Shown piece by piece: positions 1 through 37,574 of a DNA stretch of 37,574 nt (positions within the stretch are counted from its first letter, which is position 1; every line of letters starts with the position of its first letter). Source of the stretch: Akkermansia muciniphila. GTDB taxonomy: Bacteria > Verrucomicrobiota > Verrucomicrobiia > Limisphaerales > UBA9464. Where the stretch lies: NCBI GenBank assembly GCA_945898055.1, contig CAMDGV010000041.1, positions 1-37,574 of the forward strand, read 5' to 3'. The notes under the pieces are model-generated. The model was not told the origin of the DNA. It worked only from the letters and a program-made list of their open reading frames with translations, and made no database searches. The translations under genes were made by a program, and so were the position numbers.

Positions 1-163
1 CTACGAATTGCCATCAATGCACCCGCTTACCGTGCAGCGAATAGCCGGTCGGGCTCGCCTCGGAGCAGTTGGGACTTTCTTTAGCTTGGAATCTCTATTT
101 AACGACCCACCCGAGAAGGTTACCTAGGTCCTTTTCTTTGGCGGCTGAGTTTAGGGTAAATGG

Positions 164-794
164 GTCAGTTCTTGATATTGACTACTACCCGCCCAGCTTC
201 CTCCGGCGATACAAGAGAGGGTTCAGATAACCGCGCGTGCCCATCGCCAGACGCTCGGTGAGCCACCCCACCGTCATCGTTGTCTTCGCTCGCCAGCGCG
301 CCGCCAAAACCACCTTCACTGCATCCCCCTTGGGCCGAGGTTTGAGATCCGCTTCCTGCCCCCGCACCGGATTCAAGTGGACGTAAGCGCCCACGCTCTT
401 GAGATAACCGCTGCCCGATCGGTCCACGATCAGCGACTTGGAGCGCCCGGAGAACAAGTGGCCGGAAAGCTTGTGCCGCCGGTTGAAGCGACTCGGGTCA
501 GTGCCCAGCAACCCTTTCATCCCGGCGACCAGATGGGACTGCGGCGTCTCGACCACCCAATGAAAATGATTCGGCCTGAGGACATCGGCGTGAACCGGCC
601 AGCCCGTCTTGGCGCAAACCTCGCCCAGCGTCTCGACGAAGCGCAGGCGATCCGCAGCATCCCTGAAGATCAGTTGGCGCCGGTCACCGCGATTCATGAC
701 CTGATAATTCGCGGCAGCCTACTCGACTCTCAACTGGCGGGCCATGCCGGGAGAGGGGCTTTGGCCGCTTCACATTTTAATATTAAGAACTGAC
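164..794 (-). mobile_element. RAYT (Y1 transposase) element remnant with inverted ends
   Basis: The element is bounded by an 18-bp imperfect inverted repeat. The left arm is GTCAGTTCTTGATATTGA at 164-181. The right arm at 777-794 reads GTCAGTTCTTAATATTAA on the minus strand, with two mismatches. A decayed transposase fills the interior. RAYT proteins are single-copy Y1 transposases that live beside short palindromic repeats and are common in Verrucomicrobiota. That the ends belong to the element is inferred from their position just outside the gene. Confidence 0.6.
185..745 (-). pseudogene. REP-associated Y1 transposase, disrupted
   Basis: The minus strand encodes a Y1_Tnp (IS200-like/RAYT) protein with the hallmark PNHFHWVVETPQ segment (HxH metal-binding pair), then GMKGLLGTDPSRFNRRHKLSG and LFSGRSKSLIVDRSG. 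The natural start is probably ATG at 743-745, giving MARQLRVE followed by an in-frame TAG at 719-721. Relatives usually have a tyrosine there, in a stretch like VEYAGAxYHVMNRGDR. An internal ATG at 695-697 reopens the frame for 170 codons. After YVHLNPVR the sequence jumps to a C-terminal KPRPKGDAVKVVLAARWRA segment, so roughly 100 residues of the usual protein appear deleted. The family assignment is firm; the size of the deletion is estimated from memory of family length. It is probably inactive. Confidence 0.75.
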
Positions 795-1235
795 TCCTTT
801 ATTGACTTAACTTTACAACCGAATCGTAGCCGATTTTGATTTTGCTGAGCACGCCGTCGGCTGCCTGCTGGGCGAACTTCGGAACGTTCCCGCAGAGGCG
901 GGGGACGAAACCACGGCAATCCCCCTTGCCGGCCGAGCATTGACTACGTCGTCACCAATTCCGCCACTGCGGAACGCGCTTCGCCTTTGAGAAATTATTG
1001 ATTCCTCTTCAAAGCCTCAGATCGTTTGCATTCGACACAAACACCAGAGAAGAGGGCTCGAAACGAGACCGATCTATATCCCGCTAAAAAGTGCCTTCGT
1101 CCAGAGATCAAGACGGCCAAGGAGTAATAATTTGTATCATCTCCGCAAAGCCAGCGACAGAGCATTGCCTGTTAGCTCAGATCCGATAAGCTTGCCCTCG
1201 ATCCGTTTTAATTCTGTTAGCAACCTACTATTTCT
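795..1235. other. Intergenic stretch, no gene recognised
   Basis: About 440 bp between the transposase remnant and the peroxiredoxin. The minus strand carries a short open tail (ADGVLSKIKIGYDSVVKLSQ then stop, near 800-860) that could be the end of a lost gene, but I cannot assign it. No convincing promoter, RNA or terminator was found. Confidence 0.3.
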
Positions 1236-1871
1236 ATGGCACTTCGACTTGGCGATATCGCTCCAGACTTCACCGCTGAAACCACCGAAGGGACGTTCTC
1301 CTTTCATCAGTGGCTCGGTACGTCGTGGGGCATTCTTTTCTCCCATCCAGCCGACTACACGCCGGTCTGCACAACCGAACTTGGAGCCACCTCCAAGCTC
1401 AAGACCGAGTTTGATAACCGCGACGTAAAAGTCGCTGCGGTCAGCGTTGATGACATTGAGTCGCACCGAGGTTGGGTGGGTGACATTAACGAGACCCAAA
1501 AGACGACGGTCGAATTCCCAATCATCGCGGATCCGGACCGCATCGTGGCAACGGCCTACGATATGATCCATCCCAATGCCGATGATAAAGCGACGGTGCG
1601 CTCTGTTTTCATCATTGGCCCTGACAAAAAAATCAAGCTGACCTTGACCTATCCAGCCTCCACAGGTCGTAATTTCCAAGAGTTGATCCGCGTCATTGAT
1701 TCGTTACAGCTCACTGCAAAATTCCGGGTGGCCACACCTGCAGATTGGAAAGCAGGGGATGACTGCATCATTACCCCTGCGGTCAAGGATGCTGAAGCGG
1801 AAACGCTCTTTCCTAAAGGCTTTCGCAAAGTGAAGCCTTACCTGCGCTACACGCCACAGCCTGACCGATAA
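1236..1871 (+). CDS. 1-Cys peroxiredoxin (Prx6 type)
   Basis: This 211-residue AhpC/TSA-fold protein reduces hydrogen peroxide and organic peroxides in the cytoplasm. The peroxidatic cysteine is Cys45 in HPADYTPVCTTE, with the conserved Pro38 and Thr42 of the PxxxTxxC motif. A downstream arginine lies in ATVRSVFIIGP. The C-terminal 1-cysPrx_C extension (GRNFQELIRVIDSLQLT, then DWKAGDDCIITPAV and FPKGFRKVKPYLRYTPQP) is typical of the Prx6 subfamily, and the length fits. A second cysteine in GDDC is not at the resolving position of 2-Cys enzymes. There is no signal peptide. No clear Shine-Dalgarno precedes the ATG. It stands alone, with no OxyR-like neighbour. The assignment is secure. Confidence 0.95.
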   Translation: MALRLGDIAPDFTAETTEGTFSFHQWLGTSWGILFSHPADYTPVCTTELGATSKLKTEFDNRDVKVAAVSVDDIESHRGWVGDINETQKTTVEFPIIADPDRIVATAYDMIHPNADDKATVRSVFIIGPDKKIKLTLTYPASTGRNFQELIRVIDSLQLTAKFRVATPADWKAGDDCIITPAVKDAEAETLFPKGFRKVKPYLRYTPQPDR

Positions 1872-2195
1872 ATCCAAGAGGCAGAAAAAGATTAATCGCA
1901 AGATCGACGACTAGAAAGACTGGCCTATTTTTTCTCTATTTGGCGATTTGAAGTGATCTCGCTTCGGAGGAATTGTTTGGTGATTTTTGACGGAATCGAG
2001 TTTGACAGCCAGTTCGTCGATCTTGAAATAAATTTCAGCACCTTACGACTTGAACTCCTCCGTTCTATTGCTCAGGGCCTTACCCTCAAATCCAGAGGTA
2101 AGGCGCTCCTGACCAATCTTTTACTCTCACTTATCTGCTTGGGATGAATTTCAAAGTCTTTGATCATCAGTTCGCTTTTCTATCCCGATGCTTGA
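1872..2195. other. Intergenic stretch, no supported gene
   Basis: About 320 bp downstream of the peroxiredoxin. An open frame of 64 codons (1953-2147) has no recognisable domain, no ribosome binding site and no neighbour to support it, so it is not called. The stretch leads into the transposase-accessory remnant. Confidence 0.3.
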
Positions 2196-2405
2196 TTCAA
2201 GGGGCATTCGGACCTTAAGCGCTCAATTGCAGCCTCTCGGAAGCGTCGTGGTCTTGCTGAAATCCAACTACGGATCGCTGAATTTAAAAGCTCGGGACTC
2301 TCGAAGGCTGAGTTTGCTGCGAGATTGGGTGTTCATCCTCTTTCGATGGATCGCTGGCAAGTCCTTCGATACGCTGACCGGGGTTGGCCGTACGTTTACT
2401 GCTAA
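2196..2405 (+). pseudogene. IS66 TnpA-like helix-turn-helix remnant
   Basis: A 69-codon open stretch from just after a TGA (2193-2195) to a TAA at 2403-2405, with no ATG at its beginning. It reads SRKRRGLAEIQLRIAEFKSS then GLSKAEFAARLGVHPLSMDRW. That matches the general pattern of the small helix-turn-helix accessory proteins of IS66-type elements and related transposase N-termini (an AExxxSGLSxxxFxxxxGLxxxTxxxW arrangement). No TnpB or TnpC partner follows, so it is a fragment. Part of its DNA recurs at 35.8 kb. The family call is by pattern and moderately uncertain. Confidence 0.45.
2235..2260 (+). repeat. 26-bp repeat shared with 35809-35834
   Basis: Here and at 35809-35834 the DNA is identical for 22 bases (TCTCGGAAGCG followed by TCGTGGTCTTG), then agrees in 3 of the next 4. 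In both places it encodes SRKRRGL in the plus frame. An exact 22-mer within 37 kb is not expected by chance, so both places probably hold pieces of one mobile gene. Confidence 0.6.
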
Positions 2406-2451
2406 AGAGCCACCCTTTTTACTGACCTAGATTGGGGTAAAGCAGACAGAC

Positions 2452-2483
2452 AAAAAGGAGGCCGGTCTTGCGACCGGCCCCTC
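2452..2483 (-). terminator. Rho-independent terminator of the LamG operon
   Basis: A perfect 8-bp stem (GGCCGGTC at 2460-2467, GACCGGCC at 2472-2479) closes a 4-base loop. On the minus strand it is followed by CCTTTTTG. It sits about 40 bases beyond the stop codon of the LamG gene at 2524, which is where the minus-strand operon should end. Confidence 0.8.
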
Positions 2484-2523
2484 TGAAATCTCAGCCTCTT
2501 CGATAAACGAACCAGACAGGATC

Positions 2524-5500
2524 CTATTGGTAACGAATGACCAACTTACCATTCACAATACTGACACTGGTCACCGTGACCATCGGGTGAATGGACAGAT
2601 AACCCTGAGCACCGTTAGATGGCAGGTCAGCAATGATTGTCTTGGCGGTGGTGTCGACGACCCCGATGAGTGCAACGCCACCAAAGGCGGCGGGCGGGGC
2701 GCCAGCGGTAACTGGTTTTTCAGGACGAATAGACGGATCGGTGATGAGCACCGGAATTGCATCACCATCTGCGGAACCTAGCGCCACCATTTCGGTATCG
2801 CTTAGTTTGCCAGAACGAATCTGAACACCACGGATCCACATTTCTCGGCGTTCGTCTTGATCGCCATCGGCAAACAGGATTGATGTTGCCTGAAGGGCAC
2901 GTCGGGGATTGTCCAAGCTCTGGTTCGCTGTCCAATCGTCTTGTTTAATGCCGTCAATGAACTTGGTCACTACCGGCGGTGTAGCAGCCATGTCGTAAGC
3001 AGCAACAACGCGATGCCATGCGCCGGTTGTGAAAATGCCGGTCCCGTTATAGCCGTTACCTCCTTGGCCAAAGTTGTTGCCTTGCCAGAAAAGGTCTCCG
3101 TCATCGGTGTTGCCGAGTGAACTTGTCTGTAACAAGGAGGCGGCGCCAGGCCCGCTAGTGGCGATGAACATATCCAACACTAACGTGTATTGGTTGACGC
3201 GGCTTCCGCCACCATTTGGAGCGATGCGATGAGCCATCACATAGCCCAATTTGCGATCCAAGGTTCCGGGTACCCGCATGACCGTCGGATCACCCTTGGG
3301 CAGTGCAGGAAGGCCAAAGGAGCTCACTGTGCCGAAAGCTGTCTTATCCTGAGCGGCACCACTTGGACCGTCGAAGGCAGGATCGAGGTAAGCCAAGCTA
3401 GCTCCAATAGAAGCGCTTAGATCACCGAATTCAAAGTCCCACTGACCGGTGACCGTTGAGGTCGGAAGACTCACTGGAATACCAGCGGCAGTCGGTCCGC
3501 CAAGTAGGAACATTTGAGCGTCGCTGAGTCGTTCAGAACGGATCTGGATTGAGCTAACGAACATCTCACGACGTTCATCTTGGTCGCCGTCCCCGAAGAG
3601 GATCGCCGTGGCTTGCAGTGCGCGTCGAGCGCTGTCGAGACCTTGATTGGCTGTCCAATCATCCTGCTTGATGCCATCGACATATTTCACCACGACCGGC
3701 GGATTGGCTGCCATATCGTAGGCAGCTGCAACGCGGTGCCAAGCGCCGGCGGTGAAGGTGCCACGCCCATTGTAGCCGCCACCACCTTGACCGAAATTGT
3801 TCCCCTGCCAGAAGAGGTCGCCGTCATCACTGTTGGCGAGTGAACTGGTCTGCCAGAGGGAAGCCGCACCGGGACCACTGGTGGCGACAAAGACGTCCAT
3901 AATCAGAGTGTATTGATTGACCCGACTCCCGCCACCATTTGGGGAAATCCGGTGATTCATGACATAACCTACGCGGCGATCCAGAGTGCCCGGAACCCGA
4001 AGAACGGCAGCATCCCCACCTGATAGGGCAGGGATTTGGTAGGCGCTGGCTAGGCCAAAGGAGGTCTTATCGTCGGTACTACCGGCTGGACCGTCGAAGG
4101 CAGGATCGAGGTAAGCCAAGCTAGCTCCAATGGAAGCGCTTAGATCACCAAATTCAAAGTCCCACTGACCGGTGACACTGCTCTGAGGAAGAGTTTTAGG
4201 AATACCTGCGGCCGTGGGGCTACCGAGGGAGAAACATTCTGCATCGCTTAATTTACCAGAACGAATCTGGATCGAGTTTACGAACATTTCACGGCGTTCA
4301 TCTTGATCGCCATCGCCGAAAAGAATCGCCGTGGCTTGCAGCGTGCGACGGGCGCTATCCAGCCCTTGGTTCGCGGTCCAATCGTCCTGTTTCACACCGT
4401 CGACGTATTTGACAACAACGGGCGGATTCGCTGACATATCATAGGCGGCCACCACTCGATGCCAAGCGCCTGCGGTAAAGGTACCACGCCCATTGTAACC
4501 ACCTCCACCTTGACCGAAATTACTACCCTGCCAGAAGAGGTCACCATCGTCGCTGTTAGCAAGTGAACTGGTCTGCCAGAGGGAAGCCGCACCGGGGCCG
4601 CTGGTGGCCACATAAACATCCATGATCAAGGTGTATTGATTCACTCGAGTTCCGCCGCCGTTGGGGGAGATTCCATGAGTCATCACGTAGCCGATCTTGC
4701 GATCGAGTGTACCCGGAACACGGAGGACCTTGGCGTCGCCACCGGGCAAAGCCGTCAAGCCGTAGGAACTCGCAGTGCCGAAAGAGGTTTTGTCCGCTGT
4801 GGAACCGGTGGGTCCGTCGAAGGTTGAATCAAAGTAGGCCAACGCTTGGCCTACACTGGCTCGTAGATCGCCCTGCTCAAAGTCCCACTGACCAGTTACT
4901 GTCGTCGAAGAACCACCGGAAGTAACGATGCCGAAGTTCCACGAATTGGTGCGGTTGACAGCCTCTGAATCGGTGTACTCGAGACGCACAAGATTGTCGC
5001 GAGTGGTACGGGTCGCATTGGGTGTATAGACTAAGCTGATGAGGCCATTGGTCTTGGACAAAGACTGGGGAAGCACCTTAGAGCCACTGAGGAAGAGTCC
5101 AACTCCGGCGGTTTGCACTGTGCTTTTGGCATCGGCAATCGTCACGGTAATGGGAGCAACCGCAGCAACACCGTCGGAACCGGGTCCGGGGCTGGCTTCG
5201 GCGACATAGGCCGCAAACGGAATAGAGCTCGTGGAATCGAGGTACGACGGTATGGCACGCTCATCGAGAGGATCGTTGACTAGAATACGTTCGCCCCCTT
5301 CGTTCACTGTGTAGAGCTGAAGATTCGCCCCATGACCGGTCTGCCAATAAAGCAACCGAACTGGGTACAACCCCGCGGTGGGTGCATTGACAGCCCAAGT
5401 GTTTTCATTGCGTTGATTGGAAGCGAACGGTTTGAACGCATTGCGATCATACTCCCCGATTTTTGTTCCAAAGAAATCGCGTGGGTTTGCACCCACAAAC

Positions 5501-6045
5501 ACGGCGTAGCCATCGTCGTCATTAACATCGGTTCGATCGGACGAGACACTCACTCCGAACACCGTGATTCCAGCGGGTAATTTGAGAAATCCAACGGCTT
5601 CAACGGCGAAGTTAGCAAAATGGCCGCCGGCACCGGGAATACCAGGAAAGAGGGCGGGCGTGTCGAAGGTGCGAACAACGTTACCTTCGATATCCGTCAC
5701 GTCGACAGGGACAGGGCTACCCGCATCCCCGAGTTCGAAATTGATCGTTTCAACCGACCAAGCCGCCGCTGGAGATATCTGTTCGCCGGGGATTGCTTCA
5801 TTGATGACGCGGGCGCCGGTGGCATCGGTGAGGGTACCATTTATTTGGCGCAAAGCTCGGACGCTATTATTTGCGACGAGCGCATCAGTGGGAGCCTGAG
5901 ATGTTCGGACAATGAATCCGCGATTTTTAGAGCCGGCCGTCGGCAATACTACGGAGGAGGGGAGGGTGTTTGTAGGCATGGCAGCTTGGGCGATGGAGAT
6001 CGCCAACAAACTACTCAAGGCCAGTAAAATTTTAGAATTATACAT
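2524..6045 (-). CDS. Secreted protein with three LamG-like (concanavalin A-type) repeats
   Basis: A 1173-residue exported protein. The signal peptide is MYNSKILLALSSLLAISIAQ followed by Ala. Residues 30-380 form an unassigned N-terminal region with beta-rich, PEGA/PA14-like character (NAPTAGLYPVRLLYWQTGHG). Three repeats of exactly 241 residues then begin at about 383, 624 and 865, each opening with VTGQWDFE and containing RVNQYTLxxD, GAWHRVxAAYD and VKYVDGxKQDDW. This is the usual layout of the LamG/concanavalin A-like jelly-roll used for carbohydrate or surface binding. The C-terminus is a short beta domain ending LVIRYQ. It is the last gene after PSCyt1/DUF1553 and DUF1501 on the same strand, and the terminator at 2452-2483 follows it. 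It probably binds polysaccharide at the surface; no catalytic domain is visible. Confidence 0.85.
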   Translation of the reverse strand: MYNSKILLALSSLLAISIAQAAMPTNTLPSSVVLPTAGSKNRGFIVRTSQAPTDALVANNSVRALRQINGTLTDATGARVINEAIPGEQISPAAAWSVETINFELGDAGSPVPVDVTDIEGNVVRTFDTPALFPGIPGAGGHFANFAVEAVGFLKLPAGITVFGVSVSSDRTDVNDDDGYAVFVGANPRDFFGTKIGEYDRNAFKPFASNQRNENTWAVNAPTAGLYPVRLLYWQTGHGANLQLYTVNEGGERILVNDPLDERAIPSYLDSTSSIPFAAYVAEASPGPGSDGVAAVAPITVTIADAKSTVQTAGVGLFLSGSKVLPQSLSKTNGLISLVYTPNATRTTRDNLVRLEYTDSEAVNRTNSWNFGIVTSGGSSTTVTGQWDFEQGDLRASVGQALAYFDSTFDGPTGSTADKTSFGTASSYGLTALPGGDAKVLRVPGTLDRKIGYVMTHGISPNGGGTRVNQYTLIMDVYVATSGPGAASLWQTSSLANSDDGDLFWQGSNFGQGGGGYNGRGTFTAGAWHRVVAAYDMSANPPVVVKYVDGVKQDDWTANQGLDSARRTLQATAILFGDGDQDERREMFVNSIQIRSGKLSDAECFSLGSPTAAGIPKTLPQSSVTGQWDFEFGDLSASIGASLAYLDPAFDGPAGSTDDKTSFGLASAYQIPALSGGDAAVLRVPGTLDRRVGYVMNHRISPNGGGSRVNQYTLIMDVFVATSGPGAASLWQTSSLANSDDGDLFWQGNNFGQGGGGYNGRGTFTAGAWHRVAAAYDMAANPPVVVKYVDGIKQDDWTANQGLDSARRALQATAILFGDGDQDERREMFVSSIQIRSERLSDAQMFLLGGPTAAGIPVSLPTSTVTGQWDFEFGDLSASIGASLAYLDPAFDGPSGAAQDKTAFGTVSSFGLPALPKGDPTVMRVPGTLDRKLGYVMAHRIAPNGGGSRVNQYTLVLDMFIATSGPGAASLLQTSSLGNTDDGDLFWQGNNFGQGGNGYNGTGIFTTGAWHRVVAAYDMAATPPVVTKFIDGIKQDDWTANQSLDNPRRALQATSILFADGDQDERREMWIRGVQIRSGKLSDTEMVALGSADGDAIPVLITDPSIRPEKPVTAGAPPAAFGGVALIGVVDTTAKTIIADLPSNGAQGYLSIHPMVTVTSVSIVNGKLVIRYQ
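2731..4899 (-). repeat. Three tandem 723-bp coding repeats
   Basis: Repeat units begin at 4899, 4176 and 3453 (minus strand), with a constant spacing of 723 bp, or 241 codons. Corresponding blocks such as the DPAFDGP region (near 3365, 4088 and 4811) line up at exactly this spacing. Units two and three share an almost identical 80-90 bp block around 3365-3455 and 4088-4178. This points to recent duplication or gene conversion inside the gene. Confidence 0.85.
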
Positions 6046-6178
6046 AGGTTTTTAGAACGACTCGGTTCTTGAAAAATAATGTCGCCAACAACTTTAGGAG
6101 TCCAATCAGTTTTAAAAAACTCTTAACCTCTATTTTTATCTCAAAGCTCTCTCCATGAACACCTTACCGCTAAGGACT

Positions 6179-7639
6179 TCATCCGACAATATCACCGATC
6201 ACCCGCGCTTCCTCCACTCCGGTTAAACGTTGGTCAAGGCCTTGGTGCTTATACGCAAACCGTCGATGGTCTCGCCCGAGCAAATGAAGCACGGTTGCAT
6301 GGAAGTCTCGAATGTGGACTGGATTTTCAACAATGTTATAGGAGAAATCGTCTGTTTTCCCGTAAACCACTCCGCCCTTCGATCCACCTCCAGCCATCCA
6401 CATCGAGAAACAGCGTGGATGATGATCGCGCCCGTAATTATCCCGCGCTACTCCACCCTGACTATAGATCGTCCGACCAAACTCGCCGCCCCAAATAATA
6501 AGTGTCTCGTCAAATAAACCGCGCTGTTTCAAATCTTGGATGAGCCCGTAGCAGGCTTGGTCGACGTCTCGACACTGCGCTGGCATCCGGCCCGCGACAT
6601 TGCCGTGATGATCCCAGTTATTATGGTAAATTTGCACAAAACGGACCCCACGCTCCACTAATCGTCGAGCCAGCAAGGTAGAATAGGCAAAAGAACCGGA
6701 CTGACGCGCTTGTTCTCCATAAAGTTGATAAGTGGAGTCCGGTTCACCTGAGACCGCCGTCAACTCCGGCACACTCGCCTGCATCCGAAAAGCCATTTCA
6801 AATTGCTGTATCCGTGTGTGGGTCTCCGGATCCCCAATCTCTTGATGAGTGATTTCGTTTAAGCGCTTCAAACCATCTAACTGAGAGCGCCGTAAATGAT
6901 CAGGGACGCCGGGAGGGTTATTGATGAAGAGAATGGGATCACCAGCGCTACGAAAGGAAACTCCGGCGTGTTCACCAGGAAGATAGCCACTCGACCATAA
7001 GCGGCCCGAGATGGCTTGAATCTGCTCTTTATTGCTAGGCTCAGCGACCAGCACCACAAAGGCGGGCAAATTTTGATTCAATGTTCCCAAGCCATAGCTG
7101 ACCCAGGAACCCATACAGGGACGGCCTTGCACTTGATTCCCAGTCTGCATGGCGCAGATCGCCGGTTCATGATTGATAGCCTCCGTGTGCATCGACCGTA
7201 TAAGACAGAGATCATCTATCGTTTTAGCTGTCCACGGTAACATCTCGGTGTTCATCCAAAGGCCATTGGAACCGGCTTGGCTAAAACGGAATTTGGATGG
7301 GGCGATAGGAAATCGAGATTGACCTGAGGTCATCGTGGTCAGTCGTTGGCCTTTGCGAATCGATTCAGGGAGGTCTTTATCGTACCAATCATTCATCTTT
7401 GGCTTATAATCCCAGAGATCCATCTGGGACGGTCCTCCCACCATATGCAGATAAATAATATGCTTGGCCTTGGTGGGAAAATGGGCGGGCTGAAGGTCCA
7501 GCGGATCGGTATTCGCACCGATTAACCGACCCGCGTCGCCGCTCAGATAAGATAGGGCGGCCAACCCCATCACATTTCTACCGCGCGCGAAAAATTGACG
7601 CCGATTTTCGAGGAGCTTGTAGTCGTTAAGGAGACTCAT
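6179..7639 (-). CDS. DUF1501 family protein, Tat-exported
   Basis: A 486-residue DUF1501 protein with an alkaline-phosphatase/sulfatase-like fold. A twin-arginine signal lies at the N-terminus (ENRRQFFARGRNVMGLAALSY), so export in folded form is expected. Family signatures include IIYLHMVGGPSQMDLWDYKP, GSWVSYGLGTLNQNLPAFVV, RLVERGVRFVQIYHNNWDHH, WGGEFGRT and HHPRCFSMWMAGGGSKGG. The catalytic function of DUF1501 proteins is not established. The gene starts 19 bp after the stop of the PSCyt1/DUF1553 gene, and this pairing is a recurring arrangement in Planctomycetota and Verrucomicrobiota. The two products probably act together in the periplasm. A paralogue lies at 15826-17253. Confidence 0.9.
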   Translation of the reverse strand: MSLLNDYKLLENRRQFFARGRNVMGLAALSYLSGDAGRLIGANTDPLDLQPAHFPTKAKHIIYLHMVGGPSQMDLWDYKPKMNDWYDKDLPESIRKGQRLTTMTSGQSRFPIAPSKFRFSQAGSNGLWMNTEMLPWTAKTIDDLCLIRSMHTEAINHEPAICAMQTGNQVQGRPCMGSWVSYGLGTLNQNLPAFVVLVAEPSNKEQIQAISGRLWSSGYLPGEHAGVSFRSAGDPILFINNPPGVPDHLRRSQLDGLKRLNEITHQEIGDPETHTRIQQFEMAFRMQASVPELTAVSGEPDSTYQLYGEQARQSGSFAYSTLLARRLVERGVRFVQIYHNNWDHHGNVAGRMPAQCRDVDQACYGLIQDLKQRGLFDETLIIWGGEFGRTIYSQGGVARDNYGRDHHPRCFSMWMAGGGSKGGVVYGKTDDFSYNIVENPVHIRDFHATVLHLLGRDHRRFAYKHQGLDQRLTGVEEARVIGDIVG

Positions 7640-7658
7640 TTTAGGCAGTTTTTAGGGT

Positions 7659-10600
7659 TTATTTGTTCAAAACCTCATCCAAATTCATTAACTGATTGGC
7701 GACCAAGGTCAGGGCGGCCAATTGTGAGGAATTAAGGCTTACTTCTGCCTTCAGTTCTCCAACACCGATCAAACGCGTCGCCTCTTCAGGATGCGCGCGA
7801 TAAAAAGCTTCCTGAAGCTCGAAGCTGGAGGTGACAATTGATTTTTCTATAGGTCGAAGTTGTCGATTTAAAATCCGACGTGCTAACTGATCCACCCAGT
7901 CGTCTGACGTGGTCTTCCCAGTCAGTAAAACAGCTTCAGCCAAATGCCGAGCGGCCTCGATCAACTGGGGATCATTAAGTGTCGCGAGTGCCTGCAGCGG
8001 GGTATTGGTGCGTTCGCGCCGAACCGAACAGGTTTCGCGACTCGGAGCATTGAAAATATCCATAGAGGCCGGAGGCGCAGCGCGTTTCCAAAAAGTATAC
8101 ATCGAACGTCGATAAAGGGACTCGCCAGTATCGCGCTGATATCGCTTGGTATTACTTTCTGGCATGGCTACGGGTTCCCACACGCCCTCAGGTTGATACG
8201 GCTTCACACTGGGGCCACCGCGCTTACGAACGAGCAATCCTCCCGCTGCCAAGGCATGGTCTCGTACCATCTCGGCATCCATTCGGAACCGCGGTCCCCG
8301 ACTGAGATACCGATTGGATGGATCCTTTTGGAGTTTGACCGGCGAGGTCACAGTCGATTGACGGTAGGCAGCGGAGAGCACCATTTGTCGGAATAATCGC
8401 TTCACGTCCCAACCATGCTGTTGGAAGTCCACGGCAAGCCAATCGAGCAATTCTTGATTCACGGGTGCCTCACCCATGACCCCAAAATCCTCGGCGGTTT
8501 TTACGAGGCCAACCCCAAAGACTTCGGACCAAAATCGATTGACTGTGACCCGTGCCGTGAGTGGATTTTCTGGAGAAATCAACCAGTGAGCGAGCCCAAG
8601 CCGATTAGAAGGTGATCCGCTTGGAAAGGGGTTTAAGGCAGTAAAAACCCCGGCTTTTACGCTATCGCGTTTCTGATCATATTGACCTCGAAACAAAATA
8701 TTTGCGACCGGCATGGTGTCCATTCGTTCGATTTGGATAAGGGTAACCGGACTGCTGGACCGGATAGAATCTCGTTCACGTTCAAGTTGACTCAGGGAAA
8801 TGAGGGCTTGTTGAAAGGGCTTGTAGCCGTTCAAGAACTCATCCAGGAAATCTTTGCGATCTGCTGGTTTCCATTGAGCCACCGTGACAGAGAGTAACGC
8901 CTCAAGGGCATCCATCGAAACGAGGCCCCGAACCTCGTGCGCATTGAGGGAACGAGTATAAAGTCGAACGTCCTGAACCGAGCCACCCGTGAAAAAGTCG
9001 GAACTGGTTCGTCGAGCGATGGTAAAAGAAGCGGTAGTTCGGAGAGTACCCGTGACTTTATTTGGACCCGTCTCCAACTCAGTTCCGGTGCCATTGACGT
9101 ACACTCGGACACCTTCAGCGAGACCCGAGCCATCGCAGGTCACAAAGACATGCTGCCAGTCGCCTTTTTTAGCAACACTCTTACGGGTGCGAACCTTGAG
9201 CGCATTATCCGGCCATTGATTGACCAAATGGGCACCGAAGGAGCCTTGTTCGTACCAGAGATCCCATCCGCGAAAATTCTTACTGCTATCCATGCGAGCC
9301 AGAATGGAACCGGACGGTGGCGCATTGGTTGGAACAAAGACCCAAGCACCAAAGGAGAAAGGTTTCCCTAATTCGAAATCACCCGCGTCTTTCAATTCCA
9401 CAGAGCCACCCTCGGTAAATCGGGCCGAGCTGCCCGAATGCCCGCCCTCGACCCAATCCACTTTCCCAGAGGTTGATACAGTCCGTATTTTACCATCAAC
9501 GCGAGCAGTTACCTCCGAACCTTGCACCGTGTTCAGTGAGAGGTGTGTTTGCAAATTGAGTTGGAGATTTTTTGATATGTCCGAAGTTTTTAATCCACTG
9601 ACCCACGTCAAAAACAAGCGGTCGGCATTCGTCCTCGCTTCATTTATTGCGCCTTTTACTGAGTCAATTAGCGGCGGCAAAGCGTCCCAACGAGCACGCA
9701 ATACCGGATCCTTCACCACCACTAAACTTGGGGTTGAATCCTTAACATTACCGTCAAAGGCGGCTTGCCGGGTATTTCTAAAAAATGCCGCCATTGCATA
9801 GAAATCGCGCTGAGGAATAGGGTCAAATTTATGATCATGACAAGCACAGCAATTGGCGGTGAGCCCCAACCAAACCCAAGAGGTTGTCGAGACGCGATCG
9901 TTGGCGTAGTTCGCTAGATTCTCTTCCTCGATTGTTCCACCTTCATTGGTGGTCATATTACAGCGATGAAATCCAGTAGCGATCCGTTGTTCCTCGGTGG
10001 CTTCCGGCAGCAGATCACCGGCAATCTGTTCGAGGGTGAAACGGTCGAAAGGCTGATTTCGATTAAAGGCTCCAATCACCCAATCCCGATAGGGCCACAT
10101 CTCCCGATAGTTATCAAAATGCAAGCCGTGCGTGTCGGCATAACGGGCTGCGTCTAACCAGTAACGAGCTCGGTGCTCACCCCATTCAGGGGAATCCAAT
10201 AATCGATCGACCAACCGTGCATAGGCATCGGCTCGATTATCTGCGAGAAATGAATCTACCCACTCAACTTCTGGGGGAAGTCCGGTCAGGTCGAGGGCAA
10301 CCCGCCGTGCCAAGCCCCGACGTTCTGCCTCAGGAGCCGGTTCCAGTCCGCGGGACTCCAAGCCAGCTAAGATAAAGGTGTCCAAAGGAGTTTGGGCCCA
10401 ATTCGTTTGCTTGACTCTCGGTAAGGTTCCTTTCTCGGGCTTAATAAAAGACCAATGCGGCTGCCACGAAGCTCCTTGTTCAATCCACTTACGAAGGACT
10501 TCTTTCTGAGCCGCCTTAAGGTCTTTATGAGACTCGGGCGGCGGCATGACTTCCTCTGGATCGGAACTAATTAATCTTTGCCAGAGGGGACTTTTGCTAG

Positions 10601-10880
10601 GCTGCCGCGCAATAATCGCTGGACCTCTCTTCAGGGTGGGAGCAAAGAAACCCTCCGAGGTGTCTAACCTGAGCCCAGCCTTTCGCGTACCGGGATCTGG
10701 GCCATGACATTGAAAACAAGCTTCGGAAAGAATTGGCCTGACATCCCGATTGAACTGGAGGAGGTCGTCCCCGCAGACCGCGATAGGCAGATCGGCAAGC
10801 ATCCCGCAAAGGAGGGGGACAAACAGGGCAGAAAGTAGGGAACGCGTTTCGTTCATAGGAAGCAGCCAAATAGAATCCAA
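7659..10880 (-). CDS. PSCyt1/DUF1549/LamG/DUF1553 cytochrome-type protein
   Basis: A 1073-residue secreted protein. A hydrophobic signal region (SLLSALFVPLLCGMLADLPI) is followed by a PSCyt1 c-type haem motif CFQCH at residues 55-59, with a likely distal methionine in PEEVMPPPES. The DUF1549 domain (about 150-390, with GLPPEVEWVDSFL, YARLVDRLLDSPEWGEHRARYWLD and CACHDHKFDPI) comes next. A LamG insertion (about 470-620, with FSFGAWVFVP and GDWQHVFVTCDG) precedes the DUF1553 domain (about 720-1000, with NPLTARVTVNRFWSEVFGVG and NTPLQALATLNDPQ). A second CXXCH (CACH-DHKF) sits inside DUF1549. ATG at 10856 (MNETRS) is a plausible alternative start, giving a cleaner signal peptide. It is first in the operon with DUF1501 and the LamG protein. 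The reaction is unknown for the family. Confidence 0.9.
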   Translation of the reverse strand: MDSIWLLPMNETRSLLSALFVPLLCGMLADLPIAVCGDDLLQFNRDVRPILSEACFQCHGPDPGTRKAGLRLDTSEGFFAPTLKRGPAIIARQPSKSPLWQRLISSDPEEVMPPPESHKDLKAAQKEVLRKWIEQGASWQPHWSFIKPEKGTLPRVKQTNWAQTPLDTFILAGLESRGLEPAPEAERRGLARRVALDLTGLPPEVEWVDSFLADNRADAYARLVDRLLDSPEWGEHRARYWLDAARYADTHGLHFDNYREMWPYRDWVIGAFNRNQPFDRFTLEQIAGDLLPEATEEQRIATGFHRCNMTTNEGGTIEEENLANYANDRVSTTSWVWLGLTANCCACHDHKFDPIPQRDFYAMAAFFRNTRQAAFDGNVKDSTPSLVVVKDPVLRARWDALPPLIDSVKGAINEARTNADRLFLTWVSGLKTSDISKNLQLNLQTHLSLNTVQGSEVTARVDGKIRTVSTSGKVDWVEGGHSGSSARFTEGGSVELKDAGDFELGKPFSFGAWVFVPTNAPPSGSILARMDSSKNFRGWDLWYEQGSFGAHLVNQWPDNALKVRTRKSVAKKGDWQHVFVTCDGSGLAEGVRVYVNGTGTELETGPNKVTGTLRTTASFTIARRTSSDFFTGGSVQDVRLYTRSLNAHEVRGLVSMDALEALLSVTVAQWKPADRKDFLDEFLNGYKPFQQALISLSQLERERDSIRSSSPVTLIQIERMDTMPVANILFRGQYDQKRDSVKAGVFTALNPFPSGSPSNRLGLAHWLISPENPLTARVTVNRFWSEVFGVGLVKTAEDFGVMGEAPVNQELLDWLAVDFQQHGWDVKRLFRQMVLSAAYRQSTVTSPVKLQKDPSNRYLSRGPRFRMDAEMVRDHALAAGGLLVRKRGGPSVKPYQPEGVWEPVAMPESNTKRYQRDTGESLYRRSMYTFWKRAAPPASMDIFNAPSRETCSVRRERTNTPLQALATLNDPQLIEAARHLAEAVLLTGKTTSDDWVDQLARRILNRQLRPIEKSIVTSSFELQEAFYRAHPEEATRLIGVGELKAEVSLNSSQLAALTLVANQLMNLDEVLNK

Positions 10881-10921
10881 AGTTTATTACAATCGAGGAA
10901 TCAGCAACAGGTTGGATTCGA

Positions 10922-11323
10922 TTGAAATCCAGTAACGATCGCAGCGCGGCTCGTCTTGGTGGAGGTGGACCCAGTGCTGGCCTTCTTTGTCGAGTGTCTC
11001 GTGGTGCTGGGCAAATGGACGCCGACGAACCGCACGTTGGCAGCATCGACGTGAGCCGGGCGTTGGCTGCGGCCAAACTGAAGGACGAATGTGACGCTGA
11101 ACGGGTGAAGTTGGTGGTGGAAACGAAACACTACCGGGTTGGCGAGAAAGATTTCCAATGGTTCGTCGAGGTAGACCTTAAGGACGGAGAAAAGCCTGTG
11201 CTGGTAGCTTTGGAGTTTCTTGTACTCAAAGCGGTCAAGCTGCAGAAGAACAAATTCACGCTGCTCCAAGAATTTCGAGTTCTCCAAATCGAATTTTGTA
11301 GGAGTGAGCAATTTTTAATATGA
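10922..11323 (+). pseudogene. ORF of unknown function coupled to the primase remnant
   Basis: An open frame of 133 codons whose stop TGA (11321-11323) overlaps the ATG of the following TOTE-type primase remnant as ATGA. That overlap favours the plus strand as the real coding strand. The better-looking part is residues 45-130 (VKLVVETKHYRVGEKDFQWF, then VEVDLKDGEKPVLVALEFL). I do not recognise it. A second plus-strand frame opens upstream (VEVDPVLAFFVECLVVLGKW near 10959), so the beginning may be frameshifted and the call at 10922 is not trusted. The minus strand is also open here and is an alternative. Confidence 0.35.
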
Positions 11324-11952
11324 GCGCATCCAACTTCAAGGACGCGGAACCCGCTGAAGCGCTTGCGGAGTGCGAACGGCTGAGCGAGGAGAATCGGCAA
11401 TTGCGTGGATGATTGGAGTTGCCGGTCCCGGAAGTTGCGGCACCGCCCGCAGTTGTGCCAGGCCCGGTCAGCGCCGAGTCCAGTCCGGAAGAAAAGATGA
11501 GGTTTTTTCTCAGCCTCTTTTGCGGGTGCGAAGACGTTTATGCGATGCGGTGGGAGGGACGCAATGGAAAGGCGGGATTCTCCCCAGCTTGCCGAAGGAT
11601 TTGGGGCAAGCCGTCTAGGAAGCATTCGGAAGAACCAAGCGAAGACTTCCCGTTGACCGACCGGGTCATTAACGATCATTTGGTGGGCAAACTCATGGCA
11701 GGCGTTTACCCGCTGTTAGTCGATGAGACGTGCTTTTTCCTCGCCGCTGATTTTGACAAAGCGACTTGGCAGTAAGATGTGCGGACGTGTCTCCACACCT
11801 GTGGCGAGTGGAAAGTGCCCGCCCTGCTCAAAGGGTCACGCTCGGGACGCGTCGGGCACATCTGGATTTTCTTTGCGGCGCCATCGCCCGCCCGCCTCGC
11901 CTGAAAACTCGATGCGGCTATTCTGACCGAGGAACAAATCGTTCCCGACTAA
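11320..11952 (+). pseudogene. TOTE conflict system primase (AEP) domain, broken
   Basis: One reading frame from ATG 11320 gives MSASNFKDAEPAEALAECER, then stop codons at 11410-11412 (codon 31), 11773-11775 (codon 152), 11902-11904 (codon 195) and 11950-11952. Between them the frame reads as the archaeo-eukaryotic primase domain of TOTE conflict-system proteins: SSPEEKMRFFLSLFCGCEDV, YAMRWEGRNGKAGFSPACRR, FPLTDRVINDHLVGKLMAGV, the metal-binding FLAADFDKATW (hhhDhD), and SRSGRVGHIWIFF (sxH). Intact relatives continue for hundreds of residues with helicase and nuclease modules. Here everything beyond about residue 200 is missing. The relic shows a former defence-type gene, now inactive. Confidence 0.75.
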
Positions 11953-12136
11953 GAAAACGTCAACACCGCCTGAGCACTTCCACCCGTGCAATGCAATTCG
12001 TTACCCAAAAACGACATTAAAAGCGATAAAATGACAAATCCTGATTATGAATTATCCCCGTGACGACGCACCCCACACCCCAAGAAAAATTCAGGCACTA
12101 AAAAACTAGATCGAAAAAAAACCGTCACCGGTCACA

Positions 12137-12164
12137 TTGACAGCTTATCATCGAAGAATATACA
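12137..12164 (+). promoter_or_regulatory. Sigma-70-type promoter candidate
   Basis: TTGACA at 12137-12142 and TATACA at 12159-12164 are separated by 16 bases. They lie about 115 bp upstream of the glycosyltransferase-like gene, with repeat A between them. The -35 match is perfect and the -10 is 4 of 6. Confidence 0.4.
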
Positions 12165-12197
12165 GTCCGAAAATAGCGCACCAAAATCCAATTCTCC

Positions 12198-12244
12198 TTT
12201 TCCCCTCCCCATCAAAAAAGGAATAAAAGCAATTTCCTATCAGT
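12198..12244 (+). repeat. Dispersed junction repeat, copy A (47 bp)
   Basis: Full-length copy: TTTTCCCCTCC, then ATCAAAAAAGGAATAAAAGC, then AATTTCCTATCAGT. It is identical to copy B at 45 of 47 positions and in the same orientation. It forms the left side of the AT-rich phage-like island. Confidence 0.85.
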
Positions 12245-12277
12245 AACATAAACAATATAAATGGAGGAGACTAGATT

Positions 12278-13081
12278 ATGGAATTATCTATTAAGCTTGA
12301 AGACCTAAGAAAGTGTAAGTTAGTGGTCGCTACGCCAATGTATGGAGGAAACTGCCACGGAATGTACACAAAAGCTGCTCTTGAATTACAGGGCATTTGC
12401 CTGAAACATGGCATCGAAATTAGATTTTCCTTTTTGTTTAATGAATCTTTGATCACAAGGGCCCGCAATTATCTCGTTGATGAATTTCTCCGGTCGGGCT
12501 TTACACATCTCTTGTTTATCGATTCGGATATTTCATACGATCCAAATGATGTTCTAGCACTTATCGCTCTTGACAAGGATGTTATTGGCGGACCATATCC
12601 AAAGAAGTCTATTAATTGGAAGAATATCTTTGCTGCTGCTAAAAAGAATCATGATAATGACAAGTTTGATCCCGGTGAGCTTGATGGTCTTGTTGGCGAT
12701 TATGCGTTCAATCCAGTTCCAGGAACAGAGCAATTCAAGGTTACAGAACCTCTTGAAGTTATGGAAATCGGCACTGGTTATATGATGATTAAGCGCCAAG
12801 TATTTGATAAGTTCAAGGAAGAATATCCACATCTAAACTATAAGCCTGATCATGTCGACCAAGCTAACTTTGACGGATCAAGATATATTCATGCATATTT
12901 TGATACTGTCATTGATCCAGATTCGCACCGATATCTATCAGAGGATTATATGTTCTGTCAATACTGGAGAGCGATTAAGGGTCAGGTTTGGTTATGCCCA
13001 TGGATGAAGACGCAGCATATTGGAACGTATGCATTCTCTGGTAACATGCACCAAATTGCCGCGATAACCGGCAAGTTATAG
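12278..13081 (+). CDS. Glycosyltransferase-like protein, phage type
   Basis: A 267-residue protein with a GT-A-like core: it opens with KLVVATPMYGGNCHGMYTKA, followed by ESLITRARNYLVDEFL and THLLFIDSDISYDP, whose DSD fits the nucleotide-sugar/metal-binding DxD motif. Then come VIGGPYPKKSINW, EVMEIGTGYMMIKRQVFDKF and SEDYMFCQYWRAIKGQVWLC. Similar proteins, as I remember them, are frequent in T4-like marine phages. An excellent Shine-Dalgarno (GGAGGAG, 12263-12269) sits 8 bases before the ATG, unlike most genes in this window. There is no signal peptide. The gene is markedly AT-rich and probably viral in origin. It could modify a capsid, DNA or cell-surface glycan; the substrate is unknown. Confidence 0.7.
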   Translation: MELSIKLEDLRKCKLVVATPMYGGNCHGMYTKAALELQGICLKHGIEIRFSFLFNESLITRARNYLVDEFLRSGFTHLLFIDSDISYDPNDVLALIALDKDVIGGPYPKKSINWKNIFAAAKKNHDNDKFDPGELDGLVGDYAFNPVPGTEQFKVTEPLEVMEIGTGYMMIKRQVFDKFKEEYPHLNYKPDHVDQANFDGSRYIHAYFDTVIDPDSHRYLSEDYMFCQYWRAIKGQVWLCPWMKTQHIGTYAFSGNMHQIAAITGKL

Positions 13082-13092
13082 GGGGTAATATT

Positions 13093-13146
13093 ATGGCAGA
13101 AGATTCACTAGCTTCTATGTATTTCTTTATTAGTAATACAAAATAA
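13093..13146 (+). pseudogene. Truncated start of a second phage-like gene
   Basis: A GGGGG tract overlapping the end of the previous gene precedes ATG 13093. It encodes only 17 residues (MAEDSLASMYFFISNTK) before TAA at 13144-13146. Position, spacing and AT-rich composition fit the next gene of a phage operon that was cut short. The remaining 100 bp before the esterase have no frame. Confidence 0.4.
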
Positions 13147-13253
13147 GATATTACACTTAGAGCAAAGTTCTTGAAAGTTTAGGTTGAGGATTTTATATTG
13201 TAAATAAAACTGGTTGTGATAGGCCATATATTTCTTAGCGCAATTACTTTACA

Positions 13254-14099
13254 GTGATGATGATTTTTCCCCTCCTGATCAAAAAAGGAATAAAAGCAAT
13301 TTCCTATCAGTTGCTCCTCGCCGCCGCACTAAGCTTCGCCGCCTTCGTTGGCGAAGCCGCCAACTACAACATCCCCCTCTGGGATGCCGGCAAAGTTCCC
13401 GGCGCCGCGGGCGACGGCCCGCTCGACGCGCCCTTCCTCACTGTCTTCGAACCGCCGCCCGGCAAGGCCAACGGCACCGCCGTCATCATCGCCCCCGGGG
13501 GCTCCAACATCATGTTGATGTATGGCTTGGAAGGTATCGAAGTGGCCGAGCGCATGAACGACTGGGGCGTCACCGCCTTCGTGCTCACCTACCGCCTCAA
13601 CCCGCGCTACGGCGATCCGGCGCGCGTCGCCGACGGCAACCGCGCCATGCGCTTGGTCCGCTCGCGCGCCGAGGAGTTCAAGATTGATCCGAACAAGATC
13701 ATCTTCGCCGGCTTCTCCGCTGGCTCCTCGCTGGCCCGCTCGGTCGCCGCCGCGTCCGGCCCCGGCGACACCACCGCCCAAGACCCCGTCGAACGCCTCG
13801 ACTCCAAGCCCAACTATCTCCTCATGGTCTACAGTGCCGGCCGCCCCACGCCCGGCGAGAAGTTGAAGGAGTTCCCCCCGACCTTCCTGCTCGCCGCCGC
13901 CCATGACGCCGGCGCCGCCAACGCGAGCGCCCAGTTGTTCCTCGACATGAACCGTGCCGGCGCGGTCGTCGAGATCCATCTCTATCAGAAGGGCCGCCAC
14001 GGTTTCGGCGCGGCCACTACCAGCCCCGAGTTCTCGCCGTGGATGGACCAGTTCAAACACTTCCTCAAAATCGGCGGCTTCTTCGGAGGTTCCAAGTGA
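13254..14099 (+). CDS. Secreted alpha/beta-hydrolase (esterase/acetyl-xylan-esterase-like)
   Basis: The mature part is an alpha/beta-hydrolase of the BD-FAE/esterase-lipase type. The nucleophile Ser155 lies in GFSAG (153-157), the acid is probably Asp218 in AAAHDAGA, and the base is His249 in GRHGFG. The oxyanion segment is VIIAPGGSN. A hydrophobic secretory stretch (LLLAAALSFAAFVGEA) follows residue 20. The first about 20 residues (MMMIFPLLIKKGIKAISYQ) are a translation of repeat copy B, so the native start is probably lost or replaced. A TTG at 13311 could also start it. GC-rich, unlike the DNA to its left. It is followed 2 bp later by a SUMF1-domain gene. It probably deacetylates or hydrolyses esters of plant-type polymers, which is inference. 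Confidence 0.8.
   Translation: MMMIFPLLIKKGIKAISYQLLLAAALSFAAFVGEAANYNIPLWDAGKVPGAAGDGPLDAPFLTVFEPPPGKANGTAVIIAPGGSNIMLMYGLEGIEVAERMNDWGVTAFVLTYRLNPRYGDPARVADGNRAMRLVRSRAEEFKIDPNKIIFAGFSAGSSLARSVAAASGPGDTTAQDPVERLDSKPNYLLMVYSAGRPTPGEKLKEFPPTFLLAAAHDAGAANASAQLFLDMNRAGAVVEIHLYQKGRHGFGAATTSPEFSPWMDQFKHFLKIGGFFGGSK
13265..13311 (+). repeat. Dispersed junction repeat, copy B (47 bp)
   Basis: Same length and orientation as copy A, with two mismatches (TG for CC before ATCAAAAAAGG). It forms the right side of the AT-rich island and overlaps codons 5-19 of the annotated esterase frame. Confidence 0.85.
14085..14089 (+). promoter_or_regulatory. Shine-Dalgarno deciding the SUMF1 gene start
   Basis: GGAGG lies 12 bases before ATG 14102. 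It supports that start over the longer frame beginning at 14039, which would run deep into the esterase. Confidence 0.65.
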
Positions 14100-14101
14100 T
14101 C

Positions 14102-14935
14102 ATGCGATTCATTTTGCTTCTCGCTGCCGCCGCCGCGTTCGCCGCCGACAGCTCCAAGGTCATCAACGAAGGCTACGGCGACTTCCTCCTCGTCCCTGGC
14201 GGCAACTTTAAAATGGGCGACAACTTCGGCGACGGCGAACCGCGCGAGCGCCCGGTCCACCAGGTCCACGTCGATACGTTCTACATCGGCAAGTTCGAAG
14301 TAACCAACGGCGACTGGAAGAAATTCATGAACAGTCCCGAGTACGACGACGTGAAACTGTGGCCCACCGGCCGCGTCGTACCCAAAGACCAGAACCCCTA
14401 CTGGACGCAGGCCATGAACCACGGCGGCGCCATGCCGGGCAGCGACAATTACCCCGTGCTGGGCGTCAACTGGGACGCCGCCACGGCTTACTGCAACTGG
14501 CTCAGCAAGAAGACCGGCAAGCAGTACCGCCTACCCACCGAAGCCGAATGGGAGAAGGCTGCCCGCGGCACCGACCAGCGCCGCTTCCCCTGGGGCAACA
14601 CGATCGACTACGACCACGCCAACTACGCTGGCGCGCAGAAGTTTGACACCGGCAAGGAAGTGGGCAACTACCCCAAGGGCGTCAGCCCCTATGGCGCCAT
14701 GGACATGGGCGGCAACGTCATGGAGTGGTGCCAGGACTGGTACAGCCGCGGCTACTACGAGGTGTCGCCCAAGAAGAATCCGCTGGGCCCGGACAAGGGC
14801 GCCTATCGCGTATTGCGCGGCGGGTCGTTCTTCTTTGAAGGCCAGGATCTGCGCAGCTCCGCGCGATCGGGCGGCTGGGCCTCGCTGCAGGCCTGGCGCA
14901 TGATCGGCTTCCGCGCCGTTCGTAGCGGTGAATGA
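14102..14935 (+). CDS. SUMF1/FGE-sulfatase-domain protein lacking the catalytic cysteines
   Basis: A 277-residue protein with signal peptide MRFILLLAAAAAFAAD and one formylglycine-generating-enzyme-like domain: LVPGGNFKMGD, FYIGKFEVTNGDWKKF, PVLGVNWDAATAYCNWLSKK, YRLPTEAEWEKAARG, GGNVMEWCQDWY, YRVLRGGSF and GFRAVRSG. True FGEs carry a cysteine pair after RGGSF (SxxCxxxxCNRYR). Here that segment is FFEGQDLRSSARSG, so the protein is unlikely to make formylglycine. It belongs to the broad SUMF1-like group with other or structural roles. It starts 2 bp after the esterase stop and probably shares its transcript. The family is certain, the role is not. Confidence 0.88.
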   Translation: MRFILLLAAAAAFAADSSKVINEGYGDFLLVPGGNFKMGDNFGDGEPRERPVHQVHVDTFYIGKFEVTNGDWKKFMNSPEYDDVKLWPTGRVVPKDQNPYWTQAMNHGGAMPGSDNYPVLGVNWDAATAYCNWLSKKTGKQYRLPTEAEWEKAARGTDQRRFPWGNTIDYDHANYAGAQKFDTGKEVGNYPKGVSPYGAMDMGGNVMEWCQDWYSRGYYEVSPKKNPLGPDKGAYRVLRGGSFFFEGQDLRSSARSGGWASLQAWRMIGFRAVRSGE

Positions 14936-14938
14936 TCA

Positions 14939-14981
14939 AGTAAAGCTCCCGGTTCCGCACTGTCGGACAAGGAGCTTTACT
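14939..14981 (+). terminator. Hairpin downstream of the esterase-SUMF1 pair
   Basis: A perfect 11-bp stem (AGTAAAGCTCC at 14939-14949, GGAGCTTTACT at 14971-14981) with a 21-base loop begins 4 bases after the SUMF1 stop. No T-tract follows, so it may be a terminator of weak type or an mRNA 3'-end stabiliser. Confidence 0.55.
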
Positions 14982-15373
14982 ATCGCTCTGCCCGCACCCG
15001 ATGTTTACCTTGATGTGCGACTAGGTCGTCTCCGGCGCCGGCTTCTTGGGTAGCTGCCAAGACCCGGCCGGGGTGCGCGGGATTTCCCCCTTTTCCCCTC
15101 CGCGTAAAAAACAATTTCCTGACAGTTGCAAAAGTCCCAGTCCAAGCACTCGTCGCCAACATAGAATTTTCCTGCACCTTGTCGACCATCCGGGTCCTGA
15201 ATGCATCGAGAGACCTCGCGCGTCCGAGGCAGGCTAGACCAAGCTCGGCGACCCGGCCCACAAGGGTGCTCGAATGCAACCGGAGCACGATGGCTGGGTT
15301 CTCTGCAGCGCAAGAGACGCCAAATCGCTCATCATTTCATGCCTCCCATATCCGTCGCATTCGTGGTCGAAGC
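14982..15373. other. Intergenic stretch with repeat copy C, no gene recognised
   Basis: About 390 bp of GC-rich DNA. Both strands are open in several frames (for instance 15005-15313 minus), but none has a recognisable domain, and they read through repeat copy C. Probably debris of lost genes. Confidence 0.3.
15091..15127 (+). repeat. Dispersed junction repeat, copy C
   Basis: Reads TTTTCCCCTCCGCGT, then AAAAAACAATTTCCTGACAGTTG. It matches the short form of the repeat (without the GGAATAAAA insert), with small differences around the core (GCGT for GTC, GACAG for TATCAG). Same orientation as copies A, B, D and E. Confidence 0.75.
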
Positions 15374-15760
15374 TTAGTCCAGTGCACGCAAGCGGATCTG
15401 ACAGGAGGTCGGAGGCTTGGATGGCAGTGAATCCATGATGCCCTTGATTTCTGGCGGTATCGCGATCGCGTTCCTCTCGTAATACGCCTTGACCATCCAG
15501 AGTGCATTGGTCGAGCCAGCGTGGCCCCTGAATTCTTGGTCAACCACCAATGCGTAACTCGGCAAGGAAGCCTCGATGTTGGTGAGCAACGTCATCTGCT
15601 TCCCGCCCCGGATGTGCAGAGCGACGTTAGCTTGGTCCATCACGCTCATGAGATATTGGTTCTCGAAGACCTTGACGGTCGTCTGCTGGACGACAAACCA
15701 CATGGCTACAATGCCCAGCACAAAGCCCGCTAGAACTGAAAGGAAGAGTTTGAGTTTCAT
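15374..15760 (-). CDS. Small membrane-anchored protein, function unknown
   Basis: A protein of 128 residues from ATG 15760 (an earlier ATG at 15793 would add 11 residues encoded by DNA at the edge of repeat D and is less likely). A single transmembrane segment near the N-terminus (LFLSVLAGFVLGIVAMWFVV) is followed by a periplasmic or extracytoplasmic helical domain (VFENQYLMSVMDQANVALHI, then RGGKQMTLLTNIEASLPSYA). I do not recognise the family. Repeat copy D separates it from the DUF1501 gene upstream, so shared transcription is uncertain. Confidence 0.55.
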   Translation of the reverse strand: MKLKLFLSVLAGFVLGIVAMWFVVQQTTVKVFENQYLMSVMDQANVALHIRGGKQMTLLTNIEASLPSYALVVDQEFRGHAGSTNALWMVKAYYERNAIAIPPEIKGIMDSLPSKPPTSCQIRLRALD

Positions 15761-15792
15761 AGGGTGATCGAATGAAGCCGAGCTTTTCTTCA

Positions 15793-15823
15793 CCCCGTCA
15801 AAAAAGCAATTTCCTATCAGTTT
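15793..15823 (+). repeat. Dispersed junction repeat, copy D
   Basis: CCCCGTCAAAAAAGC followed by AATTTCCTATCAGTTT. It lies two bases beyond the stop codon of the DUF1501 gene (TAG, 15826-15828). Its first 24 bases match copy G (opposite strand, 28634-28657) at 21 positions. Confidence 0.85.
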
Positions 15824-15825
15824 CT

Positions 15826-17253
15826 CTAACCCAGAATCTCTTTCACCACGGTGCCAAAGACGTCGGTGAGCCGATAATCGCGACCGGCGTGGCGGTAGGT
15901 CAGTTTCTCATGATTAAGTCCCATCAAATGGAGAATTGTCGCATGTAAATCGTGGACGTGGACTTTGTCCTGCACGGCATGCCAGCCGAAGTCGTCGGTG
16001 GCGCCATGCACGATGCCGCCTTTCACGCCGCCGCCAGCCATCCACATGGTGAAGCCGAAGGGGTGATGCTCGCGGCCGTTCGTGCCCTCGGCCGTCGGGG
16101 TGCGTCCGAATTCGCCGCCCCAGAGGACGATCGTGTCTTCGAGCAGGCCGCGAGACTTGAGGTCGATCAACAAGGCGGCAATCGGCTGATCCACGGCGGC
16201 GCAGCGTTTGGGCAGTTCTTCGCGCAGGCCACCGTGGTGATCCCAGGCGTTGTTCTTTGGCGCGTCAAAGAGCTGGATAAACCGCACGCCGCGCTCGACG
16301 AGCCGCCGCGCCATTAGACATTGCCGGCCGAACATCTCGGTGGTTGGCTTGTCTGTGCCGTAAAGCTGGTGGGTAGCGGCGCTTTCGCGCGTAAGGTCGA
16401 ACGCCTCGGGCGCCTCCCGCTGCATGCGGAACGCCAGTTCGAAGGAGGAGATCCGCGCGTTCAGTTCGCTGTCAATGATCCGGTCGCGCTTGTGGAGATC
16501 GTTGAGTTGGTGGAGCGCATCGAGCTTGGTTCGCTGCGGTTCGAGGTTGCCGGACGGATTACGGAGGTTGGCGATGGGATTGTTCAAGTCGCGGACGAGC
16601 GTCCCTTGATAGGCACTGGGCAGGAAACTCGAGGCCCAGAGCTGGGCGCCTTGAAAGACTGCGGCGGGACTGACGACCACGAAGCCGGGCAGATTCTGGT
16701 TGACGGTGCCCAAGCCATAGGTCAGCCACGAACCCAGGCTAGGGCGGGAGAAGGCTTGCTCGCCCGTGCACATCTGCAAAGCAGCCCCGGAGTGGTTGAT
16801 GTTGTCGGCCACCATCGAACGGATGACGCAGATGTCGTCAATGCAGGAGGCCATGTGAGGCAACAGTTCGCTCACCGCGGTGCCCGACTGGCCGTGCTGG
16901 GAAAATTTCCACGGCGACGCGAGTAGGTTGCCTGTCTTGGTGCGTTCGAGTTTGGGCTTCTCGAAGGGGAGCGGCTTGCCGTTGTCCTGAAGCAGGCGTG
17001 GTTTGGGATCGAAGAGGTCCACCTGCGAAGGTCCACCGGGCATGTAGAGAAAAATAACCCGTTTGGCGCGCGCCGGGTAGTGCGGGGGGCGAACGGCGTA
17101 GGGCTGCGCGGCGCGAGCTGGCTCTCTGTCAACAGAAGCCGGCGATTCTGCGGCCAGCAAATCGGCGAGCGCCAGAAGACCGAAGGCGCCGCCCGAGCTG
17201 GCCAGCCATTCGCGGCGCGAATAATTGCGCGGAATCCAATTGGAGTTATTCAT
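15826..17253 (-). CDS. DUF1501 family protein, second copy, Tat-exported
   Basis: A 475-residue paralogue of the 6179-7639 protein. Twin-arginine signal YSRREWLASSGGAFGLLALA. Shared signatures: VIFLYMPGGPSQVDLFDPKP, GSWLTYGLGTVNQNLPGFVV, RLVERGVRFIQLFDAPKNNA, WGGEFGRT and HHPFGFTMWMAGGGVKGG. It follows the PSCyt1/DUF1553 gene by 57 bp, the same order as in the first cluster. The two clusters are diverged, not a recent duplication. The stop codon lies against repeat D. Its biochemical activity is not known for the family. Confidence 0.9.
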   Translation of the reverse strand: MNNSNWIPRNYSRREWLASSGGAFGLLALADLLAAESPASVDREPARAAQPYAVRPPHYPARAKRVIFLYMPGGPSQVDLFDPKPRLLQDNGKPLPFEKPKLERTKTGNLLASPWKFSQHGQSGTAVSELLPHMASCIDDICVIRSMVADNINHSGAALQMCTGEQAFSRPSLGSWLTYGLGTVNQNLPGFVVVSPAAVFQGAQLWASSFLPSAYQGTLVRDLNNPIANLRNPSGNLEPQRTKLDALHQLNDLHKRDRIIDSELNARISSFELAFRMQREAPEAFDLTRESAATHQLYGTDKPTTEMFGRQCLMARRLVERGVRFIQLFDAPKNNAWDHHGGLREELPKRCAAVDQPIAALLIDLKSRGLLEDTIVLWGGEFGRTPTAEGTNGREHHPFGFTMWMAGGGVKGGIVHGATDDFGWHAVQDKVHVHDLHATILHLMGLNHEKLTYRHAGRDYRLTDVFGTVVKEILG

Positions 17254-17310
17254 GGCACTCGGCGGAGTGGAGGTTGGAGTTGGCTCTTGGCATGGGAGCC
17301 TCCTGGCCGG

Positions 17311-19650
17311 TCAGTCAACATAAATAAATTCATTGGAACATAAGAGCACGTGCGCGAAGTTACGCCACGCAGCTTCCGCCCCCCGCTGCCCGGATTGGGC
17401 GAGCAATTGGTGGCCGATGGCGAGTTCTTCCGCCCGGACTGGTCGGGCGAACAACAACTGAAAGGCCCACTCGATGCGCGCCGACTCATCGCCGGGGGCC
17501 TCGCGAAGCAGGCGTCTCGCCAACTCCGCCGCCTGAATCTGCACAAAGTCGTTGTTGAGCATCAAGAGCGCCTGCGGTGCCACGGTCGAGACAGTTCGCG
17601 TTTCCACGGAGGCGTCCGGGTTCGCGGCATCAAAGAGGGTCGCGAAGTTGCTGCGGTCCCAACGCGCTGTCTGGACGTAAAGCGAACGTCGGGGTGCGCC
17701 CACGTCTGCTCCGGCGGGGCCGCCCGGCGAAAGGTCGAGCCGACCGGACACAAAGATCATGGCATCGCGAATGGCCTCGGCTTCCAGACGTCGGGTCGGG
17801 AACCGGCCAAGCCAGTGGTTGTCGGGATCGAGGGCGAGTTGCGGGCGGGGAACCGCGCTGGCCTGTTGATAGGTGGCAGAGAGCATGATCCGTCGGTGCA
17901 ATTGCTTCAGCGACCAACCGTCTTCGATGAACCGCGTCGCCAGCCAATCAAGCAGCGCCGGGTGAGTTGGCGGCTCCGAGAGCAGCCCAAAGTTGTTGGG
18001 CGTATGCGCCAACCCAGCACCAAAATGCCATTGCCAGACGCGATTAACGATCACTCGCGCGGTAAGTGGGTTCGCTTTCGACGCAACCCAAGCTGCCAGT
18101 TCGCGCCGTCCGCTGCCTTCGGTGATCGGCGGCTGGGATTCACCGGCGAAGAACGCGGGCATGCGACGAGGGATCACCGGTCCCAGCCGCGTGTAGCTGC
18201 CGCGAATGTGGATTGGCACGTCCTGAATCTTTGGGAACAATCCGCCGGGCATACCTCCCTCCTGCACGGTCATCGTCACCGGATACGGCGGCGGCAGCTC
18301 GCCTTCAAGCGTGTCACGCTCCTTCACCAGCGCCATCCGTTCGGGATCATGGTCAGCTGTCTTCGGCGTCTTCTTATCGAGTGCCGTCAGCTTCGCCTTG
18401 ATTGCTTCAAGCTGCGACACCTGCCCATCACGCAGCGCGGCTACGGCCCGCGGGACCAGTGGCACCCGTTTGAACGTGATTTCGCCGCCCTTGACGCCAA
18501 GGCTCTCCATGAAATGCGTGCTGTAGAAAACCCCGGCCAGCGCGTAATAGTCTGCGGTCGATATGGGGTCGAACTTGTGGTCGTGGCAGCGGGCGCAACC
18601 CAGGGTCAGCCCCAAGAACGCCTTGCCCACTGTGTCAATCTGGTCATCTACCATGTCGCTGACCATCTTTTCCTTGTCGGCGTCACCCCGGTCCCAAGCG
18701 CCGTTGGCAAGGAAGGTGGTGGCGATTAATCCTGCTGGGTAAATCACCTCGCCCGTCGGACTCGGCAGCAGATCCCCGGCAATCTGATGCACGACGAACT
18801 GGTCGAATGGTAAGTCTTGATTTAAGGAATCGACCACCCAATCACGATAGCGCCATGCCTCCGAAGGCTCGCAACTCGCCGTGCGTGCCTTGGGGTCGGC
18901 ATCGTGGTAATCCGCGTAGCGAGCCACGTCGAGCCAGTGCCGCGCCCAGCGCTGGCCATAAGCCGGCGAAGCCAATAGCCGATCCACGACTCGCACGAAG
19001 GCTTCGGGAGAATCGTCGCCGAGAAAAGCCGTGACCTGACCAGGCGTCGGCGGCAGTCCCGTGAGATCAAACGTCGCGCGGCGCAGCATCGAACGCCGGT
19101 CTGCCGTCGGAGCCTGCTTCAGACCGATGGCCGCGAGCTTTTCATCGACGAAAGCATCGATCGGATCCCTGTTGCTCGTGCCGGGCACCCACGGCTTCTG
19201 CAGGGGTTGAAACGCCCACCAGGTTGTCGCCTTGGCCGCCGTGGCCCCGCCGTCGCGGGCCTTGCTAACGCGCGGGCCCGGCAACCCCATTTTCACCCAG
19301 GTGACCAGATCGGCAATGTTTGCGTCCGGGAGCTTTTTGCCCTTCGGTGGCATTTGAAGGTCTTTATCGAGGTAACGAACCGCCTTGATGAGCAGACTTC
19401 TTTCCGGTTCTCCGGCAACAATGACTGGGCCGGTGTCGCCGCCTTTGAGCAATCCGTCGAGCGTGTCCAGTAGCAGCCCTCCTTTGGCCTTCTCGCTTTG
19501 CGCGCTGTGACATTTGTAACAATGTTCAACCAACAGCGGGCGGATTTTCTTATCGAAGAATTCAACGCCGTCGTCCTCGCCGCCGCGCGCGCCAAACACG
19601 AACGCGGGCAGCAAAATCAGCACCGCGAGGGATGGTTTCAAAACGAACAT
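17311..19650 (-). CDS. PSCyt1/DUF1549/DUF1553 cytochrome-type protein, second copy
   Basis: A protein of 779 residues from ATG 19650, which gives a clean signal peptide (MFVLKPSLAVLILLPAFVFG). The longer frame to 19860 would translate repeat F and is rejected. The haem c motif CYKCH lies at residues 44-48 with a likely distal methionine in KDLQMPPKGKKLP. DUF1549 follows (GLPPTPGQVTAFLGDD, VVDRLLASPAYGQRWARHWL, CARCHDHKFDPI), then DUF1553 (NPLTARVIVNRVWQWHFGAG, STVAPQALLMLNND). It lacks the LamG insertion of the first copy. Upstream of the DUF1501 gene on the same strand. Confidence 0.9.
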   Translation of the reverse strand: MFVLKPSLAVLILLPAFVFGARGGEDDGVEFFDKKIRPLLVEHCYKCHSAQSEKAKGGLLLDTLDGLLKGGDTGPVIVAGEPERSLLIKAVRYLDKDLQMPPKGKKLPDANIADLVTWVKMGLPGPRVSKARDGGATAAKATTWWAFQPLQKPWVPGTSNRDPIDAFVDEKLAAIGLKQAPTADRRSMLRRATFDLTGLPPTPGQVTAFLGDDSPEAFVRVVDRLLASPAYGQRWARHWLDVARYADYHDADPKARTASCEPSEAWRYRDWVVDSLNQDLPFDQFVVHQIAGDLLPSPTGEVIYPAGLIATTFLANGAWDRGDADKEKMVSDMVDDQIDTVGKAFLGLTLGCARCHDHKFDPISTADYYALAGVFYSTHFMESLGVKGGEITFKRVPLVPRAVAALRDGQVSQLEAIKAKLTALDKKTPKTADHDPERMALVKERDTLEGELPPPYPVTMTVQEGGMPGGLFPKIQDVPIHIRGSYTRLGPVIPRRMPAFFAGESQPPITEGSGRRELAAWVASKANPLTARVIVNRVWQWHFGAGLAHTPNNFGLLSEPPTHPALLDWLATRFIEDGWSLKQLHRRIMLSATYQQASAVPRPQLALDPDNHWLGRFPTRRLEAEAIRDAMIFVSGRLDLSPGGPAGADVGAPRRSLYVQTARWDRSNFATLFDAANPDASVETRTVSTVAPQALLMLNNDFVQIQAAELARRLLREAPGDESARIEWAFQLLFARPVRAEELAIGHQLLAQSGQRGAEAAWRNFAHVLLCSNEFIYVD

Positions 19651-19792
19651 GGCTGAGGAGTCTTGTACAACATCTCTGGAAGAAAGGAAAGACTGGCTCG
19701 TTAGAGGATCTGGTCTCGTTTTTTGAGACAAAACCGACCAAATGATGTTTGGTACCCTACCAATCCAAGTGTCAGAATAGGGCTGATGGGCC

Positions 19793-19815
19793 GGACGAAA
19801 AAGCAATTCCCGTTG
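19793..19815 (+). repeat. Dispersed junction repeat, copy F (weak)
   Basis: GGACGAAAAAGCAATTCCCG then TTG. It keeps AAAAAGCAATT and the preceding GAC, but the rest diverges. It is reported as a degenerate member only because copy E lies about 140 bp away in the same orientation. Confidence 0.35.
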
Positions 19816-19933
19816 AACCGCGCAGCGTCGCACGCCCTGGTGGATCGGCCGGTCGGGCAAGCGCGCGTCACTACCGAAGCGATGGTTCTAGCCTGGCGCA
19901 ACGGTCTGACGCCAGCGCTCAGTTTTTCGCACA

Positions 19934-19970
19934 TCCCCTTCTCCGTCAAAAAACAATTTCCTCGCAGTTT
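19934..19970 (+). repeat. Dispersed junction repeat, copy E
   Basis: TCCCCTTCTCCGTC, then AAAAAACAATTTCCTCGCAG then TTT. Short form of the repeat, same orientation as A-D, lying 35 bp beyond the stop codon of the OppD/DppD remnant. Confidence 0.75.
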
Positions 19971-20005
19971 TAAGTTCAACGGTCTTTGGCTTTGGCGGCT
20001 TGATC

Positions 20006-20525
20006 TCATTCGGCTAAACGACATGCGGCCCAGTGTCCGGGTTCAAGCTCACGCCGCAGCGGTACTTCGGTTTTGCAGCGGGCTTCAGCGACGGGGCACC
20101 TTGGATGGAATGGACAACCACCGGGTGGATGAATCGGTGAGGGCACATCGACGGCGAGGAGAATGCGCTGGCGCTTGGAATCGGAATCGACGACTGGAAC
20201 GGCCGAGAGCAGTGCCTGTGTGTAGGGATGCTTCGGTGCGCGACAGACTTCCTTGGCCTCTCCGGACTCCACGATGCGGCCCAGATACATCACGAGGATG
20301 CGGCGGCTGTTTGCGCAGGTCGCCCAATAGCTCGATGATTTGCGCCTGGATGGGGACATCGAGGGCGGTGGTCGGTTCGTCGGCCACGAGCAGCTTCGGT
20401 TGCGATGCGAGCGCCATCGTGATCATCACACGTTGCTGCATGCCACCGGACATTTCGTGCGGATAATTTCTCAGCCGCGATTCCGGCGCGGGAATACCGA
20501 CGAGCTTCAGCAATCGGATGACCTC
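20006..20525 (-). pseudogene. Oligopeptide/dipeptide ABC transporter ATPase fragment (OppD/DppD type)
   Basis: The minus strand encodes the second half of an OppD/DppD-type ATPase: [20 protein letters not shown], the ABC signature MSGGMQQRV and Walker [13 protein letters not shown]. In another frame it then encodes [18 protein letters not shown], followed by the oligo_HPY tail ([32 protein letters not shown]). Between ELLGDLRKQ and ILVMY about 25 residues, including the H-loop (ITHDLG), are missing, with a frame change near 20305. The Walker A half is absent because the N-terminal part is joined to the beta-helix pseudogene near 20525. Not functional. Confidence 0.75.
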
Positions 20526-20529
20526 GGTA

Positions 20530-21362
20530 CCATCGGCCGCGCATCGCAGAAAAAGCAGATCGAATCCGCACTGCGAGCCGCGTCCTTGCCTTCGCGCGAT
20601 TTGGAAACGGCAATCGGCTGCACGCTCTGGACGAACACTCGATCATCGCCTTCCGCCATGCGCAGCGGACCGCGCACGAGACCATTGCAGAAATATCTCG
20701 CCACCGTGGCGCTCTTGGCTTCGTTGTAATTCTCCGGCCACCCCGTGATCTGCCACAGGTAGCCGAAGTCCCAAATAAACTTCCACCGCGCTCCAGCGTG
20801 CAGTTTTCTATCGTCACGCTCCGCGCGAAGGTCAGCACCTCGCAGTTGCTCTTGGGCTTCTCCGGGTTGAGCACCAGGATGCCCGCGCCCGCGAGTCCGT
20901 CGGACGTGATGTCGCGGAAGGTCAGATTCTCCGTGCGCTCGCCCGGTGCGATGGTGATCAAGATCGCGCGGGTGTTCGCGTTCGACTTCTACGCATTCTC
21001 CAATTTTTAGAGGTCAAACACGTGACCAGTGAAATGGCCGCCGAGCCAGCGGAAGTCGGTCACGTTCGTCCCAGCGAACAAAAGGGCCCGCGCTTTATCG
21101 CCGAGCGGCCTGGGAAAATGAAACCGTGCGCTTAGGCAAAGACCGTCGGGTGCGAGGCAATCGTCAGGGGCGGCGTGCCATCGAGCTCGTAAGCCCCGGG
21201 CGGGATTGTCACGGAGCCGCCGTGCTGAATCGATGGCGCGATAATCGAAGCGAGCTTGGCCGTATCGTCAGCGAAGGCGGGTGGGTTGAGAACAAAAACG
21301 AGCGCGAAGAAAGCGACGGCGCGGCCAGTGCACCCGAGGAGGCCCGATGGAATAAATTTCAC
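20530..21362 (-). pseudogene. Secreted beta-helix (pectate lyase/GH28-like) protein, broken
   Basis: The gene starts with signal peptide AVAFFALVFVLNPPAFADD, followed by ASIIAPSIQHGGSVTIPPGA and YELDGTPPLTIASH, a normal beginning of right-handed beta-helix polysaccharide-active proteins. A frameshift near 21130 ends that frame at TAA. The story continues in another frame (ARFHFPRPLGDKARALLFAG, TNVTDFRWLGGHFTGHVFDL) with in-frame stops at 21007-21009 and 20989-20991, then GERTENLTFRDITSDGLAGA. Another frame change near 20795 leads to FIWDFGYLWQITGWPENYNE and [20 protein letters not shown]. The end is replaced by the ABC-transporter fragment. At least four lesions. Confidence 0.65.
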
Positions 21363-21385
21363 GCGGCGAGAATATTTACGCCTCC

Positions 21386-21421
21386 ATCACTCGGCAAATC
21401 ACTCGGCAAATCACTCGGCGA
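21386..21421. repeat. Three tandem copies of a 12-bp unit
   Basis: ATCACTCGGCAA occurs at 21386-21397 and 21398-21409, and once with a terminal GA at 21410-21421. It lies in the 90-bp gap between the beta-helix pseudogene and the molybdoenzyme stop codon. Confidence 0.85.
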
Positions 21422-21455
21422 GTCGATTTGCGGACGACCGAAACGCCAGTTGCCA

Positions 21456-22727
21456 TTACGCGACGACTTCCACTTTCAGCACTTGGATTTGATTCTTCCC
21501 CGACTTCGGAAACGGGCGCGGCATCGGTTGCGCGTAACCGCCTTGGTCGATCGTGCGGCATCGGAGCTCGTAGGTTCCGGGAGTGAGCGGTCGCGAGTCG
21601 GCGGTCCAGCGGCAAAGCGTGTAGCGCAGCGGCCATTCGCGCGGTTGCTTCGTCTTCGGATCGAACTGCACCGGGTGCAGCTTCGCCGTGCCGAATCCCT
21701 TGATTGCGTCGGCATCGAACGGCGCGATCTGTGCGTCCTGCCACGGCGCCTTGGCGAAATGGGGATCATTGGCCGGCAGCGGCTCGCTGCTTTTGCGCAG
21801 CCAGTATTGCACCTTCGTCAGACCCGAAATGCCGATCTGCGCGTTGCCGTGGATGGCGAGTGGTTCACCGGCCTTGATCTGCTCGGGTAAGGCGGCAAAG
21901 CGCGCGAAGGTTTTCAGCCAACTGTTCGTGTCGTTGTTGCCGTTGGCGTAGGTGTCGTCGGATTGGTGTGCGTTGGTGAAGACGAGGCGCTGGAGCCACT
22001 TCACGCTCTTGAATCCATACGCCTCGGGCACGATCATGCGCACAGGGCCCCCGCGTTCGCCGGTGAGGAATTCGCCGTTGAGCTTGTAGCAGAGGAGCAC
22101 GGGCAGGTCGCCGGGCGGCTCCTCAAAGACGCGGTTTATCGGCAGGTAACACTTGAAAATCTGCTTCGGGTCCTCGTTGTGATGGCCGTAGTAATAAACG
22201 TGACGCAGGTTCTCGATTGGGCCCGTGAGCCACAGCACGTCGCGCAACGGCACGCCCTCCCAAAGCCCATGCCCGAGCGGGTCGGAGAGGTTGTTGCACG
22301 TGATGACCTTGAAGTAACTGGTCGCCTTGGTGCGCGCGATTTCCATGAGGCGATCGAAGGTGAGCGCGGTTCCGTTGGCCTTGAGCAGCGGCGAGTTGAT
22401 CTTCGAATTGCTGTCGGGGTCGGCAATGATTTCGAGCTGCCACGTCTCGCGCTCCATGCCGATCTCGATCCGCTTCTCCAGTGGCAACTGGTAGGGCGGA
22501 GGGTTGCCGCGCTCAACGTTGTAGAACTCACCGGACTGAGTGATGCAACAGCCGCCAGTTTCGCACACAGGCCCGATTTCTTTCTTCGCCGTCTTTGCTG
22601 CTTTCACGGCCGCGGCTGCGACTGCGACTGCCTCGGTCGTGACAACTGCGGGCGCAGCGGCGGCCAGCGCGGTGCCTGCGGTGCCGAGGAATAGAAATTT
22701 CCGGCGGGAAAGATCGGATGGGATCAT
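21456..22727 (-). CDS. Tat-exported molybdopterin oxidoreductase (sulfite oxidase family)
   Basis: A 423-residue protein. Tat signal: LSRRKFLFLGTAGTALAAAA. The oxidoreductase molybdopterin-binding domain spans about 90-280, with the probable Mo-ligating Cys144 in VITCNNLSDPLGHGLWEGVP and the typical GERGGPVRMIVPEAYGFKSV and KWLQRLVF stretches. The C-terminal dimerisation domain (about 290-420, IHGNAQIGISGLTKVQYWLR, LRYTLCRWTADSRPLTPGTY, DQGGYAQP) is of the SoxC/sulfite oxidase type. An unusual cysteine-rich insert (VCETGGCC) sits at about 54-60, between the signal and the enzyme domain. No haem protein subunit is adjacent. Substrate unknown; sulfite or another oxyanion is plausible. No promoter was identified. 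Confidence 0.87.
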   Translation of the reverse strand: MIPSDLSRRKFLFLGTAGTALAAAAPAVVTTEAVAVAAAAVKAAKTAKKEIGPVCETGGCCITQSGEFYNVERGNPPPYQLPLEKRIEIGMERETWQLEIIADPDSNSKINSPLLKANGTALTFDRLMEIARTKATSYFKVITCNNLSDPLGHGLWEGVPLRDVLWLTGPIENLRHVYYYGHHNEDPKQIFKCYLPINRVFEEPPGDLPVLLCYKLNGEFLTGERGGPVRMIVPEAYGFKSVKWLQRLVFTNAHQSDDTYANGNNDTNSWLKTFARFAALPEQIKAGEPLAIHGNAQIGISGLTKVQYWLRKSSEPLPANDPHFAKAPWQDAQIAPFDADAIKGFGTAKLHPVQFDPKTKQPREWPLRYTLCRWTADSRPLTPGTYELRCRTIDQGGYAQPMPRPFPKSGKNQIQVLKVEVVA

Positions 22728-22854
22728 TCCATAATCAGAGCGAGGCCGGCGGACTCGCGCAATGGATTTTTGTTTAGAGCACAGGCAGTTTGAAAGACAT
22801 CTACTGTTCCTGCTTTCCAGTCAACGGCCGCTCCGTTAACACTCGCGAATCCAA

Positions 22855-24000
22855 ATGATGAAACGAGCTCTTTCCATTCTCTCGCTGGTTGCGGCGCTCG
22901 TGCTACCGGCCTCAATCCTCACCGCCGCATCCGTTGGGCCGTTGCTCCAATCCTTCGTGGACAAACACGAACTCGCCGGGGCCGTCGCGCTCGTGGTGGA
23001 CAACAAGAAGGTGCTTTCGGTCGAGGCCGTCGGTTTCGCCGACATCGCCGGCAAGAAGGCGATGAAGACTGATTCGCTCTTCTGGATCGCCTCGCAGTCC
23101 AAACCAATGACTGCGACGGCGGTAATGATGCTCGTGGACGAGGGCAAGGTCGCGCTCGACGACGCAGTGGAGAAATATCTGCCTGAGTTTCTCGGCCAGA
23201 AGGTCGTGGCCGAGAAGGACGGTAACCGTGTCCTGCTAAAGCAGCCCACGCACGCCATCACCGTCCGCGAAGTTCTCAGCCACGTGAGCGGGTTGCCGTT
23301 CCAGTCCGATCTAGAGAAGCCGACGCTCGACGGTCTGCCGCTCAACGTCGCCGTCGGGAGCTACGCCATGACGCCGCTTCAGACTGAACCCGGCACCCAC
23401 TACAAATATTCCAACGCCGGTATCAACACCGCCGCCCGCATTATCGAGGTGGTGACAAAGATGAAATATGAGGACTTCATGCAACAACGCCTCTTCAGCC
23501 CGCTCGGAATGAAGGATACGACCTTCTGGCCGACCGCGAAGCAGGCTGAACGCGTCGCGAAGTCCTATCGGCCTGACAAGACGAAGACGAACCTTGAGGA
23601 ATTTCCCATCCGCCAGCTCATCTATCCGCTCACCGATCGCGTTCATCGTTTTCCCATGCCCGCCGGCGGATTGTTCTCCACTGCGCAGGACACCGCGCGC
23701 TTCTGCCAGATGCTCCTCAACGGTGGCCAACTCAACGGCAAGCGTTATCTGAGTGACGCGGCGTTCAAGGAACTCACCCGACGGCAGACGCCCTCGACCT
23801 TGAAGGACAGCTACGGCCTCGGCTTCTCAGTCGGTGGCGACTTCTTCGGCCACGGCGGCGCGCACGCCACCAACATGGAGATCCGTCCCGCTAAGGGTGT
23901 CGCCATTGTCTGGATGGTCCAGCACGGCGGCTTCCCGGGCGACGGCGGTCAGGCCCAAGGCGTCTTTAAGAACTGGGCCCTCGAACGATTTGGAAGATAA
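22855..24000 (+). CDS. Secreted serine beta-lactamase-like hydrolase (class C/EstB type)
   Basis: A 381-residue exported protein of the beta-lactamase/DD-peptidase (PF00144) family. Signal peptide ALSILSLVAALVLPASILTA. Catalytic SxxK at Ser80-Lys83 (ASQSK), the YxN motif at Tyr185-Asn187 (KYSN), and the third motif HGG at 333-335 in place of KTG. HxG is common in esterase-like members, so an esterase or peptidase role is at least as likely as antibiotic hydrolysis. ATG 22858 is an equivalent start. First gene of an operon: its TAA overlaps the ATG of the cytochrome gene (TAATG at 23998-24002). No Shine-Dalgarno is evident. Confidence 0.9.
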   Translation: MMKRALSILSLVAALVLPASILTAASVGPLLQSFVDKHELAGAVALVVDNKKVLSVEAVGFADIAGKKAMKTDSLFWIASQSKPMTATAVMMLVDEGKVALDDAVEKYLPEFLGQKVVAEKDGNRVLLKQPTHAITVREVLSHVSGLPFQSDLEKPTLDGLPLNVAVGSYAMTPLQTEPGTHYKYSNAGINTAARIIEVVTKMKYEDFMQQRLFSPLGMKDTTFWPTAKQAERVAKSYRPDKTKTNLEEFPIRQLIYPLTDRVHRFPMPAGGLFSTAQDTARFCQMLLNGGQLNGKRYLSDAAFKELTRRQTPSTLKDSYGLGFSVGGDFFGHGGAHATNMEIRPAKGVAIVWMVQHGGFPGDGGQAQGVFKNWALERFGR

Positions 24001-26612
24001 TGCGCGCCCTCGGCTCAGCACTGCTCCTTTGCTCGTTCGGCCTCGCCATTCAAGCCGCTGACCTGCCCGCGCGAGCGTTCTTCGAGAAGCACTGCATTGA
24101 ATGCCATAATGCCGAGACGAAGAAGGGCGGTCTCGACCTAAATTCGCTCCAGCCTGACTTGGCCGACCCAGATACCTTCGCGCGCTGGGTGAAGGTTTAT
24201 GATCGTATCGATTCTGGCGAGATGCCGCCAAAAAAGAAGCCGCGTCCGCCTGCACAGAAGACCACGGCGATGACGAAGTGGCTGCGCACCTCGCTGGTCA
24301 GCGCAGAACAGAAAAAGCTCGGCAGTGAAGGGCGCACCGGCCTCCGGCGGCTGACGCGCGCCGAGTATGAGAATACGATGCGTGATCTGTTCGACCTGCC
24401 GGGCCTTGCTCTGGCGGGCGATCTTCCGCCCGACGGCTCCGCCCATGGTTTTGACAACAACAGCGACGCGCTCGACATTTCGCATGTTAACCTCGCTAAG
24501 TACGTCGAGGCTGCCGACAAGACGCTCGATTTGGCCATCGCCACGCAGCCGCAGGCGCCGACTGTCCGCAAGGAGCGACTTTCGCTGGTGCAGCCGGGTG
24601 GGTTCGTGGCGCACGTCGTCATGAATGGCGACGGCGTGCTGCTCCGCAACAAGATGCCGGACCCGGAATTTCCCCCCGCCGGCGAGCCGGGGAGCCACCT
24701 CGACGAAGGCGCGCATGAACGGATGGAATCTTTTGCGCGCGGCAGCACCGTCGGGCTTTTCCGGCACGAGGACGAATCGTTGAGCCCGTATTTTGCGGCC
24801 CAGGTCACCATTTATCCTGGGATGTATCGCGTGCGTACCTCTCTGTGGAGTTTTCAGTGGGACAAGGGCGCGGTGCTTCCGGCGCGCGGCACGGAAGCAG
24901 CCCGGTTGTCCGTCGTGCAACTCACGGGCGACGGCCGCGGCGGGCAGCATCCGAGCTATGTGCTCGGTTACTACGATGCGCCGTCCATGGCAGCAAAGGA
25001 GCACGAGGTGATGACGTGGATGAATCACAACGAAATCATCGGCTTCAATGTCGCCTCGCTTGCGCCCGTCGCGAACTATAACCGCAAGGGCCGCGCGATG
25101 GCGTTCACCGGTCCGGGAATTGCCTGCGACTGGCTCGATATTGAAGGCCCGATCCATGACGTGTGGCCGCCTCGGGCGCACCGGCTTCTGTTTGGCGACC
25201 TGCCGCTCGTGGAGTGGAAGATGAGCACCAATGAGGGCGTGCGCGGGCCGGCGCGGATAAAAGTGCGGCAGATCGGTGCCGGGAAGAATCGGCCTGATCC
25301 GGACCAGGGTCTGTGGACCGTGCAAAGCGCGCAACCGCTCGCCGACGCCGACCGTCTGCTGGCGGCGTTTTTGCCGAAGGCCTTTCGGCGTACGGTGGCT
25401 GCCGAGGTGCGTCGTGAATATGTTGCGAAGGTTGAGGAACGGCTGAAGGCGGGCGATTGTTTCGAGGCGGCGATTCGCTGGGCTTATCGCGCTGCGCTGT
25501 GTTCGCCGGATTTTTTGTATCACGTTGAACACTCAGGCGCGCTGGACGATGACGCGCTCGCGTCGCGACTCTCGTATTTCCTCTGGAACTCGATGCCGGA
25601 TGCGCAGCTCAGGAAAGTCGCTGCTACCGGACAATTGCGCACGCCCAAGAGACTGCACGGTGAAGTCGAACGGATGTTGCAGGACGCTAGGTCCAGACGC
25701 TTCATCGAAGATTTTCCGGGGCAATGGCTCAAGCTGCGAGCCATCGGCGCGAACGACCCCGACAAAAAGCTCTATCCAGAATTCAGCCCCTACTTGCAGG
25801 ACTCAATGGTCGCCGAGACGCGCGCCTACTTCCGCGAGATCCTGGAGAAGAACCTTGATGCGCGGCATCTCGTGCGCTCGGACTTCGCGATGCTGAACGA
25901 GAAGTTAGCGAAACATTACGGCATCGTGGGCGTGACCGGCTCGCAGATTCGCCGCGTGCCGCTGCCGGCGGACTGCCCGCGCGGCGGGTTCATTACTCAG
26001 GGCGCGATTCTCAAAGTCACGGCCAACGGCACCACCACCTCGCCGGTGCCGCGCGGCGCCTTTGTGGAGGACCGCATCTTCGGCCGCCCGCCCGAACCAC
26101 CGCCCGCGAACATCGCCGCCGTCGAGCCGGACGTGCGCGGTACGACCACCATCCGCGAGTTGCTCGACAAGCATCGCAACGACCCGACGTGTGCGAGTTG
26201 CCACGCGAAGATTGACCCGCCTGGTTTTGCCCTGGAGAGCTTTGATGTTATCGGGGGCTTTCGCACGCGCTACCGATCCGTCGGCCAGGGCGACCCGGCC
26301 GAGCGCGGCACGATTGACCCGTTTATCGGGATCAGCTTCAAGCTTGGCTCCGCCGTGGACGCGAGCGGCGCGCTACCCGACGAGCGAAAGTTCGGTGACA
26401 TCCGCGAATTTCAGAAGCTTGCTACCGCCGACTCGACGTTGTTGTTGAAGAACCTCGCGCGGCAACTCGCCATCTATGCGACGGGACGCGACCTTGCCTT
26501 CAGCGACCGGGAGCAACTCGCCGCCGTTATCGCCAGGACAAAGAAGCGGGGCGGCGGCGTCCGCACGCTCATTCACGAACTCACGCAGAGCCAGCTTTTC
26601 CAGACCCAATGA
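24000..26612 (+). CDS. DUF1587/DUF1592/DUF1588/DUF1585 di-CXXCH cytochrome-type protein
   Basis: An 870-residue secreted protein. Signal peptide MRALGSALLLCSFGLAIQAA is followed by a haem c motif CIECH (32-36) and a candidate axial methionine in SGEMPPKKKP. Then come DUF1587 (GRTGLRRLTRAEYENTMRDL), DUF1595-like, DUF1592 (ALASRLSYFLWNSMPDAQLR, FPGQWLKLRAIGANDP) and DUF1588 (GGFITQGAILKVTANGTTTS, PVPRGAFVEDRIFG) regions. A second CXXCH is CASCH at 731-735 in TCASCHAKIDPPGFALESFD, and the protein ends with DUF1585 (LARQLAIYATGRDLAFSDRE). Typically paired with a DUF1552 protein, as here. It overlaps the serine hydrolase stop by one base and the next gene by four, indicating translational coupling. 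The reaction catalysed by the family is not established. Confidence 0.92.
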   Translation: MRALGSALLLCSFGLAIQAADLPARAFFEKHCIECHNAETKKGGLDLNSLQPDLADPDTFARWVKVYDRIDSGEMPPKKKPRPPAQKTTAMTKWLRTSLVSAEQKKLGSEGRTGLRRLTRAEYENTMRDLFDLPGLALAGDLPPDGSAHGFDNNSDALDISHVNLAKYVEAADKTLDLAIATQPQAPTVRKERLSLVQPGGFVAHVVMNGDGVLLRNKMPDPEFPPAGEPGSHLDEGAHERMESFARGSTVGLFRHEDESLSPYFAAQVTIYPGMYRVRTSLWSFQWDKGAVLPARGTEAARLSVVQLTGDGRGGQHPSYVLGYYDAPSMAAKEHEVMTWMNHNEIIGFNVASLAPVANYNRKGRAMAFTGPGIACDWLDIEGPIHDVWPPRAHRLLFGDLPLVEWKMSTNEGVRGPARIKVRQIGAGKNRPDPDQGLWTVQSAQPLADADRLLAAFLPKAFRRTVAAEVRREYVAKVEERLKAGDCFEAAIRWAYRAALCSPDFLYHVEHSGALDDDALASRLSYFLWNSMPDAQLRKVAATGQLRTPKRLHGEVERMLQDARSRRFIEDFPGQWLKLRAIGANDPDKKLYPEFSPYLQDSMVAETRAYFREILEKNLDARHLVRSDFAMLNEKLAKHYGIVGVTGSQIRRVPLPADCPRGGFITQGAILKVTANGTTTSPVPRGAFVEDRIFGRPPEPPPANIAAVEPDVRGTTTIRELLDKHRNDPTCASCHAKIDPPGFALESFDVIGGFRTRYRSVGQGDPAERGTIDPFIGISFKLGSAVDASGALPDERKFGDIREFQKLATADSTLLLKNLARQLAIYATGRDLAFSDREQLAAVIARTKKRGGGVRTLIHELTQSQLFQTQ

Positions 26613-27172
26613 AGACACTGCATCGCATTATGGAGGGATTCCTGTGTGTGACTCTAGTCGCAACGACCTTCGCCGCGGACGAGAAACCCGCGCCACCTCA
26701 AAAGTTCAAGCACCGCGTCACCGGACTTTTTCAACCCGACCGGGTGGACGACCTGCGTAGAGTTGTCGCGCCGCTGTCCGACGTGACGCTAGTGAGCGTG
26801 GATTTTAAATCAGCCGAGGCCGTCTTCAACTACGCCGCCGCCAAGCTCGGTGAAGGCAAGCCGGAAAAAGCATTGGAACATCTCGACAACCTTATCCGCA
26901 ACGCGTCGCGCTCGACCCTCGGCATCAAGCCGCTCTCCGCCACGCCGAGGGAGAAGCTCACGCCCGTCGAAATCAGCGTGTTCGGCCTCGACTGCAAGGC
27001 CTGCGCGCTGGTCGCCTACGAAGCCGTCGCAAGGGTTGACGGGGTGGAACAGGCCACCGTCAGCTTCAAGGAGGGCCGCGTGGCAGCGATGATTGATGGC
27101 ACGAAAACAAAGCGCGAAGCGCTTATCGATGCGCTCAAGAAAGCACGCGTTGAACTCTCAGCGAAGCAATGA
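26609..27172 (+). CDS. Secreted heavy-metal-associated (HMA) domain protein
   Basis: A 187-residue protein with an N-terminal signal (IMEGFLCVTLVATTFAADE). The C-terminal HMA domain (about 120-182) carries CxxC at Cys129-Cys132 in FGLDCKACALVAYEAVARVD followed by GVEQATVSFKEG, a ferredoxin-like copper/metal-binding fold. The N-terminal half (about 45-110: DDLRRVVAPLSDVTLVSVDF, NYAAAKLGEGKPEKALEHLD) resembles a degenerate second HMA unit without cysteines. The ATG overlaps the upstream TGA (ATGA, 26609-26612), so it is made together with the di-haem protein. Metal delivery or redox support in the periplasm is an inference from this coupling. Confidence 0.8.
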   Translation: MKTLHRIMEGFLCVTLVATTFAADEKPAPPQKFKHRVTGLFQPDRVDDLRRVVAPLSDVTLVSVDFKSAEAVFNYAAAKLGEGKPEKALEHLDNLIRNASRSTLGIKPLSATPREKLTPVEISVFGLDCKACALVAYEAVARVDGVEQATVSFKEGRVAAMIDGTKTKREALIDALKKARVELSAKQ

Positions 27173-27211
27173 CGGCCCTCTCCATTCAGAGAAAGTGAAA
27201 AGACTTACTTT

Positions 27212-28474
27212 ATGAAAGCTGCTTACGTTATGACACGAGAACCGCTCTCCCGCCGGGCCTTCCTGCGCGGCACCGGCATTGCCCTCACGTTGCCGTTCCT
27301 CGACGCCATGCTGCCCGCGTTCGGGGCCGCCGCTAACGCCAGCACCACGCCGCGCCGAATGGTGTGTATCGAGACTAACATGGGCATCTTGCCGCAGTTT
27401 TTTTTCCCAGAGCAGCCGGGCCGTGACTACGTGTCCAGCCCGTATTTGGACCGCCTAGCCGCCCATCGCAAACAATTGACCGTCCTCTCCGGCGTGAGCC
27501 ATCCCGGCGTCACCGGCGCGCACGCGGCGGAGAGGTGCTTCCTCACCGGCACGCCGCACCCGGAACGCGGTGGGTTTCGGAATTGGATTTCACTGGACCA
27601 GTTCGCCGCCGAGCAAGTTGGCAACCGCACACGCCACCCGTCGCTCGTGCTGGCGATGAGCAGCGAAGGTGCGACCCTCAGCTACACACGTAGCGGCGCG
27701 CCCATCCCAGCGGAGAAAAGCCCGAAGAAGCTATTTCAAAAACTGTTCGTCCAGGGTAATTCCAAGGAAGTTGCGGCCAACGTGGAAGCATTGCAACAGG
27801 GCCGCAGTCTGCTCGATTTCGTCGGTGATCAGTCCAAGCGCCTGAACCGCTCGCTCTCCAAAGCCGACCAGACCCGCATGGACCAATACTACACGTCCGT
27901 CCGCGACCTCGAACAACGCCTGCATAGTTCCGAGGAATGGGAATACAAGCCCAAGCCCGTCGTGACCGTCCAAGCGCCCGAGGACATCGACGACGCGAAG
28001 GAATTCGTGGCCAAGACGCGCCTGATGTTTGACGTGATGAAACTCGCGCTGGAGACCGATTCCACGAGGCTCCTCTCGCTCTTCATCGACACGACCGTCA
28101 TCCATAACATTACGCATCACGGCAACCGTCCGGAAGCGCTCAGCGAATTGCGCGGCCACGAGGAGAAACAGTTCGACGCCTTGAACGGTTTTCTCAACGC
28201 CCTCGCCGCGACGAAGGAGCAAGGCGAGCCTCTCCTAGAACGTACGATGGTTCTCTACGGCACTCCGATGGGCAGCGCGAATTCGCACTCGAACGTGAAC
28301 CTGCCGGTGCTGCTGGCCGGCGGCGGCTTCAAACACGGCCAACACCTCTCATTCAACAAGGAGAACAACTATCCTCTGGCGAATCTTTACATCTCCATGC
28401 TCCAGCGCCTCGGCCTCGAGACCGACCAGTTCAGCACTGGCAAGGGCACTCTGCGCGGACTGGAAATGGCTTAG
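27212..28474 (+). CDS. DUF1552 family protein, Tat-exported
   Basis: A 420-residue DUF1552 protein. Twin-arginine signal PLSRRAFLRGTGIALTLPFL. Family features: RRMVCIETNMGILPQFFFPE, TVLSGVSHPGVTGAHAAERC, FLTGTPHPERGGFRNWISLD, LLSLFIDTTVIHNITHHGNR and LPVLLAGGGFKHGQHLSF. ATG 27230 (MTREPLSRRAF) would give a more usual Tat leader length. DUF1552 proteins are the habitual partners of DUF1592-type cytochromes and have a predicted alkaline-phosphatase-like fold; activity unknown. It lies 39 bp after the HMA gene, and a truncated secreted gene follows. Confidence 0.92.
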   Translation: MKAAYVMTREPLSRRAFLRGTGIALTLPFLDAMLPAFGAAANASTTPRRMVCIETNMGILPQFFFPEQPGRDYVSSPYLDRLAAHRKQLTVLSGVSHPGVTGAHAAERCFLTGTPHPERGGFRNWISLDQFAAEQVGNRTRHPSLVLAMSSEGATLSYTRSGAPIPAEKSPKKLFQKLFVQGNSKEVAANVEALQQGRSLLDFVGDQSKRLNRSLSKADQTRMDQYYTSVRDLEQRLHSSEEWEYKPKPVVTVQAPEDIDDAKEFVAKTRLMFDVMKLALETDSTRLLSLFIDTTVIHNITHHGNRPEALSELRGHEEKQFDALNGFLNALAATKEQGEPLLERTMVLYGTPMGSANSHSNVNLPVLLAGGGFKHGQHLSFNKENNYPLANLYISMLQRLGLETDQFSTGKGTLRGLEMA

Positions 28475-28556
28475 CAACTGAGCGGACCCATCGTGGAGCC
28501 GAGGTAAATTCGTGCTGGGCGACGGCGGGCCCGCGCGGCAGGTTACGACTCTCAAT

Positions 28557-28652
28557 ATGACCAGTGCTTGTCACATTTTCGCGGCCATCGCCGCGTTGAT
28601 CTTACTCGTGCCCGGTCGCGCGGAGGAGCTTGGTAAGAATTTGCTTTTTTGA
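28557..28652 (+). pseudogene. Secreted protein gene truncated at repeat G
   Basis: ATG 28557 encodes a textbook signal peptide, MTSACHIFAAIAALILLVPG followed by RAEELGKNLLF, then TGA at 28650-28652. The last codons (KNLLF, stop) are repeat copy G. The frame therefore begins as a normal exported protein, downstream of and on the same strand as the DUF1552 operon, and is cut within the repeat. The lost body cannot be identified. Confidence 0.6.
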
Positions 28653-28657
28653 CGCGG
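28634..28657 (-). repeat. Dispersed junction repeat, copy G, inverted
   Basis: The plus strand reads TAAGAATTTGCTTTTTTGAC then GCGG. The minus strand therefore matches copy D (15793-15816) at 21 of 24 bases. It is the only copy found in this orientation, and it terminates a secreted-protein frame. Confidence 0.75.
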
Positions 28658-29099
28658 AAGGTTAACCGGCCCGCGCGCGAGCCTGCCCGCCTTGGCGACA
28701 GGTGGCAGCGAGACGGGGCAACTGCTTTCCGGTTTGGCTGAAGGATCGCTCCAGTCGGTGCGGCGCGCTGTATCTTTGCTCGATCAAGCTGCGCAGGCCA
28801 AAGAAATGCTGGTAACCTCGAGCATCCGGAAAGAGTGTGCTTTCAGGCGGCGCCCCTTCGGAAGGCAACTAGCGGGCTGCGCCCTTTGCGTTTGGCGTTG
28901 GCTTTGCGACCCGGAGCCAGCAAACGGTCCGAAGCACAGGATTCGGCTTTTGAATCGGGCTGCAGCCTTTGCCTCAACCCATCGGCCCGTTGCAGAGACC
29001 CGCATTGGGTCGCTTGGACTCCCCCCGTTCTCTTAGGCCCGGCGGTGGGAGAAAAGTTGGAACAAGGTGGGCGGTGTCGGCCCGTTTAATCTTAGGTAA

Positions 29100-29174
29100 T
29101 GGCAGTGAGTTCAGCGGTATAAGGGCTGGTTTACACCGAGTGGATTAAGTGTTCGATTCTCTTTTCGTTCCTAC
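29100..29174 (+). tRNA. Degenerate tRNA-Val(TAC)-like relic
   Basis: The sequence folds into a tRNA order. A D-arm-like GTTCAGCGGTATAAGG has only the two inner pairs. The anticodon arm is GCTGG-TTTACAC-CGAGT with four of five pairs and anticodon TAC. The T arm AAGTG-TTCGATT-CTCTT has four of five pairs. The acceptor stem pairs poorly and the end reads CCTA rather than CCA. The layout is too regular for chance, but the mismatches suggest a pseudo-tRNA, possibly a remnant of an integration target. Confidence 0.35.
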
Positions 29175-29269
29175 ACGATAACCCGCCAGCGCTCGTTTTC
29201 ATTTAGTCCGCTTTTACCTCGACCTCGAAAACTGAATTCAGAGCTGGTCCAAATCCTTGACCTTTTCAA

Positions 29270-29295
29270 CAGAAAATTCTCGCAGAAAATTCTCA
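29270..29295. repeat. 13-bp tandem duplication
   Basis: CAGAAAATTCTC followed by G and then A: two adjacent copies (29270-29282, 29283-29295), differing in the last base, in the leader of the FG-GAP gene. Confidence 0.7.
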
Positions 29296-29387
29296 AAGTA
29301 AACTTTACCATTGTCCGTCAGAAAAGATGTTTTAGACGCTTTGCTGTTGCCCCTTTAATCATCAGCCTTTGGGCATCTCGACATCCA

Positions 29388-32300
29388 ATGGACTCCTTTC
29401 ATTTGCGGCACGAACTGTCTCAACTTCTGACCTCAGCATCTCCCTCTTACGGTCGAAGTCGGTGGTTCCTTCGTGTTTTGATCCTCTTAAACTTTACCCT
29501 TTTAGCGGCAAACCTTCGGGGTGCTGATTCGGTGGGCACGCGTCATTGGCCAGCGCTCTCCACTCCCTACCTAAAGCCGGGTTTCACGCTGCTGGAGCCT
29601 CGAATTACCGGCGTGCTCTTTACCAATCAACTCCAAGGAGATCTTGCTCTGACCAATGCAGTTGCACATAACGGTTCCGGGGTGGCACTGGGAGATGTCG
29701 ATGGTGACGGTTGGCAGGATATTTATTTGTGCGCACTGCAAGGCCCTAACCGTCTTTATCGCAACCTCGGTCATTGGCGGTTTATCGAAATGGAGTTAGG
29801 TGAAGCCGCCTGCCCCAGTCAGCTTTCAACGGGTGCCGTCTTTGCCGATATTGATGGCGATGACGATCTCGACCTTTTGGTTAATGGGATAAAATCGGGC
29901 ACTCGGCTTTTTCTCAATGACGGTAAAGGGCACTGGACAGAGAGTACGAATTCAGGACTTTCGCGGTCCGCATCCGCTACCTCAATGGCACTCGCTGACA
30001 TCGACGGCGATGGCGATCTGGACCTTTATTGCACCCACTATAGTGACGTCCTCTATTTGGCTGATCCCACGACCCAGATTACCCTCGGTCAACAGGGCGG
30101 TAAAAGGACGGTGACTCAGGTTAATGGACAACCCGCCACTTTGGTTCCTTGGAAGGATCGTTTTGAAGTGCTTGCCACGGGCGAGGTCCGTGAATTAGCG
30201 GAAGCGGATGGATTTTATCGAAATGACGGGGGCGGGCATTTTACTCCCATTCAACATGATCCTGGGACTTTTCAAGATGAAGCGGGACAAAGCATTCCTG
30301 CTGATCGGTTCCTCGGGTTAGCGGTGATGTTCCGCGATATCAATGGGGATGGTGCCCCAGACTTCTATGTTGCCAATGACACGGGGGCGCCCGACCGCTG
30401 CTGGGTGAACACCGGAAAAGGAACCTTCCGACGTCTCCAGTCCTCGTTCCTTAAAAAAGGGAGCCACTCTTCGATGGGACTGGATTTCGCTGATCTTGAT
30501 CGAGATGGACATGTCGATTTGCTGGTGCTCGATATGCTAGCGCGCGATGCGACCACTCGACTGCGGCATCCCAGCAAAGCGGAGCCTGAAATAGCGCTGC
30601 GCGAAGTAGGTGGGGCACCCCTTCTCTTTAATCGAAATACGCTTTTCTTTGGTCGATCAGATGGCTCCTTTGCCGAGGCGGCTCTGATGGCTGGCATCGC
30701 CGCAACCGATTGGTCTTGGAGCGCGGTTTTTCTCGATGTCGATCTGGATGGTTATGAAGATCTCCTAATCTCGAATGGCTTTGAACAAAATATTCTAGAT
30801 CAGGATAGCACCGACCGGATTCGGTTGCGCAAATGGACCCCAGAACAAGTCCGACGCTATCGCCAAATCTATCCGAAATGGACCTCAGCCAATGCCGCCT
30901 TTCGTAATCGAGGCAATGGCTCCTTCGAATCTAAGGGCCCTGCTTGGGGCTTCGACTTGGCTGGGGTCTCCAACGGAATGGCAGTGGCCGATCTGGACAA
31001 CGACGGTGACTTGGACGTGGTGATCAATAATCTCAACGCCCCAGCAAGTCTCTATCGCAATATCGGTTCTGCTCCGCGAATCGCTGTTCGATTAAAAGGG
31101 ATCACTCCCAATACGCAAGGCGTCGGAGCTCTTCTGACTTTGTCCGGTGGTCCGGTGGCGCAAGCTCAGGAGATCATCTCCGGCGGTCGCTACCTTTCCG
31201 GTGACCAAGCTCAGCGGGTCTTCGCCGCTCCTACAAACGCGAGTGCTTCACTTCATTTGGAGGTTCGATGGCGCAACGGTGCTGTCAGTGTTTTCACTAA
31301 TCTCTCCGCCGGCCATATCTATGAAATGGACCAAGCCTCGTCTCAGGTCTTTCCCAAAAAAAATCTAATTCTCCCCGTTACACCCTTCTTTCAAGACGTT
31401 AGCGCACGGATCGATCATCTCCATATTGAAAGCACCTTCAATGATTGGGCCCAGCAACCGCTCTTGCCTCACCGACTTAGTCGACTCGGTCCCGGGTTGG
31501 CTTGGTACGATTTCAATAACGATGGATGGGAAGATCTCCTGATCACAGCCGCTCATGGTCATCCTTTGTCGGTCTTAGCCAACAGAGAAGGCGCCACCTT
31601 TAAGTCCTTACGGGGAGCTGATCTGGCCACGGGCGATCAAGGGGCGCTTGTTGGGTGGGCCGACGGCTTAGGGAATCACGATTTCTTGATTGCCTCTTCC
31701 AATCAGGAACTGCCCCCAGGCCAACCGAGCAAACTAATTCACTATTCTGCAGTCAGTGCTCCACGACAACAGACTAATGACCTCGCCAGCGTTGGAGCTT
31801 TAGCGGTTGCTGACATTGATGGCGACGGCACCTTGGATGTTTTTATGGGAGGCCGCTGGTTGCCAGGGCGTTACCCAGAGGCGGTTGATTCAACGGTTTG
31901 GCGCAATAAAGCAGGTGAACTGCTCCAGGATGCTGCGCTCAGCGCCCCCTTCAAAAAGTTAGGAATGGTCACCGGAGCTTGTTTTGGTGATCTCGACGGG
32001 GACGGAGATGCGGATCTTGTTTTAGCCTTAGAATGGGGCGCTCTCCGTCTTTTTCGCAATCAAGGCGGTCGCTTTGAAGACGCCACCTCCGCTTGGGGAA
32101 TGGCGGCCCATACCGGATTATGGACCAGCTTAGTCCTCGGTGACTTTGATGCAGATGGACGATTGGATATTGCGGCTGGAAACATTGGAAGAAATACACC
32201 TTACGAACTGAATTTACCGAATAAGTTAGGTCTGTTCTATGGTGATTTCAACGGTGACGGATCGGTTCAAATGATTGAAGCATGGCAAAATTCTGGGACT

Positions 32301-33086
32301 TGGTTTCCGATCCGAGATCGGAATTGGCTTGAGCGTGGCATGCCCGATCTACTGCAACGATTCACCACGCACCACGCTTTCAGCAAGGCCAGTATCGAAG
32401 AGCTTTTAGGAAACCAATTCACCGGGGCAAAATACCTAGAAGCAACTGAATTGGAGTCGGCTGTCTTCCTCAATCGAGGATCTCATTTTCATCGAATTGC
32501 ACTCCCTCGCGAAGCTCAATGGGCGACGGTTTCCTCCATCACGACCGCCGACTTTGACGGCGATGGAATCGAGGATCTCTTCATCAGTCAGAATCAATTC
32601 GGTACTGCATCTAATCTGTCACGTGATGACAACGGCCCAGGCACCTGGCTGAAAGGATTTGGTGATGGATCCTTTGTTGCGGTGGATTCAACGGTGAGCG
32701 GAATCCGTATCGACGGAGAACAACGGAGCGCAGCGGTGGCTGACTTTGATCACGACGGACGGATTGATCTCGCGGTCAGTCAAAATAGCGGGTCGACCAA
32801 GCTCTACCAAAATAGAAAGGCGAAGCCAGGCCTTCGACTCCTTCTTAAGGGGCCCCTGAGTAATCCGACCGGGATTGGGACGCTCGTTCGTCTCCACTAT
32901 GTGACTGGCAAGGAGGGGCCCGCTCGATTGATCCAAGCTGGATCAGGGCACTGGTCGCAAGACAGTCCCATTCCTGTTCTCGGAATTGCTCGCCGACCCG
33001 AGTACCTGTGGATTCGTTGGCCTGGCGGGCGTGAACAAAAGGTTCCGATTCCCGAATTTGCGACTGAGTTAAAAGTGTCTTTCTAA
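29388..33086 (+). CDS. Large secreted FG-GAP/VCBS repeat protein with ASPIC/UnbV domains
   Basis: A 1232-residue exported protein with a long N-terminal leader (hydrophobic core LRVLILLNFTLLAANLRGA). About fourteen calcium-binding-type FG-GAP/VCBS repeats are spread through it, for example DVDGDGWQDIYL, DIDGDGDLDLYC, DLDNDGDLDVVI, DFNNDGWEDLLI, DLDGDGDADLVL and DFDHDGRIDLAV. ASPIC/UnbV segments occur about the middle (GVGALLTLSGGPVAQAQEII, SGGRYLSGDQAQRVF) and at the C-terminus (GIGTLVRLHYVTG, IQAGSGHWSQDSPIPVLGIA). This CRTAC1-like architecture is abundant in Verrucomicrobiota and Planctomycetota, and the proteins are expected to form beta-propellers outside the cell. Their role is unknown; binding or adhesion is likely. 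Monocistronic, convergent with the next gene. Confidence 0.9.
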   Translation: MDSFHLRHELSQLLTSASPSYGRSRWFLRVLILLNFTLLAANLRGADSVGTRHWPALSTPYLKPGFTLLEPRITGVLFTNQLQGDLALTNAVAHNGSGVALGDVDGDGWQDIYLCALQGPNRLYRNLGHWRFIEMELGEAACPSQLSTGAVFADIDGDDDLDLLVNGIKSGTRLFLNDGKGHWTESTNSGLSRSASATSMALADIDGDGDLDLYCTHYSDVLYLADPTTQITLGQQGGKRTVTQVNGQPATLVPWKDRFEVLATGEVRELAEADGFYRNDGGGHFTPIQHDPGTFQDEAGQSIPADRFLGLAVMFRDINGDGAPDFYVANDTGAPDRCWVNTGKGTFRRLQSSFLKKGSHSSMGLDFADLDRDGHVDLLVLDMLARDATTRLRHPSKAEPEIALREVGGAPLLFNRNTLFFGRSDGSFAEAALMAGIAATDWSWSAVFLDVDLDGYEDLLISNGFEQNILDQDSTDRIRLRKWTPEQVRRYRQIYPKWTSANAAFRNRGNGSFESKGPAWGFDLAGVSNGMAVADLDNDGDLDVVINNLNAPASLYRNIGSAPRIAVRLKGITPNTQGVGALLTLSGGPVAQAQEIISGGRYLSGDQAQRVFAAPTNASASLHLEVRWRNGAVSVFTNLSAGHIYEMDQASSQVFPKKNLILPVTPFFQDVSARIDHLHIESTFNDWAQQPLLPHRLSRLGPGLAWYDFNNDGWEDLLITAAHGHPLSVLANREGATFKSLRGADLATGDQGALVGWADGLGNHDFLIASSNQELPPGQPSKLIHYSAVSAPRQQTNDLASVGALAVADIDGDGTLDVFMGGRWLPGRYPEAVDSTVWRNKAGELLQDAALSAPFKKLGMVTGACFGDLDGDGDADLVLALEWGALRLFRNQGGRFEDATSAWGMAAHTGLWTSLVLGDFDADGRLDIAAGNIGRNTPYELNLPNKLGLFYGDFNGDGSVQMIEAWQNSGTWFPIRDRNWLERGMPDLLQRFTTHHAFSKASIEELLGNQFTGAKYLEATELESAVFLNRGSHFHRIALPREAQWATVSSITTADFDGDGIEDLFISQNQFGTASNLSRDDNGPGTWLKGFGDGSFVAVDSTVSGIRIDGEQRSAAVADFDHDGRIDLAVSQNSGSTKLYQNRKAKPGLRLLLKGPLSNPTGIGTLVRLHYVTGKEGPARLIQAGSGHWSQDSPIPVLGIARRPEYLWIRWPGGREQKVPIPEFATELKVSF

Positions 33087-33152
33087 GTCCACTTTTTGAT
33101 TTCCAACGGGTACAAAAACCGTATCGATCGACCTCAAAAGCAAGCGCTGTAG

Positions 33153-34529
33153 TTAGACCAACTTCCATCCTTTGCGGTATTCTCGGCGGATAAATCGATC
33201 GGCTCCTCGTGTATTGGTCACCTGTAGTTTGGCTGAGTTCCACATCAGCTTTTGACCTGCACGATAGGCCACATTACCCAAGTGGTTTGCCTCAGTCAGC
33301 CAACCGGCATACTGGAAATTACAGGTAGTTGAGGCTCCTGTCTTGCAGGCATGGATCCATTCCGCGTGGTGACCTATCGATTTTGGAATAAACGGATCCG
33401 GCCGCTTAAAGTCCACAAATTGAGGTTCTGGAAGCAGTCGATGTTGATCATAACCAGAGAGCAACATCCGCCCGTTGCTGCCGATGAAAAGGACGCCACT
33501 GTCCCACTGCGGTATGCCGCCCGAAGTCCATATCTCTGGTTTGTCTTCCCCTTGATGCCAAGTCAACCGTACCGGCGGCAAAGTCCCGCGGGCTCCGTAT
33601 TCGTAAATGGCCCTCATCGAGGCTGGCGCAATCTCTGGATGCGGCGGCGGACCACTAGCCTCGATGCTCAGGGGAGATTGGAGCTGGAGAGCCCAAAAGG
33701 GCAGGTCGTTCCAATGCGATCCAAGATCACTCATTGTGCCGTTGCCGAAATCCCACCAGCGATACCACTTCGGCCCAGGAAAATAGACATCGTTAAACGG
33801 GCGCAACGGTGCAGGTCCCACCCATAGATCCCAATCCAATCCCTTGGGCGTGGGCGACGTTTCCGTGGGACGCTCGAGCACATTGACAATATCGTGGTTC
33901 CTCGACGAAGCCTCCGCCGATTGGCGACCCCAAGCTCGCCCGACCCACACATGAACCTCACTCACCGGCCCAATCGCTCCGCCTTGGACTAATTCGACCA
34001 CTCGCCGATAATTATCTCCCGCATGGATCTGCGTTCCCATCTGAGTAGCCACTTTTGCCTTGGCCGCCGCTTCACGAATAATTCGGGCTTCCCAGATATT
34101 GTAGGTGAGCGGTTTCTCGCAGTAAACATGCTTCCCGAGATTGAGTGCCGGTAGCGTCGCAAAGGCATGGGTATGCTCGCAGGTGCTGACCGCGACCGCG
34201 TCAAATTCCTTTTCAATTTCGTAGAGCTTGCGGAAGTCCGTAAAGCGTTTGGCCTGCGGATATTTTTTTTGTGCCGCATCGAGTGCCACCTCGGCCACAT
34301 CACAGACCGCGACGATGTTTTCACTACGGCCAATCTCCCCCATATTACTGCCGCCTCGGCCGCCAGCACCAATAATAGCAACGTTCAGTTTGCTGTTAAG
34401 ATTTTGTCCACGCAAGAAAGCTGGAGCAGTCAACGTCCCCAAAGTTGCAGTGGCTAAAAGTTTGGAAAAGCAGCGGCGAGATAATGCCGACAGCGGTTGA
34501 AATGCAGGGTCGAATTTCGGTGGAGTCAT
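33153..34529 (-). CDS. Gfo/Idh/MocA family oxidoreductase, Tat-exported
   Basis: A 458-residue NAD(P)-dependent dehydrogenase-type protein. Twin-arginine leader [20 protein letters not shown], ending at AFLRGQ. Rossmann motif [20 protein letters not shown] followed by ENIVAVCDV. The EKP motif of the family appears in [13 protein letters not shown]. The C-terminal alpha/beta domain carries [20 protein letters not shown] and [20 protein letters not shown]-like segments of the exported Planctomycetota/Verrucomicrobiota group. Such Tat-exported members bind their cofactor before export and are thought to act on sugars or cyclitols in the periplasm; the substrate is unknown. Convergent with the FG-GAP gene, 66 bp apart. 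Confidence 0.92.
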
Positions 34530-34846
34530 GAGGATTCATTTCTGAATAGTGCAACGCGATTGGATTTGCACCTGAGAAATGAAAGAACCTTCACTAGCTC
34601 AGGGCTGCCTCAAGATCTGTCTGAACAAGGCGAGCTTGGCTAGGATTTGGTTTTTGCTCATGAGCTTTCACCGGGCGACTCGATGGATGCCTTCCAGTGG
34701 TCGAACTGATTCTCTTCGGTCCAATCCCTAGAAGTGGCTTCGCGCCTTGGCCCCTTCCTACGACCAGCCAAACGCCCTGATTCTCGCCCACACGAGTTGC
34801 CATTTAGTTTGACACTTTGCCATGAGAGTAGTAGCGACTGAAGGCT
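34530..34846. other. Intergenic stretch between divergent genes
   Basis: About 315 bp between the oxidoreductase start and the pseudopilin start. A 69-codon minus-strand frame (34594-34803, MATRVGENQGVW...) has no recognised domain or ribosome binding site and is not called. Promoters for both flanking genes should be here, but no convincing -35/-10 pair stands out. Confidence 0.3.
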
Positions 34847-35698
34847 ATGACCCTCCCCACGACTCGGCTTGCAATGGCGAAAAATTTCGGCGGCCGATGC
34901 GCGTTTACCTTGATTGAATTACTCGTCGTCATTGCGATTATCGCCATTCTTGCGGGGATGCTCCTGCCTGCCTTGGGCCGAGCGAAGGCCAAGGCCCATC
35001 AATCCAACTGTTCGAGCAATCTGCGGCAGATTGGCATCGCCCTCACCCTGTACGCCGCCGAAAGCCAGGACGTGCTTCCCAGCTATACGGGGCGTACACC
35101 GAGCGGCGGCCTCGCCGATCCCGCCAAGGCGACGGAACGGTACCTGCTTTGGTTCGAGCAACTCCGTCGCGTGATTGTCGGTGGGTCGCAATCGGTCTCA
35201 AATTTCCCCGCTTGGGAATGCCCGTCGGCGCGGGTATTGATCAGCAAACTGGTCCAGAACAAACGCCAGCTCTATTCCGGCGACATCCTCAGCTACGGCT
35301 ATAACTATACGAACCTGGGGGATGATTTTCCGGAATACGGTGCGTCGATGCGAGTGAAGCTGGGAGGGGTGGCGGAACCGAGTGGCACGATAGTTGTTGC
35401 GGACAGCCTTTCCGACCGGTTGCTCGCCAGGTTGGGCAACGGGGATCCGTCGACCCTGGGCGTGCTGTGGGGCTCGGTCATTGCTCCCAAGGATTGTTCA
35501 GGCGGAACTCATGGCTATTTGATTTCCAATCAGCATCAGAAGGCGGCCAATGTGTTGTTCGCTGACTCCAGTGTCCGTGCCCATTCGGCCACGCTGCTGA
35601 ATGCGCAGATTCGCTCCGGTCCGAAGGCAACGCCTGACTATTGGTGGGATGGGGATGGCTTTAAACGTTCCGTGCGGAGCCCCTGCTACACGGACTGA
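34847..35698 (+). CDS. Type II secretion-like pseudopilin (DUF1559/H-X9-DG type)
   Basis: A 283-residue protein with a class III signal: [20 protein letters not shown] followed by [10 protein letters not shown]. Cleavage is expected between Ala19 and Phe20, and Glu24 is the required Glu at position 5 of the mature protein. Position -1 is Ala rather than the usual Gly. After the N-terminal helix follows [20 protein letters not shown] then [18 protein letters not shown], typical of the very numerous pseudopilins of Verrucomicrobiota, Lentisphaerota and Planctomycetota. Near the C-terminus [14 protein letters not shown] corresponds to the H-X9-DG motif with SS in place of GH. ATG 34874 (MAKNFGG) is the likelier start. 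It is expected in the inner membrane or periplasmic pseudopilus; no assembly genes are nearby. Confidence 0.9.
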
Positions 35699-35808
35699 CC
35701 GCAGAGCTGCCCCGTAGGCTCTCTCGAAAGGTAAGCGTACGCCCAACCCTATGGTTCCCAATGCGTCCTACTTGGATGTAGCTTGCGCAGATGAACTCAA
35801 TGGTACCG

Positions 35809-35834
35809 TCTCGGAAGCGTCGTGGTCTTGATGA
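35809..35834 (+). repeat. 26-bp repeat shared with 2235-2260
   Basis: Second copy of the segment that encodes SRKRRGL in the IS66-TnpA-like remnant at 2.2 kb; identical over the first 22 bases. Here the similarity stops after the repeat, so only a scrap of the mobile gene remains. Confidence 0.55.
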
Positions 35835-35838
35835 CTAC

Positions 35839-36027
35839 TCAACTTTGTGTGAGTTCCAGAACTCGTCAAACTCTCGTAAGTCTGGGCTCAGCGGCATTGA
35901 CAGTTCCCCGTTGCTGAATTGCGAGGAAGATTTCGACCCGCTGCTCCGGCGTCAGATCCCGACGAGCCAAAACGTCCGAGGCATCGGCCTCCGCAAAGGA
36001 TTTAAAGCCGAGTGCTCCTTTCTCCAT
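35839..36027 (-). pseudogene. Small antitoxin-like protein with a late stop codon
   Basis: ATG 36027 encodes 53 residues: MEKGALGFKSFAEADASDVL, ARRDLTPEQRVEIFLAIQQR, then GTVNAAEPRLTRV, followed by TGA (35866-35868). After that TGA the same frame continues RVLELTQS to a second TGA at 35839-35841. That tail looks like the normal end of the family, so the first stop may be a mutation. The SFAEADAxD beginning is familiar from small Verrucomicrobiota proteins that sit next to nucleotidyltransferase-type toxin genes. No toxin gene is adjacent here. The family memory is not verified. Confidence 0.4.
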
Positions 36028-36059
36028 CGCTTCACCATTTTAGCTTGTCTCGAGTCTCC

Positions 36060-36667
36060 CTACCGCAACACCGGCAGCCCAATAAACGTCGCTTCCCCGG
36101 CCGCGTGATGAATCCGCTGCGTCGCCTTCTTGTAATCGCCCGGCTTCGCCAATAGCTGATCCCCAAAATCCCCACCCGCCCGTTGGTCTCGGGAAGGTTC
36201 TTCACAAGCCAATCGATCGTGTCGTAGGTGTCGGTCGCATGGTCGACGGTCGTCGGATTCCGTTTCCCGCGCAGAGGCCGGGTCATCACATAGTCCCCCT
36301 CAGACCCATACTTCCCCCGCACATCCTGCAACACGCGGATGTATCCGCCGTTCACGATCACATCCGCCGCGTTGTCATAGCCTTGCAGGATCGGCCCCAA
36401 ACGCGAACTCTGCGCATGGTTCGAAAGCACCTTGGCATCATAGGGCGTCCGCGTCAGCAGGATCGGAGCTTGCTTCGCCCCCTTAGGCACGAGAACCACG
36501 GTAAACAGCTTTACCCCATCCCGCATCGGGATCATGACATGTTGTCGCGTATACTGAAAGGCATCGGCGGGAATCGTCAGCTTCGCCGGCGTCTCCGAAG
36601 GAAAGGCGGCCGTCTGCTGCGCCCGTATCGGAAGCAGAATCAACAAAAGGGAAAGTAGCTTTGCAAT
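36060..36667 (-). pseudogene. CocE/NonD-family hydrolase with internal deletion
   Basis: The N-terminal part (signal-like LLSLLLILLPIRAQQ, then FQYTRQHVMIPMRDGVKLFT, RTPYDAKVLSNHAQ, NGGYIRVLQDVRGKYGSEGD, NGRVGILGISY) is the start of an X-Pro dipeptidyl-peptidase/CocE alpha/beta-hydrolase up to the nucleophile elbow GISY. It runs out of frame directly into QLLAKPGDYKKATQRIHHAA then GEATFIGLPVLR and TAG at 36060-36062, which is the normal C-terminus of the same family. Roughly 400 central residues are gone. The join lies at 36148-36158, where both parts could share CAGCTAT. The original start codon is also missing: the frame is closed by TAA just upstream, at the border of AT-rich DNA. Confidence 0.75.
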
Positions 36668-36809
36668 TGATTTTTAATTTATTTATTTCCTCAACGTCCT
36701 CGTCAGTTATGTGCGCAGTTTTAGAGGCCCTTTCAAGAATTGGGTTAAAGTGGCTCAGGAATTCTGATTTGGTTAATTCAACAAAATCTTTCTCTTTAAG
36801 CCCGGGCAT
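36667..36809 (-). pseudogene. AT-rich small ORF coupled to the membrane protein, 3' end lost
   Basis: ATG 36809 overlaps the upstream stop as TGATG. The frame reads MPGLKEKDFVELTKSEFLSH then FNPILERASKTAHITDEDVE and EINKLKIN, a soluble helical sequence. It then runs on through the start region of the CocE remnant (to 36483) in a frame that is not CocE's, so the true end has been lost or displaced at about 36660. I do not recognise it. Confidence 0.45.
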
Positions 36810-37450
36810 CAGGGCAGCTCTTGTAAGGGCAATTTTGTCTGATTCTCTTGAACCGGGGCATAGAACAAAGATAAGCAATATGCAACCGCTGCCTGCCATG
36901 GCACATACAACAAAGAATACCCAATAAAACCATACGTTTCCCCACCTACCCCAAAAATGAAAAATAGCAAAGTACCGAACAATGCACCGAAACCAATGAT
37001 TTTAATCGCAAAGCGCCACCGCGCTTCGATGGGATAGAGCAAAAAAAATGATCCGCCAAGGATTGCCGCGCCTATCGCACCAGCTAAAAACCCTGCCGGA
37101 ATAAGTTTCAATGAATAGTTACCATTATAGTTAAGAAAATCAGCTATTCTAATAGCAGTTTCAAAAGCAACATAGTGGGCTATTCCTGACATGCCAATCA
37201 AAATAATAGAACGCCAAAAAGAACGAATTTTTGCGGAAAAAAACAATAAAATTGCAATAGTAAGTCCAAAAATGCAACCAGGCGGGAAAAACATGGCGTT
37301 GCCTTGGGATGGTTCCAAGCCAAAAATCTTTATTGTACCCCAACTTTTCCAACGCAAAGCCATTACCCCGACAGAAGCAGCCCCGCTAGCTGCGCCGGCA
37401 AGAAGCCAGAGAGCTTTTTTAGATAAAACAATATATTGAAAAATATTCAT
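36809..37450 (-). CDS. Polytopic membrane protein, function unknown
   Basis: A 213-residue hydrophobic protein with about six transmembrane segments (for example ALWLLAGAASGAASVGVMAL, IFGLTIAILLFFSA, IILIGMSGIAHYVAF, LIPAGFLAGAIGAAILGGSF, IIGFGALFGTLLFFIFGV, YSLLYVPWQAAVAYCLSLFY). No signature motif was recognised. Its DNA is distinctly AT-rich compared with the rest of the window and it is translationally coupled to the following small ORF, so the pair looks horizontally acquired. No Shine-Dalgarno is visible before the ATG at 37448-37450. Confidence 0.7.
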   Translation of the reverse strand: MNIFQYIVLSKKALWLLAGAASGAASVGVMALRWKSWGTIKIFGLEPSQGNAMFFPPGCIFGLTIAILLFFSAKIRSFWRSIILIGMSGIAHYVAFETAIRIADFLNYNGNYSLKLIPAGFLAGAIGAAILGGSFFLLYPIEARWRFAIKIIGFGALFGTLLFFIFGVGGETYGFIGYSLLYVPWQAAVAYCLSLFYAPVQENQTKLPLQELP

Positions 37451-37574
37451 ATTATTATTGGTATTTATTTGGGATAAATATTTTCATTGCCGATCAAACT
37501 AAAAACACCCTCTTCCCTTTCCGCTCCCCTACAAAGCTGTTTTTTCCACGAAACTAAACAGTCATTATTTATTT

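What the first reader, a model, noticed from the sequence alone, without database searches (positions are those of the whole stretch)
11990..13311. AT-rich phage-like island flanked by 47-bp direct repeats
A viral-looking glycosyltransferase gene with a strong Shine-Dalgarno and AT-rich codons, plus the first 17 codons of a next gene, lies between repeat copies A and B, which agree at 45 of 47 bases. Its neighbours are GC-rich bacterial genes. This looks like capture of a phage fragment at the repeat, or loss of the rest of a prophage by recombination between the repeats.
Basis: partly seen in the sequence, partly recalled or inferred. Interest (0 to 1): 0.65.

Follow-up and report, generated by a model that had tools for sequence, protein, structure and literature searches.

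The report
Phage gene captured at transposon ends
A gene from a T4-like virus sits in a bacterial chromosome between two copies of the end of a rolling-circle transposon, an end that is scattered in more than a hundred places in this genome and seems to collect stray DNA.

Summary
The 47-bp repeats belong to a directional ~38-nt family (136 places at ≤2 mismatches in this genome, reversed-pattern control 0). That unit is the 3' end of one subfamily of IS91-like (Y2 HUH, rolling-circle) transposons: it lies 208-266 bp behind the transposase stop in 6 of 11 loci of the subfamily, the query locus included, with looser or cut-off forms in 4 more. Repeat A ends a decayed copy of that transposon (11920-12244), so AT-rich 11990-12197 is transposon, not phage. 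The captured DNA is 12245-13264, with an intact phage gene (12278-13081, PHROG 1574, up to 80% identical to IMG/VR phage proteins), not found in 18 same-genus genomes. A and B alone share a private insertion, so they are sister copies. Eight of 124 copies carry 5-14-nt partial recopies of their own end (shuffle mean 0.43). Best explanation: IS91/ISCR-type capture, probably by aborted rolling-circle copying of A's end plus filler DNA, leaving B as the copied end. Prophage decay is unlikely. Only an assembly was available; reads were not checked. New variant of a known kind.

The parts
11920..12244 (+). 3' end of a decayed IS91-family transposon (element A): last transposase codons with in-frame stops, ~250 bp, then the terminal repeat
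   Evidence: 76-79% identical to L111 and L122 in the same genome; aligned with the transposase-stop-to-repeat regions of three other genomes (L170, L161, L098)
12198..12244 (+). terminal repeat copy A (38-nt unit plus a private insertion of about 9 nt); sharp 3' end at CAGT
12245..13264 (+). captured foreign DNA (cargo), 27-40% GC
   Evidence: composition; of 40 listed alignments to phage loci 37 start 12-34 nt after A (others 55, 55 and 73), and none runs past 13093
12278..13081 (+). intact 267-aa phage gene, PHROG 1574, probable GT-A glycosyltransferase
   Evidence: modest-confidence model resembling GT-A folds
12263..12269 (+). Shine-Dalgarno GGAGGAG
13093..13146 (+). start of a second small ORF (17 codons and stop), origin unresolved
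   Evidence: no clear match
13265..13311 (+). terminal repeat copy B, sister of A
13312..14099 (+). host alpha/beta-hydrolase gene whose 5' end abuts B
   Evidence: Pfam Abhydrolase_3 5.5e-14 on the ORF 13254-14099; GC3 87.8%
15089..15126 (+). further solo copy of the terminal repeat
15784..15821 (+). further solo copy of the terminal repeat
19931..19968 (+). further solo copy, diverged

Best explanation
The repeats are the terminal origin end (oriIS-like) of a subfamily of IS91-like rolling-circle transposons found in Verrucomicrobiota, and the phage gene is cargo captured at that end. Shown: the repeat family, its place behind IS91-type transposases, A being such a 3' end, A and B being sisters, and short self-copied tails at other copies. 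Inferred: a Y2 transposase nicked A right after CAGT, and the freed 3' end copied A's last 47 nt. Synthesis then switched to, or was joined to, a stray T4-like phage DNA fragment and was finally rejoined to A's end. The result reads A - phage DNA - new copy B - host gene. The 5-14-nt tails at other copies would be the same event stopped early. The classical alternative inside this statement, one-ended transposition from a copy that had first landed in phage DNA, is listed as the first rival; its odds are part of, not beside, the confidence given here.
For: 136 copies at <=2 mismatches, reversed-pattern control 0, against 0-3 in each of 18 same-genus genomes and 0-6 in each of 20 more distant ones. 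G020 carries a 464-codon open transposase frame (L170 3219-4613; Pfam on its 430-aa piece L101: Y2_Tnp 9.1e-27, Zn_Tnp_IS91 4.6e-20) with the repeat 208 bp behind its stop, then two cargo blocks each ending in a 38-40-bp repeat. With that protein as query, 6 of 11 distinct loci that keep the transposase end (the query locus among them) have the repeat 208-266 bp downstream at <=3 mismatches; of the other 5, two have it at 4 of 16 mismatches, one with a small deletion (seen by eye, missed by the script), one is cut off at the end of the DNA held, one has none. A aligns with those ends. The insertion in A and B occurs at no third place at <=3 mismatches. In 17 of 52 neighbouring same-strand pairs the upstream neighbour is among the three copies most like the downstream one, against 4.5% of random pairs and 1 of 18 inverted pairs; adjacent copies are direct in 48 of 59. 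Tails of 5 nt or more: 8 of 124 against a shuffle mean of 0.43, maximum 4 of 200 shuffles, and 6 of 50 outside this genome against 0.066, maximum 2. All 8 tails keep the CAGT or CAAT variant of their own copy (chance about 0.0006).
Against: No intact transposase was found in this genome: only N-terminal pieces (C85; C49) and decayed C-terminal ends. Of 30 Y2_Tnp loci of the order picked without regard to the repeat, 28 show no repeat behind the gene in the DNA held, though a few have little DNA held there, so the link is to one subfamily. Pfam finds nothing in the short transposase ends of L111 and L161; their link rests on similarity to L101 (L111: 46% over 108 aa, 5.8e-27). The donor phage was not found and the origin of 13094-13264 is open. 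The hairpin expected of such ends is clear in only a minority of 8 folded sequences. No tetranucleotide target rule like that of IS801 was found, only T or A at +1 (110 of 124). 9 of the 17 sister pairs lie in a palindrome-borne subfamily that may have multiplied on its own (read). The 124 copies include at least two that are themselves tails of a neighbour. The chromosome is known only from an assembly.
Confidence: 0.78

Rival explanations
1. Classical one-ended transposition (a variant of the best explanation): a short copy of the terminus first landed in a phage genome beside the gene, and a later rolling-circle event starting there carried the upstream phage DNA to the site just behind A.
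For: IS801, an IS91-family member, gives right-end fragments of 229, 360 and 679 nt and carried 290, 1017 or 1431 nt of upstream DNA (PMC3189936, passages). Arrays of direct copies fit a reused target.
Against: No exact match to the 20-base core pattern in viral contigs (exact matches only, so a diverged seed would be missed). The A-B private insertion would require the seed to come from A and return to A. Tails of 5-14 nt look too short to be moved as elements (inference).
Confidence: 0.35
2. Prophage remnant: a prophage was integrated here and recombination between A and B, or decay, left one gene.
For: Phage gene between direct repeats.
Against: The repeat is a multi-copy transposon end. 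The two annotated homologues opened sit among replication genes. The 40 alignments listed cover little beyond this one gene.
Confidence: 0.04
3. Assembly artefact: a metagenome assembler joined a phage contig to the bacterial contig at a short repeat.
For: More than 100 copies of a ~38-nt repeat, several within 300 bases of a contig end.
Against: A repeat-driven mis-join needs the repeat on the phage piece already, and no exact match is found in viral contigs. The A-B private insertion and the same layout in another genome (L170) argue for biology. Misplacement of a real A-cargo-B unit cannot be excluded.
Confidence: 0.09
4. Two independent solo insertions of the ~38-nt unit that happen to flank older phage-derived DNA.
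For: The unit has a defined left edge in most of 92 copies, as a miniature element would.
Against: A and B share an insertion found at no third place. B sits on the step from 29.5% to 70.7% GC.
Confidence: 0.06
5. Integron-like cassette array moved by a tyrosine recombinase at attC-like sites.
For: Gene blocks separated by similar direct sites.
Against: The site lies behind Y2 transposases. One block between repeat copies holds a gene fragment (tRNA-synthetase C-terminal part in L123). No integrase search was run.
Confidence: 0.03

Closest known systems
IS91 / IS801 one-ended transposition
   Same: Y2_Tnp plus Zn_Tnp_IS91 transposase; one fixed end behind the transposase gene; variable other end; miniature right-end fragments; carriage of adjacent DNA
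   Different: Solo ends are ~38 nt (47 here) instead of 229-679 nt; no GAAC-like tetranucleotide rule seen; short self-copied tails; more than 100 copies; foreign cargo between sister copies
ISCR elements
   Same: Thought to transpose adjacent genes by a rolling-circle mechanism with oriIS and terIS ends (PMC13393415, passages)
   Different: Capture here is seen next to solo ends with no intact transposase in the assembly, in an environmental lineage
Helitron filler-DNA capture (eukaryotes)
   Same: Rolling-circle element gaining unrelated fragments stepwise, with filler DNA added during break repair (PMC6544945, passages)
   Different: Cargo here is external to the end, between two sister termini; bacterial
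PHROG 1574 (phages DLP_6, Cr30, phiM12, vB_OspM_OC)
   Same: The cargo gene is a member: 1.7e-59 over residues 1-255; in the two phages opened the neighbours are replication genes
   Different: Here it stands alone in a chromosome

Membership tests
IS91-family element (for repeat A and the repeat family) | Y2 HUH transposase with IS91 zinc-binding domain next to the end | tested here: met
   In relatives: L101 piece of the L170 transposase PF04986 9.1e-27, PF14319 4.6e-20; end 208-266 bp behind the stop in 6 of 11 loci. In this genome only remnants
IS91-family element (for repeat A and the repeat family) | one end fixed, other end variable (one-ended products) | tested here: met
   sharp CAGT end; similarity to the left runs from ~38 nt in most copies to ~325 bp in three
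IS91-family element (for repeat A and the repeat family) | insertion next to a specific tetranucleotide | tested here: not met
   beyond CAGT only T (70) or A (40) of 124 at +1; the terminal CAGT itself might be the target, undecided. This lowers the claim of membership in the classical IS91 type, not the rolling-circle reading
IS91-family element (for repeat A and the repeat family) | hairpin in the origin end | tested here: inconclusive
   fold z-scores from -3.2 to +0.8 in 8 sequences
IS91-family element (for repeat A and the repeat family) | single-strand nicking at the end | not testable with these tools
   needs biochemistry
Prophage | integrase or structural genes, att sites | tested here: not met
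   the cargo holds one identifiable phage gene; the repeat is a multi-copy family
Integron cassette | IntI integrase acting on palindromic attC | not tested
   no integrase search was run; the site is associated with Y2 transposases
PHROG 1574 | profile match over nearly full length | tested here: met
   1.7e-59, residues 1-255 of 267, profile 1-236 of 240

The most novel reading that the evidence does not exclude
A bacterial DNA-collecting system: a ~38-nt rolling-circle transposon end that is repeatedly nicked, copies a few to a few hundred nucleotides of itself, and joins stray DNA (phage, perhaps other bacteria) into growing direct-repeat arrays. The short tails are a fossil record of aborted events, and the process works at solo ends supplied with transposase in trans.
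Probability: 0.3. Interest if true: 0.75.

Novelty: new variant of a known kind. Interest (0 to 1): 0.52.

Why it matters
ISCR elements of the IS91 group are thought to spread resistance genes (PMC13393415, passages), but how cargo is taken up is largely modelled. This lineage offers over a hundred solo ends, some with tails and sister copies, from which aborted and completed events might be read. It also suggests a route by which a gene of a phage without a prophage stage could enter a chromosome.

Tried and rejected
RAYT (REP-associated) origin: one RAYT-like ORF (L105 = L132) reads into the repeat, but among the RAYT ORFs printed for the 12 Y1_Tnp hits no other does so in that direction, so it was dropped. 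Retroelement with target-primed reverse transcription: suggested by the sharp 3' end and tails, but the genome search gave one RT over the cut-off and one weak hit; the first looks like a diversity-generating type (recalled); dropped once the IS91 link appeared. Group II intron: one domain V match (L127), adjacent but unrelated. Rfam on 9 sources gave that one match only, none on the repeat. Paper search for the letters of the repeat: 0 papers. IS91 with Verrucomicrobi*: 13 listed, none about this by title and abstract start; IS91 with Limisphaerales: 0; one search listed one paper, on introns and integrons. My first ORF filter on the 30 Y2_Tnp loci recognised only 7 of them and was redone. 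Searches with the 13094-13264 segment gave only weak hits. A script on tails outside this genome stopped with an error after printing part and was rerun in full.

Full report
What was claimed. All of that is in the sequence. The repeats agree at 45 of 47 bases.

The gene. It belongs to PHROG 1574 (1.7e-59). tblastn found 65 phage records, top-ranked one at 55.9% identity, in Stenotrophomonas, Caulobacter, Sinorhizobium, Ochrobactrum, Synechococcus and other phages. In two annotated phages that I opened it sits beside sliding clamp, clamp loader, RegA and peptide deformylase genes. Pfam gives only a sub-threshold Anp1 match (24.4 bits against 28.8). An 18-sequence AlphaFold2 model has mean pLDDT 64.8; of its best PDB matches several are glycosyltransferases, at TM-scores of 0.35-0.41 by query length for the top five, so 'glycosyltransferase' is likely but not firm. 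Of 39 genomes searched (own included), only G030 besides the own one has a match, a partial one at 30% identity; none of the 18 same-genus genomes has one, but they are 67-97% complete. GC3 is 37.8%, like five phage homologues (27.5-41.9%) and unlike the host gene next door (87.8%).

The repeats. A pattern for the last 20 nt finds 136 places in this genome at ≤2 mismatches (67 and 69 per strand), with 0 for the reversed pattern, 0-3 in each same-genus genome and 0-6 in each of 20 more distant ones. At ≤3 mismatches the tool reported 100 and 100, probably a cap. I read 124 copies from fetched stretches; at least two of these are themselves tails of a neighbour. The 3' end is sharp at CAGT or CAAT. 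In the 92 copies outside a palindrome-borne subfamily (by my filter), conservation drops to about 0.3 some 38 nt from that end. An exact pattern hits 29 stretches of genome contigs, 24 of them with labels of Verrucomicrobiota lineages and 5 others (Acidobacteria 2, Nitrospirae, Acidimicrobiia, unnamed; my count, lineage of the labels recalled), and 0 viral contigs.

What the repeat is. Comparing ORFs beside 123 repeats gave one family shared by L098, L101, L111 and L161: an IS91-type transposase (L101: Y2_Tnp 9.1e-27, Zn_Tnp_IS91 4.6e-20; no Pfam match for the short ends of L111 and L161). In G020 a 464-codon open transposase frame is followed by the repeat, then by two blocks of other genes, each ended by a 38-40-bp repeat and extra partial copies; the first block encodes an HNH protein and a DUF4268 protein. 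A pick of Y2_Tnp hits in the order made without regard to the repeat (42 of 195 genomes; 30 loci read) showed the repeat behind 2 of 30, both with a transposase ending in PDYxN...TD; one of the two is G020 again. A search with the G020 protein gave 23 matches in 16 of 320 genomes. Of 11 distinct loci that keep the end of the gene, the query locus included, 6 have the repeat 208-266 bp downstream at ≤3 mismatches, 2 have it at 4 of 16 mismatches, 1 has it with a small deletion (by eye), 1 is cut off at the end of the DNA held, and 1 has none. Window 11920-12244 aligns with these ends and with two other decayed copies in this genome, including the last transposase codons. Repeat A is therefore the end of an old, broken IS91-like element.

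How the phage gene got there. In the 40 alignments listed, phage similarity starts 12-34 nt after A in 37 (others 55, 55 and 73) and never runs past 13093. B marks the step from 29.5% to 70.7% GC. The insertion carried by A and B is found at two places only, A and B (≤3 mismatches), so one was copied from the other or from a shared source. Genome-wide, adjacent copies point the same way in 48 of 59 cases and are unusually alike: the upstream neighbour ranks in the top 3 for 17 of 52 direct pairs, against 1 of 18 inverted pairs and 4.5% of random pairs. Nine of these 17 are of the palindrome type and may reflect spread of that unit. Eight of 124 copies are followed by 5-14 nt of their own end again (shuffle mean 0.43, maximum 4 in 200), keeping the copy's own CAGT or CAAT variant 8 of 8 times (chance about 0.0006). 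Outside this genome 6 of 50 distinct copies do so (shuffle mean 0.066, maximum 2 in 500). Units this short can hardly be moved as elements; local recopying after a nick explains them, and the same event with longer copying and stray DNA gives A - phage - B. This mechanism is inference.

Other cargo. I looked at 10 of the 17 sister pairs; they enclose blocks of 1.0-3.2 kb. Two besides the phage block are AT-rich: L109 (36.8% GC, with a phosphoesterase gene) and L123 (39.6% GC, with the C-terminal part of a class I tRNA synthetase whose Pfam match begins one base beyond the left edge of the 104-bp repeat copy). Against a simple reading as bounded inserts, their surroundings are AT-rich too, on one side in L109 (36.0%) and on both in L123 (41.5% and 42.0%). 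The other seven are 49-61% GC. Donors were not identified.

Known kind and novelty. One-ended transposition with right-end fragments and carriage of 290-1431 nt is documented for IS801; the same paper holds that most IS801 fragments in the genomes it surveyed come from rearrangement rather than one-ended transposition, a caution here too (PMC3189936, passages). ISCR and IS91 end structure and models are in PMC13393415 and PMC5714925 (passages); filler-DNA capture by Helitrons is in PMC6544945 (passages). I saw no description of this repeat or of IS91 arrays in this lineage in the searches (listings only, apart from the passages named). Apparently new here are the very short solo end, its copy number, the self-copied tails, and foreign cargo between sister ends.

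Limits. No reads, no empty site, no intact transposase found in this genome, no donor phage, no IS91-like target tetranucleotide, weak hairpin evidence.

Noticed in passing
window 11413-11775: Degenerate fragment of a TOTE-system archaeo-eukaryotic primase (Pfam AEP-TOTE 4.7e-26) directly upstream of element A.
   Followed up: no
window 185-697 (-): RAYT/Y1-type transposase remnant; 12 Y1_Tnp matches in the genome, some lying against a copy of the terminal repeat.
   Followed up: partly
L106, L112-L118, L124 and others: A palindromic unit with GCGTCTTTGCGTGAGA arms carries the terminal repeat in its loop; 32 of 124 copies fall in this class by my filter.
   Followed up: partly
L123 1-6400 (C40): About 6 kb of 34-46% GC DNA with a tRNA-synthetase fragment and a GDSL lipase, containing two 100%-identical 104-bp copies of the terminal repeat.
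   Followed up: partly
L170 4840-9644 (G020): HNH and DUF4268 genes as a cargo block between transposon ends, possibly a defence gene pair.
   Followed up: no
L259 583-1250 (G228): Another transposase end with repeat, a TATCAGT tail, and a second solo repeat about 400 bp further on.
   Followed up: no
window 2222-2260 and 35796-35834: Another dispersed repeat (87% alike), also present in L129.
   Followed up: no
window 2524-6045 (-): Long ORF with three ~723-bp internal repeats.
   Followed up: no
L166 (C10): The only reverse transcriptase over the Pfam cut-off in the genome, with motifs of diversity-generating type, beside an IS110-like pair of ORFs (both names recalled).
   Followed up: no
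L127 57-131: Group II intron domain V fragment next to a copy of the terminal repeat.
   Followed up: no
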